From NCBI GenBank assembly GCA_017983955.1, contig JAGOAJ010000004.1, positions 84,821-148,820 on the forward strand: DNA of 64,000 nucleotides, given 5' to 3'. Under the pieces are notes generated by a model. The model did no database searches. It saw only the letters and a list, made by a program, of their open reading frames with translations, and had not been told where the DNA came from. The position numbers and the translations under genes were made by a program. This DNA is from Burkholderiaceae bacterium (GTDB lineage: Bacteria > Pseudomonadota > Gammaproteobacteria > Burkholderiales > Burkholderiaceae_B). Positions 1 through 64,000 of this stretch are shown here, one piece after another; positions within the stretch are counted from its first letter, which is position 1; every line of letters starts with the position of its first letter.

Positions 1-446
1 AAGATCTGTCGCTGGAAATGCCCAATGCCCCACAAATCTTCCTAGAGCAGGAAGGCCCTACGGTGGAAGTCTCCATCAATGTGGGTGGTCAGCGCCTGGC
101 CGACACCGTGTACGAGTCCACAGTGACCGCCACCGTCACCACACGCATCGCCGACAAGGTCTTGTACCTGGTCGAAGCCACGCAATCAGGCATTTTCGAA
201 GCGGCCAACATCCCGGCTGACCAGTTGGACCCTTTGTTGGGCATAGTGTGTCCAACCATGCTTTACCCCTACCTGCGCGCCAACATCGCCGATGCGATTA
301 ACCGTACATCCTTGCCACCGCTGCACTTGGCTGAAGTCAACTTCCAAAGCCTGTACGAACAGCGCCTGGCACAAATAGCTGAAGACCAGCCAGCAGGCAC
401 CAACGACTCGGGTCTGATCCTGCCTCCTGGCGCAACACGTCAGTAA
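1..446 (+). CDS. secB: Protein-export chaperone SecB (5' end cut by window)
   Basis: SecB is a cytoplasmic homotetrameric chaperone that keeps secretory precursors unfolded and hands them to SecA. The reading frame is open from base 3, so the apparent ATG at 18 is an internal Met. The first codons read [10 protein letters not shown], which in SecB lies roughly 25-30 residues after the true start. The conserved stretches [16 protein letters not shown] and [20 protein letters not shown] are both present, the latter forming the C-terminal part of the SecB fold. About 147 residues are visible and the C-terminus is complete. The stop lies 7 bases before gpsA on the same strand, so the two are probably cotranscribed, as in many proteobacteria. 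Confidence 0.96.
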
Positions 447-453
447 GACGATC

Positions 454-1500
454 ATGACTACACAGCGCCAACCCATGCATGTCGCCGTTCTGGGCGGCGG
501 CAGTTGGGGGACAGCGCTGGCTGCGCTGGCAAGCCCTCAGGCCAATACCCTGCTGTGGGCTCGTGATGCTGCACTAGCAGAACACATCACTAGCCACCAC
601 CAAAACCCGCGCTATCTGCCTGGCATCACCTTGCCAATCACGTTGCGGGCCACGGCCAGCTTTCAGGACGCGATCGACCATGTCTGTCAGTCACCTGATG
701 GCCAGGGTCTAATTATTCTGGGTGTACCCGTGGCTGGGCTGGGACTAACATGCAGCCGACTCGCACTAGCCTTGTCCGGCCTGCCCGTGTCCAAGCTACC
801 CGCCATAGTCTGGACGTGCAAAGGCTTCCAGCCAGACAGCGGACAATTACCCCATGAGATTGCGCAAGCAGCACTAGCCAGTCTGCCAAATATAGGTCTG
901 GGTGTGGTATCCGGCCCTTCCTTTGCTGACGAAGTGGCTCGTGGCCTGCCTGTGGCCCTGACAGTGGCCTCTGGCGACCCCCAGGTCTGCCAGCGCGTCA
1001 CGGCCGCTTTGCATGGCCCTAACGCCCGTATCTACAGCAGCACGGACATCATAGGCGTCGAGGTTGGCGGTGCCCTGAAAAACATTGTGGCTATCGCCTG
1101 CGGAATTTCCGATGGGCTGGGCCTGGGCGCCAATGCCCGTGCTGCCCTGATCACCCGCGGTCTGGCTGAAATTCAACGACTGGGCATGGCTTTGGGCGGA
1201 AACGCCGACACGTTTTTTGGCCTGACTGGCCTAGGCGATCTGGTGCTATCGGCCACAGGGCTATCACGCAATCGCCAGGTAGGTCTGGCCATAGGCCAGG
1301 GGCAGTCGCTGGATAGCATATTGGCTGGCGGCATCACCGCCGAAGGCGTGCGCTGCGCCCAGGCCGCCCTGGCGCTGGGCCAGCAACACGGGGTCAGCAT
1401 GCCCATTACCCAGGCCGTATGCCAGGTCCTTTTTCACGACACGCCAGCGGCGGTCGCGGTGGCGGCGCTACTGGCTCGCGATGCCAGACCTGAAGCCTAA
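454..1500 (+). CDS. gpsA: Glycerol-3-phosphate dehydrogenase [NAD(P)+] GpsA
   Basis: This cytoplasmic enzyme reduces dihydroxyacetone phosphate to sn-glycerol 3-phosphate for phospholipid synthesis. The 348 residues fit the family length, slightly long. A Rossmann NAD(P) motif [10 protein letters not shown] lies at about residues 14-23. The catalytic-lysine region [15 protein letters not shown] starts near 200, followed by [16 protein letters not shown] and [14 protein letters not shown], both hallmark GpsA segments. The ATG at 454 follows secB by 7 bases, which argues for one transcript. The C-terminal end overlaps a spurious upstream extension of the next gene, whose real start is after the gpsA stop. 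Confidence 0.96.
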
Positions 1501-1522
1501 CTTATCAACAGGAATTAATCTC

Positions 1523-2524
1523 ATGTCCGCGTTCTTGAATTCTCGTCGTCGCCTAAGCGCCATAATGCTAGGCCTGCTGGGCGCTACCGGCCTGGCGATA
1601 GCCCCGCTAACGGCCGCAGCCGCTTGGCCAGATCGTCCTATACAGCTGGTTGTGCCCTTCCCCGCGGGTTCATCGCCCGACACCTTGGCACGCGCCATCG
1701 CTGAACCTTTAGCCGCCAAGCTGGGTCAACCCGTCGTTATATCCAACAAGCCTGGTGCAGGCGGCAACATAGGTACGCGTCTGGTCAGCCAAGCCAAGCC
1801 CGATGGCTACACCTTGCTGGCCACCATCAATGGCCCCATGGTCACAGCCCCCACCTTGTACAAAAAATCATTGGGCTACGATCCGCTGAAGGATCTGGCA
1901 CCCATCAGCCTGATAGGCACCAGCCCCAATGTGCTGGTCGTTCCTGCCAGCTCCCCTGCCACCACTGTCGCTGAATTCATCAGTCTGGCCAAAGCTAACC
2001 CCGGACACCTGAATTACGGCACTGTAGGACCAGGTAGCTCGGCGCACTTGGGCATGGCCATGCTGGAACACGACGCTGGCATCAGCCTGATGCAAATCCC
2101 TTACCCTGGCTTCCCGCAAATTATCACGTCCATGATTGCTGGCGACATACAGGCTGGTTTCATGGTGCCAGGCATTGCCATGCCCCAGGTCAACGCAGGC
2201 AAGGTACGCGCCCTGGCCATTACTAGCCTGGAGCCCAGCCCCTTGCTGCCTGGCTTGCCCACCATGGCCTCTGCCGGCTACCCGGGTTTTGAATCTATCT
2301 CTTGGAATGCCATGTTCGTACCTGCAGGCACGCCCGCTGACATTGTCGAACGTCTGAACCAGGCCGTCACCAGCATCATTGCCCAAGACGATATCAAGCA
2401 AAAGATGGCAAATCTGTACTTCGATCCTAAGTCATCTACGCCTGCTGCAATGACAGATATGATCAAATCCGAAACAGCCCGCTGGGAAGCCGTCATTAAT
2501 CGCCTGGGTCTGTCGCTGGACTAA
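1523..2524 (+). CDS. Bug-family (TctC-like) periplasmic solute-binding protein
   Basis: This is a periplasmic receptor of the tripartite tricarboxylate transporter class, greatly expanded in Bordetella-like bacteria and generally binding carboxylates. The ATG at 1523 is chosen because AGGA precedes it by about 10 bases and it begins a clear signal peptide: RRR, then a hydrophobic run ending in LTAAAA near residue 33. The mature start WPDRPIQLVVPFPAGSSPD is the classic Bug signature, followed by KPGAGGNIGTRLVSQAKPDG. Its 333 residues are full length. No TctA or TctB membrane genes are adjacent, so it must share a permease or act as an orphan receptor. Its ligand cannot be read from sequence. 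Confidence 0.92.
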   Translation: MSAFLNSRRRLSAIMLGLLGATGLAIAPLTAAAAWPDRPIQLVVPFPAGSSPDTLARAIAEPLAAKLGQPVVISNKPGAGGNIGTRLVSQAKPDGYTLLATINGPMVTAPTLYKKSLGYDPLKDLAPISLIGTSPNVLVVPASSPATTVAEFISLAKANPGHLNYGTVGPGSSAHLGMAMLEHDAGISLMQIPYPGFPQIITSMIAGDIQAGFMVPGIAMPQVNAGKVRALAITSLEPSPLLPGLPTMASAGYPGFESISWNAMFVPAGTPADIVERLNQAVTSIIAQDDIKQKMANLYFDPKSSTPAAMTDMIKSETARWEAVINRLGLSLD

Positions 2525-2569
2525 GACCCTTATCCAGTCGCAGTCCACGGCGTTGATGACCTTGACGCC

Positions 2570-3052
2570 CTAGACTGCGCCCTGGTACTCCATTTGGCGC
2601 CAGGCCTCGTATACAGTGACCGCGACGGCGTTAGACAGGTTCAAGCTGCGCTGCTGCGGCATCATAGGCAGCCTCAAGCGCTGTTCAGGCGGGAAACACG
2701 CTGTTTGTTCAGGCGATAACCCGGCAGTTTCGCGGCCAAATACAAATACATCGCCAGGCTGGAAGCGTATATGCCCCAACAGACGGCTGGCGTGAGTGGT
2801 CAGTGCAAAGCGGCGACTGGCATCGCCACCGATTGCCTCAAACGCCTGCTCCAGGCTGTCATGCACCCGCATATTGGCCCATTCGTGATAATCCAGTCCG
2901 GCTCGCTTGAGCTTTTTATCATCCAGATCAAAACCCAAAGGCCGTATCAGGTGCAGACTGGAACCGCTATTGGCCGCCAGCCTGATCACATTGCCTGTGT
3001 TAGGTGGAATTTCCGGCGATACCAGCACGATATGAAACATAGTTACACTCAT
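2570..3052 (-). CDS. trmL: tRNA (cytidine(34)-2'-O)-methyltransferase TrmL
   Basis: This SPOUT-class methyltransferase 2'-O-methylates the wobble base of leucine tRNAs using S-adenosylmethionine. Hallmarks are the N-terminal SPEIPPNTGNVIRLAANSG, the central VFGRETAGL and the C-terminal LPMMPQQRSLNLSNAVAV, which builds the trefoil knot that binds AdoMet. The start is either ATG 3052 (160 aa) or ATG 3040 (MFHIVLV, closer to most homologues). Neither has a strong ribosome site. The gene starts 2 bases after the comF stop and is probably translated from the comF transcript. Confidence 0.93.
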   Translation of the reverse strand: MSVTMFHIVLVSPEIPPNTGNVIRLAANSGSSLHLIRPLGFDLDDKKLKRAGLDYHEWANMRVHDSLEQAFEAIGGDASRRFALTTHASRLLGHIRFQPGDVFVFGRETAGLSPEQTACFPPEQRLRLPMMPQQRSLNLSNAVAVTVYEAWRQMEYQGAV

Positions 3053-3054
3053 TA

Positions 3055-3822
3055 TCAAAAAAGATCAGTCCCTTGCCTATACGGCGTACGCGCCACCACC
3101 AGCCCGCACACTGACGCCGCACCAGCAGCCCGTAACTGACGGGCTATGCCTTGCAAGGTACTGCCTGTGGTCAAGACATCGTCCACCACGGCAATATGGG
3201 CGCCCGGCACATAACGAGTACAGGCATATAGCGACTGCGTGCTGCGTGCACGTTCAGTACGGCTTAGCTGGGCCTGCTTGGCACCTTCTCGGGCTCGACG
3301 CAGTAACTGCGGCTGATACGGCAGACCCAACTGGCTAGCCAAACTACGGGCCACAGCAGCGGCCGGATTAAAGCCACGACGCAAGACGGAAGCACGGCTG
3401 GCAGGAACGCAAAGCAGTATTGTATTCTTAGGCAAAGGCAGTGGGGCCTGCCGTATCGCCTGAGCCAGCAACTCAGCCAGCATGGGTGCCATGGAAAACC
3501 GTCGCTGCGACTTCAGGCGATGGATAAGCAGATCGCCAGGCTCATGATAGTCAAAAGCGGCTACCACCCTGTCGTAAGCAGGCTGTAGCAAGGCGCAATC
3601 AGGACAGGGTCCAAGCTGGGGCAAGGCCAGACAACAGACGGGGCAGCGCGGCTGGCTGCTATGCATGGACTGTGTCACCCACTGTCTGCAACTGTCGCAT
3701 AGCCGGCCACCACGCGCGGAACAACGGCACAGGGGACAATCCGCAGGAATGCGTTGCGCGCAGTAGCTGACGCCATGCCTCAAGCGCAGCAGGGATTCGC
3801 GCCAGACAGATAGATAGGCCAT
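3055..3822 (-). CDS. comF: ComF family phosphoribosyltransferase-like protein
   Basis: ComF/GntX proteins are linked to natural transformation and DNA use, with a phosphoribosyltransferase fold. The N-terminus carries two paired-cysteine clusters likely to bind zinc (CPLC with CDSC near 29-46, then CPVC with CPDC near 61-77). The C-terminal PRPP-binding loop is VVDDVLTTGST at about 212-222. Its length of 255 aa is typical. The start is supported by GAGG 7 bases before the ATG at 3822. It is divergent from the methyltransferase at 3905, and the 82-base gap must hold both promoters. TrmL lies directly downstream. Confidence 0.92.
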   Translation of the reverse strand: MAYLSVWRESLLRLRHGVSYCAQRIPADCPLCRCSARGGRLCDSCRQWVTQSMHSSQPRCPVCCLALPQLGPCPDCALLQPAYDRVVAAFDYHEPGDLLIHRLKSQRRFSMAPMLAELLAQAIRQAPLPLPKNTILLCVPASRASVLRRGFNPAAAVARSLASQLGLPYQPQLLRRAREGAKQAQLSRTERARSTQSLYACTRYVPGAHIAVVDDVLTTGSTLQGIARQLRAAGAASVCGLVVARTPYRQGTDLF

Positions 3823-3904
3823 AATAGAACCTCAGGCAGACCTTGTTAAGGACTGCATATATCAGCATATACCGCCGTCCAATTCCAGCCTCCCGAGCAC
3901 GTAA

Positions 3905-4852
3905 ATGTCACAGTCACCTTCACTGCGCGTCAGCTCCGCCAACGTCAACTTGCAATTTGCTCGTCGCGCCCCTCTGGATGCCGCCCAGTTCTTATATGGT
4001 GAAATTGCCCAGCGCATGTTGCAGCGCCTAAGCTATATACGCATCAACCCCAAGGCCGTGCTGGATGCAGGCTGCGGCGCAGGCCATGCGTTAGAACCTT
4101 TGCGCGCACGTTATCCCGAATTGAACTACATAGGGCTGGACGCCTGTCTGCCCTTGCTGGATGTCGCGAAACAGCGCTACCAGTCCAAGCCTGGCCTGTG
4201 GCAAAAACTACGCAACAAGCCTACCCTGCCCCTGGAATTCATACATGCCGACATGGCTCAGTCTGGCCTACCTACGCAAAGCCTGGATCTGATCTGGTCC
4301 AATATGGCCTTGCACTGGCACCCAGAACCTCACGAAGTGCTGGCCGAATGGCGACGTACCCTAAGCGTAGGCGGCTTGGTGATGTTTTCCTGCATGGGCC
4401 CGGGTTCCTTGGCGGAATTACGCGCGGCTATCGTCCAAGCTGATCTGGGCACCGCCACGCCGCAGTTTGTTGATATGCATGATTTTGGTGATCTGCTAAT
4501 CGATCATGGCTTTCTTGACCCGGTAATGGATCAGGAAATTATTACCCTGACCTACCGCACGCCTGACAAACTGCTGGAAGATATGCAAGTGCTGGGCGGC
4601 AATCCCAGCATAGACCGTCGCCCCAGCCTGGTAGGCAGGTCATGGCGACAACGGCTGATGCAGGCACTAGAAAGCCAGCGTCACAAAGACGGCACCATAC
4701 ATTTAACCCTGGAAGTGTCCTACGGCCACGCCTGGCGGTCGGCAGCCGAACACACACGGGGTGAAGCCCGCATGGCCATGGGCGCTGTGGGGCGTCAACG
4801 ATCCCCCACAGCAACAGGGCCTACGGTCAAGCCCCGTTCCACAGATAACTAA
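3905..4852 (+). CDS. BioC-like SAM-dependent methyltransferase
   Basis: A class I methyltransferase whose AdoMet motif VLDAGCGAGHALEPL lies at about 52-66, followed by an acidic residue in YIGLDAC and the post-motif LDLIWSNMALHWHPEP. The layout resembles BioC, the malonyl-ACP O-methyltransferase that starts pimelate synthesis for biotin: an N-terminal helical part, LDLIWSNMALHW, and a late VGGLVMFSCMGPGSLAELR. The family also includes uncharacterised paralogues, and no other biotin gene is in the window, so no symbol is given. Length is 315 aa. The C-terminal 30 residues are low-complexity and basic. The start is ATG 3905 with no clear ribosome site. Confidence 0.8.
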   Translation: MSQSPSLRVSSANVNLQFARRAPLDAAQFLYGEIAQRMLQRLSYIRINPKAVLDAGCGAGHALEPLRARYPELNYIGLDACLPLLDVAKQRYQSKPGLWQKLRNKPTLPLEFIHADMAQSGLPTQSLDLIWSNMALHWHPEPHEVLAEWRRTLSVGGLVMFSCMGPGSLAELRAAIVQADLGTATPQFVDMHDFGDLLIDHGFLDPVMDQEIITLTYRTPDKLLEDMQVLGGNPSIDRRPSLVGRSWRQRLMQALESQRHKDGTIHLTLEVSYGHAWRSAAEHTRGEARMAMGAVGRQRSPTATGPTVKPRSTDN

Positions 4853-5869
4853 TTAGCGTATAGGCAAGGCGTACATCAAACCGCCTTTTGTCCATTGGGC
4901 ATTCAAGCCGCGCTGAATTTGCAGTGCGCTGCCTAGGCCAACGTTGCGCTCGAAGCTTTCACCGTAGTTACCCACCTGCTTGATGATGTTATAAGCCCAT
5001 TTTTCATCAACACCCATATTTTTGCCCGCGCCTTCGGTAACGCCCAGCATGCGCTGGATATTCGGGTTGGTGCTTTTGAGTTGCTCATCCACATTGGCAG
5101 AAGTAACACCCAGTTCTTCAGCACCCACCATAGCGTGCAAAGACCACTTGACCACATTCAGCCAGCGGTCATCGCCCTGGCGTACATACGGCCCTAGAGG
5201 TTCTTTGGAAATAATTTCAGGCAAGACCACGTAGTCGTCGGGTTTTTCCAGCTTGGAAATGCGTATGGACGCCAGTCCCGATGCGTCAGTGGTAAATACG
5301 TCGCAACGGCCTGCGGCGAAGGCATTAACCACTTCATTAAATTGTTCTAGCACCACGGGCTTATAGTTGACGTTGTTCGCCCTGGCCCAGTCAGCCATAG
5401 TATTTTCATTGGATGTACCTGTTTGCATGCAAACACTGGCGCCATTGATATCCTTGGCGCTGGTCACACCCAAGGACTTAGGCACCAGAAAACCCTGGCC
5501 ATCGTAAAAGTTAATGCCTGTGTGAATGGCACCTACAGCGGTATCACGTTGCTGCGTCACGGTGGTATTGCGCGCCAACAAATCGATTTCACCGGACTGC
5601 AATGCGGTAAAACGCTGCTGGGCATTCAACGGCACGGCCTTGTACTTAGTAGCATCGCCCAAAACGGCAGCAGCCACCGCTCGACACATATCAATATCCA
5701 GCCCTTGCCATACGCCCTTGGAGTCAGGGGCGGAAAAGCCAGCAAACCCCGTGGTGACACCACAATGCACCACGCCACGTTGTTTAACAATGTCCAGCGT
5801 GTCTGCCTGTGCCACCTGCATACCCGCCAGCGTCACAAGCAACCCAACTGCGATTTTTATTTTGCGCAT
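4853..5869 (-). CDS. aapJ: AapJ/BztA-type general L-amino acid periplasmic binding protein
   Basis: This is the periplasmic receptor of a general L-amino acid ABC importer. The ATG at 5869 follows AGGAG by 9 bases and opens a clean signal peptide (KIK, hydrophobic core, cleavage after QVAQA near residue 22). The mature start DTLDIVKQRGVVHCGVTTGFAGFSA, the DIDMCRAVAAAVLGD segment and the late GNYGESFERNVG are characteristic of AapJ/BztA. Length is 338 aa. The usual aapQMP permease and ATPase genes are not adjacent, so this is an isolated receptor here. The symbol is by family resemblance. Confidence 0.88.
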   Translation of the reverse strand: MRKIKIAVGLLVTLAGMQVAQADTLDIVKQRGVVHCGVTTGFAGFSAPDSKGVWQGLDIDMCRAVAAAVLGDATKYKAVPLNAQQRFTALQSGEIDLLARNTTVTQQRDTAVGAIHTGINFYDGQGFLVPKSLGVTSAKDINGASVCMQTGTSNENTMADWARANNVNYKPVVLEQFNEVVNAFAAGRCDVFTTDASGLASIRISKLEKPDDYVVLPEIISKEPLGPYVRQGDDRWLNVVKWSLHAMVGAEELGVTSANVDEQLKSTNPNIQRMLGVTEGAGKNMGVDEKWAYNIIKQVGNYGESFERNVGLGSALQIQRGLNAQWTKGGLMYALPIR

Positions 5870-5947
5870 GATAATAACTCCTGTGTGAACCGTTAACCGT
5901 TCAGGCATATTACCGCAATCACTGCACTGCCAAGCTAGCGACTCGAC

Positions 5948-7222
5948 TTAGTCATAACTACGTATATCGTCAATGACCTTGCCGTCGTTGGGCAAGCTGC
6001 CCGGCTCGACCACCTGTATGTCGGCTCGCAACTTGGTCAACTCTCGGACCGACGCCGTTAACTGTTCCAGATAGCTATCGGTGGCCTGAGCCAATTCAGC
6101 CTGCAGCACCATGATGTCGCTGCCCACCTGACCACTAACCACCAACCTGGCCTTGCTTACTTCAGGATGGCGTTGCAATACCTGTGCAATTTGTTCTGGA
6201 TGGACAAACATGCCCCGGACTTTGGTGGTCTGGTCGGCTCGCCCCATCCAGCCTTTGATGCGTCTGTTAGTGCGTCCGCAGGGCGACACACCCGCCATGA
6301 TGGCAGATAGATCGCCAGTACCAAAGCGCACTAGCGGATAGTCTGGATTCAAGGTGGTCACCACCACTTCACCGACTTCGCCATCTGGAACAGCCTGGTT
6401 GGTACCTGGACGCACAATTTCCAGAATAATGTCTTCGTTCACCACCAAGCCTTCCCGGGCGGACGTCTCATAGGCCATCATGCCCAGATCGGCACTGCCA
6501 TAAGCTTGGTAGCCCTCGATGCCATGTTCAGCAAACCAGGTGCGCAAAGAAGGTGGGAACGCCTCGCCAGAAAACAGCGCCCTGGTCAGAGACGGTAGGC
6601 GCACCTCCATTTCAGCCGCCTTTTCCAGAATGATCTTTAGAAAGCTAGGCGTGCCGGTATAGCCTGTAGGCGCCAAATCGGCGATGGTGTGAACCTGCAT
6701 TTCGGTTTGCCCTACCCCGCCCGGGAACACGGTACAACCCAGGGCGTGCCCGGCCGTTTCCATCATGGAGCCCGCCGGCGTAAAGTGATAGGAAAAACAA
6801 TTATGTATCAATTGGCCGGGGCGAAACCCTGCCGCGTGCAGAGCACGTCCAAACCCCCAATAGTCGGGCCGCTTACTTTCCGGTTCGTACATGGGTCCGG
6901 GCGAAGAAAACACGCGCACGGCATCGCCCCAGCCTATCGCCGAAAAACCGCCAAAGATACGGGTCGGGTCCGACTCGGCAGGATCAGTTCTGGCATTACG
7001 CGCGGCCAACTGAGCTTGCAGCAAATCGCTTTTGCGTACGACTGGAATTTGTTCCAGGTCAGAGCGTTGTTTGATGCTTGCAGGGTCTAACCCCTGGAGT
7101 TGCTGCGCTATTGCGGGCGCCCGCTCGCAGGCGCGTTGTAGTGCCACTGGCAAGCGCCGCATCAAAAGCTGCTCGCGCTCGTCAGGAGACGCCGACTCGC
7201 GCCCTTCGAAATAGTTACTCAT
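5948..7222 (-). CDS. PaaK-like phenylacetate-CoA ligase family protein
   Basis: An AMP-forming acyl-CoA ligase of the phenylacetyl-CoA ligase family, which activates an aryl or alkyl acid with ATP and CoA. Visible features are KQRSDLEQIPVVRKSDLLQ, YTGTPSFLKIILEKA, GYQAYGSADLGMMAYET (adenylate-binding) and PLVRFGTGDLSAI, with a typical C-terminal mobile domain. The ATG at 7222 is chosen for the strong AGGGGG ahead of it, giving 424 aa. An upstream in-frame extension would run into livF coding sequence. It is the last gene of the Liv importer operon, 25 bases after livF. The substrate acid is unknown. Confidence 0.85.
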   Translation of the reverse strand: MSNYFEGRESASPDEREQLLMRRLPVALQRACERAPAIAQQLQGLDPASIKQRSDLEQIPVVRKSDLLQAQLAARNARTDPAESDPTRIFGGFSAIGWGDAVRVFSSPGPMYEPESKRPDYWGFGRALHAAGFRPGQLIHNCFSYHFTPAGSMMETAGHALGCTVFPGGVGQTEMQVHTIADLAPTGYTGTPSFLKIILEKAAEMEVRLPSLTRALFSGEAFPPSLRTWFAEHGIEGYQAYGSADLGMMAYETSAREGLVVNEDIILEIVRPGTNQAVPDGEVGEVVVTTLNPDYPLVRFGTGDLSAIMAGVSPCGRTNRRIKGWMGRADQTTKVRGMFVHPEQIAQVLQRHPEVSKARLVVSGQVGSDIMVLQAELAQATDSYLEQLTASVRELTKLRADIQVVEPGSLPNDGKVIDDIRSYD

Positions 7223-7247
7223 GGTGCCCCCTAGGTAGCGGTCGCCG

Positions 7248-8078
7248 TTACGCCAGCCAGCGCTTGCGACGACGATAGAATTTTGTATCGCGGAAGTTTT
7301 TGCGCTCGCCGCTAGAAACACCCAAGTAGAATTCCTTGACGTCTTCATTTTCAGCCAATTCTTTGGCTTCACCGTCCATCATGACTCGGCCATTTTCAAG
7401 AATGTAGCCATAGTCGGAATAACGCAGGGCAATATTGGTGTTCTGTTCAGCCAGCAGAAAGCTGACACCTTCGCGCTGATTAAGATCACGCACGATTTCA
7501 AAAATCTCGACCACAATTTGCGGCGCCAAGCCCATAGAGGGCTCATCCAGCAATATCATGTTGGGGTTGGCCATCAGGGCTCGCCCTATAGCGGTCATTT
7601 GTTGCTCACCACCCGAGGTATAGCCTGCCTGACTAGTACGTCGCTGCTTGAGTCGGGGGAAATACTGGTAAACCTTATCCAAAGACGCCGCAAGTTCGCC
7701 ACGACTAATATTGCGCGTGTAGGCGCCGGTCAACAAATTGTCTTCTATAGTCAGGTGGGCGAAGCAATGTCGTCCTTCCATGACCTGAATCACGCCACGC
7801 TTGACCAGATCAGCAGGTGTCAACCTGTCTATGCGTTCGCCACGATAATCAATGCTGCCTTTGGTGACATCACCGCGTTCAGCCCTAAGCAAGTTGGATA
7901 CAGCACGCAACGTGGTGGTTTTACCCGCTCCGTTGGCCCCCAGCAATGCCACAATCTTGCCTTCCGGCACCACCAGCGACACCCCTTTCAGCACCAGGAT
8001 AACGTGGTTGTATATGACCTCTATGCCATTGACACTAAGGAGGATATTCGGCGTTTCCGCCTGGACATGCGCATTCAT
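7248..8078 (-). CDS. livF: Branched-chain-type ABC transporter ATP-binding protein (LivF)
   Basis: The second ATPase of a Liv/HAAT-family importer, working on the cytoplasmic face with LivG. Walker A GANGAGKTTT is at about 47-56, the signature is SGGEQQM, and Walker B is MILLDEPSMGLAP. Its 276 aa exceed the usual LivF of about 235 because of a basic C-terminal tail ending KFYRRRKRW. Such tails occur in LivF proteins of the carboxylate and aromatic-acid importer branch, so a substrate other than leucine is plausible. It lies between the receptor gene and the PaaK-like ligase. Confidence 0.9.
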   Translation of the reverse strand: MNAHVQAETPNILLSVNGIEVIYNHVILVLKGVSLVVPEGKIVALLGANGAGKTTTLRAVSNLLRAERGDVTKGSIDYRGERIDRLTPADLVKRGVIQVMEGRHCFAHLTIEDNLLTGAYTRNISRGELAASLDKVYQYFPRLKQRRTSQAGYTSGGEQQMTAIGRALMANPNMILLDEPSMGLAPQIVVEIFEIVRDLNQREGVSFLLAEQNTNIALRYSDYGYILENGRVMMDGEAKELAENEDVKEFYLGVSSGERKNFRDTKFYRRRKRWLA

Positions 8079-8140
8079 AAGTAGTCCCTGCTGTCAATTC
8101 AACCGGCAGGCGCACTGCTGCGCCTGCCGGACTTGCTACA

Positions 8141-9466
8141 TTACCCTTCGCAGGTGCGAGGTGTTATTTTCTTCTCGGCGGCGTATTTCTCGGCTAGCTC
8201 TTTGACCAGAGGATCGATAAATTTCTTATCGGCCTGATACCAGTCTGAAACCAGGTTGAATTTAGCGCCATCCCACTGAATGATGCGGGACCAGTCGTCG
8301 CCCTTGTGATCTTGGCAACTAGTTTTCACGGGGCGCATCAATTCGCCAAAGCCCAGTTCATTCAAACGCTCTTGGGTCAGGTCCAGGTTTTCAAAGCCCC
8401 ACCGGACTTGCTCGGGGGTCATGTGCTTGCCCTTGCCGTACTTTTCCTGGGCAGCGCGTATGGCTTCAACCTGCAGCATGGAAATCATCATGCCACGTGT
8501 ATGCGCAAGGGAACCCACGCCTTTGCCACCATCTGCTGTGCCCTGACCCTTGTCATACACCAGGGTTTTCAAGTCTTCATGAACGCGACCTTTTTCCAGG
8601 CTGTTATGTATGGTGATGCCGTTATAGCCTTTGGCCACTGCACCCAGATCCTGCACGTCAGTTTCTGAACTGGCCCACCAGATGCCATACATTTTGTCGC
8701 GTGGATAACCGACAGCCTGTGCTTCACGAATCGCGGTAGGCGTCATAATGCCTGCGCTCCATAGCAGCACGTAGTCGGGTTTACTTTGACGAATTTGCAG
8801 CCAGGTGGACTTTTGCTGTACGCCAGGTGCAGTTACGGGGTAAAGCTGTAAGTCAAAGCCGTGGGCCTTGGCACGCGACTCCAGTAGCACTATTGGCTCT
8901 TTGCCATAGGGCGAGTCATGAAAAACCAGGGCAATTTTTTTGCCTTTCAGCTTGTCTTCACCGCCTTCTTTTTTGGCAATGTCCTGAATCATGGAATCAG
9001 CCGCGGTCCAGTAGTTACCCAATAGCGGGAAGTTCCACTTAAACACCGCGCCGTTAGCCGACTGCGACAGGCCGTAGCCCATGGTAACCACGGGGTAGCC
9101 ATCAACGGTTGCCTTATCGGTCACCGCAAACGTAATACCTGTGGACTGGGTGTCAAAGCCCGAAGCGCCGCCGTGCTTTTCTTTCAGACGCTCGTAGCAT
9201 TCAACACCGCGGTCAGTGGCGTAAGCCGTTTCGCACTCTTCGTAAACGATTTTTACGCCGTTAACACCACCGTCACGTGCATTGACCAGCTTTAGGTAAT
9301 CCATCTTGCCGTCAGCCCAAGGTATGCCCAAAGGTGCAAACGAGCCTGTGCGGTAAGCCAACAGGGGAATGAATTGCTCTTCAGCGGCGGCGGCGGGCGT
9401 AGCGACCGTTGCCATCGCTCCGGCGACAGCCACGATGGCAGCGGCAAATTTAAAGGAACGTTTCAT
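8141..9466 (-). CDS. Liv-type ABC transporter periplasmic substrate-binding protein
   Basis: This periplasmic receptor (family Peripla_BP_6) captures the substrate for the LivHMGF complex encoded around it. A signal peptide spans about residues 1-28, ending TPAAAA. The mature protein begins EEQFIPLLAYRTGSFAPLGIP, followed by the two lobes expected of Liv receptors. At 441 aa it is longer than LivJ/LivK (about 370 aa), as in receptors near acyl-CoA ligases. A good AGGAGG-like site precedes the ATG. Its position between livM and livF and the flanking ligases suggest an aromatic or aliphatic carboxylate ligand, which is inference. Confidence 0.87.
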   Translation of the reverse strand: MKRSFKFAAAIVAVAGAMATVATPAAAAEEQFIPLLAYRTGSFAPLGIPWADGKMDYLKLVNARDGGVNGVKIVYEECETAYATDRGVECYERLKEKHGGASGFDTQSTGITFAVTDKATVDGYPVVTMGYGLSQSANGAVFKWNFPLLGNYWTAADSMIQDIAKKEGGEDKLKGKKIALVFHDSPYGKEPIVLLESRAKAHGFDLQLYPVTAPGVQQKSTWLQIRQSKPDYVLLWSAGIMTPTAIREAQAVGYPRDKMYGIWWASSETDVQDLGAVAKGYNGITIHNSLEKGRVHEDLKTLVYDKGQGTADGGKGVGSLAHTRGMMISMLQVEAIRAAQEKYGKGKHMTPEQVRWGFENLDLTQERLNELGFGELMRPVKTSCQDHKGDDWSRIIQWDGAKFNLVSDWYQADKKFIDPLVKELAEKYAAEKKITPRTCEG

Positions 9467-9555
9467 GTCTAAGTCCTCCTTGGTGTCTGTTGCACCGTTT
9501 ATTGACGGCGTGACCGGGTCTGGTCAACCGGATACTGAAATTAACTACAACAAAA

Positions 9556-10620
9556 TTAATGCGGGAACGGCCATATACGAAGTTTTTCCTTGCCTATGCT
9601 CCAGAGTCGCGCCAAACCGTGGGGTTCGACGATCAAGAAAAACACAATCAATGCGCCAAACACCATATGTTCTATATGTGACGCCGTATCAATGCCTAGG
9701 GGCAAACCAAACCATCCGGGTACATTAGTCAGTAGCACAGGCACCAGCACCATAAAGGCCGCGCCGAAAAAACTGCCGACGATGGAACCCAGGCCGCCAA
9801 TAATTACAATAAACAGCAATTGCAAGGACCGGTTCAAGTCAAAAGCCAACGGTTCCCAGGAGCCCAGGTGTATATACGCCCACAACGCACCCGCCACGCC
9901 GATGATGAAAGAGCTGACCGCAAACGCCGTCAACTTGGCATACACCGGGCGTATGCCGATAACCGAGGCTGCAACGTCCATGTCACGTATCGCCATCCAC
10001 TGCCGCCCTATGGCGCCACGCACTAGGTTTTTGGCCAGCAACGCAAACACCACCACGAACGTCAATACAAACAAATAGCGCTGTATGGGGGTTTGAATAG
10101 GCAGGCCAAACGCAGTCAATGGCGGCACGGACACGTTGCCCGAGGCCGAATAATTGGTAAAAAATGGTATGCGTAAAAAAGCCCAGTCTATAAAGAACTG
10201 CGCTGCCAAGGTGGTGACCGCCAGGTACAGCCCCCGAATTCGCAGGCTAGGCACCCCAAACACGACGCCGACCAGGGTGGCAAACACCCCGCCCAGCAAT
10301 ATCTGGATAACCAGTGGCGTTGCAGGCATGCGAACGCCAAAGTTCCAGGCTGCATAAGCGCCCACCGCCATGAAAGCCCCAGATCCTATGGAAATTTGCC
10401 CACAGTATCCAACCAGGATATTCAGGCCTATCGCCGCCAGCGACAGGATCAAAAAGGGCGTAAGTATGGCTTGCAGAAAATAGTTGGATGCTATAAATGG
10501 CACAAGCACAAAGGCCAGCGCCAATAGACCCAGAATAAAGACACGATCTTGCCGGATCGGGAAAATCTGCTGGTCAGACCGATACGTGCTTTTGAACTGG
10601 CCGTTTTCACGATAAAACAT
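9556..10620 (-). CDS. livM: Branched-chain-type ABC transporter permease LivM
   Basis: An inner-membrane permease subunit with about nine to ten hydrophobic segments. It begins with a roughly 27-residue polar N-terminus, then FILGLLALAFVLVPFIASNYFLQ. The family signature ILVGYCGQISIGSGAFMAVGAYAAW lies at about 68-92, and the cytoplasmic loop GVVFGVPSLRIRGLYLAVTTLAAQF is the ATPase contact region seen in LivM. Length is 354 aa. It pairs with LivH, encoded 71 bases upstream in the operon. Confidence 0.92.
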   Translation of the reverse strand: MFYRENGQFKSTYRSDQQIFPIRQDRVFILGLLALAFVLVPFIASNYFLQAILTPFLILSLAAIGLNILVGYCGQISIGSGAFMAVGAYAAWNFGVRMPATPLVIQILLGGVFATLVGVVFGVPSLRIRGLYLAVTTLAAQFFIDWAFLRIPFFTNYSASGNVSVPPLTAFGLPIQTPIQRYLFVLTFVVVFALLAKNLVRGAIGRQWMAIRDMDVAASVIGIRPVYAKLTAFAVSSFIIGVAGALWAYIHLGSWEPLAFDLNRSLQLLFIVIIGGLGSIVGSFFGAAFMVLVPVLLTNVPGWFGLPLGIDTASHIEHMVFGALIVFFLIVEPHGLARLWSIGKEKLRIWPFPH

Positions 10621-10691
10621 AGTAGCTACCTGATTCTTTATTGAGACTGTTACAGGGTGACCGCCAACGGAGTATCCGAAGACGGGGCAAC

Positions 10692-11621
10692 CTAAACGCG
10701 GTCAATGATTTTTTCGCCAAACAACCCTTGGGGACGGAACAGCAGAAACACCAGAGCCAGGACATAAGCAAACCAGATCTCGATGCCACCGCCCACAAAA
10801 GGCCCTAGGTAGACTTCGGAAATCTTTTCACCCACACCTATGATGAGGCCGCCAATAATGGCACCTGGAACCGATGTCAGGCCGCCCAATATGACCACCG
10901 GCAAGGCGCGCAAGGCTGCCGTTGACAAGGTGAACTGCACCCCGAACTTGGACCCCCAGATAATGCCTGCGACCAAAGCCACCAGCCCAGCGACAGTCCA
11001 GACCACCACCCAAATACGGTTCAGCGGAATACCTATGGATTGAGCGGCTTGGTGATCGTCGGCTACCGCGCGCAGAGCACGTCCCAACGAGGTGTACTGA
11101 AAGAAGAAGGCCAGCACAGCCACCAACAAGGCTGCAACTGCCGCTGCTGTCAGGTCTTCCAGACTGATCAATATGCCGCCTTCAAACAGGCTTTCCATAA
11201 TGAAAACCGGGTCTTTGGGCATGCCCACATCGATGGTGTAGACGCTGCTGCCGAAGATCATCTGACCCATGCCATCCAGGAAGTAGGCGATACCGATGGT
11301 GGCCATCAGTAGCGTAGTGCCTTCTTGGTTGACCAAGTAGCGCAAGGCGTAGCGTTCAATGACGACAGCAATAAGCCACATGAAGACGGAACACACCGCG
11401 AATGCCAGGATGTTGGCCAGCAGCAGGCTTTCAAAGCCCAGCCATAGCGGTATCCAGGCCGAAAACCTGGCCATGGCCAGGGCGGCGATCAGCACCATAG
11501 CGCCCTGGGCAAAGTTAAATACCCCGGAAGCCTTGAAAATAAGCACAAACCCCAGCGCCACCAACGAGTACAACATACCCGTCATCAGGCCGCCAAACAG
11601 GGTTTCAAGAAAAAATGCCAT
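10692..11621 (-). CDS. livH: Branched-chain-type ABC transporter permease LivH
   Basis: The partner inner-membrane permease of LivM, with eight or so hydrophobic helices. The N-terminal FGGLMTGMLYSLVALGFVLIFKASGVFNFAQGAM is the standard LivH opening. ADDHQAAQSIGIPLNRI near the middle is the EAA-like loop that contacts the ATPases, and FRPQGLFGEK ends the protein. Length is 309 aa. It lies 15 bases after livG and shares its transcript. Confidence 0.93.
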   Translation of the reverse strand: MAFFLETLFGGLMTGMLYSLVALGFVLIFKASGVFNFAQGAMVLIAALAMARFSAWIPLWLGFESLLLANILAFAVCSVFMWLIAVVIERYALRYLVNQEGTTLLMATIGIAYFLDGMGQMIFGSSVYTIDVGMPKDPVFIMESLFEGGILISLEDLTAAAVAALLVAVLAFFFQYTSLGRALRAVADDHQAAQSIGIPLNRIWVVVWTVAGLVALVAGIIWGSKFGVQFTLSTAALRALPVVILGGLTSVPGAIIGGLIIGVGEKISEVYLGPFVGGGIEIWFAYVLALVFLLFRPQGLFGEKIIDRV

Positions 11622-11636
11622 GTCGATTTCCCCTGA

Positions 11637-12431
11637 TTAATCGTTGGCGCCAAGATAGGCACGAATTACATCTGGATTGTTGCGAACATCGTCGGGCAAG
11701 CCGTCGCCAATTTTCTTACCGTAATCCAGCACCACGACACGATCAGAAATATCCATGACCACCGCCATATCGTGTTCAATCAGAACAATGGTGGTACCGT
11801 ATTCATCGTTGACATCCAGGATAAAACGGCTCATGTCCTGTTTTTCCTCGATGTTCATGCCTGCCATGGGTTCATCCAGCAACAAAATACGCGGTTCCAT
11901 GGCCAGGGCACGGCCCAAGTCAACGCGCTTTTGCAAACCGTAGGGCAAACGCCCTACCGGCGTTTTCCGATAGGCCTGAATTTCCAAGAAGTCGATGATG
12001 TTTTCGACAACCTCACGGTTGGCATTTTCTTCGCGTTCGGCCGACCCCAGACGGAAAGCCTGGGCCAGTATGCCGCTGTTCATGCGCAGGTTGCGCCCCG
12101 TCATGATGTTATCCAGCACGCTCATGCCCTTGAACAAGGCCAGGTTCTGGAAAGTACGGGCAATCCCCATTTCAGCGGCCCGGCGCGAGTTCATTTTGGC
12201 GAACTTGATGCCAGACAAGGTGATTTCACCCTGTTGCGCCGTGTAAACCCCATTGATCACGTTCAACATAGAGCTTTTACCAGCCCCGTTAGGACCGATA
12301 ATTGAGCGGATCTCGTGTTCTTTGACGTCAAACGAGATATCGGTCAACGCCTTTACACCGCCAAATGCCAGCGAAATATTCTTCAGGTCCAATATAACGT
12401 CACCGACCCGGTGGTTGCGATCTTGACTCAT
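11637..12431 (-). CDS. livG: Branched-chain-type ABC transporter ATP-binding protein (LivG)
   Basis: The first ATPase of the Liv-type importer. Walker A GPNGAGKSS is at about 46-54, the signature region is LPYGLQKRVDLGRALA, Walker B is ILLLDEPMAGM, and the switch histidine is in VLIEHDM. The C-terminal DYGKKIGDGLPDDVRNNPDVIRAYLG is typical of LivG. Its ATG overlaps the stop of the upstream ligase gene (TAATG at 12429-12433), indicating translational coupling of ligase and transporter. Confidence 0.93.
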   Translation of the reverse strand: MSQDRNHRVGDVILDLKNISLAFGGVKALTDISFDVKEHEIRSIIGPNGAGKSSMLNVINGVYTAQQGEITLSGIKFAKMNSRRAAEMGIARTFQNLALFKGMSVLDNIMTGRNLRMNSGILAQAFRLGSAEREENANREVVENIIDFLEIQAYRKTPVGRLPYGLQKRVDLGRALAMEPRILLLDEPMAGMNIEEKQDMSRFILDVNDEYGTTIVLIEHDMAVVMDISDRVVVLDYGKKIGDGLPDDVRNNPDVIRAYLGAND

Positions 12432-14407
12432 TACGCAGCCTTCTGTTTGTTACTGGGAAATACCTTGGCGCTTGCAATTTTCAGGTCGGCGGAAATCATC
12501 CCAGAGCGACCATCTTCAAACTTGACCTCGGTTTCAATAAACTGGTTCGGCTTGTTCTGAAACAAGGCGTCGACCAGCACGCCGTACTTCTGGGCGATAA
12601 ATGCCCGACGGACCTTGCGTGTACGCGTCAGTTCGTCGTCATCGGGGTCCAGTTCTTTGTGCAGTATCAGGAAGCGCGCCACTTGCGAACCAGCCAACTT
12701 GGGATCTGCCGCCAGATCGGCATTCACCTGATCAACACAGTCGCAAATCAGCTTATAGACTTCGGGCTTGGCCGCCAAGTCGGTATATCCCGCATAGGGC
12801 AGGCCTTGACGTTCGGCCCAGTTGCCCACGGCTTCGAGGTCAATATTGATAAAGGCACAGACTTCAGGCATGCCGTTGCCAAAGGCGACAACTTCTTTGA
12901 TGAATTGAAAAAACTTAAGCTTGTTTTCTATGTATTTAGGTGCAAACAAACTGCCATCAGCCAACTTGCCGACGTCTTTGGCGCGGTCAATAATTTTTAA
13001 TTGGCCATCCACATCCAAATAGCCCGCGTCGCCCGTGTGGTACCAGCCATCAGCCGTGTAGGATTCGGCCGTGTCCTTGGGGTTGCGATAGTATTCCTTG
13101 AACATGCCTGGGCTTTTGATCTGGATTTCGCCGTTATCGGCGATACGCAGCTCTACCCCTTGGACGGGCGGCCCCACGCTATCGGAACGCACTTGACCGT
13201 CTGACTGCACGCACACAAACACCGAGGTTTCGGTTGAACCGTACAACTGCTTAAGGTTGATGCCTATAGAGCGATAAAACGTAAACAGGTCGGGGCCTAT
13301 GGCTTCACCAGCGGTATAGGCAATACGTATCCGGCTCATGCCCAGAGCATTACGCAGGGGGCCATAAACCATAAAGTTACCCAACTGGTACTTGACGCGA
13401 TCCCACCAGCTGACGCCACTGTCTTTATCCAGAATACGGGTGCCCACGCGACGCGCCAAATCCATGCAGCTATGGAACAGCTTGCGCTTGATAGCGCTGG
13501 CGTCTTCCATACGTATCATGACGTGAGTCAGCAAATCTTCCAGAACCCGGGGTGGTGCGAAATAATAAGTTGGGCCTATGTCGTGCATGTCTATGGACAC
13601 GGTTTCAGGCGATTCCGGATGATTGACCGTGAAGCCTGTGACCAAAAACTGCGTGTACGAGAACATGTTCTGGCCTATCCAGGCCGGCGGCAGGTAAGCC
13701 AGGACCTCTTCGTGGTCAGTCAGCCTTTCCAGTTCCTGTATGACCCTGGCCCGGTCAATCAGGGCATGGTGGCTAAGCACTACGCCCTTGGGCTTGCCCG
13801 TGGTGCCAGAGGTATAAAACATGGCAGCGGTGTCTTCAGGGGTCAACGCCGCGGTTTTGTCATCAACATAGCTGGGATTAGCGGCTTTGTGCTGAGCACC
13901 CATTTCCAGCAGGGCATCGAACGACAGCAGCCCGTCTTCGTTGTAATTACGTAAGCCGCGTGGATCATCGTAGGCGATGTATTTCAGTCCCGGACAGCTG
14001 TCACGGATTTCCAGCATTTTGTCGACCTGTTCCTGGTTTTCGACCACGGCCAGGTGAATGTCGGCATCTTGTAAAACAAACAGCATTTCCTGCGCGACCG
14101 CATCCTGATATAAAGGCACAGGTATAGCGCCTATGGCCTGAGCGGCCATCATGGATAAGTAAAGCCGTGGTCGGTTCTCGCCTACAATAGCAATGTGCTG
14201 ACCGGCTTGTACGCCCAGGGCCGCAAAACCGTGCGCCAACAGGTGTACATTTTGCGCCAGATCGGACCACGTCATGGTTTGCCATATGCCTAGATCTTTT
14301 TCACGCATGGCGGGCCGCGACCCGCGTACGGCGGCATGATGGCGTACCAAGGCGGGAAACGTATCAGGCCCCGCTTGGGCAGCTTGTGCAGACAGGTTTT
14401 GTCCCAC
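12431..14407 (-). CDS. Long-chain-type AMP-dependent acyl-CoA synthetase
   Basis: An ANL-superfamily ligase that adenylates a carboxylic acid and forms its CoA thioester. The P-loop MFYTSGTTGKPKGVVLSHH lies near residue 196, YGSTETSVFVCVQSDG holds the adenine-binding motif, and GWYHTGDAGYLDVDGQLKIIDRAKD is the hinge and core motif. A GTG start at 14407 (658 aa) is preferred because AGGAGA sits 5-6 bases before it; an upstream GTG at 14425 lacks such a site. It is the first gene of the ligase and Liv operon and is divergent from the Crp-like regulator. The long FACS-like C-terminus suggests a bulky or long-chain acid. Confidence 0.88.
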   Translation of the reverse strand: MGQNLSAQAAQAGPDTFPALVRHHAAVRGSRPAMREKDLGIWQTMTWSDLAQNVHLLAHGFAALGVQAGQHIAIVGENRPRLYLSMMAAQAIGAIPVPLYQDAVAQEMLFVLQDADIHLAVVENQEQVDKMLEIRDSCPGLKYIAYDDPRGLRNYNEDGLLSFDALLEMGAQHKAANPSYVDDKTAALTPEDTAAMFYTSGTTGKPKGVVLSHHALIDRARVIQELERLTDHEEVLAYLPPAWIGQNMFSYTQFLVTGFTVNHPESPETVSIDMHDIGPTYYFAPPRVLEDLLTHVMIRMEDASAIKRKLFHSCMDLARRVGTRILDKDSGVSWWDRVKYQLGNFMVYGPLRNALGMSRIRIAYTAGEAIGPDLFTFYRSIGINLKQLYGSTETSVFVCVQSDGQVRSDSVGPPVQGVELRIADNGEIQIKSPGMFKEYYRNPKDTAESYTADGWYHTGDAGYLDVDGQLKIIDRAKDVGKLADGSLFAPKYIENKLKFFQFIKEVVAFGNGMPEVCAFINIDLEAVGNWAERQGLPYAGYTDLAAKPEVYKLICDCVDQVNADLAADPKLAGSQVARFLILHKELDPDDDELTRTRKVRRAFIAQKYGVLVDALFQNKPNQFIETEVKFEDGRSGMISADLKIASAKVFPSNKQKAA

Positions 14408-14545
14408 GATGTCTCCTTGAAGCACTATCTGAAACCGGCTCAGGTGGCCGGCGCATGATAACTACAGTATCTAAACACTACTGATTAATTTGGCTTGTTT
14501 TATTTTTATATAGCAGTCAAGGTAAAGAATTACGCTAACACTAAC

Positions 14546-14561
14546 TGTCATGGATATGACA
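14546..14561. promoter_or_regulatory. Perfect 16-bp palindrome, candidate Crp/Fnr-family operator
   Basis: TGTCATGGATATGACA is a perfect inverted repeat of 6-bp arms around 4 bases. Its TGTCA-N6-TGACA form has the spacing of Crp/Fnr-family sites (TGTGA-N6-TCACA and TTGAT-N4-ATCAA). It lies 27 bases before the start codon of the Crp-like gene and about 140 bases from the divergent ligase operon. Autoregulation plus control of the operon is inferred. Confidence 0.6.
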
Positions 14562-14588
14562 TTCCCGCCTTAACTAGGGTAAATCCCC

Positions 14589-15263
14589 ATGCAAGTAACA
14601 CAGTCATTGCAAGAAGCAGCCGCCTGGTTCGCGCTACTGACCCCAGAACAACAATTACGGGTCATCCAGGACACAACCATCTCCAGCTATCCAGCTGGCG
14701 CCATGGTGGAGCTTAAAGGCGAGCAGGCCTACACGTGGCTAGGCGTAAAAAGCGGCTTGATTAAAGTATCAGTGGGCACCCCGGACGGTAAGCTGGCCTC
14801 GCTGACAGGCGTACCAGCCGGTGGCTGGATAGGCGAAGGCAGTCTGCTGAAAAATGAAAAGCGTAAATTCGATGTGGTGGCGCTACGCGACTCGGTCATT
14901 ATGCGGCTCTCGGTGAGCACGTTCAACTGGTTGCTTGACAGCAGCATACCCTTTAACCGCTACTTACTGCACCAACTTAATGAACGGGTGGGGCAGTTTA
15001 TTGGCAAGGCTGAACACGACCGCCTGTTGGCGCCTGATGCCCGAGTAGCGCGATGTCTGGCCGAACTATTCAATCCCTTGCTGTATCCATGCAAAGATAT
15101 GCGGCTGGATATCACCCAAGAAGAAATCGGCTATCTGGCGCGTATATCGCGCCAACGCACCAATCAGGCCCTACGTGCCCTAGAGGCCGCCAATATGCTG
15201 CAAATTGAATACGGAGCGGTTAAAGTTCTGGATCTGGATGGCCTGAAGAACTATGGTTTGTGA
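14589..15263 (+). CDS. Crp/Fnr-family transcriptional regulator
   Basis: A DNA-binding regulator with an N-terminal cyclic-nucleotide-type beta barrel (about residues 20-130, including GGWIGEGSLLKNEKRKFDVVALRDSV), a dimer helix, and a C-terminal winged helix whose recognition part is EIGYLARISRQRTNQALRALE at about 175-195. It lacks the N-terminal cysteine cluster of oxygen-sensing Fnr, so iron-sulfur sensing is unlikely. The effector is unknown. At 224 aa it is family sized. It is divergent from the ligase and Liv operon and probably controls it through the palindrome at 14546-14561. Confidence 0.88.
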   Translation: MQVTQSLQEAAAWFALLTPEQQLRVIQDTTISSYPAGAMVELKGEQAYTWLGVKSGLIKVSVGTPDGKLASLTGVPAGGWIGEGSLLKNEKRKFDVVALRDSVIMRLSVSTFNWLLDSSIPFNRYLLHQLNERVGQFIGKAEHDRLLAPDARVARCLAELFNPLLYPCKDMRLDITQEEIGYLARISRQRTNQALRALEAANMLQIEYGAVKVLDLDGLKNYGL

Positions 15264-15402
15264 ATCCCGACCAAGGCATTGGGCGACATCCAATAAAATA
15301 CTAGAATAGCTGTTTGCTTATTTCCAACTAATTAGTGGCTTCTGCACGTACACAGGCGCGCACCAGTCCCATTGTTTTTCATATCAACTAAGGTCCTGAA
15401 CC

Positions 15403-16692
15403 ATGTCAGACAATCAAGTGCACGCGCTGCCGTCTTATTTAAACCCCGACGATCTAGGTGCGTGGGGTTCCTATCTAGAGCAGGTAGAGCGCGTCACGCC
15501 TTACCTGGGTCACCTGACCCGCTGGGTGGAAACCCTAAAACGCCCCAAGCGCACCCTAATTGTGGATGTGCCTGTAGAACTCGATAACGGCCAAATCGCC
15601 CACTTCGAAGGCTACCGTGTACAACACAACACCAGTCGTGGCCCCGGCAAGGGCGGCGTACGCTATCACCAGGACGTCACCCTGCCGGAAGTCATGGCAC
15701 TGTCGGCCTGGATGTCGGTGAAAACTGCCGCAGTCGATATCCCCTTTGGTGGTGCCAAAGGCGGTATACGTCTGGACCCACGCAACTACTCACGTGGTGA
15801 ACTGGAACGTATTACGCGTCGCTACACCACAGAAATCGGCCTAATCATAGGTCCCGACAAAGACATCCCCGCACCAGACGTCAACACCAACGGCCAGACC
15901 ATGGCCTGGATGATGGACACCTACTCCATGAACGTGGGCGCAACCACGCGCGGCGTAGTCACCGGCAAGCCGGTATCGCTAGGCGGCAGCCTGGGTCGCG
16001 TTGAAGCTACAGGCCGCGGCGTATTCGTGGTCGCATGCGAAGCTGCACGTGACGCTGGCATCAGCCTGGACGGCGCACGCGTCGTTGTACAGGGGTTTGG
16101 TAACGTAGGCGGCACCGCTGCACGGCTGTTGCACCAAGCAGGCGCCAAAGTCATTGCAGTTCAAGACCACACCGCCTGCCTGCATAACGCCAACGGTTTG
16201 AACATCCTGGCACTTATGCAGCAAGCCGAAGAAACCGGCGGCATTCTGGGTAGCCCCAACGCTGAAAACATCAGCGCTGCCGACTTCTGGGCGCTGGAAA
16301 CCGAACTGCTGATACCTGCCGCCCTGGAAGGCCAGCTGAACAAAAGCAACGCCAATTCAGTACGCGCACGCATCATCGTCGAAGGCGCCAATGGCCCCAC
16401 CACGCCAGAAGCCGACGATATCCTGACCTCCAACGGCACCATCATTATTCCTGACGTGCTGGCGAATGCGGGCGGCGTAACCGTCAGCTATTTCGAATGG
16501 GTACAGAACTTCTCCAGCTTCTTCTGGACCGAAGCAGAAATCAACACTCGTCTGGAAGCCATGATGCGTTCCGCCTATGCCGGTATTTCCAGCACGGCAA
16601 AACAGCACGATGTAACCATGCGGACGGCAGCTTTTATCACCGCCTGCACGCGCATCCTTGAGGCCCGTGAAGTACGCGGCCTATACCCTTAA
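15403..16692 (+). CDS. gdhA: Glutamate dehydrogenase (Glu/Leu/Phe/Val family)
   Basis: This enzyme interconverts glutamate with 2-oxoglutarate and ammonium, linking carbon and nitrogen flow. The substrate pocket reads [25 protein letters not shown], then [16 protein letters not shown] with the catalytic-lysine region (about 78-120). The dinucleotide motif is [16 protein letters not shown] at about 228-243, and [14 protein letters not shown] and [18 protein letters not shown] complete the family set. At 429 aa it belongs to the small hexameric type. It lies 139 bases after the Crp-like gene and 13 bases before the asparaginase, suggesting a shared amino-nitrogen role. The NAD or NADP preference was not determined. 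Confidence 0.93.
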
Positions 16693-16705
16693 TCAGGACG
16701 CGTAT

Positions 16706-17698
16706 ATGACCAGCCCCCCTCGCCCACGCATTATGGTGCTAGGAACGGGGGGCACTATCGCCGCTACCGCCCAGCATGCCACCATGCTGGCGGACTACGC
16801 CGTCACGGAAAACATTAATTCTGTGCTGACGGCGGTACCTGAACTGCACAAGCTGGCCGATATCCAATGCCAGCAGGTGTGTAACGTCGATAGTCGCGAC
16901 ATGAGCAACACGCTGCTGTTGCTGATCGCTGGTCACGCCCTGGATGCCCTGCGTCGTCCTGATGTAGACGGCATAGTCATTACCCACGGCACCGATACCC
17001 TGGAAGAAACTGCTTATTTTCTGGACTTGGTGCTGCCTCTGGGCAAGCCCGTGGTGCTGACAGGCGCCATGCGCCCAGCCACCGCGCTTAGCCCTGACGG
17101 CCCCTTAAACCTGTATAACGCGGTCCTGCTGGCCACCAGCCCACTGGCCCATCAACGTGGTGTCATGGTGTTGATGAACGACCAGGTGCATGCCGCCCGG
17201 TTTGTCACTAAAACACATACTACTCAGCCAGACGCTTTCCGGTCTGCCGACCATGGCTGCTTAGGGCTAATCGCCAATGGGCAGTTGCACATGGCGCAGT
17301 CGCCAGTACCACGCAGCGGCGCGGCTGGCCATTTCGATGCTTCTGCCCTGCATAGCCTGCCTTTGGTGGACATCATCTACGACCATCAAAATGCGGGACA
17401 GCATCTATATACGGCATCTGTAGCGGCTGGAGCACGTGGCATCGTCTTCGCAGGCACCGGTAATGGCAGCCTGTCAGCAAGCGCTGTGGCAGGTGCGGCA
17501 TATGCGGTCCAACACGGGGTGATGTGTGTGCGCGCCAGCCGGGTAGGCGCAGGCCTGGTCAGCGCCAGCAACCAGGACGCTGAACAAGGTCTGATTTGCG
17601 CAGGTGCGCTGAACCCCCAAAAGGCCAGGATACTGCTAATGCTTTCCCTGGCGCTAGACCGTGATATCCAGCAAATTCAGGGCTATTTTTTAGCCTAA
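16706..17698 (+). CDS. L-asparaginase (cytoplasmic by lack of signal peptide)
   Basis: This enzyme hydrolyses asparagine to aspartate and ammonia. The first active-site threonine is in VLGTGGTIAATAQ (about 11-23), and the second is in ITHGTDTLEETAYFLDL near 92-108. TGAMRPATALSPDGPLNLYNAV is also diagnostic. No signal peptide precedes the catalytic domain, although the sequence resembles the periplasmic type II branch. ATG 16706 is chosen because AGGA lies upstream and it starts after the gdhA stop. The gene converges with the pseudouridine synthase, the two stops being one base apart. Confidence 0.9.
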   Translation: MTSPPRPRIMVLGTGGTIAATAQHATMLADYAVTENINSVLTAVPELHKLADIQCQQVCNVDSRDMSNTLLLLIAGHALDALRRPDVDGIVITHGTDTLEETAYFLDLVLPLGKPVVLTGAMRPATALSPDGPLNLYNAVLLATSPLAHQRGVMVLMNDQVHAARFVTKTHTTQPDAFRSADHGCLGLIANGQLHMAQSPVPRSGAAGHFDASALHSLPLVDIIYDHQNAGQHLYTASVAAGARGIVFAGTGNGSLSASAVAGAAYAVQHGVMCVRASRVGAGLVSASNQDAEQGLICAGALNPQKARILLMLSLALDRDIQQIQGYFLA

Positions 17699-17699
17699 G

Positions 17700-18620
17700 C
17701 TAAGCGATGCCCTGCAAAGTGCGCAGGCTTTCAAAGCGCCGCGCCACCCCACTGACCGGGTCGGTAAAGGCTATAGCACGCGCCAACAACTGCAAGGGCC
17801 GCTTAAAGTCATCGACATCGCTGCGCTGACACAGCTCTGGATAAAACATATCGTGCCGTATGGGTATGCCCAGCGCCGCCATATGCGCCCTAAGCTGATG
17901 CTTGCGCCCCGTTACCGGCTGCAGCCGGTAATGCCCCCAAACGTCCGCAGCAATCAGATCTATACCCGTTTCGCTATTGTGCTCACCCGGCACTTCCTGA
18001 ACGGTAAAGTGTCCAGCCCGCTGTTGCAAGCGGCTGCGATAGACTTGCGGCAGAACCACCTGCGACGCTAGCGGGGCAATGGCTTCGTATTCCTTGTGCA
18101 CGGCACGGGATTGAAACAAGGTCTGGTAAGCACCACGGCTGGCCGGGTCGGCACAAAACAGCATCACCCCGGCGGTATCCCTATCCAGTCGGTGTATGGG
18201 GCTAAGGTCAGGCATATTCAATGCGCGGCGCAGCCGTATCAAGGCCGTTTCCTGTAAATATCGGCCACCCGGTATGCTGGCCAGGAAATGGGGCTTGTCC
18301 ACCGCCACCAGATAGCGATCGCGAAATAGCACAGGCAAGTCAAATGGGATGGCAGCCTCGGTCGGCACTTGGCGGTAATACCACAGCCAACGCAAGGGAA
18401 GATACGGACTATCACCCCTTTGGGCTACCCCGTGTTCATCCACGATATCACCCCGCGCCAAACGCGCCAACAGGATATCTGGCGACAGGTGGACAAAACG
18501 TTCCAGCAGAAAGTCAGCCAGCGTTGCCCAAACGCCTTGCGGCAACCATACACGGCTAGGTGTAACCCCATCGCGCACCGGCAAAGGCGCGCGATGCGCA
18601 GCCTTAGGTAGTCCAGTCAA
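17700..18620 (-). CDS. RluA-family pseudouridine synthase
   Basis: A cytoplasmic RNA-modifying enzyme that isomerises uridine. The catalytic motif [15 protein letters not shown] (Asp in HRLDRDTAG) is at about 139-153, and the C-terminal [20 protein letters not shown] matches the RluA and RluC group. The N-terminal 90 residues include an S4-like part ([25 protein letters not shown]). At 306 aa its exact rRNA or tRNA target cannot be read. Its start overlaps the tdh stop by 17 bases, so it rides on the tdh transcript though it has no evident link to threonine. Confidence 0.88.
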
Positions 18621-19632
18621 GAATCACCTTGCCGCTTTGCCCAGACAGCATAGCCTCGAAGCCTGTCTTGTAATCCTCCACCCCAAAATGGTGAGTAATG
18701 ATGGGTGACAAATCCAGGCCGCTTTGCAGCATAGCGACCATTTTGTACCAGGTCTCGAACATTTCACGGCCATAAATGCCCTTGATGACCAGGCCTTTGA
18801 AAATTACTTTGGTCCAATCGATGCCAAAGCCTGCAGGCAAGATACCCAGCATGGCGATTTTGCCACCGTGATTCATGTTGTCCAGCATGGACGTAAAGGC
18901 GCTAGGTACGCCAGACATTTCCATGCCCACATCAAAACCTTCCGTCATGCCTAGTTCCTGCATCACGTCTGGCAAGGATTCACGCGCCACGTTAACTGTG
19001 CGGGTGGCACCCATTTTGGCAGCCAACTCCAGCCGGTAGTCATTCACATCGGTAATCACGATGTTACGCGCGCCCACATGACGTGCGATGGCTGCCGCCA
19101 TGGCGCCTATGGGGCCAGCGCCAGTAATCAATACGTCTTCGCCCACCAGGTCAAAAGACAAGGCTGTATGGGTGGCATTACCAAAGGGATCAAAAATGGC
19201 GGCCAGATCATCGGACACGTCATCGGGGATTTTGAAGGCATTAAATGCCGGTATAACCAGGTAATCAGCAAACGCACCGGGTCGATCCACACCCACGCCC
19301 GTGGTATTGCGACACAAGTGACGGCGCCCTGCGCGACAATTCCGACAAAACCCACAGGTGATATGCCCTTCACCAGAAACGCGGTCGCCTATGCTGAAAC
19401 CACTGACCTCTTGGCCTATCTGGACGATTTCGCCTACATACTCGTGACCCACATGCATAGGCACAGGCACAGTACGGCTAGCCCAGTCATCCCACTTCCA
19501 GATGTGAATATCGGTGCCGCAAATAGCAGTTTTACGTATCTTGATCAAGACATCGTTGTGGCCGACCTCGGGGCGGCTGACCCGGGTCAGGGTCAGGCCA
19601 GGGGCGGGTTCAAGTTTGGCTAGGGCTCGCAT
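18604..19632 (-). CDS. tdh: L-threonine 3-dehydrogenase
   Basis: A zinc-dependent medium-chain dehydrogenase that oxidises L-threonine to 2-amino-3-oxobutyrate with NAD. The catalytic zinc Cys lies in [16 protein letters not shown] (about 36-51), and the structural zinc cysteines are in [15 protein letters not shown] (about 97-111). [22 protein letters not shown] is the NAD fold. Length is 342 aa, the same class as E. coli Tdh. It sits 40 bases after kbl, whose product consumes the unstable Tdh product, so the two form the classic threonine-to-glycine route. Confidence 0.96.
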
Positions 19633-19672
19633 AGCGGCCTCCGATAATAAATCAGTCTAAATTATAGAAGGC

Positions 19673-20875
19673 CTAAGCAATAACGCCCAGATCACGCCCT
19701 ACTTTGGCAAACGCAGCTACTGCTTGCTGGATCTGTTCTGAGGTGTGGGCGGCGCTCATTTGGGTACGGATACGTGCCTGCCCCTTAGGTACTACGGGAT
19801 AGGAAAAGCCGATCACGTAGACGCCTTCGTCCAATAGCTGAGTCGACATTTGCGCAGCCAGTTGAGCATCGCCCAACATGACGGGAATAATGGGGTGTTC
19901 ACCAGGCACCAGGTCAAAGCCCAGCGCCGCCATGGCGCTGCGAAACTGCTGTCCATTGGCAGCCACCTGCTGACGTAATTTCTGACCTTCGGCGCTTTGC
20001 AGCAATTCCAGCACACGCAAGGATGCGGCTACGATGGCGGGCGCCAGCGTATTGGAAAACAGATAGGGGCGTGAACGCTGACGCAACAGTTCAACCACTG
20101 AAGCATGAGCCGCCGTGTAGCCACCTGACGCACCGCCCAAGGCCTTGCCCAGGGTACCGGTCAAAATATGCACCCGGCCTTCGACACCGCAGTATTCCGG
20201 CGTGCCGCGGCCATGCTGTCCCACAAAGCCCACAGCATGGGAGTCATCAACCATGACCATGGCATTGAATTCATCAGCCAGATCACAAATAGACTTAAGG
20301 TCGGCAATGATGCCGTCCATAGAAAATACGCCATCTGTGGCGATCAGTTTATAGCGTGCCCCGGCAGCGTCTGCGGCGACCAGTTGGGCGCGTAAGTCGG
20401 CCATATTGTTATTGCTGTAGCGATAGCGACGCGCTTTGCACAAACGTATGCCATCAATGATGCTGGCATGGTTCAGGGCGTCGCTGATGATGGCATCGTT
20501 CTCGTCGAACAAGGTGTCGAACAGCCCGCCATTGGCATCGTAGCAACTGGAATACAGTATGACGTCGTCCATGCGCAAAAAGCGCGCCAACGACTGCTCC
20601 AGCTGTTTGTGCCCGGTTTGCGTGCCACAAATAAACCGCACCGACGCCACCCCAAAGCCGGCCTCGTCCAGGCCGTCTTTGGCAGCCTGGATCAGCCGCG
20701 CATCGTTAGCTAGACCCAGGTAGTTATTGGCGCAGAAATTCAACAGGCGGCTGCCGTCAGTCAAAGCTACCTGAGCCGCCTGCTGGCCTTGCATTACCCG
20801 TTCGGCTTTGTAGAAACCATCAGAGCGTATTTGCTGTATCTGATTTTCCACATGGAGGACGAAGGGGTCTTGCAT
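19673..20875 (-). CDS. kbl: Glycine C-acetyltransferase (2-amino-3-ketobutyrate CoA ligase)
   Basis: A PLP enzyme of the alpha-oxoamine synthase family that cleaves 2-amino-3-oxobutyrate with CoA to glycine and acetyl-CoA. Diagnostic segments are [57 protein letters not shown] and [17 protein letters not shown], which carries the PLP lysine near residue 245. Length is 400 aa. AAAGGAA precedes the ATG. It begins 10 bases after the stop of the fused TRAP permease gene, placing threonine catabolism in the same transcription unit as a TAXI-TRAP importer. Confidence 0.96.
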
Positions 20876-20885
20876 GACAGTTCCT

Positions 20886-23525
20886 TTAAGTAGCGGCTGC
20901 GAACTCCAAAGGTTCCAAGGCGCGTAAACGTACGCCCTGTCGCCACCAGATCAACAGCAAAAGCATTAGTGCCGGGATATACGTCCAGAACTCCGAAGGA
21001 CGTTCTGGATTGGGTATTTTAACCTCTGCAATATCCCAACCTTGCTCCCAACTGGAACGATAGGCCTGGCTGCCAAAACGTACACTGACAACCTGTGCCT
21101 GTTCACCCAGCATCATCACGGACAAACCCGCTCCCGACAGGCGCTGCATCGCTGCCGCATCACCCGTTGCCGTGCTGTCAACAGGCAAGGCGGCAAGTGG
21201 TACAGCCACCGTTTTGACCAAATCATCGCCCTCCAGGTTCATGCCTTTAATCACCACCGTCAACCGACCTCCCGGTGGCATGTCAGCCGCTATTTGCATA
21301 AGTTCAGAACCTGGGCGGGTTTCATACTTGGGCGCGACAAAGTTCATAAACCAGTCTGGCCGGAACAGCGCAAACGTAATTGCAAACAGCAGTATGACTT
21401 CGGCCCATGAACACTTGACGCGCATCCAACGCATGGTGGCGGCGGCAAAGGTTAAAGATGCCAATGTCGCCCCTCCAACCACAAGCAGGGTTTCAGCCCA
21501 GCCTTGTACGTCGATCAGCAACAACAAGGGATTGAAGACAAACATAAAGGGCAGGACCGCCGTGCGCATGGCGTAGGTTGTTCCCTGTATTCCGGTCTTG
21601 ATGGGGTCTTCACCAGAGATCGCGGCCGCCGCAAAGGTTGCCAAGCCTACAGGCGGGGTAATGTCGGCCATGATCCCAAAATAAAACACAAACATATGGA
21701 CCGCAATTAACGGTATGACCAAGCCACTTTGGGCACCCAGTTCCACCACCACCGGAGCCATCAGCGTAGCCATCAGTATGTAGTTGGCAGTGGTAGGCAT
21801 ACCCAGCCCAAGTACCAAACACACGCCAGCGGTAAAGAACAGCATGACTAATACATTACCCATGGACACCAGTTCCACGAATTCCGTCATGCGCCCGCCT
21901 AGGCCAGTCAGTGTGATGGCACCAACAATCAGGCCTGCCGTGCCACAAGCGATGGCAATGCCCACCATATTGCGTGCGCCTTCTTGTAAGCCCTTTACGG
22001 TTTCACTTAGCCCCTGACGAGTGGCGGACGCCACCTCTTGCTTGCGGAACCAGGCGATCAAGGGCCGCTGGGTCGCCATCTGCACCATCATGGACACCGC
22101 TGCCCAGAACGCCGACAAACCGGCGGACAGCATTTCTACGGTCAAACACCATACCAGGATGCCTATGGGAATCAGAAAATAGAGACCCGCCCGTACCGTG
22201 GGCCAAGTTTCAGGCTTAACGGGATTGGTAATACTGATTTCTGTTGGCAGATCAGGATGGCTGGCAGCAATGCGTAACAGCCACACGTACAACACCACTA
22301 ACAAGCTCGTCAGTATCCAAATGGCTGCGTCACCGGCTACCGACTGCACGCCCACACCTATCCAGTAAATAAGTCCGGAAACAATAAGGGTGCCGGAAAT
22401 ACCCATGCCCCAGCCCGCTAGTTTTTGCAGGACGGTACGCGGCTTGCCCGCTGACATCATGGGTTGTATGCCCAACTTCAAGGCTTCGATGTGCACGATA
22501 TAAAACAGTGCAATATACGAAATGGACGCTGGCAAGATCGCATGCCGGATAATATCGGTATAAGGTATGCCAACGTACTCTATCATCAGGAAGGCTGCCG
22601 CCCCCATCACCGGCGGCATAATCTGCCCGTTGACCGACGACGCGGTTTCTATGGCCCCAGCGCGTATGCCTCCGTAACCTGCCCGTTTCATCAAGGGTAT
22701 GGTAAAAATGCCACCGGTAACCACGTTGGCCACCGACGAGGCTGACACTATGCCATTAACCGCGGATGAAACCACGGCGACTTTGGCGGGACCGCCCCGC
22801 AAATGTCCTAGCAAGGCAAAAGAGACCTGCATCATGTAATTGCCTGCCCCGCACCTATCCAGCAAAGAGCCCAACAACACAAAAATGAAAATATAAGAAA
22901 CCGACACGCCCAGCGCGACGCCGTAGACACCCTCTGTGGTCAACCACATATGTGACATCAAGCGTTCAATGGAGGCGCCCCGATGCGCTAGGGCATCAGG
23001 CATCCAGGGCCCCAGCAAGGCATAGGCCACAAACACAGCGCCCAACACAGCCATAGGTGCGCCCAAAGCACGGCGCGTGACTTCTAGCAGCAGTACTAGA
23101 CCAGTGCAGGCCACCACAACGTCCATGGTTGTAGGTATGCCGGGACGTGTGGCCAACTGGTTGTAAAACAAATATAGATAGGCGCCACAAAAGCCACCAA
23201 CCAGCGCCAACACCCAGTCGTACCAGGGCATAATGTCGCGCGGCGAGCTTTTGCGAGCTGGATAGGCCAGATAGCCCAGGAACATGGCAATACCCAAATG
23301 CAGGGCACGCGCTTCGGTATCGTTGAAGATACCCAGCCTAAGCGAAAATGGTAACGGCGAGGCGTACCAGAGCTGAAACAGAGACCATAACACCGCGCCA
23401 ATAAATAGGACGGCGCCAGGAAAGCCACCGACCTCTCGACCACCGCGATCGACATCAGCGACCAGTTGTTCAAGGTTGGCGTTGGCTTCCTGCTGAGCAG
23501 CAGATAATGATGGGGATGTTGTCAT
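20886..23525 (-). CDS. TAXI-type TRAP transporter fused permease (DctQM) with C-terminal DUF3394-like domain
   Basis: An inner-membrane TRAP permease in which the small DctQ and large DctM subunits are fused. The N-terminal part has about four to six helices. The DctM core includes [47 protein letters not shown] and [15 protein letters not shown], which are TRAP signatures. At 879 aa it is far longer than the second copy at 30103 (623 aa). The extra 140 or so C-terminal residues form a soluble DUF3394-like region followed by a last hydrophobic helix ([13 protein letters not shown]). It pairs with the TAXI receptor 60 bases upstream in the operon. The energy source in this family is an ion gradient. 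Confidence 0.93.
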
Positions 23526-23585
23526 GCTTTATTCCCAATAATGGCTTTATAGCGTAGCAATGGCGCCCTAGGGCGCCATTGCCTC

Positions 23586-24587
23586 TTACAACAGACCTTT
23601 TTCTTGATAGTACTTCTGAGCGCCAGGGTGTAATGGCGCAGACAAACCATTTTTAACCATGTCCTTGGCGTCCAGATGACCTAATGCTGGGTGCAATTTT
23701 TTAAAGTCGTCGAAATTTTCGAAAACGGCTTTTACCACCAGATAGACAGTTTCATCAGGCACGTCAGCCGAAGTAACAAAGGTGGCTAACACACCATAAG
23801 TTGGCGTGTCATCAGGATTGTTAGCATACAGACCGCCAGGAATGCTGACTTTGGCGTAATAGGGGTACTGTTCAACCAGCTTATCCACTACGGGGCCGGT
23901 CAGGGGCGTGAGTTTGGCGCCACACGTGGTGGTGGGGTCCTGAATGTTGGCTGATGGGTGACCTACGCCATAGAAAAAGCCATCGATCTTGCCATCACAC
24001 ACGGCGGAACCGTGTTCATCGGGACGCAGTTCCGATGCCAACGAAAAGAAATCAAGGCCATCGCCACGGGCTTTAAGCAGTTGTTCCATAGAAGCACGCG
24101 TGCCTGAGCCGGGGTTGCCCACGTTGAAACGCTTACCTTTCAGGTCCTCGAAACTTTTAATATTGGCGTCTTTGCGTGTCACCACAGTGAAGGGTTCGGG
24201 GTGCAAGGAAAACACCGAGCGAAGCTTTTCAAATTTGCCAGCCTCTTTGAACTGACCATCGCCGTTATAGGCGTTATAGCCAACGTCGGACTGAACCACG
24301 CCCAGATCTAATTCGCCCGCCTTGATCGTGTTGATGTTAAACACCGAACCACCCGTGGACTCTACCGAGCAACGCACACCATGTTGAGCGCGGTCTTTAT
24401 TGACCAAGCGACAAATAGCGCCACCGGCCGCGTAATACACGCCAGTTACGCCACCGGTGCCGATGCTAACAAACTTTTGCTGGGCCGCTGCCGGCAAGGG
24501 TGCAGCCATTACGGCAAACAGCGCGGTGGCGCTAGCCACAGCAGTCAGATATTTCTTATTGAACGGGTTTTTTAAGCGTTTTTGCAT
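23586..24587 (-). CDS. TAXI-family TRAP transporter periplasmic receptor
   Basis: A periplasmic substrate-binding protein of the TRAP-associated extracytoplasmic immunogenic (TAXI) family. The ATG at 24587 follows AGGAG by 9 bases and opens a signal peptide of about 36 residues ending PAAAQ. The mature start [26 protein letters not shown] is the TAXI hallmark, followed by [17 protein letters not shown] and [16 protein letters not shown]. Length is 333 aa. It heads an operon with the fused permease, kbl, tdh and the pseudouridine synthase, so threonine or a related metabolite is a reasonable but untested ligand. Confidence 0.92.
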
Positions 24588-24622
24588 AATTATTGTCTCC
24601 TGGGGGTTAGCCCTTATTGTTA

Positions 24623-24636
24623 CCAGTGGCCACTGG
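24623..24636. repeat. Perfect 14-bp palindrome in the TAXI receptor leader
   Basis: CCAGTGGCCACTGG reads the same on both strands and lies 36 bases before the TAXI receptor start codon. It could be a repressor operator or the stem of a leader hairpin for the TAXI, kbl and tdh operon. A second CTGGCA/TGCCAG pair lies close by at about 24644-24668. No regulator gene adjoins it. Confidence 0.4.
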
Positions 24637-24699
24637 CAATCTCCTGGCAGCCATAAACTGAGTGCCAGCATCTATCTAACCATCTACTTACCTAGACCG

Positions 24700-24726
24700 C
24701 TATTAGTACATTCCACACGCTAATAG
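24700..24726. repeat. Inverted repeat CTATTAG / CTAATAG in the divergent region
   Basis: Two 7-bp inverted arms (24700-24706 and 24720-24726) flank 13 bases in the 285-base region between the TAXI operon and the GGDEF/EAL gene. The arm spacing suits a dimeric regulator on one DNA face. The rest of this region is AT-rich toward 24730-24870 and probably holds both promoters; nothing else was recognised in it. Confidence 0.3.
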
Positions 24727-24872
24727 GGTTATATGTCACTATTTTCAGCAAATCTCGAAACGAAAAGATACATTTAGAGTAAATTTGACTTTTTCTGGAC
24801 CAATAACAGTATAGTTGTAATAATTCCGGCCTAATTCTGCCTGCTGACTTCAGTAAAAACCATTATTCCAAC

Positions 24873-27473
24873 ATGACTCTCTGGCGGCGCTACATCAGAC
24901 AGTGCGTAAAACTCAGCTTACTGGCAGTGGTTTTACTTACTGGTCTACCTGCCAACACCGCTTGGGCTAACTCTCAGCCTGTCCGTGTGGGCACCTTTGA
25001 CAACGCACCTAACTTGTTGCTGTCCGATGACGGGCGCCCTGCAGGCATATTGGGCGAAATCTTGCAGGAAATCGCCCGCCGTGAACAATGGCAACTAGAG
25101 GCTGTTCCATGCGAATGGCAGGAATGCATACACAAGCTGCAAACTGGCCAGATAGACCTGCTACCCGATGTGGCGTACACCCCCGAGCGCGAATTCCTAT
25201 ACAGTTTTCACGAAGTTCCAGCCCTGCACAATTGGTCCCAGGTGTATGTTGCGCCCGGCACGGAAATACATTCTGTACTGGATATGGAGGGCAAGCGTGT
25301 CGTTGCATTAACGGCTTCCGTCCAATATATCTTCACTAAATCATTGCTAAGTAATTTTGGCGTCCAAGCAACCTTATTAGGTGTGCCTAACCAAGAAGAC
25401 GCCTTTGCTCTGGTAAGCAACAGCCAAGCTGATGCCGTTGTGGCCAGCTATTACTATGGCGAGACCCATGCCTCACGCTATGGCCTAACAGCCACCAGCC
25501 TGATGTACGAACCAACCCGTTCATTTTATGCCGCCAAGAAAAATCACAACCCACAGCTACTGGCCGCCATAGATAAGCACCTGGCCGCCTGGCAAAGCGA
25601 TCCTCAATCCATCTACTTCACTATTTTGCATCGCTGGGGCAAAGTGGCAACACCCAGCCCGATACCGCTGATGTTTTGGTGGGGCGTAGCCGCCTTGGTC
25701 GTATTGTTGTTGCTGGCACTAAGCATAGCCGCATTACTGAAAAACCAGGTTGCACGGCAAACACGCCATATCAAGGCCCGGGAAATATGGCTCAATACCG
25801 TACTGGAAAGCGTTGACGCCTTTATCTACATCAAAGACAAAAATTTCCGCTACAAATACTGCAATCAAAAAGCCACTGATTTTCTAGGTCTACAACCCAG
25901 TGAAATGATAGGTCGCACCGACAGCGAAATATTTGTGGGTCACGCCAGGTTAGCAGGCATCGAAGAAAGCGACAGACGCATCTTGGACAAGGGCGGTCGG
26001 GTAGTCACCGAGGACGGCGTGGTGTCCTTTGCCGAACGCAACGAAACCCGCTCACTGGTCACCGTCAAACTGCCTTTGTTGGATGCCAAGGGAAATATCA
26101 GCGGTATCTGCGGCATAGCCACAGACATCACTGAACTCAAAGCTGCCCGTGACACCGTGCATCAACTGGCCTATTACGACCCTCTGACCAAGCTGCCCAA
26201 CCGGCAACTGTTACTGGCTAAACTTGAACAGGCGCTGCAGGCGGCACAGGACAACAACTTTAGCTCGGCCGTGCTGTTTATCGACCTAGACGATTTCAAA
26301 AAGCTCAATGATGCACGCGGCCACCTGACAGGCGACATCTTGCTGTGCCATGTGGGCGAGCGCCTGCAATATGTCATACGTAACAACGACACTGTCGCCC
26401 GTATTGGTGGCGATGAATTCGTCGTGCTGCTGACCCAGCTAGGGTCGAATCCCGACGCGGCCATCAACAAAGCCATGTATGTCGCTGAAAAAATCCGTAT
26501 TGCGCTGACCCAGCCCTTTCAGATTGATGGTCAGCCCTTCTGGTCAGGCGCCAGCATAGGCGTCACTATGCTCTACGGCGGAACAAAATCCACCGAAGAC
26601 CTGCTGCGCGAGGCAGACACCGCCATGTACCGATCCAAGGCGGCCGGACGCAATCGGGTAACCTTGTACCTGACCAGCATGCAAACCGAAACAGAAGAGC
26701 GCCTGTCCCTGGAACACGATATCGCCCAGGCAGTCAATGACGAACAATTTGAAATCTATATACAGCCACAATTCAATCCGGCTCGTGAGATTACCGGAGC
26801 CGAGCTGTTAATACGCTGGCGGCATCCAGAGCGCGGCATGGTCCCACCTAGCTTGTTTATCCCTGTGGCTGAACAGACCGGCGCCATCATACGCATAGGT
26901 GAATGGACACTGTATCAAGCCTGTAAAGCATTAATGATGCCCAGCATCGCCAGCGCCAGTTATCCACTGTCAATTAACGTCAGCCCCAACCAGTTCAACG
27001 AACCTAGCTTTGTGCAGAAGGTCAAACGTACCTTACTGGAAACAGGTGCACCAGGCCATAGACTAATTTTTGAAATTACGGAAGGTGTGCTGATACATAA
27101 TCTGCAAGAAACCCTGCCGCGCATGGCCGACTTGGCAATGCTAGGCATACGTTTCTCGATTGATGACTTTGGCACCGGTTATTCCAACTTAAGCAATCTG
27201 AAGCGCCTGCCCCTGTTCGAGCTGAAAATCGATCAAAGCCTTACCCAAGACACGCCACATGACCCCGACAGTACGGTCATCGTTAAGTTGATACTGGCCA
27301 TGGCCCAGCAACTAGGCATACAAGTCGTGGCCGAGGGTGTAGAGACCACTGAACAGGCCGAGTTCCTGATCGACCATGGCTGCCAGGCCCTGCAAGGCTA
27401 TCTGTTCATGCGCCCCATGCCCCTAAGCGCATGGCCGCCTGAAGACCAAAAGCTACTGAGCAACCCACTTTAG
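24873..27473 (+). CDS. Periplasmic-sensor PAS-GGDEF-EAL cyclic-di-GMP enzyme
   Basis: A membrane signalling protein. After a signal or anchor (about 1-32) comes a family 3 solute-binding domain (about 35-255, VRVGTFDNAPNLLLSDDGRPAGILGE) facing the periplasm. A helix follows at about 266-290, then a PAS domain (about 300-415), GGDEF (about 425-590) and EAL (about 605-860). RIGGDEF near 509 is intact, and RNND ahead of it fits the RxxD inhibitory site, so feedback by c-di-GMP is likely. The EAL motif reads ELL, but the metal and catalytic residues in SINVSP, EITEG, DDFGTGYS, LKID and VAEGVE are kept. Both synthesis and breakdown of c-di-GMP are therefore possible. The binding domain may sense an amino acid. 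Its stop overlaps that of the convergent ZIP gene. Confidence 0.92.
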   Translation: MTLWRRYIRQCVKLSLLAVVLLTGLPANTAWANSQPVRVGTFDNAPNLLLSDDGRPAGILGEILQEIARREQWQLEAVPCEWQECIHKLQTGQIDLLPDVAYTPEREFLYSFHEVPALHNWSQVYVAPGTEIHSVLDMEGKRVVALTASVQYIFTKSLLSNFGVQATLLGVPNQEDAFALVSNSQADAVVASYYYGETHASRYGLTATSLMYEPTRSFYAAKKNHNPQLLAAIDKHLAAWQSDPQSIYFTILHRWGKVATPSPIPLMFWWGVAALVVLLLLALSIAALLKNQVARQTRHIKAREIWLNTVLESVDAFIYIKDKNFRYKYCNQKATDFLGLQPSEMIGRTDSEIFVGHARLAGIEESDRRILDKGGRVVTEDGVVSFAERNETRSLVTVKLPLLDAKGNISGICGIATDITELKAARDTVHQLAYYDPLTKLPNRQLLLAKLEQALQAAQDNNFSSAVLFIDLDDFKKLNDARGHLTGDILLCHVGERLQYVIRNNDTVARIGGDEFVVLLTQLGSNPDAAINKAMYVAEKIRIALTQPFQIDGQPFWSGASIGVTMLYGGTKSTEDLLREADTAMYRSKAAGRNRVTLYLTSMQTETEERLSLEHDIAQAVNDEQFEIYIQPQFNPAREITGAELLIRWRHPERGMVPPSLFIPVAEQTGAIIRIGEWTLYQACKALMMPSIASASYPLSINVSPNQFNEPSFVQKVKRTLLETGAPGHRLIFEITEGVLIHNLQETLPRMADLAMLGIRFSIDDFGTGYSNLSNLKRLPLFELKIDQSLTQDTPHDPDSTVIVKLILAMAQQLGIQVVAEGVETTEQAEFLIDHGCQALQGYLFMRPMPLSAWPPEDQKLLSNPL

Positions 27474-28333
27474 CCTAAGGCAGTATCCAACAACATCATC
27501 ATGACAAAGCCTATCAATAGCCCACCAGTGGCGCTGGCCTCGTGACCCTGGCGGTGTGATTCCGGAATAATTTCATGGCTGACCACAAACAGCATGGCAC
27601 CAGCCGCTGCCGCCAGTCCCCAAGGCAGCAAAGCAGCCGACATCCCTATCAAGGCGACTCCCAGCACAGCGGCCACGGGCTCAACCAAGCCGGACAATAT
27701 GCCCACCGACACCGCCAGCCACTTGCTATAACCCACACCCATCAAGGCCAACGCCACCACCAACCCTTCAGGGATATCTTGTATCGCAATGCCAACCGTC
27801 AACGCCTGGGCACCCACCAAATCCGGCCCCGCAAAAGCCACACCTATCGCCAGGCCTTCCGGAAAATTATGCAAGGTAATTGCCAGGACAAACAGCCACA
27901 CCCGTTTAAGCTTTTTAGCCTGGCTGCCCTCGACGCCTTTGATGAAATGTTCGTGCGGCACCGCCCTGTCGATTAACAATAAAAACAAGGCACCCAGCAA
28001 GATTCCAGCGCCAACAATCGCACCCGCCCCCCAGGGCCCTGCGCCCTGATCACGGGCGATGGCCAAACTAGGAATAACTAATGAGAACGAGGTAGCGGCC
28101 AGCATGACGCCTGCACCAAAACCCAGCAAGGTGTCGTTAACCCGCTGCGACAGCCCACGCGTGACAATAGCGGGCACCGTACCCAAAGCGGTCGCGGCGG
28201 CGGCTAGCAAGCCACCCCACAAAGCACCCTGCACATGCGGGTCATTGGCCAAGAGCCGAACATAAACATCGTTCAGCAATAGGGCTATACCCACCAAGAC
28301 AATGGTAAAACCTACCCAATAACGCATCGTCAT
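27470..28333 (-). CDS. ZIP-family divalent metal transporter
   Basis: An inner-membrane ZIP permease that imports zinc or related divalent cations. Its 287 aa hold about eight hydrophobic helices. The metal-binding helix IV reads ALTLHNFPEGLAIGVAFAG in form (HNFPEG near 151), helix V holds QDIPEGLVVALALMG, and HEIIPESH near 253 matches the GufA branch of ZIP proteins. The ATG at 28333 has AGG nearby. Its stop shares three bases with the stop region of the convergent GGDEF/EAL gene (27470-27473). Confidence 0.92.
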   Translation of the reverse strand: MTMRYWVGFTIVLVGIALLLNDVYVRLLANDPHVQGALWGGLLAAAATALGTVPAIVTRGLSQRVNDTLLGFGAGVMLAATSFSLVIPSLAIARDQGAGPWGAGAIVGAGILLGALFLLLIDRAVPHEHFIKGVEGSQAKKLKRVWLFVLAITLHNFPEGLAIGVAFAGPDLVGAQALTVGIAIQDIPEGLVVALALMGVGYSKWLAVSVGILSGLVEPVAAVLGVALIGMSAALLPWGLAAAAGAMLFVVSHEIIPESHRQGHEASATGGLLIGFVMMMLLDTALG

Positions 28334-28483
28334 CGCAACGACCTAATGTGTATAAGGATTACCTATTATGCACGCATGCGGCTCAATAGTTACAGCACGC
28401 GGGTGTCGATTGCTCCGAAATAGGAAAAATGCTATACGGAAGGGTGCCTGCCAGGAAAAATAACAAACACCGGAGGAAGCAGC

Positions 28484-29026
28484 ATGTGGTCGTGGATACC
28501 CAAATACCGGCTGGCAGTAATCGCCACCGCCGTACTGATTAGCGGTTGCGCCAGCCTATCGCCAGAAGAATGTCGTACCGTGCAGTGGCACGAGCAAGGT
28601 ATGCGCGATGGCCAAAATGGTCACCCGCGCGCGCGCGCAGACCAGCACCGCGAAGCCTGTGGAAAAGTTGGGGTCGCCCTGGACATGCAGCAATACGAAG
28701 CCGGACGGGCCATAGGCATACGCCGATATTGCACCCCGGAAAACGGTCTGCAAGCAGGACGGCTGGGGCGCTCTTACCAGAACTCTTGTCCGCCCGAACT
28801 GGAAGGTCCCTTTCTGGACAACTACCGTAGCGGCTACCGCGTCTACGAAGCCCAGCAATATGTAGAACGCCTGGACCGCGAACTTAGCAGCAAGGAATAC
28901 AGTTTACGCAAGGCGAAAGACGACCGCGAACGTTCCAGGCTACGTTCCGACCTTAGGGATCTGGATCGCCGACTGCGCCACGCCCGAGACGATGTTTACC
29001 AGGCGGAACGGCGTTTGCGTAATTAA
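28484..29026 (+). CDS. DUF2799-like outer-membrane-type lipoprotein
   Basis: A small predicted lipoprotein of unknown function. The N-terminal signal ends in LISGC, a clear lipobox, with Cys near residue 22. The following ECRTVQWHEQGMRDGQNG matches DUF2799 proteins, with a second repeat-like copy later (DNYRSGYRVYEAQ). The last 50 residues are highly charged (RELSSKEYSLRKAKDDRERSRLRSDL broken over the segment) and likely form a coiled coil. Length is 180 aa. A GGAGGAAG ribosome site precedes the ATG. A 13-base CG run at 28626-28638 lies within the gene. It converges with the TSUP exporter. Confidence 0.8.
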   Translation: MWSWIPKYRLAVIATAVLISGCASLSPEECRTVQWHEQGMRDGQNGHPRARADQHREACGKVGVALDMQQYEAGRAIGIRRYCTPENGLQAGRLGRSYQNSCPPELEGPFLDNYRSGYRVYEAQQYVERLDRELSSKEYSLRKAKDDRERSRLRSDLRDLDRRLRHARDDVYQAERRLRN

Positions 29027-29093
29027 ACTGCACCAGCTGTTTTCCAAGCGCCATTAGACTTTCGGCACGTAGCTGATCGCTGCAACGTACAGT

Positions 29094-29894
29094 TCAACCC
29101 AACAACATATAAATGCCGACAACAAAGACTGTCGTTGCGAACACCATGTTTAGTACGCCGCGTTTACTCGCAAGGCGCGTCGCAAGCTGCGCACCACCCC
29201 ACCCCCCCATCACCCCGCCCGCTATAAACTCCAGAGCAATAGGCCAATCGACCAAACCAGATCGAGCATAGTTAAGTGCCGTTGTTAGTCCGAAGCTGCC
29301 AACACCAAACAATGACGTTCCAATAGCCTCAATAATCGGTAGCCGGGCAGATAGCATCAGTCCGGGAACGATAAGAAAGCCACCGCCGATACCGAAAAAT
29401 CCTGCTAATGCCCCGGTGCCTATACCTGTACTCGATAGCCTCACTCCCAACTGTGCTGAAGAGGGCATCTGTATAGATGCATCCACCGTTTGACGCGCAC
29501 GGACCATAAAAATAGACATAATGATCATTAGCATTGCGAAGAGGCTGATCAAACGGCTCCCATCCATCAACTTTCCAAGTTGAGAGCCCGCCAAAGCCCC
29601 GACTATACCCATGCTGGTAAAAAGGAATGCCTTACGCCAATGCACATGTTTGGCACGTGCGTGAGGAATCAAGTTGACATAAGCATTGATGGAAACAGCC
29701 AAAGCACTAGTGCCGATCACAAGATGGATGTTGTCCATGCCAACAACATAGATAAGTAATGGCACGGCGAGAATCGAGCCGCCGCCTCCCGTCAGTGCCA
29801 GTGCAAATCCCGTCACCCCGCCACAGGCAAGAACCAATGCATGAAAAGTCCATAGGCCTTCCATCACTGCCACCATGCTGGTGTTTGTAGTCAT
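29094..29894 (-). CDS. TSUP (TauE/SafE) family anion exporter
   Basis: An inner-membrane protein of the sulfite exporter TauE/SafE family, 266 aa with about eight helices. The first repeat is FALALTGGGGSILAVPLLIYVVG and the second GTGALAGFFGIGGGFLIVPGLML; these paired Gly-rich motifs define the family. ATG 29894 is used, with a GTG one codon upstream as the alternative; neither has a strong ribosome site. Members export sulfite, sulfoacetate or other sulfur anions in sulfonate breakdown. Here it is divergent from a TAXI-TRAP, dehydrogenase and UxaA-type lyase cluster, which suits disposal of sulfite. That role is inferred from context. Confidence 0.88.
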   Translation of the reverse strand: MTTNTSMVAVMEGLWTFHALVLACGGVTGFALALTGGGGSILAVPLLIYVVGMDNIHLVIGTSALAVSINAYVNLIPHARAKHVHWRKAFLFTSMGIVGALAGSQLGKLMDGSRLISLFAMLMIIMSIFMVRARQTVDASIQMPSSAQLGVRLSSTGIGTGALAGFFGIGGGFLIVPGLMLSARLPIIEAIGTSLFGVGSFGLTTALNYARSGLVDWPIALEFIAGGVMGGWGGAQLATRLASKRGVLNMVFATTVFVVGIYMLLG

Positions 29895-29980
29895 CACAGT
29901 TGCACGCCATATTTAAACTTTTGGTTATAAGCAAATAGCTTGACGTAATATACAGAGACAGTTATAAACTTGTCAATCGA

Positions 29981-30024
29981 CCCATTTCAAAGAATCCTGC
30001 CCAGGAATGATTCTTTGAAATGGG
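29981..30024. repeat. Long inverted repeat, 16-bp perfect arms
   Basis: CCCATTTCAAAGAATC (29981-29996) and GATTCTTTGAAATGGG (30009-30024) are perfect complements around a 12-base loop. It lies between the divergent TSUP exporter and the TAXI-TRAP operon. No T-run follows on either side, so an ordinary terminator is unlikely. An operator or the trace of a small mobile element are alternatives. Confidence 0.6.
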
Positions 30025-30044
30025 CTTGCTAAACATTAGCAAGC
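30024..30044. repeat. Second adjacent hairpin, 9-bp arms
   Basis: GCTTGCTAA (30024-30032) and TTAGCAAGC (30036-30044) form a perfect 9-bp stem with a 3-base loop. It abuts the preceding 16-bp inverted repeat, sharing base 30024. The pair sits 59 to 122 bases before the TTG start of the TRAP permease gene, in its likely promoter or leader. Confidence 0.5.
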
Positions 30045-30102
30045 CAGCATTTCTATCGAATAACTAAACTAAAAATCAACAACTAAATCACGGAGAAACA
30101 AC

Positions 30103-31974
30103 TTGGTCTCACAAAAAATTCAAGGCATGGGGGTTACGACGATAGCGGTTGTGTGGGGGATCTTCCAGCTGTATACCGCCTATGATCCGGTGCTTGACCC
30201 CATCCGCCTTGGCGCGGTACACCTAGCTTTTGCGTTGACCTTGGTGTTCATCCGTTTCCCACTGTTTTCAGGTCGTTTGAAAACTTTAGGCAACGTAATC
30301 AGTGCTGTCGAAATTGCACTTACGATAGCCACCACCATCTATATCTGCAAAGAAATATACGAGCTTTCATCTCGTATTGGCATGTTTGAGCCACTCGATA
30401 CATTTTTTGGTTCATTGGCCATCATTCTTGTGCTCGACGGATGCCGTCGGGTCATGGGGCTGGGGCTGGTCTCGCTGGTGATGGTCTTTCTGGCGTACGC
30501 GTACTGGGGCCACCTGATCCCCGGACTGGCCGGCCACGTCGAACTGAGCCACGACTATATTGTCAGTGAGCTTTTCATGGGCTCAAGCGGTATCTTCGGC
30601 ACACCTATGATGGTTGCCGCATCTTACGTAATGTTGTTTGTGTTGTTTGGCACCTTCATGGAGGCAACCGAGGGAACTGAACTACTGATGCGTGTAGCCC
30701 AAAGAGCAATGGGATGGGCACGTGGCGGCGCTGCAAAAATGGCGGTTTTAGTTAGTGGCCTTTTCGGTACGATTTCCGGTGCGTCGGTAGCAAACGTCGC
30801 CACGGTGGGTTCATTGACAATCCCCCTGATGCAACGCTCCGGATTCTCTGGAAAAGTTGCTGGTGGGATCGAAGCGGCTGCGTCTACAGGCGGGCAGATC
30901 ATGCCACCTGTGATGGGCGCCGCCGCGTTTATTATGGCCGCCATGCTTGGTATTCCTTACTCCGACGTTGCCATGGGTGCCCTGATACCTGCTATTTTGT
31001 TTTATGTCAGTCTTCTCCTGGCTGTCGACTTGGAAGCCAAGCAACTAGACATCCGTGGTATTCCGGTTAAGGACTTGCCTAAGCTCAAATCGGTACCGTT
31101 ACGATCCTGGATACTTCTGAGCCCTATTGCTGTCCTGGTTTACCTTTTAATGGTTGTGGGCATCAGCGCTACTTTGGCCGGTCTGTATGCCTTGCTGGCG
31201 ACAGTTGCCGTGGGCGTCATTAGCTTAGGCTGGAAATTCCTGCCGCGTATGATAGGTGCCTTTCGTGCTGGGGCAGCGGCAATGCTACAGGTGTCGGTCG
31301 CCGTCGCTGCCGCTGGCATCATCATTGGGGTCATCAGTTCTACGGGGCTAGACAGCAAGTTTTCGACCATTATCCTGCAGGCCACGGAAGGCAACTTATT
31401 GCTTACTCTTATCGCTACGGCAGTTGCGGCCATCGTGCTAGGAATGGGCATGCCCACTGTAGGTGTCTACTTGATACTGGCGATACTTGTGGCGCCTGCC
31501 TTGGTCGACCTGGGTGTCACGCCGCTGGCTGCGCATATGTTCATCTTTTATTTCGGCATTATGTCGACCATCACCCCTCCAGTCGCTCTTAGCGCGTTTG
31601 CAGCAGCTGGAATTTCAGGGGCCAACCCGACAGCTACCGGATTCTATGCTTTCAAATTGGCGATTGCCGGATTTGTGATTCCCTTTCTTTTCGTTTATTC
31701 ACCGAGCCTACTATTTGCCGATGGCGCGGGAGTCGATGTATTCAGGATTGCGGGCGCCACGCTGGCGATCATTGCCATGACGATCGCCATGGCAGGCACT
31801 TGGTTCGTCACAATGTCACGCCTGGAGCGGCTCCTAACCGGATTGGGTGCAGTTCTGCTGATATTCCCTGAACGTACGTCCAGCATAGTGGCGATCGTTC
31901 TATTGGTTGCATTGTTTTTCTACCAAAAGCAGAAGGCGCGTCGAATGATAAATCAGACCGGCTTAGTGACTTAA
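30103..31974 (+). CDS. TAXI-type TRAP transporter fused permease (second copy)
   Basis: A fused DctQM permease of 623 aa with about 16 or more hydrophobic segments. Core signatures are [53 protein letters not shown] and LGMGMPTVGVYLILAILVAPALVDLGV. It starts at TTG 30103, supported by GGAG 7 bases upstream; the next ATG is at 30127. Unlike the 879-aa copy at 20886 it lacks the C-terminal DUF3394-like extension. Codon use is AT-richer than in flanking genes. It is followed by its TAXI receptor, an Ldh2 dehydrogenase and UxaA-type subunits, so it probably imports their substrate. Confidence 0.92.
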   Translation: MVSQKIQGMGVTTIAVVWGIFQLYTAYDPVLDPIRLGAVHLAFALTLVFIRFPLFSGRLKTLGNVISAVEIALTIATTIYICKEIYELSSRIGMFEPLDTFFGSLAIILVLDGCRRVMGLGLVSLVMVFLAYAYWGHLIPGLAGHVELSHDYIVSELFMGSSGIFGTPMMVAASYVMLFVLFGTFMEATEGTELLMRVAQRAMGWARGGAAKMAVLVSGLFGTISGASVANVATVGSLTIPLMQRSGFSGKVAGGIEAAASTGGQIMPPVMGAAAFIMAAMLGIPYSDVAMGALIPAILFYVSLLLAVDLEAKQLDIRGIPVKDLPKLKSVPLRSWILLSPIAVLVYLLMVVGISATLAGLYALLATVAVGVISLGWKFLPRMIGAFRAGAAAMLQVSVAVAAAGIIIGVISSTGLDSKFSTIILQATEGNLLLTLIATAVAAIVLGMGMPTVGVYLILAILVAPALVDLGVTPLAAHMFIFYFGIMSTITPPVALSAFAAAGISGANPTATGFYAFKLAIAGFVIPFLFVYSPSLLFADGAGVDVFRIAGATLAIIAMTIAMAGTWFVTMSRLERLLTGLGAVLLIFPERTSSIVAIVLLVALFFYQKQKARRMINQTGLVT

Positions 31975-32016
31975 CGCTAACAAAGAAGTGCTAATTAATA
32001 AATATTGGAGATGAAT

Positions 32017-32994
32017 ATGAAGACGGAGATATTTCACGGTAAGGCCGGCATACTCGCAAGTTCACTGCTGGCGCTTTCCATGATGCTGTGCCAACCAACG
32101 GCAGAAGCGGCAAATCGCTATGCCTTCGCCACGGCTGGGCAAGGCGGCACCTATCACATTCTTGGTGCAGCCATCGCAGACTTGATCAACAAAAATAGCG
32201 ACAACATCCAACTAACGGCTACAGCGACCTCAGGAACTGCAGCAAACGTACCCCTGATTCATTCCGGGCAAATGAAAATGGGCTTTGGCAACTCCCCGTC
32301 AGACAAGGCGGCCGCCGATGGCTCGCCTCCCTTTAAAAAGCCATTTGATAACCTGCGCGTCATGATGATCGGTTATACAAACCCGGGCGCTTTCATTGCG
32401 CGCGCTGACTCCGACATCAAAACAATTGAGGATTTCCGCGGCAAGCGGATTTCCATGCCTGTGGGTGCTCCTGCCACGAAGGTCATGCAAACCTTGCTCT
32501 CCGCATATGGCATGGAGGCTGGCAAAGACTACACCGCAATCCCAATCAACTTTGGGCAAGCCGTCGAAGCGCTACAGGACCGACGTATCGACGTCTCTTT
32601 GCAGTGGGCCGCTCCGCCATCACCTGCAGTGTTGCAAATGGCAGAGCTATTCCCGATTCGGATTATTCCTATCGACAATGAAAAAGCCCTTGCAGCCGTT
32701 AAGGAAAAGTTGGGCGTTATTCCCTACACATTCAAGGCACAGGTCTATAAAGGCATTGATGAGCCTGTCGCGTCGATTGCCATGCAGCAAAGCTTCCTGG
32801 TCAATAAAGACGTGCCCAATGAGGATGTGCAAGAGTTCATCAGGTTGGTTACAGAGAATACTGCCACATTGGCAAAGTCGCATTCTGTTGGGGCAGAGCT
32901 GACTTTGGAAAATGCAGCACGTGCTCTGGACTATGAGTTACCACCGCATCCGGGCGCTGTGGAGTATTTCAAGGAAAAGGGCTTTTCCAAGTAA
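32017..32994 (+). CDS. TAXI-family TRAP periplasmic receptor (second copy)
   Basis: The periplasmic receptor for the permease just upstream. The ATG at 32017 is preferred, with GGAG 6 bases before it, over an in-frame TTG at 32005. The signal peptide spans about 1-31, ending PTAEAA. The mature start NRYAFATAGQGGTYHILGAAIADLIN and LTATATSGTAANVPLIHSGQM are TAXI features. Length is 325 aa. It is clearly divergent from the receptor at 23586, so a different ligand is expected. Neighbouring lyase genes point to a 2-hydroxy acid or sulfonate, which is inference. Confidence 0.92.
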   Translation: MKTEIFHGKAGILASSLLALSMMLCQPTAEAANRYAFATAGQGGTYHILGAAIADLINKNSDNIQLTATATSGTAANVPLIHSGQMKMGFGNSPSDKAAADGSPPFKKPFDNLRVMMIGYTNPGAFIARADSDIKTIEDFRGKRISMPVGAPATKVMQTLLSAYGMEAGKDYTAIPINFGQAVEALQDRRIDVSLQWAAPPSPAVLQMAELFPIRIIPIDNEKALAAVKEKLGVIPYTFKAQVYKGIDEPVASIAMQQSFLVNKDVPNEDVQEFIRLVTENTATLAKSHSVGAELTLENAARALDYELPPHPGAVEYFKEKGFSK

Positions 32995-33099
32995 TAGACC
33001 ACGCAATCCACCAAGTCATCGGCACGCGACTGATCAATGGATAGCAATCGGTTCTGATGACTCCAAATAAAATCTGACTATTAAAAGAGCTAATAAATT

Positions 33100-34152
33100 A
33101 TGGAAAAAAACATATCGTATTCCGACCTAATCGAGATATGCGCCGCTGTTTTTAGAGCAGTGGGTGTGCCGTCCGATGTCGCCGAAGTCGTAGCGGAAAA
33201 TCTGGCATATGGGGACCTGAGAGGCGTGAGCTCACATGGCGTTGTGCGAGTGCCAATCTATGTACGCAGGGTTGAGGAAGGAGTAATAGATCCGAATAGC
33301 CAAATTGTCGTGGAAAAAGAGAGTGGCAGCACATTACTCGTGGATGGTTCCAACAATTTTGGAGCGTACGTCGGCATTAGCGCTCTTAGATTAGGGATTA
33401 AAAAAGCTAAAGACCAAGGGGTATGTGCAATAGGCATCAAAGGATCTAATCATTACGGCTTGGGGGCCTATTATGCAGCTGAAGCCATAAAGCATGGGTG
33501 CTTGCTAATCGCCGCTTCTAATGCTCCTCAGACCATGGCTCCCGTTGGGGGCGTACGCCCATTTCTGGGAACGAACCCACTGACCATTGGAGTGCCCACC
33601 AAGAATGGCGCACCATTCATGCTGGATATGGCAACTAGCGTGGTTGCTCGTGGCCGCATGATGGTCGCCGAAAAACAGGGCACACAAATCCCCAATGACT
33701 GGGCCATAGACACTGAGGGAAATCCGACCAGCGATCCGACGCTTGCACTTCAAGGATCTCTACTTCCGCTTGGCGGATTCAAGGGGTTTGGATTAGCTAT
33801 GGCCCTTGATATCTTGTCAGGCGTTTTGACCGGCGCAGGTTACGGACCAAGCGTAAATAGCTTATACGAAGATTTCTCTAAGTCCCAAAACGTGGGGCAC
33901 TTTTTTATTGTGGTGGATATTTCCAAGTTTATTGATATCAATGAATTTCAGGACAGGATGCAACACTACATTGATTTGCTCAAGAAAGAGCCAGTACATC
34001 AGGATACCACCGAGCTTTTTTATGCAGGCGAGCTAGAGCACAAGAAAGAGCAAAACTCACGTAAAGAAGGCATCGTTATCCCATCGCAGATCCGTGAAAG
34101 CCTGATGGCCCTTGCCCAGAAGTACGAGATAGATGTAGATGTATTGAACTAA
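33100..34152 (+). CDS. Ldh2-family (malate/L-lactate/sulfolactate-type) dehydrogenase
   Basis: An NAD(P)-dependent 2-hydroxyacid dehydrogenase of the Ldh2 family, distinct from classical LDH/MDH. Hallmarks are YGDLRGVSSHGVVRVPIYVRR at about 49-69, IGIKGSNHYGLGAYYA with the active-site histidine near 123, and LDMATSVVARGRMMVAEKQG. GGFKGFGLAMALDILSGVLTGAGYG is the C-terminal cofactor region. At 350 aa it is full length. The family includes ComC, the (R)-sulfolactate dehydrogenase, as well as malate, ureidoglycolate and diketogulonate enzymes. Neighbouring UxaA-type subunits and a TSUP exporter favour a sulfolactate or similar role. Confidence 0.85.
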   Translation: MEKNISYSDLIEICAAVFRAVGVPSDVAEVVAENLAYGDLRGVSSHGVVRVPIYVRRVEEGVIDPNSQIVVEKESGSTLLVDGSNNFGAYVGISALRLGIKKAKDQGVCAIGIKGSNHYGLGAYYAAEAIKHGCLLIAASNAPQTMAPVGGVRPFLGTNPLTIGVPTKNGAPFMLDMATSVVARGRMMVAEKQGTQIPNDWAIDTEGNPTSDPTLALQGSLLPLGGFKGFGLAMALDILSGVLTGAGYGPSVNSLYEDFSKSQNVGHFFIVVDISKFIDINEFQDRMQHYIDLLKKEPVHQDTTELFYAGELEHKKEQNSRKEGIVIPSQIRESLMALAQKYEIDVDVLN

Positions 34153-34220
34153 TCAGCCTTTCTAAAAAACATTCCTTCTTTAATTAGATAAGTGAACCAC
34201 TGATAACGGAGATAGTAGTT

Positions 34221-34475
34221 ATGAAAAAAGCAAGTGGGCGGGTGAGCATAATAGTCCACTGTAACGACAACGTAGCCACCCTGCTGGATAACGATGTCGA
34301 TAGTGACCATCTTATAACCGGAATGGCATTGCAAACAGGGGTTGCAATGGGCCATAAGATCGCTCTAATTGATATCGCTACCGGAGAGACAATTACCAAG
34401 TACGGCGTCACTATCGGTGTCGCAACACAACCAATATCAAAAGGAGACCACGTCCATGTTCACAACTGCGCCTAA
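34221..34475 (+). CDS. UxaA-type lyase small subunit (SAF domain), SuyA-like
   Basis: An 84-residue SAF-domain protein, the size of the small subunit of split UxaA-family lyases. The typical segments are HCNDNVATLLDN, ALQTGVAMGHKIALIDIATGETITKYG and IGVATQPISKGDHVHVHN, matching the N-terminal domain of altronate dehydratase and the SuyA subunit of (2R)-sulfolactate sulfo-lyase. GGAG precedes the ATG. Its last 20 bases overlap the large subunit start, so the two are translationally coupled at a fixed ratio. SuyA is favoured by gene context; altronate or galactarate chemistry cannot be excluded by sequence alone. Confidence 0.82.
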   Translation: MKKASGRVSIIVHCNDNVATLLDNDVDSDHLITGMALQTGVAMGHKIALIDIATGETITKYGVTIGVATQPISKGDHVHVHNCA

Positions 34476-35658
34476 ACAAACTCAGCCTGTTCTCTCCGAT
34501 GATTCGGGATGGTTTCAAGGATTTCACCGCGAAGATGGCTCGGTAGGTGTGCGCAATCATATGGTTGTGCTGTCCACTGTTGCGCTAACAAATAGATGGG
34601 CAGAGCTCGCCGCCGAAGAAAATACAGAGGCGTATGTTCTTTCTGGGGATTTTTTGCGTGGACTGCGTGGGGAAGATGCTGCAGTTCAGGACACCGTGTT
34701 GCGTACCTTTGTAACGCATCCCAACGTCGGGGCAACACTCATCTTATGTTTTGATCGTGTTAGTGGTAAAAGCTGGCGCGACTGGGCCAAGAGCGTCGGT
34801 CGCCCCGTTGAAGTGTTGACCATGATAGAACAAGACGGCATGAGCGCGGCGGTACAGCATGCAAGGCAGGCACTGGCCCGACTCGATACAGAACGTCAGA
34901 AGGCGAGCAGAAAGCCAGCTCCGTTATCTGCCCTGACTATAGCGCTTGAGTGTGGAGGTTCGGATGCGACAAGCGCCTTATGTTCAAACCCTGCGGTGGG
35001 GCGATTCGTAGAGCGAGTCATTGACGCCGGAGGTACAGCGATTGTATCCGAGACTGCCGAGTTTATTGGTACCGAACCTATCATCGAGCAACGGGCAGTG
35101 AATGATGATGTTCGTCGAAAAATCATCGAAAGCATTTCGAATGCCGATCAACGAATGCACGATGACAGCTCACGTTATAGAGGGATCAATCCTACAGCCG
35201 AAAATATCGAAGCCGGGCTTACGACCCTAGTTGAGAAATCCATGGGTGCGGTATGCAAAATCGGTGATTGCAAGCTTGATGGTTGGTTAGCGTTTGGCGA
35301 AGCGGCAGGATCGCCTGGTATGTACTTTATGGACACTCCGTTTTTCAGCCCCATATCGCTCACTGGTATGGTGGCGGCCAGAGCTCAGATTGTCCTGTTC
35401 ACCATAGGCGTGTTTAATCCTTCAGGAAATCCGATTGCCCCTACCATCAAAATATGCGGGAACTCGAATACTATAAAAACGTGGCATGAGGCCATCGATC
35501 TCGATGTCTCGGCGGTTGTTTTCGGTTTAGAGACATTAGATGATTCAGCCGACCGCATCGAGGCATCTGTGATGAATGTGGCAAACGGAGCTGTAACGAA
35601 AAACGAGAGCCTGGGTGACGGTCAGATTATCATTCCAAAGACCTGCCCTCTAATCTAG
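34456..35658 (+). CDS. UxaA/GarD-type lyase large subunit, SuyB-like
   Basis: The catalytic large subunit of a UxaA-family lyase, 400 aa. The opening FQGFHREDGSVGVRNHMVVLSTV is the family signature. ALTIALECGGSDATSALCSNPAVGRFVERVIDAGG, VSETAEFIGTEP and VFNPSGNPIAPTIKICGNSNT are the other conserved blocks, including the cysteines thought to bind iron. AGGAG precedes ATG 34456, which lies inside the small subunit gene; an upstream in-frame ATG at 34369 lacks a site. In SuyB this enzyme eliminates sulfite from (R)-sulfolactate to leave pyruvate. The nearby TSUP exporter and Ldh2 enzyme support that, but substrate specificity is not proven. Confidence 0.82.
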   Translation: MFTTAPKQTQPVLSDDSGWFQGFHREDGSVGVRNHMVVLSTVALTNRWAELAAEENTEAYVLSGDFLRGLRGEDAAVQDTVLRTFVTHPNVGATLILCFDRVSGKSWRDWAKSVGRPVEVLTMIEQDGMSAAVQHARQALARLDTERQKASRKPAPLSALTIALECGGSDATSALCSNPAVGRFVERVIDAGGTAIVSETAEFIGTEPIIEQRAVNDDVRRKIIESISNADQRMHDDSSRYRGINPTAENIEAGLTTLVEKSMGAVCKIGDCKLDGWLAFGEAAGSPGMYFMDTPFFSPISLTGMVAARAQIVLFTIGVFNPSGNPIAPTIKICGNSNTIKTWHEAIDLDVSAVVFGLETLDDSADRIEASVMNVANGAVTKNESLGDGQIIIPKTCPLI

Positions 35659-35660
35659 TT

Positions 35661-35697
35661 AAGTCGACAAAGCGCTAGACGGGCGCGGCGTCGACTT
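35661..35697. terminator. Probable bidirectional terminator between convergent genes
   Basis: AAGTCGAC (35661-35668) pairs with GTCGACTT (35690-35697), with GC-rich bases between that can extend the stem. It lies directly after the UxaA-type large subunit and overlaps the rfbB stop codon. AT-rich bases flank both sides. It marks the right edge of the AT-richer block. Confidence 0.5.
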
Positions 35698-36719
35698 TAA
35701 TAATAACCCGCACGGCTCAGGCTCACGGACCGCCCCAAAAACCACCTGACCGTCTCCGCAATCCCTTCCTTAAACGTATGGGTCGCCCGCCAGCCCAGCT
35801 CCTGCTGGGCCTTACTGGCATCGATGGCGTAACGCAGATCATGGCCGGGACGGTCGCTAACATGAGTAATCAGATCACGGTAAGGCCGTCCAGGGGATGG
35901 GTGCAGTTCTTGTAAGACGTCGCAAATAGTCAGGACCACATCCATGTTGTGTTGCTGGTCGTGGCCGCCTAAGTTGTAGCTGGCCCCGACCACGCCTTTA
36001 GTCAGTACGGTGTACAGGCCCAAAGCGTGGTCTGCCACGTATAGCCAGTCGCGTACTTGCTGGCCGTTGCCATAGATGGGTATGGGCTGGCCGACCATGG
36101 CATTTAGTATGACGGTGGGGATTAGCTTTTCGGCATGCTGCCAAGGGCCGTAGTTGTTGGCGCAGTTGCTAATCACCACAGGCAGGCCATAGCTGCGATG
36201 CCAAGCACGCACTAGGTGGTCGGCGCTGGCTTTGCTGGCCGCATAGGGTGAACTGGGGGCGTAAGGGCTGGCTTCGGTGAACAGCCCGGCGCTGTCGCCC
36301 AGGTCGCCATACACCTCGTCAGTGGATACATGGTGAAAGCGAAAGCTGGCCTGGCGCTGTGGCGATAGCTGCTGCCAGTAACAACGACTGGCTTCCAATA
36401 AATGAAAGCTGCCCATGATGTTGGTGTTCATGAAGACGGCTGGACCGTGTAATGAACGGTCTACATGGGATTCGGCGGCCAGGTGCATGACGGCATCGGG
36501 TTGATGTTGCTGGAAAATACGGTCTAGCGAAGCACGGTCGCAGATGTCTGCTTGCTCGAATACATAACGGGGGTTTTGCGTGACGCTAGCGATAGCGGCC
36601 AGGTTGCTGGCGTAGGTCAGTTTGTCCAGGTTAACCACAGAGTCTGTTGTATGGTTAATAAGATGACGGACAACTGCTGAGCCAATAAAACCCGCGCCAC
36701 CAGTGATCAGTATTTTCAT
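35697..36719 (-). CDS. rfbB: dTDP-glucose 4,6-dehydratase
   Basis: A short-chain dehydrogenase-family enzyme that turns dTDP-glucose into dTDP-4-keto-6-deoxyglucose for rhamnose and other deoxysugars. The NAD motif is [19 protein letters not shown] at the N-terminus. [12 protein letters not shown] holds the Thr-Asp-Glu catalytic set, and [15 protein letters not shown] supplies Tyr and Lys near 160. ATG 36719 is chosen by alignment to family members (340 aa); an upstream ATG at 36752 is possible. No rfbA, rfbC or rfbD follows, so it is isolated here. A TATAAT box directly abuts the chosen start. Confidence 0.93.
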
Positions 36720-36726
36720 GGGGGAA

Positions 36727-36732
36727 ATTATA
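36727..36732 (-). promoter_or_regulatory. TATAAT -10 hexamer abutting the rfbB start codon
   Basis: On the minus strand a perfect TATAAT is followed by 7 bases and then the rfbB ATG, so transcription could begin at or next to the A of the start codon. The -35 region is weak (TTAATG at about 17 bases). No ribosome site lies before this ATG. A leaderless mRNA is possible, or the hexamer may be chance. Confidence 0.35.
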
Positions 36733-36816
36733 CTCAGCAACGGTGCCACCATTAACTACAACAGCAGCACCGCCAGATACGACTCGCGGATCAAGCCCGC
36801 TATAGCTATAGATTAC

Positions 36817-39708
<2,892 letters not shown>

Positions 39709-42192
39709 CTAGTGCGGTAAATGGCCTGGGAAACCCTGCAAATAGCGCTCACGGAATTCGTCAGGAGGCAGCGGCCGGCTGAAATAATAGCCCTGCATAT
39801 GGTCGCAACCATGGGCGTGCAGAAACTGGGCTTGCTCCAGGGTTTCAACGCCCTCGGCGACTACCGCCAATTCCATCCCATGGGCCAGAGCGACGATGGC
39901 GCGGACTATGGCGGCATCATCAGGGTTGGTCATGACGTCTTTAATAAAAGCACGGTCAATTTTCAGCACATGAATGGGGAACTGTTTAAGGTAGCTTAAG
40001 GACGAATAGCCGGTACCGAAGTCGTCGATAGACAAACTAAGACCCAGCTTATTCAAAGACTCCAGGGCTATCACCGCAGCGCCTGTGTCGCGCATGACAG
40101 TGCTTTCGGTCAGCTCCAGTTCTAGCAAGGTGGGGTCCAGACCCGTAGTCTGCAACACTTGACATATCTGCCCAGGCAGATCAGGTTGCTGGAACTGGCG
40201 CGCCGATAAATTCACTGACATTTGCAAGGGCGGTAAACCCTGGGCCTGCCACTTACCAACCTGGGAGCAGGCTTCATTCAGCACCCACATGCCTATGCTG
40301 GCGATCAGGCCGCTGTGTTCAGCCACGGGTATGAAACGATCTGGCGGCACCAGGCCCAACTTGGGATGTCGCCAGCGCAATAAAGCCTCGACCCCGACCA
40401 CAGCGCCAGTGGTAAAGCTGATTTTAGGTTGATATTCCAGCAGTAGCTCTTGGTTATCTACAGCGTTGTGCAGATACCCTTCAATTTGTAGACGCTCGCG
40501 CAGGCTTTGATCCATGTCTGGCGTATAAAAACAGTAGGTGTCCCGCCCTTCTTCTTTAGCGCTGCCCATGGCCACATTGGCTTTCTGCAACAGACCATCC
40601 TCGGTCTTATCGTCATCCGGGTATACGACCAGGCCTATGCTGGCGCTTAGGAAAACATCCTGGCCACGTATTGCAAAAGGCTTGCGCATAGCATCCAGCA
40701 GACGGTCGGCCATATCGGACGCCTGATCCATCTGATCGACCTTGTTTTGCACAATAATGAATTCATCCCCACCATGGCGTGCCAGAGTGTCGCCCTCTGG
40801 TAATAGCGCGGAAAGGCGCTGCACACAAATACGCAACACCTCGTTACCGTGGCTATGGCCAAAGGTATCATTGATTTTCTTGAAAAAATCCACATCCAGG
40901 AAGTGCACCACCACGCGATCAGAGCTGATCTTGGCTTGGGCCAGGGCTTCATGCAACTTGCTAATAATCAGCGTACGGTTGGGCAGACCGGTAAGTGCAT
41001 CATGGGTCAACTGATCAACCAGAGCGCGCTGCAAGCGCTTACGCTCGGAGATATCCCGTACCACCACCATTGTGGTGGTACGTCCATAGGTAAAAGGAAT
41101 CTCGCCTCGGCTTACTTCTGCTGGAAACCACGCCCCCGACATGCGCTGGCACAGAACTTCAGTGTTGGCCTGCCCAGCTTCTGGATCAGGCACCAGGCGT
41201 CGGCCATCAACTCCTGCGGTATCGGAGCGCTTCAGACCGAACATGGTTTCAGCCATCTGATTCATAGTGCTGATATGGCCACTGTCATCCATTAACAGCA
41301 CCGCATCTGGCGCGAACTCTATCAGGCTTCTGAATTTACTTTCACTAAATGCCAGTGATTGCTGGGAACGTTTCAACTGCTGATAAGGTTCACGCACAGA
41401 GTCTACAAAAATAGCCCAGTACAAAAACAAATAGGCAATAACTTTATAGGCATGCCCTACCAGCTTGTAGGCATCGCCAGCCTGGTCAAAGACCACCACA
41501 ATGACCTCGGTCAGCGCCAGTATCAAAGCGGTCATTAGCAGGTAGCTGACCCTGGGTCTGTCGGTAAACAAAGCCAGTGGCAGCAAGCACAAGGCCGCCA
41601 AAGCATACGTGCCGATAATCAGATATTCCACAGCTAATCTGAAGGCAATCGAGGTCTGATTGGCAGCCAGGCTTAAAGGCAGCTTTTCAGTGTGAAACAG
41701 TATTCCCCAATACACCAACAGCACAACCGCACTGAACAAGCCCAGAATCAGATACCGATTACCAATGCGCTTCCAACCCATTAGCGTACAAAGCGCGTAC
41801 ACCACCATGGCCACAGCCGTGACCAGTCGCGCCGACAACCAAAAGGCCAGGCTTTTTTGTCCAGAACTAGGGGTGACGAAATCGGGCATGCCAGGAAAGG
41901 ACAACATATGTCCTGCATCCAGCCAGGCAGCGGCAAAGAACGCCGAGGTCAGGATTAACACAGCCCAGGAACGGTGCGGCTGATGCCAACCCACGCCAAA
42001 TACCATCATGGCGATGACAACAGCGGACAGCTCCATAAAGCTATGCAAGGGCAGATAAATACTGCGCCAAGCAGGAAAATACTGGGAGCCAGTCAACGCC
42101 AGTAGCATGACGATGGCGCACAATAATACCGTTAGCGCTAACAGGGCGATTAATCCCCTTAGTCTAGCCGGTGGAATGCGCAAACTCATCAT
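39709..42192 (-). CDS. MASE3-like membrane sensor PAS-GGDEF-EAL protein
   Basis: A cyclic-di-GMP enzyme with a membrane sensor. About seven helices occupy residues 1-270 and contain HSFMELSAVVIAMMVFGVGWH and DAGHMLSFPGMPDFVTPSSGQ, which resemble the MASE3 sensor domain. A PAS domain follows (about 290-400), then GGDEF with intact RHGGDEF near 472, and EAL with intact EALLRWRHP near 602 plus SVNLSARQF, ELTES, DDFGTGYS and VAEGVET. The I-site position reads PEGD rather than RxxD, so product inhibition is probably absent, unlike the protein at 24873. The start is ATG 42192 or 42189; an upstream ATG at 42231 is less likely. Confidence 0.9.
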   Translation of the reverse strand: MMSLRIPPARLRGLIALLALTVLLCAIVMLLALTGSQYFPAWRSIYLPLHSFMELSAVVIAMMVFGVGWHQPHRSWAVLILTSAFFAAAWLDAGHMLSFPGMPDFVTPSSGQKSLAFWLSARLVTAVAMVVYALCTLMGWKRIGNRYLILGLFSAVVLLVYWGILFHTEKLPLSLAANQTSIAFRLAVEYLIIGTYALAALCLLPLALFTDRPRVSYLLMTALILALTEVIVVVFDQAGDAYKLVGHAYKVIAYLFLYWAIFVDSVREPYQQLKRSQQSLAFSESKFRSLIEFAPDAVLLMDDSGHISTMNQMAETMFGLKRSDTAGVDGRRLVPDPEAGQANTEVLCQRMSGAWFPAEVSRGEIPFTYGRTTTMVVVRDISERKRLQRALVDQLTHDALTGLPNRTLIISKLHEALAQAKISSDRVVVHFLDVDFFKKINDTFGHSHGNEVLRICVQRLSALLPEGDTLARHGGDEFIIVQNKVDQMDQASDMADRLLDAMRKPFAIRGQDVFLSASIGLVVYPDDDKTEDGLLQKANVAMGSAKEEGRDTYCFYTPDMDQSLRERLQIEGYLHNAVDNQELLLEYQPKISFTTGAVVGVEALLRWRHPKLGLVPPDRFIPVAEHSGLIASIGMWVLNEACSQVGKWQAQGLPPLQMSVNLSARQFQQPDLPGQICQVLQTTGLDPTLLELELTESTVMRDTGAAVIALESLNKLGLSLSIDDFGTGYSSLSYLKQFPIHVLKIDRAFIKDVMTNPDDAAIVRAIVALAHGMELAVVAEGVETLEQAQFLHAHGCDHMQGYYFSRPLPPDEFRERYLQGFPGHLPH

Positions 42193-42319
42193 GGCATGTC
42201 TTTTACGGTATAAGAACAGATAGTGGCACATAATATCCCAGGAAAGCCGCTATCTTTCTGTGGATTACCGTGTTATTTGCCTGCCTTACCGTAATCTAGA
42301 CGTGTTTTTTGTAACTAAT

Positions 42320-43315
42320 TTAAACGTCCCTGGCAACTGGCAAACATTCGCGCCCGTGAGGGTCGCTCAAAGCCAGTAGCGGTCCCAGCGGGACTATGCC
42401 ATTAGGATTAATAGTGTCATGACTGCGGTAATAGTGGTCTTTGACATGCTGCATATTCAACGTGTCCGCTATCCCGGGCCATTGATACAGCTCACGCGTG
42501 TAAGCCCATAGATTGGGATAGTCCACTAGCCGCTTCAGATTGCATTTGAAGTGGCCATGATATACCGCGTCGAAACGTATCAAGGTAGTAAACAAACGCC
42601 AGTCCGCTTCGGTGATTTGAGCGCCCACCAGATAGCGCTGCCCGGACAAGCGAGTTTCCAGCGTATCCAAGGCCTGGAACAACGCGGTTACCTCACGTTC
42701 ATACACAAGCTGATCGGTGGCGAAACCAGCCTTGTAAACCCCATTATTTATGGCGTTATAGACCTGATCATTGATGTCATCAATCTGGGGCAGCAGATTC
42801 GTGGGTGCATAGTCACCCGGCAAGGCCCCTATGCCGTCAAACGCCGAATTAAACATGCGTATGATTTCCGATGACTCGTTGCTGACTATGCAGTTCTGCT
42901 GCAAATCCCACAATATGGGTACAGTTACCCTGCCGCTATAGTTGGGCTGGGTGCGTAAATAGACCTGATACAGATACTGCGCCGCGCCTACTGGATCAGC
43001 CACTACGCCAGGCGCAGGGTCAAACGTCCATCCGTGCTCTGCCATATAGGGGTTGACCACAGACACGCTGATCATGTCCTGCAAACCCTTCAAGGCCCGA
43101 AAAACAAGAGTCCTATGCGCCCACGGGCAGGCTAGCGACACATATAAATGATAGCGGCCAGCCTGTGCCTGGAAACCGCCCTGACCACTAGGACCCGCTT
43201 GCCCGTCTGGCGTTACCCAATGTCGAAATTGTGGGTCGGTACGCACAAAGCTGCCGCCAGTAGCGGACGTGTCATACCACTGATCCACCCATTCACCGTT
43301 AACTAGCAACCCCAT
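42320..43315 (-). CDS. Glutathionyl-hydroquinone reductase (YqjG/Xi-class GST)
   Basis: An Xi-class glutathione transferase that reduces glutathionyl-hydroquinones to hydroquinones. The catalytic cysteine is in YVSLACPWAHRTLVFRALKGL (near residue 65), the N-terminal GEWVDQWYDT matches the family, and VPILWDLQQNCIVSNESSEIIRMFN is the glutathione-binding region. The C-terminal helical part ends with DTLNMQHVKDHYYRSHDTINPNGIVPLGP, broken here only by normal variation. ATG 43315 has AAGGGA upstream, giving 331 aa. Its neighbour wrbA, 72 bases upstream, is also a quinone reductase, so the pair may serve quinone detoxification. Confidence 0.92.
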   Translation of the reverse strand: MGLLVNGEWVDQWYDTSATGGSFVRTDPQFRHWVTPDGQAGPSGQGGFQAQAGRYHLYVSLACPWAHRTLVFRALKGLQDMISVSVVNPYMAEHGWTFDPAPGVVADPVGAAQYLYQVYLRTQPNYSGRVTVPILWDLQQNCIVSNESSEIIRMFNSAFDGIGALPGDYAPTNLLPQIDDINDQVYNAINNGVYKAGFATDQLVYEREVTALFQALDTLETRLSGQRYLVGAQITEADWRLFTTLIRFDAVYHGHFKCNLKRLVDYPNLWAYTRELYQWPGIADTLNMQHVKDHYYRSHDTINPNGIVPLGPLLALSDPHGRECLPVARDV

Positions 43316-43387
43316 GATGTTTCCCTTATAAATGATTGTGCCCTGGCCAGATTGGCTCATCCGACCAGGGCGTCACCAGACCCAACC

Positions 43388-44017
43388 TCACGCGGTCTGG
43401 GCTTCGGTATCCTCTACGGTACTGAAAAGTTTGTTCGCTATTTGAGCAGTATGCATGCCTTGATAGCGGGCACCGGCCAACTCATTTTCGGAAGGCTGAC
43501 GTGAACCGTCGCCATCAGTTAATGTAGTGGCGCCATAAGGCGAGCCGCCGGTAATTTCATCCATGCGCATTTGACCCTGGAAGCTGTATGGCAGGCCCAC
43601 AGTAATCAAACCAAAATGCATAAGATTGGTCAGTATGGAAAACAGCGTTAGTTCCTGGCCGCCGTGCTGGGTAGCTGTCGAGGTAAACGCACCGCCCACC
43701 TTGCCATTCAATGCACCGCGTGCCCACAAACCACCTGCCTGGTCCAGGAAGTTGGCCATTTGCGACGACATGCGTCCAAAGCGCGTACCTGTGCCCACAA
43801 TGATGGCATCGTAGTTTTCCAAATCGCTAACTTTAGCGATGGGTGCAGTCTGGTCCATTTTATAGTGCGAGGCACGGGCAACATCTTCAGGTACCAGCTC
43901 GGGTACGCGCATGATATCGACACTGGCGCCAGCTTCACGCGCGCCATCGGCAACCGCATTAGCCATAGTTTCTATGTGACCGTAGGCCGAGTAATAAAGG
44001 ACAAGTACCTTTGCCAT
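43388..44017 (-). CDS. wrbA: NAD(P)H:quinone oxidoreductase WrbA
   Basis: A flavodoxin-like enzyme that reduces quinones by two electrons using FMN. The FMN phosphate loop is [20 protein letters not shown] (about 7-26). [19 protein letters not shown] and [19 protein letters not shown] are WrbA signatures, and [22 protein letters not shown] is the C-terminal mark. Length is 209 aa. The start is clear, with AGGAG upstream. It is divergent from alkB, and a 180-base region with two inverted repeats lies between them. It is probably cotranscribed with the glutathionyl-hydroquinone reductase gene. Confidence 0.95.
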
Positions 44018-44119
44018 ATGTGTAGCTCCTGTAGGAAAATAGACAAACGCATCAATAAGTTGGCAGCGTTTGTGACTGGAATGTTTATCATGATAGGTTA
44101 AGAACGATGTGCAGACTAG

Positions 44120-44136
44120 AGTGCCAAAATGACACT
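44120..44136. promoter_or_regulatory. Near-palindrome between divergent wrbA and alkB
   Basis: AGTGCCA-AAA-TGACACT is a 17-bp inverted repeat with one mismatched arm position. A second element, GTTC-N8-GAAC, follows at 44141-44156. They lie in the 180-base divergent promoter region, about 60 bases before the alkB start and 105 from wrbA. Regulator identity is unknown. Confidence 0.35.
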
Positions 44137-44197
44137 CAACGTTCTATTTTTGGAACAATAATCAGCTGATACGATGCGCTAAGCACCGAGATCCATC

Positions 44198-44872
44198 ATG
44201 ACCCTAGATTTATTCGAATCCACCCTGACGGGCACGCGTGAAAGCCTGGGCCAACAAGCCTATGTATTGCGCGGCTTGGCCCTGCCCTATGTGCCCGACT
44301 TGCTGACAGCGCTGGCCGCCATTCAGGACGCGGCGCCTTTTCGCCACATGAGCACACCGGGTGGCTACACCATGTCGGTGGCGCTCACCAACTGCGGCAG
44401 ACTGGGCTGGACCTCGGACCGCCATGGCTATCGCTATACCCGCCAGGACCCGGAATCTGGCCTGGACTGGCCAGCCATGCCTGCGGTGTTTCTAGCCCTG
44501 GCTCAAGACGCGGCCCTGGCGGCTGGATTTACACAGTTCGCGCCCGACGCCTGCCTGGTAAACCGCTATTTACCAGGTACTAAATTGTCACTGCATCAGG
44601 ACAGAAACGAAAAAAGTGACAGCGAGCCTATAGTCTCCGTGTCACTGGGCATACCGGCGATCTTCTTGTTTGGCGGCCACCAGCGCAATGACAAAACCAC
44701 CCGAGTGCCGCTGTTTCACGGCGATGTCGTTGTCTGGGGCGGCGTCGATCGCATGCGTTACCACGGCGTCCTGCCGATTAAAGACGCCGACCACATACTG
44801 ATGGGTGCCCAGCGAATTAACTTCACCTTTCGCACTGCGGGGCTGCCAACCACCGATAACTCTAAAACTTAA
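44198..44872 (+). CDS. alkB: DNA oxidative demethylase AlkB
   Basis: An Fe(II)/2-oxoglutarate dioxygenase that directly reverses N1-methyladenine and N3-methylcytosine. Iron ligands are the His and Asp of SLHQDRNE (near 132) and the His of DRMRYHGVLP (near 188). RINFTFR near the C-terminus supplies the 2-oxoglutarate arginine. TPGGYTMSVALTNCGRLGWTSDRHGYRY is the substrate lid region. Length is 224 aa, like E. coli AlkB. It is followed 54 bases later by an Ada-like gene, giving an alkylation-repair pair. Confidence 0.94.
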   Translation: MTLDLFESTLTGTRESLGQQAYVLRGLALPYVPDLLTALAAIQDAAPFRHMSTPGGYTMSVALTNCGRLGWTSDRHGYRYTRQDPESGLDWPAMPAVFLALAQDAALAAGFTQFAPDACLVNRYLPGTKLSLHQDRNEKSDSEPIVSVSLGIPAIFLFGGHQRNDKTTRVPLFHGDVVVWGGVDRMRYHGVLPIKDADHILMGAQRINFTFRTAGLPTTDNSKT

Positions 44873-44926
44873 CCGCAAGCTTCAGAGTGTTTTGGCCCTG
44901 ATAACCATTTACAGTGCAGCTGTAGT

Positions 44927-45832
44927 ATGACTAAAACGGATGCCATCATGAAACGTTTATCGACCCCCGACGCCGCCCAACCCAGCGTGCTTGCCACCCA
45001 CGCTGCACTGGTGTCAGCTGCCTGCCGCTATATAGAGAATGTAGAACATACGCCTACACTGGACGAGTTGGCGCAACAAGCCAAGATCAGCAGCTATCAT
45101 TTTCATCGTCTGTTCAAAGCCATCACCGGCCTGACCCCCAGGGCCTACGCCGTCGCACATCGCGCCCAGAAAATACGTGGCACGCTTGCAAGCGGCAAAG
45201 CATCCATCACCGATGCCATTTACGATGCGGGCTTTCAATCCAACAGCAGCTTTTACGCCGAAGCCAACCACCGACTGGGCATGCGTCCCAAGGACTACCG
45301 CGCCGGCGGCAAAAATACTGACATCCACTTCGCCATAGGCCAGTGCTCGCTAGGCGCGATACTAGTAGCACTAAGCCCACGCGGCGTCTGCGCCATCCTG
45401 ATAGACGACGACCCAGAGCAACTGGTCCGCAATCTGCAAGACCTGTTTCCTAAAGCCAACCTAATAGGCGCTGATCCCGACTTTGAAGACGTCATCGCCA
45501 ATGTGGTCGGTCTGGTCGAAGCCCCGGCGCTGGGTCTAAACCTGCCACTGGACGTACAAGGCACCGCCTTCCAAGAGCGCGTCTGGCAAGCGCTACGTGA
45601 TATCCCTGCTGGCACAACGGTATCCTATACAGAAATCGCCCAGCGTATAGGCATGCCCAAAGCGGTACGCGCCGTCGCCACCGCCTGCGGCGCCAACCGA
45701 CTGGCCGTGGCTATACCGTGTCATCGCGTGGTGCGCAGCGATGGCAATCTAGCAGGTTACCGCTGGGGCATAGAACGCAAGCAGGCGCTGCTAGAGCGTG
45801 AGGCCAAGGCGGACAAAAGCCCTGATGCGTAA
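44927..45832 (+). CDS. AraC-HTH / O6-methylguanine-DNA methyltransferase (Ada-like, no N-terminal zinc domain)
   Basis: A two-domain repair protein. An AraC helix-turn-helix pair spans about 25-123 (LDELAQQAKISSYHFHRLFKAITGLTP, and a second HTH ending MRPKDYRAGG). An Ogt-type methyltransferase then reaches its catalytic cysteine in AIPCHRVVRSDG near 263. E. coli Ada has a further N-terminal zinc domain of about 75-90 residues whose cysteine takes methyl groups from phosphotriesters and switches the protein into an activator. That domain is missing here (301 aa). Transfer repair should be intact, but the usual damage-sensing switch is absent. It is just downstream of alkB. Confidence 0.9.
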   Translation: MTKTDAIMKRLSTPDAAQPSVLATHAALVSAACRYIENVEHTPTLDELAQQAKISSYHFHRLFKAITGLTPRAYAVAHRAQKIRGTLASGKASITDAIYDAGFQSNSSFYAEANHRLGMRPKDYRAGGKNTDIHFAIGQCSLGAILVALSPRGVCAILIDDDPEQLVRNLQDLFPKANLIGADPDFEDVIANVVGLVEAPALGLNLPLDVQGTAFQERVWQALRDIPAGTTVSYTEIAQRIGMPKAVRAVATACGANRLAVAIPCHRVVRSDGNLAGYRWGIERKQALLEREAKADKSPDA

Positions 45833-45835
45833 ACC

Positions 45836-46912
45836 TCAAGCAGATAGCGGACCAGCCAAGACCTGGCGAAACGACTGAATAGCGCGCTCGATATCTGCAT
45901 CACTGATGTGACGGTGCGTGACACAACGCAGCCGTGTTGCCCCCCACGGCCTGACCAGCAACCCGGCCTCTTTCAAAGCGTTTACCCATAGTGCGCTGGT
46001 TCCCGCTGTCCGCTGAATATCGACCTGAATAATATTGGTTTGTGGGACCGTAGCGCTTAACTGCGGATCCAAGGCGTTGATCGCCGTGCTAAGTAGCTGC
46101 GCACGGGTATGGTCCTGCGCCAGCCTGGCCCCCATATGTTGGGTCGCATACAAGCCTGCCGCCGCCATAATGCCCGCCTGCCGCTGAGTACCGCCCAACA
46201 TGCGACGCAACTTGCGGGCTTTGTTGATGACTACCTGCGATCCGGCCAGCACCGCCCCTACAGGCGCGCTTAAGCCTTTAGACAAGCACAAAGAAACCGT
46301 ATCGGTGTAGCAGGTCAGCTCCCGCACATCCGCATCCAGGGCAACCGCGGCATTAAACAATCGCGCGCCATCCAAATGAACGGCAATACCGCGACTGGCG
46401 GCCATATCGTAGACTGCCTGCATGTGATCCAGCGGCAGTACCGTGCCGCCCGCATTGTTGTGCGAGGTTTCCAATGCCACCAGCGACGTCTTGAGCAAAT
46501 GCCCACCCGTCTGCAAGCTGTTTTCCAGCAGCCCCAGATCCATGGCGCCATCGTGGCCAGCCACACCCTGATAAAACAAACCCGTAAAGCTGGCAGCACC
46601 ACGCTCGGCGGTATACATATGCGCTGTCGATTCCAGCACCACTTGCTCGTTGCGTTGCGTTTGCGCCAGGACCGCCAATAAATTCGCCAGGGTGCAGCTA
46701 GTTACGAACAGACCTGCATCCTTGCCCAATTGGGCGGCGGCGGTTGATTCCAATTCTTGGACACTAGGGTCGCCGTCCAGACCATCGTCACCGATAGGTG
46801 CAATCCGCATGCACTCATACATCTCAATGGTAGGTCGCGTTACGGTGTCGCTACGTAGATCTACAGGCGCTGGTGCCCCTGGTAACTCGGTCGGGCTAAT
46901 GGGTTTAGTCAT
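45836..46912 (-). CDS. ltaE: Low-specificity L-threonine aldolase
   Basis: A PLP enzyme of fold type I that splits L-threonine or L-allo-threonine into glycine and acetaldehyde. The N-terminal DLRSDTVTRPTIEMYECM and GDDGLDGDPSVQELE are family hallmarks. ALETSHNNAGGTVLPL and AVHLDGARLFNAAVAL hold PLP contacts, and the lysine is in VSLCLSKGLSAPVGAVL near 211. Length is 358 aa. It begins 8 bases after the stop of the glutamate/aspartate-type ABC ATPase and appears to be the last gene of that importer operon. Other beta-hydroxy amino acids are possible substrates. Confidence 0.92.
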   Translation of the reverse strand: MTKPISPTELPGAPAPVDLRSDTVTRPTIEMYECMRIAPIGDDGLDGDPSVQELESTAAAQLGKDAGLFVTSCTLANLLAVLAQTQRNEQVVLESTAHMYTAERGAASFTGLFYQGVAGHDGAMDLGLLENSLQTGGHLLKTSLVALETSHNNAGGTVLPLDHMQAVYDMAASRGIAVHLDGARLFNAAVALDADVRELTCYTDTVSLCLSKGLSAPVGAVLAGSQVVINKARKLRRMLGGTQRQAGIMAAAGLYATQHMGARLAQDHTRAQLLSTAINALDPQLSATVPQTNIIQVDIQRTAGTSALWVNALKEAGLLVRPWGATRLRCVTHRHISDADIERAIQSFRQVLAGPLSA

Positions 46913-46920
46913 GTGCGTCC

Positions 46921-47658
46921 TTAGTGCTCAAGGATTTTTGAAAGGAACAACTGAGTACGCTCTGCGCGCAAGGTCACGTCGCCAAAGAACTCATCTTTAG
47001 GGCAATCTTCAACAATCTTGCCTTCATCCATGAAAATCACGCGATCAGCCACCCGCCGCGCAAAACCCATTTCATGCGTCACGACCATCATCGTCATGCC
47101 ATCGCTAGCCAAATCTGTCATGACATCCAAAACTTCCTTGACCATTTCAGGATCCAGTGCCGATGTGGGTTCATCAAACAGCATCACCACCGGGTCCATG
47201 GACAGGGCTCGGGCGATGGCTACGCGTTGCTGCTGCCCACCGGACAAATTCCCCGGAAATTTATCTTTATGCACCGATAGGCCAACACGCTCCAGTAGCG
47301 CCAAGGCACGTTCACGGGCCTCTTCGCGGCTACGCTTAAGCACCTTGATTTGACCCAGGCAAAGGTTTTCGGTCACAGTCAGGTGAGGAAACAATTCAAA
47401 GTGCTGAAATACCATGCCTGCAATAGAACGCAGGCGGGGCAGATTAGTGCGGCTATCGCCAACGGAAATACCATTAACGGTAATTGACCCTTTTTCAAAC
47501 GGTTCCAAGGCATTGACCGTCTTGATCAAGGTCGACTTGCCTGAGCCTGAAGGTCCACAAACAACCACAACTTCGCCCTTGGCTACGTTGGCGGAGCAGT
47601 CATTCAATACCTGAAAGTCGCCATACCATTTGCTGATGTTCTTAATTTCTATCATCAT
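46921..47658 (-). CDS. gltL: Glutamate/aspartate-type ABC transporter ATP-binding protein
   Basis: The cytoplasmic ATPase of a polar amino acid importer. Walker [20 protein letters not shown] is at about 34-52, the signature is [20 protein letters not shown], Walker B is [16 protein letters not shown], and the switch histidine is in [24 protein letters not shown]. Length is 245 aa. Start ATG 47658 or the next codon at 47655 are both possible. It follows gltK and precedes ltaE in the operon. Homology and order match GltL of E. coli. Confidence 0.92.
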
Positions 47659-47700
47659 AAAATCCCAATCGGTGTACAGCCCACAACGGCTGCGAGCTAA

Positions 47701-48390
47701 TCAACGCAGAACGGCGATGCGCTTTTCCATGCGCTTAACCAACTGAGAGGCTGTAAAACAAATCACTAGGTAGACCAACGCCACAAACACATACAGCTCG
47801 ACCAGACGTCCATCTCGCTGGCCGATTTTTGATGCGGCGCCTAGAAAGTCCGTCAAGGACAGGACATACACCAAAGACGTATCCTGGAAAAGAATAATGG
47901 TGCGTGTCAGCAGTGGCGGCACCATATTGCGTATGGCTTGCGGCAAGACCACGCTTAGCATGGTCTGACTATTGGTCAGGCCCAGGGCCAGGCTGGCAGA
48001 CACTTGACCACGCGATATCGACTGGATGCCGGCACGCATAATTTCACAGAAATAAGCGGCTTCAAATAGGGTGAAGGTAATCACGGCAGAACGAAAGCCA
48101 CCCAAATGCACGGGGCGTGGTGAACCTATCACCCAGGCACCTATATATGGCATCAGAAAGTAAAACCAGAAAATCACCAACAGCAGCGGTATGGACCGCA
48201 TGGTGTTGACATAGATGCCTGCGGGTATGGACAGCAAGCGTATGGGCGACAAGCGCATCAAGGCCAGCACCGTTCCCAGCAGCAAGCCCATGATGCCGGC
48301 CAGCACAGTCAGGGTCACAGTAAATGTCATGCCTGTCTTGAACAGGTAAGGAATGGCATCCTGGATAACAGCGAAATCAAATGTTGTCAT
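47701..48390 (-). CDS. gltK: Glutamate/aspartate-type ABC transporter permease GltK
   Basis: An inner-membrane permease with about five helices. It opens MTTFDFAVIQDAIPYLFKTGMTFTVTLTVLAGIMG broken by polar residues as in GltK. The EAA loop is RAGIQSISRGQVSASLALGLTNSQTMLSVVLPQAIRNM, and LFQDTSLVYVLSLTDFLGAA follows. ATG 48390 is used because AAGGAAA lies upstream, giving 229 aa. It forms the membrane pair with GltJ, encoded 16 bases upstream. Confidence 0.92.
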   Translation of the reverse strand: MTTFDFAVIQDAIPYLFKTGMTFTVTLTVLAGIMGLLLGTVLALMRLSPIRLLSIPAGIYVNTMRSIPLLLVIFWFYFLMPYIGAWVIGSPRPVHLGGFRSAVITFTLFEAAYFCEIMRAGIQSISRGQVSASLALGLTNSQTMLSVVLPQAIRNMVPPLLTRTIILFQDTSLVYVLSLTDFLGAASKIGQRDGRLVELYVFVALVYLVICFTASQLVKRMEKRIAVLR

Positions 48391-48406
48391 ATCAACTTTC
48401 CTTGGC

Positions 48407-49159
48407 CTAACGGGCGCTCTTGGCGGTGGAGCCAATCAGCCCCGGTATGGCTACCCGATTCTCCAGATAACGCATACCCAGCACCACGATGCCATTGAGG
48501 AACAGATAAATAACAGTGACAGCACTGAATGCTTCAAAAATATGAAAGCTGGCTTCTTGCATGGAGCGTGCCTGGCCTGTCAGTTCCAACAGACCTATGG
48601 TCAGCGCCAACGAGGAATACTTGATCGCGGCCATAAATTCAGACGTCAACGGTGCAATGACGACACGCAAGGCTTCTGGCAGAATAATGTAGCGATATAC
48701 CTGCGGCTGGGTCAGTCCCAGCGCTGTGCCTGCCTGGAATTGACCACGCGGCAATGATTGAATACCAGCGCGCACTTGTTCTGCAACACGGGCCGCACCA
48801 TAGAAGCTTAGGCATAACAGCGCCGGTATAAATTGTCCCCAGGGATAGGCCATTTGCTTAATCGCTGTGCCCATGGCTATAGGCAACACTTCGGGCAAGA
48901 CGAAGTACCACAGAAACATTTGCACCAGCAAAGGGATGTTCCTGAAGATCTCGACATAGACGGTCCCGATCACATTCAAGGGGCGCGACTGGGCGGTACG
49001 GAATACAGCCAGCAACGACCCCAAAAGCAGTGAGATCACCCAGCCCGACAGCGACAAGGCCAATGTCCAGCCCGCGCCAATAAAGATAGTTTCCAGGAAA
49101 GTATGTACCCCATCCGAGGACATCTCCATAAAAACATGCCAATTCCAATCGTATTTCAT
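48407..49159 (-). CDS. gltJ: Glutamate/aspartate-type ABC transporter permease GltJ
   Basis: The second permease subunit of the importer, about five to six helices. The opening MKYDWNWHVFMEMSSDG closely parallels E. coli GltJ (MSIDWNWGIFLQQ), which fixes the start at 49159 and gives 250 aa. VYVEIFRNIPLLVQMFLWYFVLPE, then VRAGIQSLPRGQFQAGTALGLTQPQ (EAA loop), are typical. The ribosome site is weak. It lies 109 bases after the receptor gene gltI. Confidence 0.93.
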   Translation of the reverse strand: MKYDWNWHVFMEMSSDGVHTFLETIFIGAGWTLALSLSGWVISLLLGSLLAVFRTAQSRPLNVIGTVYVEIFRNIPLLVQMFLWYFVLPEVLPIAMGTAIKQMAYPWGQFIPALLCLSFYGAARVAEQVRAGIQSLPRGQFQAGTALGLTQPQVYRYIILPEALRVVIAPLTSEFMAAIKYSSLALTIGLLELTGQARSMQEASFHIFEAFSAVTVIYLFLNGIVVLGMRYLENRVAIPGLIGSTAKSAR

Positions 49160-49268
49160 ACCCGTTGATTTCCAGAGCGACACCACGCTGGCCACGCGCA
49201 GTGGCTAAGGCAGGATGCCTAAGGCCCCCGTCCGGTAAAGACGGGGTAAAAATGTGTTTGCCTTGGGT

Positions 49269-50180
49269 TTATTCGTAGACGGCGGGATCGCCCGAATCGG
49301 TTGGATTCGCCAGTGCCCGCGTCAGAGCGTCGCTCATGGGGTAGTTCAAATTAATCCCACGAGGAGGGATAGGGGAATTGAAGTATTTGTCGTAGATGGC
49401 TGCTACTTTGCCACTTTTGATCAAATCGATCACAGCCTCATCAACGATCTTTTTGAAGGCAGGATCATCCTTGGGCTCCATGATGCCGTAAGGGGCCATC
49501 TCCAAGCTTTTGGTGCCTATCACGAACAAATCAGGATTTTTAGACGATGCGACAGCCCCATAGGCTAAGCCATCATCATTGGCAGAACCGGCAGCACGCC
49601 CTGTTTCCACCATCAAGAACGTTTCGCCGGTATCCTTAGCGCCCACGACTTGAATGCCATAGTTATTCTTGGCATTGATTTCAGAGATTCTTTTGAAGGT
49701 CTGACCCCCTGCCTGTGCTGCAATCGCCTTGCCACGAAACGACGCTGGATCATTGACATCGACGCCACCGTCTTTACGTGCCAGCAAAATTACCTGAGCA
49801 ACAAAGGTGGTTGGTGCAAAGGAAACAAATTTGTGGCGGTCGACTTTATTGGTTGTATTTCCGCATTCCAAATCTATAGTGCCATTGGCCAGCAGCGGTA
49901 TACGTGTTGCCGATGTGGTGGGGTTATAGCGAACTTCCATTTCTGGCAGTTTCAACGCCGCCTGAACATACTTGGCCACTTCTTCGCAGATCTCTACGGT
50001 ATAGCCGACCGGCTTCTGGTCGCCATCCAGATAGGCGAAGGGCACGGACGATTCAGGATGGCCCAATGTAATTGACTTTGTTTCGCGTATCTTATCAACG
50101 CGACTGGAGCCGTCTGCCTGTGCAAGGCCAGCGGTTGTCGATAACAGAACAATGGCGGAAACCGCGGCAATTGCTTTCAT
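49269..50180 (-). CDS. gltI: Glutamate/aspartate-type periplasmic binding protein GltI
   Basis: The periplasmic receptor for GltJKL. A signal peptide occupies about 1-22 (ending GLAQA). The mature part has KIRETKSITLGHPESSVPFAYLDG, VGYTVEICEEVAKYV and NPTTSATRIPLLANGTIDLECGNTTN, which is the glutamate/aspartate receptor signature. MSDALTRALANPTD closes the protein as in GltI. Length is 303 aa. CGGAG precedes the ATG. It heads the operon and is divergent from a LysR-family gene, so it is a likely target of that regulator. Confidence 0.94.
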   Translation of the reverse strand: MKAIAAVSAIVLLSTTAGLAQADGSSRVDKIRETKSITLGHPESSVPFAYLDGDQKPVGYTVEICEEVAKYVQAALKLPEMEVRYNPTTSATRIPLLANGTIDLECGNTTNKVDRHKFVSFAPTTFVAQVILLARKDGGVDVNDPASFRGKAIAAQAGGQTFKRISEINAKNNYGIQVVGAKDTGETFLMVETGRAAGSANDDGLAYGAVASSKNPDLFVIGTKSLEMAPYGIMEPKDDPAFKKIVDEAVIDLIKSGKVAAIYDKYFNSPIPPRGINLNYPMSDALTRALANPTDSGDPAVYE

Positions 50181-50261
50181 TTAATCTCCGTGTTGCCGCT
50201 AATGCGGCGCTTCTAATATTTATGTGCCTACTACTTAACATGCCTTATTCAGCGTGTTCTG

Positions 50262-50283
50262 TACTAGCCCCTTGCTGGTAGTA
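50262..50283. promoter_or_regulatory. Candidate LysR-type operator TACTA-N12-TAGTA
   Basis: An inverted repeat of 5-bp arms (50262-50266 and 50279-50283), with one further matching inner pair, lies between gltI and the divergent LysR gene. It is 60 bases from the LysR start and 82 from gltI, where a shared autoregulatory site is expected. Arm spacing fits loose LysR sites. The assignment is inferred. Confidence 0.4.
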
Positions 50284-50342
50284 TCTCTTACCTGCTGGCT
50301 TTATTCCAATTCCATTTAGGTATTGTTCTATACGGATATGAT

Positions 50343-51296
50343 ATGACGATACGACGTATGAGTTTGCGACACATAGAGGCATTTCGTGCCGTTATTCAAT
50401 CAGGGTCCATGACCGCTGCTGCCAGCCGCATGCACACGTCGCAGCCACAAGTCAGCAGGCTGATCGCGCAACTGGAGGCCATCACGCAATTTTCTCTGTT
50501 CGAACGCAACGGCAGCCGGCTGACCCCCACACTGGACGGTTCGCGCTTTTTCCAAGAAGTAGAGAAAACCTTCATCGGCCTTGCCGGTCTGGAATCGGCC
50601 GCCGCCAGCATACGCTCGTTTGGTGAGGGGCGACTAAGCGTAGCTGCCATGCCACGCCTGGCTGGCGGACTACTGGCTCGTATTGTTGTACGTTTTAAGG
50701 CAGCCTATCCTGATGTCATGGTGTCCATACAGTCGGGTGATGAAAATACCGTCTTTAACTGGATAAGTTCAGGGCGATGCGATGCTGGCTTGGCCATGCT
50801 ATATAACCAAACCCCTGGCGTACAGATAGAACCTGTGGCTACGGTGAACTGCGTCGCCATCCTGCCAGCCGGGCATCGCCTGGCCAAGCTGAAAAAGCTA
50901 AAGCCATCTGATTTCGCCGGAGAATCTTATATTTCGTTCCCCAATGGAAGCCCCTTGCGTGATCAGATCGACACCATTTTCAACTCAGCCAATATCAAAC
51001 GACGTATCGTTGCCGAGGCTGGTTTAGGATCGGCCATTTGCGCACTGGTAGGCGCGGGCTTGGGCGTCAGCATCATCAATCCCGTGGCTGCCCATGAAGA
51101 ACAAGCCAGTACCAACATTGAGATACGGCCATTTGCTCCAGTCATGCCTATGGTCATAGGTCTGCTTTATCCACCCTATGAAACCAAAACACGGCTAGTC
51201 AGCGTATTTGCCGAGTGCGCGCGGGAAGTTATGCTCGAGGAAATGGAGGGGGTGAATGCGCCTCAAAATCACATACTTCTTGGGCAAGCTCGATAA
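50343..51296 (+). CDS. LysR-family regulator, probable control of gltIJKL-ltaE
   Basis: A LysR-type regulator of 317 aa. The winged helix-turn-helix lies at about 5-65 (RHIEAFRAVIQSGSMTAAASRMHTSQPQVSRLIAQLE in form). The co-inducer domain begins near 95 (GRLSVAAMPRLAGGLLARIVVRF). Divergent orientation from gltI and the inverted repeat between them suggest control of the glutamate/aspartate importer operon. The 3' end overlaps the convergent LysR gene by 68 bases, which is unusual. The start is ATG 50343 with a weak ribosome site. Confidence 0.9.
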   Translation: MTIRRMSLRHIEAFRAVIQSGSMTAAASRMHTSQPQVSRLIAQLEAITQFSLFERNGSRLTPTLDGSRFFQEVEKTFIGLAGLESAAASIRSFGEGRLSVAAMPRLAGGLLARIVVRFKAAYPDVMVSIQSGDENTVFNWISSGRCDAGLAMLYNQTPGVQIEPVATVNCVAILPAGHRLAKLKKLKPSDFAGESYISFPNGSPLRDQIDTIFNSANIKRRIVAEAGLGSAICALVGAGLGVSIINPVAAHEEQASTNIEIRPFAPVMPMVIGLLYPPYETKTRLVSVFAECAREVMLEEMEGVNAPQNHILLGQAR

Positions 51297-52146
51297 TTTT
51301 TGTGACGACGGGGCTTAAGACGCTTTTTTTGTAAACCACGTAATAATGCATGCGGGGCAAATCCGGGGCAACACTCAGTTCGCGTAATTGGCCGCTATCA
51401 ACCAGTGGCCTGAAGTAGGACTGCGGCAGATAGCTAATACCCAAGCCACGCATGGTCAATTGTGCCACCAGCCCCAGGCTATTACAGGTCAGCAGGCGTT
51501 TTACAGACAGGCCTTGTTCGGCAAACCAGGCATCGTATAAATGCGACAACGCCGAATTGATGGGTTGGGTAATGACGGGATAGGACACCAGGTCGTGGGG
51601 AGACAGTTCCGAGTCAAAATCAATATCCAGTTGCGGGCCGGCCATCCAGACGTTGTGTACTGACTTCAGCGGCACGCAGTCATATTCTCGGCTCCAGAAT
51701 GGTCCAGGAATAATCGCCAAATCCAACAAGCCTTCACCCAGTCGTTGGTGTAAGGTCACGCCCCCGTCGATCTCGGGCATCAGCTGAATCAGGGGGTAGC
51801 GGCGGCTGGTTTTATCGATAAGCGGCGCTAGCCAGGTCAGGCCGACCAGTTCAGTCGCACCCAGTCTGACGACGCCCTCGTAGCTGTCCGCATCCGTCAT
51901 TTTTTGCACGATGCGGCTATTCAGCGCCAGCATTTCTTCAGCCAGTTCGAACAAGCGCCTGCCGTGCTGCGTCAGTAGCAAGGCTTTGGGCCTGCGCTCT
52001 AGTAAGGGGGCGCCCGCGAACACCTCAAGTTCCGCGACGCGCTTGGCGATGGCGGATTGAGTGGTGTGCAGTTTTTGAGAGGAGGCACTGAAGCTGCCTA
52101 GCAGCGAGCTCCAGTAAAACGCCTCGATTTGTTTGAGGGTGTACAT
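51229..52146 (-). CDS. LysR-family regulator downstream of the second amino acid ABC operon
   Basis: A LysR-type regulator. MYTLKQIEAFYWSSLLGSFSASSQKLHTTQSAIAKRVAELE (read in parts) is the winged helix at about 1-45, and the effector domain starts near 90 (GVVRLGATELVGLTWLAPLI). ATG 52146 (305 aa) is chosen since LysR proteins begin just before this helix and AGG precedes it. An in-frame ATG at 52233 overlaps the upstream ABC ATPase stop as ATGA and would add 29 residues. Same-strand position at the end of the rraA, aminotransferase and ABC operon suggests it regulates that operon. Confidence 0.88.
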   Translation of the reverse strand: MYTLKQIEAFYWSSLLGSFSASSQKLHTTQSAIAKRVAELEVFAGAPLLERRPKALLLTQHGRRLFELAEEMLALNSRIVQKMTDADSYEGVVRLGATELVGLTWLAPLIDKTSRRYPLIQLMPEIDGGVTLHQRLGEGLLDLAIIPGPFWSREYDCVPLKSVHNVWMAGPQLDIDFDSELSPHDLVSYPVITQPINSALSHLYDAWFAEQGLSVKRLLTCNSLGLVAQLTMRGLGISYLPQSYFRPLVDSGQLRELSVAPDLPRMHYYVVYKKSVLSPVVTKIIELAQEVCDFEAHSPPPFPRA

Positions 52147-52229
52147 CGCGCCTGTAGTCGTAGGTGAGACCGATGTAGCGATGATATCGCCTTTTCCCTG
52201 CTGATAGGTAGTCCTGTCCTTGCGTGCAC

Positions 52230-52964
52230 TCATCCGTGAGGGTGCAAGATATCGGCCAGAAAACGCTGAGCCCGTGGGTGCCGCGGAGCGCTGAAGAATA
52301 CATCCGGCGTTGAGCTTTCCAGGATTTCACCAGCATCCATAAACACTACCCTGTCGGACACATCACGGGCAAAACCCATTTCATGGGTCACGCAGACCAT
52401 GGTCATGCCATCTTTGGCCAGTGACTTCATGACTTGCAATACCTCACCCACCATCTCGGGATCCAGTGCGCTGGTGGGTTCGTCAAACAACATCACGGGT
52501 GGCTGCAGTGCCAAGGCTCGGGCAATGGCTACGCGCTGCTGTTGGCCGCCCGACAGATTACCCGGGTAGGCGTCAATCTTGTGCGACAAGCCCACGCGCT
52601 CTAATAACACTTTAGCCTGTTCGGTTGCTGCTTTACGCGACTGCTTCTGGATGCTGACGGGGGCAAACAAAACGTTGTCGAGCACGCTCATGTGGGGGAA
52701 CAAATTGAACTGCTGGAATACAAAGCCTATACCAGCACGCAGCTGATTCAGGTTCGCACCCTTGGCGTGTACGTCTTGGCCATTGACTTCAATGCGGCCT
52801 TGTTGAATGGACTCCAGCCGATTGATGGTGCGTATCAGGGTGGATTTCCCCGACCCCGATGGCCCACAGACCACTACCACTTCCCCACGCGCGATATGCA
52901 AATCAACGTCTTTAAGGACGTGGTTGGCGCCAAACCATTTGTTCACTTTTTCAAGTTTAATCAT
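52230..52964 (-). CDS. Polar amino acid ABC transporter ATP-binding protein
   Basis: An ATPase of the GlnQ/HisP type, 244 aa. Walker [20 protein letters not shown] lies near 33-51, the signature is [20 protein letters not shown], Walker B is [16 protein letters not shown], and the switch is [19 protein letters not shown]. It is paralogous to the ATPase at 46921. It follows the two permeases at 52983-54357 and completes a separate importer with the receptor at 54362. The ligand is an amino acid or similar, not resolved. Confidence 0.92.
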
Positions 52965-52982
52965 AAGACAATAGAATCTCGT

Positions 52983-53672
52983 TCATGTCATTGCGCGTGC
53001 CGACCGCACCCGCATGTCCAACCAGGACAAGGTGCGGCTAAGACTGAAGCACACCAGGAAGTAAATAATCGCCAGAACACTGAAAACCTCCAAGGGCTTG
53101 GTCAACACCAGGTTATTCACCTGATTCGCCGCGAAGGTCAGCTCGTTCACGCTGATCACATAGCCCAACGAAGTTTCTTTGATCGTGGACACAAACTGAC
53201 TGGTCATACTGGGCAGTACGTTAAACAACGCCTGTGGCAGCACCACCTTACGCATGGTCGTCCAGTAGCCAACACCCAGCGATCGGGATGCCTCGATCTG
53301 GCCTTTAGGGATGGCCTCTATCCCGGTGCGTATTACCTCGGACAAGTAAGCGCTTTCATAAATGACCAGCGCACACAGCAAGGTGGTAAACCCGCTGACC
53401 ATTTGGCCGGTCAGCTTCGGAATGACGAAGTAAGCCCAGAAGATCAGCATCAACAACGGCATGCCACGCACCAACTGCACCAACATGGAACAACTGCGCG
53501 CTATCCACCGATAGGGACTGACACGGCCCAAAGCAATCAGCAGCGCCAGCGGCATGGAAGCAATCAAGCCACACACCGCCAGGATCAGGGTCATGGCCAA
53601 GCCACCCAAGGGACCATGGGGATATTGCCCCACCAGTAACAAGGGCCAGAATTCACGCACTATATCAAGCAT
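52983..53672 (-). CDS. Polar amino acid ABC transporter permease (second subunit)
   Basis: An inner-membrane permease of 229 aa with about five helices. The EAA loop is IRTGIEAIPKGQIEASRSLGVGYWTTMRKVVLPQALFN, and LVRGMPLLMLIFWAYFVIPKLTG is the usual upstream segment. ATG 53672 is preferred because AAGGGGG lies before it, and it overlaps the preceding permease gene by 8 bases. It forms a heterodimer with the permease at 53665. Confidence 0.91.
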   Translation of the reverse strand: MLDIVREFWPLLLVGQYPHGPLGGLAMTLILAVCGLIASMPLALLIALGRVSPYRWIARSCSMLVQLVRGMPLLMLIFWAYFVIPKLTGQMVSGFTTLLCALVIYESAYLSEVIRTGIEAIPKGQIEASRSLGVGYWTTMRKVVLPQALFNVLPSMTSQFVSTIKETSLGYVISVNELTFAANQVNNLVLTKPLEVFSVLAIIYFLVCFSLSRTLSWLDMRVRSARAMT

Positions 53673-54357
53673 GGTCGCCCCCTTCTGGAGACAAACGATA
53701 GTGCTTATAGATACGTGAACCAATAAACATGATCAAAAAAGAGCCCAGCAAATACATAATGGTCGCCGCACCAAATGTCGCAAAGGTGCGGTAGGTTTCA
53801 TTTTCGATTTCACGCGCCTGATAGGTCAGCTCAACCACCCCAATAGCCATTGCAATACTGGTGTTTTTGAACAACAGCAAAGCGCGACTCACCAAGGGCG
53901 GGATTGAAATACGCAAGGCCTGCGGAACGATCACGTAACGCATGCATTGCAGATAGCTGGCGCCCAGGGCACGGGTGGCCTCGAACTGAGTCTCGGGTAT
54001 GGCACGTAGTCCGCTGCGTATGTCTTCAGCGATATAAGCTGCCGACCCCAGAGCCAGGGCAATAGCCGCCAGGGACATTTCCGCATTGTGCTGGTATAGC
54101 CACATACGGAATGATTCTGGCAGTAGTTCTGGCATGCCGAAATACCAAAACAGCACCTGTACCAGCAGCGGAACGTTGCGGTGATATTCCACGTAGGCAT
54201 CGACAAACCAACGCGCAATACGCACGTTGGTCGCCCGAACAACCACTAAGAATATCGCCACAATAAAGGCCATAACCCAACTGACCAAAAACAGCTTGAC
54301 CGTCGTGGCCATGCCATCGGCAAGCTGCATAAACTGGGCGTGATCAAGAAACAGCAT
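53665..54357 (-). CDS. Polar amino acid ABC transporter permease (first subunit)
   Basis: An inner-membrane permease of 230 aa. VDAYVEYHRNVPLLVQVLFWYFGMPELLPE and IRSGLRAIPETQFEATRALGASYLQCMRYVIVPQ (EAA loop) are family features. The start ATG 54357 lies 4 bases after the receptor stop; a TTG one codon earlier is the alternative. The tight spacing and overlap with the next permease support one transcript. Confidence 0.91.
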   Translation of the reverse strand: MLFLDHAQFMQLADGMATTVKLFLVSWVMAFIVAIFLVVVRATNVRIARWFVDAYVEYHRNVPLLVQVLFWYFGMPELLPESFRMWLYQHNAEMSLAAIALALGSAAYIAEDIRSGLRAIPETQFEATRALGASYLQCMRYVIVPQALRISIPPLVSRALLLFKNTSIAMAIGVVELTYQAREIENETYRTFATFGAATIMYLLGSFLIMFIGSRIYKHYRLSPEGGDHA

Positions 54358-54361
54358 CAAA

Positions 54362-55186
54362 TCAATCCGTAACTGGCCCGATTGTGAACGAACGCGTTAA
54401 TTTGTACGTTGTTTCCGCACCAAACCATTTATCAAAAATCTTGGCAGCTTCACCGGATTTTTCAGCCTCGTCCAAAATACCGTTCACAGCATCCAGAAAC
54501 GCGGTTTCGTCCTTACGCACGCCCAGGCCCCAAGGCTCATCCATCACAGATTTTTCCATGATAGTGACTGGCGCTGTGGGTGGGCTTTGCAGCATCAGGC
54601 GAACCAATACCAGTTCAGAAGCAAACTGCGCATCCACCTTTTTCTGCTGCAAGGCCAAGTAGGCTGCCGAACTATCGGAATATCCAATTACCTGGGAATT
54701 TTCCAAGCGTTTTTTGATCTCGCGTTCGGAACTTGATCCTTTGGTTGCTGCAACACGACGGCCGTTCAACTGCTCGACAGTGGTCAGGTTGGAATCAGCA
54801 CGAACCAACAGCTTTTGTGGTGTCACATAGTAAATATGGCTAAAGCTGATTTGCTGCGCACGCTCGGTGGAATAGCCCAGGTTGGCCGCTAAAATATCCA
54901 CACGTTTTTCATTCAGTTCAGGCACACGCGCCGCCACCGACAACAGCTTGAAGTTGACCTTCACGCCCAACTTGTCAGCGACCAGTTGGCAGATGTCCAC
55001 GTCGTAACCTATCAAGGTGCGCGTAGCAGCATCCTGGAAACTAAAAGGCTGCGAGGTACCCAAGGTACCGCAAGTCATTTCGCCATTTTGTTTGATGTCT
55101 TGTAATTGATCCGCGTGGGCCGCTGTACCCAGGGTTAACGCGGCCAAGGCCAGACAAGAGCTAAGCACGTAGTTATTTTTTATCAC
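54362..55186 (-). CDS. Polar amino acid ABC transporter periplasmic binding protein
   Basis: A family 3 periplasmic receptor, 274 aa, with a signal peptide at about 1-25 (ending AAHA). The mature part reads DQLQDIKQNGEMTCGTLGTSQPFSF and GYDVDICQLVADKLGVKVNFKLL, then VDILAANLGYSTERAQQISFS. The ligand is not obvious; the wording resembles receptors for glutamate or histidine-like amino acids. It sits between the aminotransferase and the permeases, so the imported compound may be the aminotransferase substrate. Confidence 0.9.
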   Translation of the reverse strand: MIKNNYVLSSCLALAALTLGTAAHADQLQDIKQNGEMTCGTLGTSQPFSFQDAATRTLIGYDVDICQLVADKLGVKVNFKLLSVAARVPELNEKRVDILAANLGYSTERAQQISFSHIYYVTPQKLLVRADSNLTTVEQLNGRRVAATKGSSSEREIKKRLENSQVIGYSDSSAAYLALQQKKVDAQFASELVLVRLMLQSPPTAPVTIMEKSVMDEPWGLGVRKDETAFLDAVNGILDEAEKSGEAAKIFDKWFGAETTYKLTRSFTIGPVTD

Positions 55187-55238
55187 TTTGTATCTCCAAT
55201 CAGTGTGTACGTAAAAATTAGTGAGCTAATCGTGGCTA

Positions 55239-56441
55239 TCAACGCAACCGTGCGCAGGCCTCGCGTATCCCCGCACAGCCCTGACGTATCTCATCAATAG
55301 CTGCAGCAAAAGACAGGCGAAATGTACCGGGCGCGCCATAGGCGTTCCCATCAATGACCGCTACGCCAGCTTCACGCAGCAGGTAATGAGTCAGGTCAGT
55401 GTCGGTCTGCAATACCGTACCGTCGGGCGTCACCTTGCCTAACAAGCCTGTGCAATCCGGGAACACATAAAATGCTCCTTCGGGTGGCACCACCGTCAAA
55501 CCGGGTATCCCCGCCAGCAAAGCCACCGCTTCGTCGCGGCGTGCCTTGAACGCATTCGCAAACTTAGTGACACAGTCCTGTGGTCCAGACAGCGCTTCCA
55601 GCGCGGCAGCCTGACTGATGGACGATGCTCCCGATGTGCTTTGCGACTGTAGTACAGCCATGGCTTTAATCAAAACCTCGGGGCCTGCGCCATAACCTAT
55701 GCGCCAGCCCGTCATTGCATAAGCTTTGGATACGCCGTTAACCAGTAATGTCCGCTCGGCCAGTTCTGGCGCGATCTGTACCGGATGCACCGTGGCCTCA
55801 TCGGTGAAATTCAAACGACCATAGATATCGTCTGTCATTAACCAGACATGCGGGTGACGCTGCAATACAGCGATCAGCTCAGTCAACTCAGTGCGCGAGT
55901 ATAAAGCCCCCGTTGGATTGCTGGGCGAATTCATCATCAGCCATTTGGTGCGAGGTGTAATCGCGGCCTCGAGCTGGGCAGCCGTCAGTTTGTAGTTCTG
56001 TTCGGGGGTAGTCGACACCGGCACAGGAACTCCGCCATTGACGGCCACCATATCGGGGTAGGAAACCCAGAAAGGCGCAGGGATAATGACCTCGTCCCCA
56101 TCATCCAGCGAGGCTGCCAGGGCGTTGAAAATGACCTGCTTGGCGCCCGTGCTGACGATGATCTGGCTTAATGGATAGTCTTGGCCATAATCCAGCAAAG
56201 TGCGCGCACGCACCGCTTTGCGCAGGGCCAATGTACCTTGTGCCAGGGGGTATTTGGTTTCATCGCGGTGTATTGCGGCTATCGCAGCGGCCCCGATATG
56301 CGCAGGCGTGGAAAAGTCCGGTTCGCCTATCGTCAAGTCGATTACTTTACGACCTTGCTCGCGCAGCGTCGCAATAATGGACCGTGCTGCAACACTAGGG
56401 GACAATTTTATGCGTTGAATACGCTGGGAAACGATGGTCAT
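55239..56441 (-). CDS. Class I pyridoxal-phosphate aminotransferase (AspC/AroT-like)
   Basis: A fold-type I aminotransferase, 400 aa. IDLTIGEPDFSTPAHIGAAAIAAI is the N-terminal hallmark of the alpha subfamily of aspartate and aromatic transaminases. NSPSNPTGALYSRTEL, then TDDIYGRL, carry PLP contacts, and the lysine is in LLVNGVSKAYAMTGWRIGY near 236. GTFRLSFAAAIDEI holds the carboxylate arginine. Its ATG overlaps the rraA-like stop (TAATG at 56439-56443), so the two are coupled. The product is a 2-oxo acid that the lyase upstream may cleave. Confidence 0.9.
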   Translation of the reverse strand: MTIVSQRIQRIKLSPSVAARSIIATLREQGRKVIDLTIGEPDFSTPAHIGAAAIAAIHRDETKYPLAQGTLALRKAVRARTLLDYGQDYPLSQIIVSTGAKQVIFNALAASLDDGDEVIIPAPFWVSYPDMVAVNGGVPVPVSTTPEQNYKLTAAQLEAAITPRTKWLMMNSPSNPTGALYSRTELTELIAVLQRHPHVWLMTDDIYGRLNFTDEATVHPVQIAPELAERTLLVNGVSKAYAMTGWRIGYGAGPEVLIKAMAVLQSQSTSGASSISQAAALEALSGPQDCVTKFANAFKARRDEAVALLAGIPGLTVVPPEGAFYVFPDCTGLLGKVTPDGTVLQTDTDLTHYLLREAGVAVIDGNAYGAPGTFRLSFAAAIDEIRQGCAGIREACARLR

Positions 56442-57121
56442 TACAGCTCCCCGCCATTCGCCAAGATGGTCTTATCCATCCAGGGTTTGGCATAGATACC
56501 GGCACGTATCTTGGCTTTGATCTGGACTTCGTTCTCTTCCTTCTGCAATGCCGCCGCCAAAATACTGGCTGCCTGTTCAGCAGGAATCACCACCAGGCCG
56601 TCGGCATCACCCACCAGCACATCGCCGGGGAAAACCACCTGACCGCCTATGGACACAGCCACGTTAATTTCGCCGGGACCATCCTTGTAAGGACCACGAT
56701 GCGAGACGCCACGAGCGAAGCAAGGAAACCCGCCACTTGCAAACACATCAGCGTCACGGATAGCGCCATCAATGACAAAGCCCACCATGCCGCGTTTTTC
56801 AGCATCCATGGCCATCAACTCACCCACCAGGGCATTGGTCATGTCCCCGCCGCCATCGACGACCAACAGATCGCCAGGCTGGGCCAGGGAAATTGCCTTA
56901 TGTATCATTAGGTTGTCACCGGGTCGTGTTTTTACCGTTAGCGCCACACCCACCAGTCGCGTCTGCCCTTGCACGTGCATAGGCTTAAGCCCGACCACGC
57001 CGTAAAGGCGGTTCATGCAATCACTGATCTGCGCTGCGCCTACAGTGGCAAACTGCTGCAACATCTCTGGTGTCACAGCGGTCTGTGGTCGCGCTAACAC
57101 TCTAAACCCAACGGATGACAT
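56441..57121 (-). CDS. RraA-family protein (HMG/oxaloacetate aldolase-like)
   Basis: A 226-residue member of the RraA and 4-hydroxy-4-methyl-2-oxoglutarate aldolase family. The signature block is GDLLVVDGGGDMTNALVGELMA (about 82-103), followed by GFVIDGAIRDADVFASGGFPCFARG, whose Arg-Asp pair supplies the metal and substrate site of aldolase members. RraA itself, an RNase E inhibitor, is about 160 aa and lacks the longer N-terminus seen here, so an enzymatic role (oxo-acid aldolase or oxaloacetate decarboxylase) fits better. It is first in an operon with an aminotransferase and an ABC importer. Confidence 0.85.
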   Translation of the reverse strand: MSSVGFRVLARPQTAVTPEMLQQFATVGAAQISDCMNRLYGVVGLKPMHVQGQTRLVGVALTVKTRPGDNLMIHKAISLAQPGDLLVVDGGGDMTNALVGELMAMDAEKRGMVGFVIDGAIRDADVFASGGFPCFARGVSHRGPYKDGPGEINVAVSIGGQVVFPGDVLVGDADGLVVIPAEQAASILAAALQKEENEVQIKAKIRAGIYAKPWMDKTILANGGEL

Positions 57122-57307
57122 TCTTAGTACTCAACAAATGTAATGGAGTACAAATTAAACGTCACCCCTGAAGCAAGCCCCAAACGATATAAATTCTACC
57201 TGGCGCACGAATTTTATTCCTGGCCATGGTCGTCATAGGAAGAAAGGATGGCTTCCGCCCTGTATTCATTTTGTCTTTAAGGGTAATCCACTAGACGCCA
57301 GAATAGA

Positions 57308-57332
57308 TTAACGGGCTACAAGAGCCCGTTAA
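57308..57332. terminator. Hairpin, probable terminator for the DUF937 gene
   Basis: TTAACGGGCT (57308-57317) and AGCCCGTTAA (57323-57332) form a perfect 10-bp stem with a 5-base loop, 55 bases after the DUF937 stop on the minus strand. The tract beyond is T-rich only in part. The rest of the 265-base gap 57122-57386 holds the likely rraA-like promoter and an ATTCCTT/AAGGAAT pair near 57342-57364; no gene was seen. Confidence 0.5.
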
Positions 57333-57386
57333 CCCAGAAATATTCCTTTAGAACTTTAAGGAATCAGTAAAGTCTATACGCTGGTT

Positions 57387-57977
57387 TTAGCGCATGAACT
57401 TACCCGCCATACGCATAATATCGTCCAGCGCGTTGCCGTCACCGTTCATGTCCAGCAAAGAAGTTAAGCCACCGGCTTGACTACCCGATGACTGGGCGCC
57501 ACCTAGTAAGTTGCCCAGCAAACCACCTAAGCCGCCCTGGGCTGTATCATCCTGCGCGGTAGCGTCAGAGCCAACACCACGTTTGGCCATGAAGCCCGTG
57601 ACCAACATCGCCAGCATGGGCAGCATTTTCTTCAATAGCTCGGGATCCAGTCCGGATTGTGCGGACGCACTCTGGGCCACAGTACGGCTGACATCTTTGG
57701 AGCCGAAAATTTGCCCCAGCACCTGGTTACCGCTATCTAACTGACCGGGCTTAGCAGCCAGCGCATTATCCAACAGACCTGCGCCACCCAATTGCCCGAG
57801 CAGGCCAGCCAGCCCTTCTGCACCCGAAGACTGCGTCTGAGTTTGCTTTTTAAATCCGCCCAATATGGCCGGAATCAAAGCATCCGCTCCGCTGGCAACC
57901 TGAGCTTCGGTAACGCCCAATTGCTGCGCTATCGACCGCAAGCCACCCATTTGGGCAAGGGTTTCAGTGATTTGCAT
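57387..57977 (-). CDS. DUF937 family protein
   Basis: A 196-residue protein of the DUF937 (YidB-like) family, function unknown. MGGLRSIAQQLGVTEAQVASGADALIPAILGGFKKQTQ is the N-terminal helical block seen in the family. Gly- and Ser-rich linkers follow, and VLGQIFGSKDVSRTVAQSASAQSGLDPELLKKMLPMLAML is the second block. The C-terminus reads GLTSLLDMNGDGNALDDIMRMAGKFM, an EF-hand-like DMNGDGNALDDI loop that may bind calcium. No signal peptide is seen. It is 35 bases downstream of the DUF3597 gene. Confidence 0.82.
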   Translation of the reverse strand: MQITETLAQMGGLRSIAQQLGVTEAQVASGADALIPAILGGFKKQTQTQSSGAEGLAGLLGQLGGAGLLDNALAAKPGQLDSGNQVLGQIFGSKDVSRTVAQSASAQSGLDPELLKKMLPMLAMLVTGFMAKRGVGSDATAQDDTAQGGLGGLLGNLLGGAQSSGSQAGGLTSLLDMNGDGNALDDIMRMAGKFMR

Positions 57978-58012
57978 GACCTGCTCCTGTAGTACGTGTA
58001 GACGCTAAGCGC

Positions 58013-58411
58013 TTAGGACAAAAGTTCCTGGGGCACATTTCCGCCGTTAGCGGCAATACGGACCAGCACAGTTTTATGCAGCCAGATATTCATCTGAGCC
58101 GAGTCCGCCATCAGTTCAGCAGGACAAGACAATTCGGTCGCCAGTTCTTTACGTGCGGCAAAGCTGCTGTCGATATCCAGCAATTTCAGCAAATCGACGA
58201 TGGACGTACGCCAATTGAGTTTCTGGGGATTGGCGGCGGCGCTTTTTTCCAGTTGAGCGACTACGTCAACCACGGCAACGGCAACAACGGGTGCGCCACC
58301 GGCAGTCGCTGCTGCTGGAGCAGTGGCCGATGCAGTGTCGACACCCTCTGTGGTGGCGGCGTTAGCGCTGCCTATGCCAAGCTTGGAAAGAATCTTGCTA
58401 AAAAAACTCAT
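58013..58411 (-). CDS. DUF3597 family protein
   Basis: A 132-residue protein matching DUF3597: a short N-terminal MSFFSKILSKLGIGSA, a low-complexity Ala/Thr/Val linker (about 18-55), then a compact C-terminal domain (VDVVAQLEKSAAANPQKLNWRTSIVDLLKLLDIDSS, ending in a helix around MNIWLHKTVLVRIAANGG). In other bacteria this domain sits next to LysM or surface proteins, and its function is unknown. ATG 58411 has a strong AGGAGG site. The DUF937 gene follows directly and is probably cotranscribed. Confidence 0.82.
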   Translation of the reverse strand: MSFFSKILSKLGIGSANAATTEGVDTASATAPAAATAGGAPVVAVAVVDVVAQLEKSAAANPQKLNWRTSIVDLLKLLDIDSSFAARKELATELSCPAELMADSAQMNIWLHKTVLVRIAANGGNVPQELLS

Positions 58412-58569
58412 GGTGCCTCCTGGGCTTTGTGTCATCGGAAAATGAACAACATAATGATGCGCAACGCCAACCAGGCAATGTGCACCAAATTCAATATACC
58501 AATGTTACTGGTGTATAAGTCAGTCTATGCATATTGCAAAGTTTATTTATTGTTAAGTTTGTAAACAGA

Positions 58570-59499
58570 ATGGACTACCTTTTACACCTGATTGAACAGT
58601 ACGGCCTTGGCCTAGTTTTCCTTAATGTACTCATAGAGCAGCTAGGCACGCCCCTGCCCTCGTACCCGACCCTGGTGATTACGGGCGCCTTGCTGGAGCG
58701 CAGTAGCTATTCAGCGCCTTTGCTGCTGGCCGTCGCCGTGCTGGCCGCTTTGCTCGCTGATTTCACATGGTATCTAGCCGGCAAGCGCTACGGGCGTAAA
58801 GTCATGTCTTTACTGTGCCGCATTTCACTTTCGCCAGACTCATGCGTCAGCCAAACCGAATCGGTCTACCTACGCTGGGGCGTTTCATCCTTGCTGGTGG
58901 CAAAATTCATTCCAGGATTCGCCTCCATAGCCAGTGCGCTTGCCGGCGCTCTGGGGACCCGACCATTAAAGTTTATGGTCTTTGATAGCCTGGGTGCTGC
59001 ACTATGGGCAGGCTCGGCCATTTACCTAGGGTCACTGTTTAGCACCACCGTTGACGACCTACTGGACGTGCTGGTCAGCCTGGGCAAATGGGGTTTGCTC
59101 TTGGTCGGTATCGCACTATGTGCTTTTGTCGCTCAAAAATGGTGGCAACGTCACCGCTTTGTGCAGTCCCTATGCATGGCACGCATATCAGTGGACGAGC
59201 TTTACCAATTAATGCAAACAGGTGAGGCACCCGCCATCCTGGATGTACGCTCCGTCCTGTTACCAGGTGAAAGCCGTATCCCAGGCGCCGTTATGATATC
59301 GGTTAACGATCCCCTGCCTGAATCGTTAGACCTCAAGCCCGAGGGCGAAGTCATCGTATATTGCGCCTGTCCCAACGAGGCATCGGCCGCCCAAGTCGCC
59401 AGGCAATTAATTAAGCTAGGCTACAGCCATGTGCGGCCATTGGAAGGCGGCATAGACGCCTGGGTTGCCGCTGGCTATTCGGTCACATCCTCTGATTAA
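58570..59499 (+). CDS. DedA-family membrane protein fused to a rhodanese domain
   Basis: A two-part protein of 309 aa. Residues about 1-200 are a DedA/SNARE-associated membrane domain (LNVLIEQLGTPLPSYPTLVITGAL, FTWYLAGKRYGRK, LVAKFIPGFASIASALAGALG). DedA proteins act in membrane lipid flipping and pH or drug tolerance. Residues about 210-305 are a rhodanese-like domain with LDVRSVLLPGESRIPGAVMIS and a likely catalytic cysteine in IVYCACPNEASAAQ near 263. The rhodanese lies at the cytoplasmic side. The fusion recurs in betaproteobacteria. ATG 58570 has no strong ribosome site; upstream in-frame ATG 58534 is possible. Confidence 0.9.
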   Translation: MDYLLHLIEQYGLGLVFLNVLIEQLGTPLPSYPTLVITGALLERSSYSAPLLLAVAVLAALLADFTWYLAGKRYGRKVMSLLCRISLSPDSCVSQTESVYLRWGVSSLLVAKFIPGFASIASALAGALGTRPLKFMVFDSLGAALWAGSAIYLGSLFSTTVDDLLDVLVSLGKWGLLLVGIALCAFVAQKWWQRHRFVQSLCMARISVDELYQLMQTGEAPAILDVRSVLLPGESRIPGAVMISVNDPLPESLDLKPEGEVIVYCACPNEASAAQVARQLIKLGYSHVRPLEGGIDAWVAAGYSVTSSD

Positions 59500-59533
59500 C
59501 CAGTCACTTACTTTTCCATTTACTACTTTTGCC

Positions 59534-60358
59534 ATGACAACCTTAACTCCCCCCAGCTTGAAAATCGCCATGATAGGTTGCGGCGCCATAGGCGCTGCCA
59601 TGCTGGAATTGCTTAAGGCCGATACAGGCCTAGTGATAACCGCGATAGTGGTGCCTGAAAGATCCATAGCAACCGCTAAGGCACTGACAGCCAAGCTGGG
59701 GTCGATGGCCCAAGTGCTAAGCAACGTTCCGCACGACAACATAGACCTGGTCATTGAAGTCGCGGGCCATGCCGCCATTGAACAGCATGTACTGCCTGCA
59801 TTACAGCGTGGTATACCGTGCATTATTGTTTCAATAGGCGCGCTATCAGCATCCGGCGTACTTGAACGCCTAGAGGCCGCAGCACTAGCAGGTGGTGCCC
59901 AAGCGCAGTTGGTTGCTGGCGCCGTGGGCGCCATCGATGCACTGGCAGCGGCGCGCGTAGGCGGTCTGGACTACGTCCGCTATACCGGTCGCAAGCCACC
60001 CCACGCCTGGAAGGGCACCCCCGCCGAACAGCATGTTGATCTGGACACAGTTACCGATGAAACCGTGATCTTTGAAGGCTCCGCTCGGGAAGCGGCTTCG
60101 CTGTATCCAAAAAACGCTAACGTCGCCGCAACCGTGTCATTGGCCGGGCTAGGTTTGGATCAAACACAGGTGCGCCTGCTGGCTGACCCCAGCGTATCTG
60201 ACAACGTACATACCGTTGAAGCAACAGGGGCTTTTGGGCAGTTTGAACTGACCATGAGAAATAAGCCGCTGGCTTCCAACCCTAAGACATCCGCCCTTAC
60301 GGTTTATAGCGCGGTTCTGGCGCTACGCAACCGGGTGGCGGGGGTTTATGTGGGGTAG
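59534..60358 (+). CDS. nadX: Probable L-aspartate dehydrogenase
   Basis: An NAD(P)-dependent aspartate dehydrogenase of the NadX family, making iminoaspartate (or oxaloacetate) from aspartate, which can feed NAD synthesis. The Rossmann motif is IAMIGCGAIGAAMLELL near the N-terminus. NIDLVIEVAGHAAIEQHVLPAL, GAVGAIDALAAARVGGLDYVRYTGRKPPHAWKG and KNANVAATVSLAGLGLDQTQVRLLADP are family segments. ATG 59534 lies 34 bases after the DedA fusion gene; an in-frame ATG at 59465 would overlap it. Length is 274 aa. Convergent with the aldolase gene, 6 bases apart. Confidence 0.85.
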   Translation: MTTLTPPSLKIAMIGCGAIGAAMLELLKADTGLVITAIVVPERSIATAKALTAKLGSMAQVLSNVPHDNIDLVIEVAGHAAIEQHVLPALQRGIPCIIVSIGALSASGVLERLEAAALAGGAQAQLVAGAVGAIDALAAARVGGLDYVRYTGRKPPHAWKGTPAEQHVDLDTVTDETVIFEGSAREAASLYPKNANVAATVSLAGLGLDQTQVRLLADPSVSDNVHTVEATGAFGQFELTMRNKPLASNPKTSALTVYSAVLALRNRVAGVYVG

Positions 60359-60364
60359 TGTTAC

Positions 60365-61171
60365 TTAATAGGCTGCACCCACCTGAGTGACTGTCTGCTT
60401 TACATCGTTTTTGAACTGAGCTAGCAGATCATTAGCGGCACGACGTAAAAGAACAGCATCCACGCCTACCGCAATAAACTGAACACCAAGATCCAGATAA
60501 TGCCTTGCCATCGCTACATCGCCCTGCAAAATACCCGGGGCTTTGCCCGCAGCCCGAATGCGCAGAATCGCCGCCTCGATAGCAGTCCGTACTTCTGGAT
60601 GCCCCGGATTGCCCAGATGCCCCATGCTTGCTGCAAGATCCGCCGGACCAATGAATACGCCATCTACGCCTTCTACCGCAAGAATGCTGTCCAGTTCCTG
60701 CAAAGCTTCAGCGGTCTCGACCTGACACAACAAACAAATTTCCTCATTCGAGCGCGTCACGTAGTCCTCCACACCGCCCCAACGCGCGGCGCGCGCCAGC
60801 GCAGTGCCAACCCCACGTGTGCCATGGGGCGGATAACGCACAGCGGCGACCGCAGCACGCGCCTCTTCAGCATTCTGCACCATAGGTATCAGCAGGTTCT
60901 GTGCGCCGATATCCAGCAGACGTTTCAGCTCAATGGGATCGTTCCATGCAGAACGAACTACAGGCGCTACTGGGTAGGCCGCGACAGCCTGCAGCTGACT
61001 TAAGGTGGTCTGGATAGTATTAGGTACGTGCTCGGCATCAATCAAGAGCCAGTCATAACCTACCGTTGCACACAGCTCGGCGGTGTACGCGCTGGCAAGT
61101 CCCTGCCAAAGTCCGATCTGGACCTCACCATTCTGGATGGCACGTTTGAACGCATTAATTGGGTGTTGCAT
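60365..61171 (-). CDS. hpaI: HpaI-family class II 2-oxo-acid aldolase
   Basis: A metal-dependent HpcH/HpaI aldolase that splits 4-hydroxy-2-oxoheptanedioate into pyruvate and succinate semialdehyde. Active-site blocks are [14 protein letters not shown] (His), [10 protein letters not shown] (Arg), [18 protein letters not shown] (Glu, metal) and [13 protein letters not shown] (Asp, metal). [16 protein letters not shown] lies between, here as [23 protein letters not shown] precedes ATG 61171, giving 268 aa. It follows the hydratase gene hpaH by 19 bases. The symbol is by motif and neighbour; related HpcH enzymes use other hydroxy-oxo acids. Confidence 0.88.
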
Positions 61172-61190
61172 GCTATTGCTCCCTGCCGAT

Positions 61191-61994
61191 TTAAACGAAG
61201 CAACAGTTGATGCTGCCCAATGGACCATAGTCCGCGCAGAACACATCCCCACGCTCGGCAAAAACTGGCCGCGTGAAAGAGCCTGAAAGTATCATCTGAC
61301 CCGCTTTCAAGCCGACACCGACTTGTGCCAGCTTGTTGGCGAGCCACACTACGCCATTGCCGGGATGGTTAAGTACACCAAAGGCCAATCCTGTCTCTTC
61401 GATAATACCGTTACGGATCAGGCCAGCTCCTACCCAGCGCAAGTCGATTTCATTCACATGTACAGGACGCCCACCGGTGACAACAGCCGCGTTGGCGGCG
61501 TTATCCGAAATAGTATCCAGTACCTTGCGTGTAACTTTCGTTTCCGGGTCGATCTGATGGAACCTGGCATCAATGATTTCAAGTGCAGGCACAACGTATT
61601 CAGTTGCGCGTAACACGTCTGTCAGGCTCACATTGGGGCCTTGCAAGTCACTACCCAGTATGAACGCGAGTTCGACCTCAACCCGTGGAACAATGAATCG
61701 TTCAAAAGGCAGCTTGGCACCGTCTGTGTAAAACATATTATCGAGCAAGACACCAAAGTCTGGCTCGGAAATGTTGGACGCTAGCTGCATAGCACGTGAG
61801 GTTAACCCTACTTTGTGACCACGAACTATGCTGCCGTCCTTGACTTTGCGGGTCACCCAGGCATGCTGAATGGCATAGGCATCACTCATGGTCATCTCAG
61901 GGTACAACAAGGATATCTGTCGAATTTGTTGTCGACTACGCTCACTCTCTTCGAGCTGATTTGCGATATCCTGAATAATGCTTTGATCCAACAC
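61191..61994 (-). CDS. hpaH: 2-oxo-hept-4-ene-1,7-dioate hydratase (HpaH)
   Basis: A metal-dependent hydratase of the fumarylacetoacetate-hydrolase-like family that adds water to 2-oxohept-4-ene-1,7-dioate in homoprotocatechuate (4-hydroxyphenylacetate) breakdown. [42 protein letters not shown] (metal-binding Glu residues) and [11 protein letters not shown] are hallmark blocks, and [28 protein letters not shown] closes the fold. It starts at GTG 61994 with AGGAG 7 bases upstream, giving 267 aa. It precedes hpaI and is divergent from an HpaR-like regulator only 36 bases away. Confidence 0.92.
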
Positions 61995-62005
61995 TAATAG
62001 CTCCT

Positions 62006-62017
62006 GTTAACTAATTT
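62006..62017. promoter_or_regulatory. Possible HpaR half-site in the hpaH-hpaR gap
   Basis: GTTAACTAATTT lies in the 36-base gap between divergent hpaH and hpaR, over the hpaH ribosome-site region. It resembles the TTAATTAAC core of the long palindrome at 62507-62548. Binding by the MarR-like product of hpaR is plausible but untested. Confidence 0.25.
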
Positions 62018-62030
62018 CAGCCCGTCACAT

Positions 62031-62465
62031 ATGCCAAATACTTTCAAGCACCGTAACTTGCCGCATTTATTCCTTTCCGCCCGTGAAACACTAATGCAGT
62101 GCTTTCGCCCCATCCTAAGTGGCGCCGGGATAACCGAACAACAATGGCGAGTCTTACGGACTCTGCACGAAGAAAAGATCCTAGACGCAGCCACACTGGC
62201 TCAACGCGCCCAAGTGCTTGCACCTAGCCTTACACGCATGCTCCGCGTCCTGGAACAGTCAGCACTCATAGAGCGCCATCCAGACCCAGATGATCTACGA
62301 CGACAGGTCATACGACTTAGCGCCAAAGGCCGCAAAACAGTTATCCGGCTCGGCCCTCAAATCGAGGCCGTCTACCAAGATTTCGAAACAGTAATAGGCC
62401 CCAAATTACTTACGTCCTTGTACAGCAACATCGACGATATGATCGAACGAGTGCAAGGTTCCTAG
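62031..62465 (+). CDS. hpaR: HpaR-like MarR-family repressor
   Basis: A 144-residue MarR-type regulator close to HpaR, the repressor of the homoprotocatechuate genes. The winged helix lies at about 40-95 (GITEQQWRVLRTLHEEKILDAATLAQRAQVLAPSLTRMLRVLE). PDPDDLRRQVIRLSAKGRK forms the wing. The opening HLFLSARETLMQCFRPILSGAGI matches HpaR. It is divergent from hpaH-hpaI, its probable target. No ribosome site is clear. Convergent with the enolase-superfamily gene, with a 127-base gap carrying two hairpins. Confidence 0.9.
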   Translation: MPNTFKHRNLPHLFLSARETLMQCFRPILSGAGITEQQWRVLRTLHEEKILDAATLAQRAQVLAPSLTRMLRVLEQSALIERHPDPDDLRRQVIRLSAKGRKTVIRLGPQIEAVYQDFETVIGPKLLTSLYSNIDDMIERVQGS

Positions 62466-62506
62466 GACAATTCATAAAAGGCCAATTTCCTCCATTTGTC
62501 GTATTT

Positions 62507-62548
62507 CGTATGATTATTTAATTAACCAGTTAATTAAATAATCATACG
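62507..62548. repeat. Perfect 19-bp inverted repeat, AT-rich
   Basis: Arms 62507-62525 and 62530-62548 are perfect complements around CCAG, with the TTAATTAA core next to the loop. It lies between convergent hpaR and the enolase-superfamily gene. It could end hpaR transcription or serve as a MarR-type operator. The length and perfection are unusual. Confidence 0.55.
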
Positions 62549-62562
62549 CCAAAAATGCCAAG

Positions 62563-62580
62563 AAAGGGGGCAACCCCTTT
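62563..62580 (-). terminator. Hairpin terminator after the enolase-superfamily gene
   Basis: AAAGGGG (62563-62569) and CCCCTTT (62574-62580) form a 7-bp stem with a 4-base loop, 13 bases after the stop of the minus-strand gene. On that strand a TTTTT run follows about 10 bases later. It is a plausible intrinsic terminator. Confidence 0.45.
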
Positions 62581-62592
62581 CCACCTTAATTG

Positions 62593-63654
62593 CTAGTTTT
62601 TATCCCACCACGGTTGCAGGTCAATACCCAGGCCGGGAGTGGATGGAATCGTCATAAACCCGTCGACAATCGGTGGCGGCTCGGCAACATCAGTACTGAA
62701 GAATCGCGCAGTACCCATTCCACAAGGCTCCATGGGCTCCTGCAGTAGCGCTGCGCAGTGCAGCGCCAAATGCAACCCTATCGACGTCTCTAAGCTGGCC
62801 GTTATAACGCAGCGTGTGCCGGTATCGTGCGCCAGCTGGATCACTTCAGCGGTGATATCGGGACCACCCAAGCGAGGCGGCTTAAGAATCAAGACCTTGG
62901 CCGCTTCCATCTCTATAGCGCGCCGCGCATGGAATGGTGAGCGAATAGAGTCATCAAGGGCCAGCGGTATACTGGTTTTGCGTGACAGCTCTGCGTATGT
63001 ACTTAAGTCCGTGCCCCGTGGGAACGGTTCTTCAATATAGTCAATGTTGAACTGTTCCATGGCATGGATCTGATCAAGCGCCCAGTCCAGATGCCACGAC
63101 TCATTCGGATCTAGTCGGATTCGCAAATCGGGGAAGGCGTCACGCAAGGCTTTAATGCGGACGATATCCAGCTCTCGCTCGTCGGTACACTTAACCTTAA
63201 CCGTATCCTGACCAATAGCGATGGCGTCTTTCGCGCGCTGCACACACGCCTCCGGGTCAGCATCGCCGATTAGGTCATTAACAGGAACACGTTCTGCGGG
63301 CGTAGACGATGTCGACAGATAGCGCGCCAGTGTGACTCCTTCAGCTACCGCCCGGGCACTAAGAACCGCCGAGGCTAAGCCGCAGCGCACCCGAGGGGCC
63401 ACTTCGCGCAGCTCAAGCTCGTCAAAAAAACCTTCATCAAAGGGATCCAGACCATTTAGCAAGGCCGAGCAATGAGCGGCGAAACTCCAGCCATCAAAAA
63501 TCACATGAGGAGGCAGAGCGGCCTCGCCCCAACCGATATGGCCGTCAATTTCAGCACGCACAAGAAAGCCGCGCCGCACATATTGAGTGCCCTTGGACCA
63601 CCGGTATGGAACTTTAAGGTGCTGGGTATAAGGCTTTAACTGTAGACCATTCAT
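62593..63654 (-). CDS. Enolase-superfamily enzyme (MLE/OSBS-like)
   Basis: A member of the muconate-lactonizing subgroup of the enolase superfamily, 353 aa. The KxK catalytic pair is K153 and K155 in TVKVKC. Metal ligands are in RLDPNESW (D182), YIEEPF (E208) and LALDDSIRS (D234), and the opposite-face lysine K258 is in LILKPPRLGG. This residue set fits o-succinylbenzoate synthase, N-acylamino acid racemase, cycloisomerase or dipeptide epimerase. No menaquinone gene is near, so OSBS is not favoured, and the substrate is open. It follows an ABC importer ATPase by 23 bases, suggesting it acts on the imported compound. Confidence 0.86.
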   Translation of the reverse strand: MNGLQLKPYTQHLKVPYRWSKGTQYVRRGFLVRAEIDGHIGWGEAALPPHVIFDGWSFAAHCSALLNGLDPFDEGFFDELELREVAPRVRCGLASAVLSARAVAEGVTLARYLSTSSTPAERVPVNDLIGDADPEACVQRAKDAIAIGQDTVKVKCTDERELDIVRIKALRDAFPDLRIRLDPNESWHLDWALDQIHAMEQFNIDYIEEPFPRGTDLSTYAELSRKTSIPLALDDSIRSPFHARRAIEMEAAKVLILKPPRLGGPDITAEVIQLAHDTGTRCVITASLETSIGLHLALHCAALLQEPMEPCGMGTARFFSTDVAEPPPIVDGFMTIPSTPGLGIDLQPWWDKN

Positions 63655-63677
63655 GACTCTTTCTCCTGATTTTTTGA

Positions 63678-64000
63678 TTAATCGCGCTCTATCAGCACAG
63701 AGCGCTCAGGCTTGAACTGCAAAGTCACTTGATGGCCAACCGGCAGGTCTATATAGGACGGTGCCACTGCACTAAGTGTCGTATCTGAAGAGGTGACAAA
63801 CTCGTACTCGGTTCTTTCCCCGACAAATACACGCCGTATAACGGTTGCGTCTATACAGTTCACCCCCTGTGTACCCAGTGGCAATATCTCGACGGATTCA
63901 GGGCGCACCATGATATAGCCCGCGCGGCTGCCCAAGCCGTGTGGATCACTGACGCTAAGGTCACCTACAGCGGTCTTAACACGACCCAACTCACCTTCTG
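63678..64000 (-). CDS. ABC transporter ATP-binding protein, PotA/FbpC type (5' part outside window)
   Basis: The C-terminal part of an ABC ATPase with a TOBE domain: GYIMVRPESVEILPLG, then VIRRVFVGERTEYEFVTS and DLPVGHQVTLQFKPERSVLIE. This is the regulatory beta-barrel tail of spermidine/putrescine or ferric/carboxylate-type importers. The frame is open to the right edge of the window; the apparent TTG start at 63989 is internal. The Walker motifs lie outside. It is upstream of, and in line with, the enolase-superfamily gene. Confidence 0.85.
   Translation of the reverse strand, partial: EGELGRVKTAVGDLSVSDPHGLGSRAGYIMVRPESVEILPLGTQGVNCIDATVIRRVFVGERTEYEFVTSSDTTLSAVAPSYIDLPVGHQVTLQFKPERSVLIERD

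Follow-up and report, generated by a model that had tools for sequence, protein, structure and literature searches.

A TAXI-TRAP-linked gene cassette of a Burkholderiaceae bacterium encodes a split lyase from a clade sister to SuyAB

A cassette of six genes in the 64,000-nucleotide window (the whole stretch of Burkholderiaceae DNA that was analysed) probably serves the uptake of an organic acid and its splitting by a two-part enzyme, a sulfolactate pathway not being proven thereby. Judged by its sequence, the large subunit of this enzyme is a sister of SuyAB that shares its key active-site change and is not SuyB itself. The substrate may be a 3-substituted lactate, a 2-hydroxy acid whose carbon 3 bears a leaving group, that undergoes alpha,beta-elimination; the foremost candidate is 3-sulfolactate or a compound very closely related to it. 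We hold this reading only tentatively, and the acquisition of the genes as a catabolic cassette, which forms part of the same best explanation, is put forward with the same reserve.

The six open reading frames of the original prediction were all found where it had placed them (Table 1), each above curated broad-family cut-offs, and the gene layout was as it had described, with the genes for a TSUP permease and a fused TRAP permease arranged divergently, and with a TAXI receptor, an Ldh2 protein, a small SAF protein and a large GD_AH protein. A single transcript for the five plus-strand genes is plausible because the gaps between the listed ORFs are 30, 105, 68 and -20 bases. At the 20-base overlap of the two subunit genes, a GGAG stands 9 bases before ATG 34456. 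GGAG is also present upstream of the permease start, TTG 30103, and for the TAXI receptor ATG 32011 or 32017 is a more probable start than the listed TTG 32005. A sigma-70-like site (11/12) precedes the TSUP gene at 29976-29947 on the minus strand; promoter-like sites in the region (6 versus a shuffle mean of 8.5) were not above shuffles. At E 0.001 the genome contained no other locus with the 21-nt inverted repeat. The window is poorest in G+C in its 32001-36000 bin (0.503, against 0.522 to 0.586 in the remaining 15 bins), the large subunit had no match (E<=0.001) in G001, the sole same-genus genome examined, and the TSUP had none at 1e-30 among the 40 relatives searched, G001 included. The label of island given to this region is therefore fair.

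Table 1. Features of the cassette, with positions in the window
Feature	Position	Strand	Basis
TSUP (TauE/SafE) permease, 267 aa, candidate exporter of the released anion	29094..29897	-	PF01925
Inverted repeat, 21 nt, divergent intergenic region, possible operator or hairpin	29981..30024	.	arms 90% complementary
TRAP transporter fused permease (DctQM), 623 aa	30103..31974	+	TIGR02123
TAXI-type solute receptor	32011..32994	+	TIGR02122; start judged from sequence
Ldh2-family 2-hydroxyacid dehydrogenase, 350 aa, not ComC	33100..34152	+	PF02615, identities, tree
Small SAF-domain subunit, 84 aa, split UxaA/SuyAB-type lyase	34221..34475	+	PF08666, 3k3s, orthologues
Large GD_AH subunit, 400 aa, SuyB-sister clade	34456..35658	+	PF20629, tree, cysteine columns, AlphaFold

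The large subunit matches GD_AH_second (64.5 bits, cut-off 27.3) and GD_AH_C (240.6 bits, cut-off 26.8), and the small subunit gives a weak SAF match (23.0 bits, cut-off 21) that is backed by 3k3s, the SAF domain of altronate hydrolase (E 1.3e-12); small-subunit orthologues show 51-54% identity. The AlphaFold model of the large subunit (pLDDT 89.9) had one match with E under 0.001, GarD 6u7l (E 8.8e-27, TM 0.74, rmsd 8.6), and GarD was the only solved relative found, by sequence or by fold. In a tree of 92 large subunits, unrooted like our other trees, the window protein belongs to a clade of 38 rows (support 100/100) that is separate from the SuyB clade (also 100/100). One side of this tree, of 45 rows, unites both with a small third group (Variovorax L022, and L010; 100/92), and the large subunit lies outside the clade of five fused GarD/UxaA-type references (100/92). 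The window clade counts 41 further loci (L035-L074 and L076), of which 37 entered the tree; L057, L061, L074 and L076 had no long ORF and were assigned by identity only, and L055 and L056 have identical large subunits. L010 and L013 were the only ones of the eleven relatives' loci (L007-L017) with an ORF long enough for the tree in the stretch analysed. The identity to SuyB is 29-32%, as against 58-78% among the SuyB anchors themselves, which were assigned from gene context and not from assay of these proteins. The motif CGGS was found in 38/38 rows of the window clade and CGES in 4/4 SuyB anchors.

Four cysteines are the reported iron ligands in the UxaA/GarD family, and SuyAB is named, in the excerpted text of PMC6336799, as the exception without them. 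When these columns were located from the spacing of 35 and 68 residues that a fused homologue shows, the window large subunit displayed L44, R68, a gap and C166, three of the four cysteines being absent. The same pattern (non-Cys, Arg, gap, Cys) was seen in 45/45 rows on the SuyB side, and all four cysteines were kept in 45/47 rows on the other side. It is this common loss, together with the position on the SuyB side, that leads us to call the protein a sister of SuyAB. The comparison with SuyA/SuyB and UxaA/GarD suggested in the original prediction thus places the subunits outside the altronate and galactarate clades, whereas the proposed identity with SuyAB is not borne out. Split subunits do not in themselves imply SuyAB, since split UxaA-type pairs are also found elsewhere in the tree, in L020 (Ponticoccus, clustered with a gene for L-rhamnose mutarotase), L021 (Escherichia albertii) and L024 (Haladaptatus). 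An ordinary altronate or galactarate dehydratase split in two chains would agree with GarD as sole solved relative and with the only NCBIfam match of both subunits at 0.01, TIGR03248 galactarate dehydratase, reached with 44 + 143.5 bits (cut-off 730.85). The tree and the cysteine pattern contradict it, a scan of nine neighbouring proteins (27470-36752) showed no uronate gene, and we regard it as highly improbable.

The dehydrogenase is a clear member of Ldh2 (396.4 bits, cut-off 38.8). Its best NCBIfam match is L-sulfolactate dehydrogenase, with 303 bits under a cut-off of 500. This model was uninformative as evidence for ComC after calibration, as it gives just 186 and 164 to two Ldh2 proteins of suyAB-type clusters and 321 to a plasmid Ldh2 without SuyAB annotated alongside. 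In a tree of 10 Ldh2 proteins, the window enzyme falls with Ldh2 enzymes of RraA/Fe-ADH/ALDH clusters and apart from two bacterial ComC-position proteins, to which it is 27-28% identical. Its nearest plasmid relatives (43-53%) are accompanied by RraA, Fe-ADH and ALDH in 5/5 loci, by TRAP genes in 4 and by a D-2-hydroxyacid or D-glycerate dehydrogenase in 3, and no UxaA or SuyAB genes are annotated within 7 kb in these five loci. The enzyme is accordingly not ComC. There is no SlcC in the cassette; the best candidates in the genome show 38-43% identity with a pair of anchors that share 62% with each other, and the hydroxyacid dehydrogenase of a Rhodococcus cluster itself reaches 41-43% to these anchors. 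The earlier view that only SlcC is missing from a complete sulfolactate route fails, the subunits not being SuyAB orthologues and the dehydrogenase not being ComC. A true SuyAB-ComC route with a swapped transporter, as originally proposed, has the same kinds of parts and the best NCBIfam match of Ldh2 on its side, but the sub-threshold score, the identities and the separate clades contradict such orthology, and it can hardly be credited.

The importer is, by family assignment, a TAXI-TRAP transporter composed of a TAXI receptor (206.6 bits, cut-off 84.35) and a fused DctQM (597.9 bits, cut-off 320.65). The receptor keeps 1/6 of the probed VcGluP ligand residues, Y45, with S75 changed to T, Q93 to N, E125 to N, Y200 to Q and M201 to W (PMC11574862). 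In VcGluP, Q93 and E125 hold the amino group of glutamate, which Tyr45 also contacts (PMC11574862); a ligand other than glutamate would fit, because both of these amino-group side chains are N here. The receptor had no close relatives on plasmids (all 357 matching records were below 60% and the 15 listed at 28-31%), and a search at 1e-60 among 300 genomes of the order returned only the window's own. Counterparts in the other clade loci are few and distant (a TAXI-like gene in 2/41, at 25-26%, and TRAPQM-like genes in 3/41). A TAXI-TRAP importer for sulfolactate had been considered new; a TRAP transporter beside suyAB is already published, DctPQM2 of T. muris being a putative sulfolactate importer, to which the term TAXI is not applied in the excerpted text (PMC10507020).

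Instead of imported sulfolactate, the cassette might handle sulfopyruvate that a cellular transaminase makes from cysteate, which Ldh2 would reduce and the lyase cleave. This route needs no SlcC, because Ldh2 and the lyase alone suffice, and SuyAB is reportedly tied to L-cysteate metabolism, going by a 2005 title of Rein et al. The same link is made in excerpts of PMC6336799. Against this route, no aminotransferase was present among the scanned neighbours and the receptor has lost the two amino-group side chains, although Tyr45, also in contact, is kept; we deem it improbable.

The TSUP permease (152.7 bits, cut-off 32.6) is, over 84% of its length, 54.7% identical to the TSUP of the Agrobacterium bigR-blh operon (pAt3) and 57.3% identical to that of a Paraburkholderia sulfur-type gene cluster. 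The two contexts viewed among plasmid relatives at 55-57% were the bigR-blh operon and a cluster of DsrE-, YeeE- and sulfur-transferase type. The TauE-related protein of the bigR operon is described as a sulfite transporter in the part of PMC5823870 consulted, and sulfite export is predicted for the window TSUP from this resemblance. Besides the window, this TSUP type lies next to clade subunits in Afipia birgiae L043, where ALDH, SAF, large subunit, NMT1-type receptor, ABC genes, GMC and TSUP are co-directional. As the Afipia genome has four copies of the type, this co-location is estimated to be a chance event of about 1.5% and is no proof. The TSUP is not a conserved partner of the clade (1/41 loci), and whole-genome searches, which covered 16 of the genomes behind the 41 loci, gave no match to it in 13 even at 1e-10.

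Partners in the 41 clade loci were sought by phmmer (1e-8) with single reference proteins, which would miss distant family members, in all-frame ORFs, longest-ORF calling having missed some genes. GMC oxidoreductase was counted in 33 loci, MR_MLE (enolase superfamily) in 18, ALDH in 13 and sulfatase in 10, all lower bounds because several loci end at contig ends, as compared to 0, 2, 1 and 0 in 39 control loci of other UxaA-type proteins; SuyZ and HpsN were found in 0/41. The sulfatases would be pointing rather to sulfate esters. Some loci also hold LacI or GntR regulators, SDRs, a TPP enzyme or a DeoC/LacD aldolase. L046, on a contig shared with L030, combines clade subunits with a ComC-like Ldh2 (46-47% to ComC, grouping 92/94), an FAD-linked D-2-hydroxyacid dehydrogenase-like protein and TTT transporter genes, a combination that speaks for a sulfolactate-type substrate. 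The TPP enzymes were discarded as sulfonate enzymes, the best models for L030 being acetolactate synthases below cut-off and the L043 frame a generic thiamine pyrophosphate protein. The clade-locus records name lakes, groundwater and marine bacteria.

These partners bear on a reading that we judge as likely as a sulfolactate substrate, each falling somewhat short of an even chance: the cassette would handle a hydroxy acid or sugar acid without a sulfonate group, which TAXI-TRAP and Ldh2 would supply to an unusual dehydratase that expels water without the four-cysteine iron site, the TSUP having another substrate or being an unrelated neighbour. The whole set of partners also fits sugar or polyol oxidation, and the RraA-linked kin of Ldh2 and the rarity of the TSUP in the clade favour it too. 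It is opposed by the SuyB-like loss of three iron cysteines, which extends to the third small group, and by a sulfite-exporter-related TSUP at two clade places, the window and Afipia.

For a 3-sulfolactate-type substrate, the TAXI-TRAP importer would take in the acid, Ldh2 would interconvert hydroxy acid and 2-oxo acid, supplying or setting the right stereoisomer, and the split SAF and GD_AH lyase would remove the alpha proton and expel the carbon-3 group, so that pyruvate or another 2-oxo acid is formed; the divergent TSUP would then export sulfite. Sulfite or another group that leaves more readily than hydroxide may well be the one expelled, because the UxaA/GarD iron site is dismantled as in SuyB. 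It should be noted that iron-free chemistry is not established for SuyAB, since the recombinant assay included added FeCl2 (assay text of PMC6278857). Against sulfolactate stand the 29-32% identity to SuyB, CGGS for CGES, the absent KTKRW tail, the rarity of the TSUP, the sulfatases in ten clade loci and the lack of SlcC in the cassette. A broader proposal, which we find rather unlikely, is that the clade forms a second SuyAB-type C-S lyase family in Beta-, Alpha- and Gammaproteobacteria, with a GMC alcohol oxidase in most loci, ALDH and an SsuA-like or TRAP importer in many, and MR_MLE as hydroxy-acid racemase, forming a complete new route that turns a C3 sulfonate alcohol, for instance dihydroxypropanesulfonate, into pyruvate and sulfite; the window would be a short form that receives the acid via TAXI-TRAP.

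The UxaA/GarD family divides at its iron site, SuyAB being the sole described member without it in excerpts of one survey (PMC6336799). The window enzyme represents a second clade on the iron-cysteine-poor side, with 41 loci in public genomes and recurring partners, and a literature search for such gene combinations found nothing on it. If the clade cuts C-S bonds, the marker set suyAB, slcC and comC misses C3-sulfonate mineralisers; if it does not, iron-cysteine loss is no marker of sulfo-lyases.

Compared with SuyAB, the window enzyme has the same two-gene layout of SAF small and GD_AH large subunits, the identical cysteine losses and a common tree side; an anion exporter adjoins 2/4 anchor clusters (L019, L023), and the window also has a candidate exporter. 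It differs by CGGSD in place of CGESD, by GVFNPSG in place of the TGQGN motif, and by the small subunit, which is without the C-terminal KTKRW tail of SuyA (3/4 anchors, 0/40 clade small subunits); neither HpsN nor SlcC adjoins. With the altronate, galactarate and D-arabinonate dehydratases UxaA/GarD it shares the fold and the CGGSD core, whereas its iron site is dismantled, its chains are split and it stands outside the fused-reference clade. The Ldh2 enzyme is of the same family as ComC, but its nearest plasmid kin are RraA-linked. Like the glutamate transporter VcGluPQM, the importer consists of a TAXI-type receptor and a TRAP membrane component and keeps Tyr45, whereas five of six ligand residues are replaced. 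Finally, although neither BigR nor Blh is found among the nine neighbouring proteins scanned, the window TSUP resembles the sulfite transporter of the bigR operon.

The original prediction had read this cassette as a candidate sulfolactate catabolic island made up of a SuyAB-like lyase, a ComC-like Ldh2 dehydrogenase, a TSUP sulfite exporter and a TAXI-TRAP importer. Its gene set was confirmed: the open reading frames lie where expected and all exceed the curated cut-offs of their broad families, with 205 bases separating the divergent TSUP gene from a co-directional run of five genes on the plus strand. The lowest G+C content among the sixteen 4-kb bins of the window is that of the 32-36 kb bin, and in the one same-genus genome examined (G001) neither the large subunit (E 0.001) nor the TSUP protein (1e-30) found a match. 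The divergent intergenic region carries an inverted repeat followed by a short hairpin-like second sequence; a second locus with this repeat is absent from the genome.

Features of the cassette, its surroundings and loci of relatives
Feature	Location	Strand	Remark
GGDEF/EAL-like protein, 866 aa	24873-27473		periplasmic receptor-like N-terminus, GGDEF motif, then EAL-like sequence (read from translation)
TSUP permease	29094-29897	-	PF family above curated cut-off
Inverted repeat, 21 nt	29981-30024		near-perfect
Fused TRAP permease	30103-31974	+	above curated cut-off
TAXI receptor	ORF from 32005	+	likely start 32011 or 32017; above curated cut-off
Ldh2 dehydrogenase	33100-34152	+	above curated cut-off
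SAF subunit, 84 aa	34221-34475	+	above curated cut-off
GD_AH subunit, 400 aa	34456-35658	+	above curated cut-off
Sulfatase locus	L042:11226-13223		beside clade lyase; eight further such loci
Sulfatase locus	L038:1628-3565		beside clade lyase
Haladaptatus salinisoli UxaA genes	L024:5019-7641		order large-small-large

Among 61 relatives, no other genome gave a large-subunit match above 35%. Searches at 1e-64 returned a single match (37%) in 398 phylum genomes and, besides the window, one clear orthologue each in 369 class genomes (G115, 53%) and 300 order genomes (G872, 52%). With an alignment of these three large subunits, 390 stretches of named genomes were found to encode a relative; among the best 80 of the 390, which were kept, L035-L074 and L076 fall in the window's group, their best segments being 42-59% identical, and the remainder are other UxaA-type proteins (32-38%).

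To judge the SuyAB assignment, four plasmid loci with the gene context of known C3-sulfonate routes were fetched as anchors: Cupriavidus pinatubonensis L018 (hpsN, hpsO, small, large), Paracoccus seriniphilus L019 (TRAP genes, hisD-like, small, large, TTT genes, hydroxyacid dehydrogenase, Ldh2, putative sulfate exporter), Methylobacterium oryzae L023 (TauE/SafE, small, large, NAD(P)-dependent oxidoreductase, Ldh2) and Rhodococcus koreensis L025 (small, large, ALDH, MFS, hydroxyacid dehydrogenase, Ldh2). Their proteins are named SuyB, SlcC and ComC here from context and published routes (PMC10507020, PMC12421959, PMC6278857). Orthology with SuyAB and ComC failed: the anchor large subunits are mutually 58-78% identical but share 29-32% identity with that of the window, whose Ldh2 reaches 27-28% against the two complete ComC-position proteins. 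A match to the NCBIfam L-sulfolactate dehydrogenase model (cut-off 500) was rejected as a sign of ComC, the model being non-discriminating (window Ldh2, 303 bits; ComC-position proteins, 186 and 164; a plasmid-borne Alkalihalophilus Ldh2 lacking any annotated SuyAB neighbour, 321). All five nearest plasmid relatives of the window Ldh2 (43-53% identity) are accompanied by RraA, an iron-containing alcohol dehydrogenase and ALDH, four by TRAP genes and three by a D-2-hydroxyacid or D-glycerate dehydrogenase.

A maximum-likelihood tree built from 92 large subunits places the window in one clade of 38 rows (support 100/100). Together with the four SuyB anchors plus L013 and with L022 plus L010, this clade is separated from the remaining rows by a branch with support 100/92 (45 rows in all); branching order within this side is unsure (87/39). 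Five fused GarD/UxaA-type references form a separate group (100/92). L022 (Variovorax sp. SRS16) and L010 make up a small group of their own, the third Cys-poor one among UxaA-type large subunits; in L022 the subunits are split, and their neighbours are Ldh2, a hydroxyacid dehydrogenase and a TctC-type receptor.

Partners at 41 clade loci and at 39 control loci of other UxaA-type proteins
Partner	Clade (of 41)	Control (of 39)
SAF small subunit	40	30
GMC oxidoreductase	33	0
MR_MLE	18	2
ALDH	13	1
NMT1 receptors, two queries	20 and 3	0
TRAP DctP	12	0
TctC	15	2
TRAPQM	3	0
TAXI	2	0
Sulfatases, two queries	9 and 1	0
TSUP	1	0
Ldh2 including ComC-like	1	1
SlcC-like	1	4
SuyZ, HpsN, RraA	0	0

The recurring catabolic cluster comprises a split Cys-poor UxaA-type lyase, GMC, MR_MLE, ALDH and an NMT1-type ABC or TRAP importer, and its bearers include lake Betaproteobacteria, Roseobacteraceae and Granulosicoccus. 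The window is an outlier of its own clade, with TAXI-TRAP and Ldh2 instead of adjoining GMC, MR_MLE or ALDH; on one economical reading, an alcohol (GMC, ALDH) would be the starting substrate of most members, and the window's bearer would import the acid directly. The GMC-linked conserved clade, for which no publication was found in the literature searched, is the more interesting part of the finding. At L068, L069, L071 and L073, mostly Alphaproteobacteria by title, the lyase lies amid TRAP, SDRs, a TPP enzyme and a DeoC/LacD-type aldolase, a version that resembles a sugar or cyclitol pathway.

Regarding sulfur, one point in favour is that the window TSUP protein is 54.7% identical to one encoded with bigR and blh, and the TauE-related protein of the bigR operon has been described as a sulfite transporter (PMC5823870). 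Another relative (57.3%) lies amid DsrE-, YeeE-, sulfur-transferase- and cytochrome-type genes; these are the two contexts viewed among 231 matching plasmid records. Export of other anions by TSUP proteins, sulfoacetate and sulfolactate among them, has been described as well (PMC10413263). Also in favour, within the clade, Afipia birgiae L043 carries, in one direction, ALDH, SAF, large subunit, NMT1 receptor, ABC genes, GMC and a TSUP of the window's type. On the other side, Afipia has four copies of this type, so that one would fall within 10 kb by chance at an estimated 1.5% or so (4 x 20 kb / 5.3 Mb). Also counted against it, the type occurs in 21 of 299 phylum genomes, the window's own counted, and 13 of 16 clade genomes searched whole gave no TSUP match at 1e-10. 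In favour again, at L046 clade subunits lie at most 10 kb from a ComC-like Ldh2 (46-47%; grouping 92/94) and TTT genes. The clade sulfatases, two representatives of which scanned as PF00884, show a CxPSR motif at 8 of 10 loci (formylglycine-type FPICAPSR in seven, LCVPSR in one); they suggest sulfate esters and were counted against the sulfite reading.

Sulfolactate uptake has been ascribed to the TTT system SlcHFG (PMC5812351) and, putatively, to a TRAP DctPQM adjoining suyAB (PMC10507020); the literature searched for sulfolactate and TAXI described no TAXI importer of sulfolactate. The window receptor aligns with 8s4j, which agrees at 13/13 VcGluP positions from PMC11574862 (offset 28). Tyr45 is the one residue retained among six mutated ligand residues of VcGluP; Asn takes the place of both Gln93 and Glu125, the two in contact with the amino group. 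This pattern speaks against glutamate and for no particular acid.

Four cysteines (134, 173, 208, 276) are reported to be conserved and probably to form the iron-binding site shared across the UxaA/GarD superfamily, 'sulfolactate sulfo-lyase' being the exception (PMC6336799). The corresponding columns were identified because a fused homologue has cysteines at 134, 169, 204 and 272, whose last two steps, 35 and 68, equal those published. Outside the SuyB side, 45 of 47 rows have Cys at all four columns, the exceptions being Haladaptatus L024 and L085; the first large subunit of L024 lacks three of the four (A, T, I), a pattern unlike the SuyB side. All 45 rows on that side read non-Cys (Leu, Ile or Asn; Leu in 38/38 window-clade rows), Arg, gap, Cys, and a dismantled iron site is therefore common to the window clade and SuyB.

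Taken together, the sulfolactate reading is partly supported: the position of the lyase beside SuyB and the iron site lost in both speak for it, as does the TSUP protein, though weakly, and the orthology claimed for lyase and dehydrogenase did not hold. We predict a sulfolactate-like and a non-sulfonated substrate with equal probability, and sulfite may be the leaving group of the lyase. The predicted structure of the large subunit (pLDDT 89.9, 27 sequences) matched in the PDB, at E under 0.001, only the four chains of GarD 6u7l (best E 8.8e-27, TM 0.74, rmsd 8.6). SuyB has CGES in all four anchors, whereas the window clade has CGGS in 38/38 rows and, unlike SuyB, GVFNPSG and PFFSP motifs in the rows displayed.
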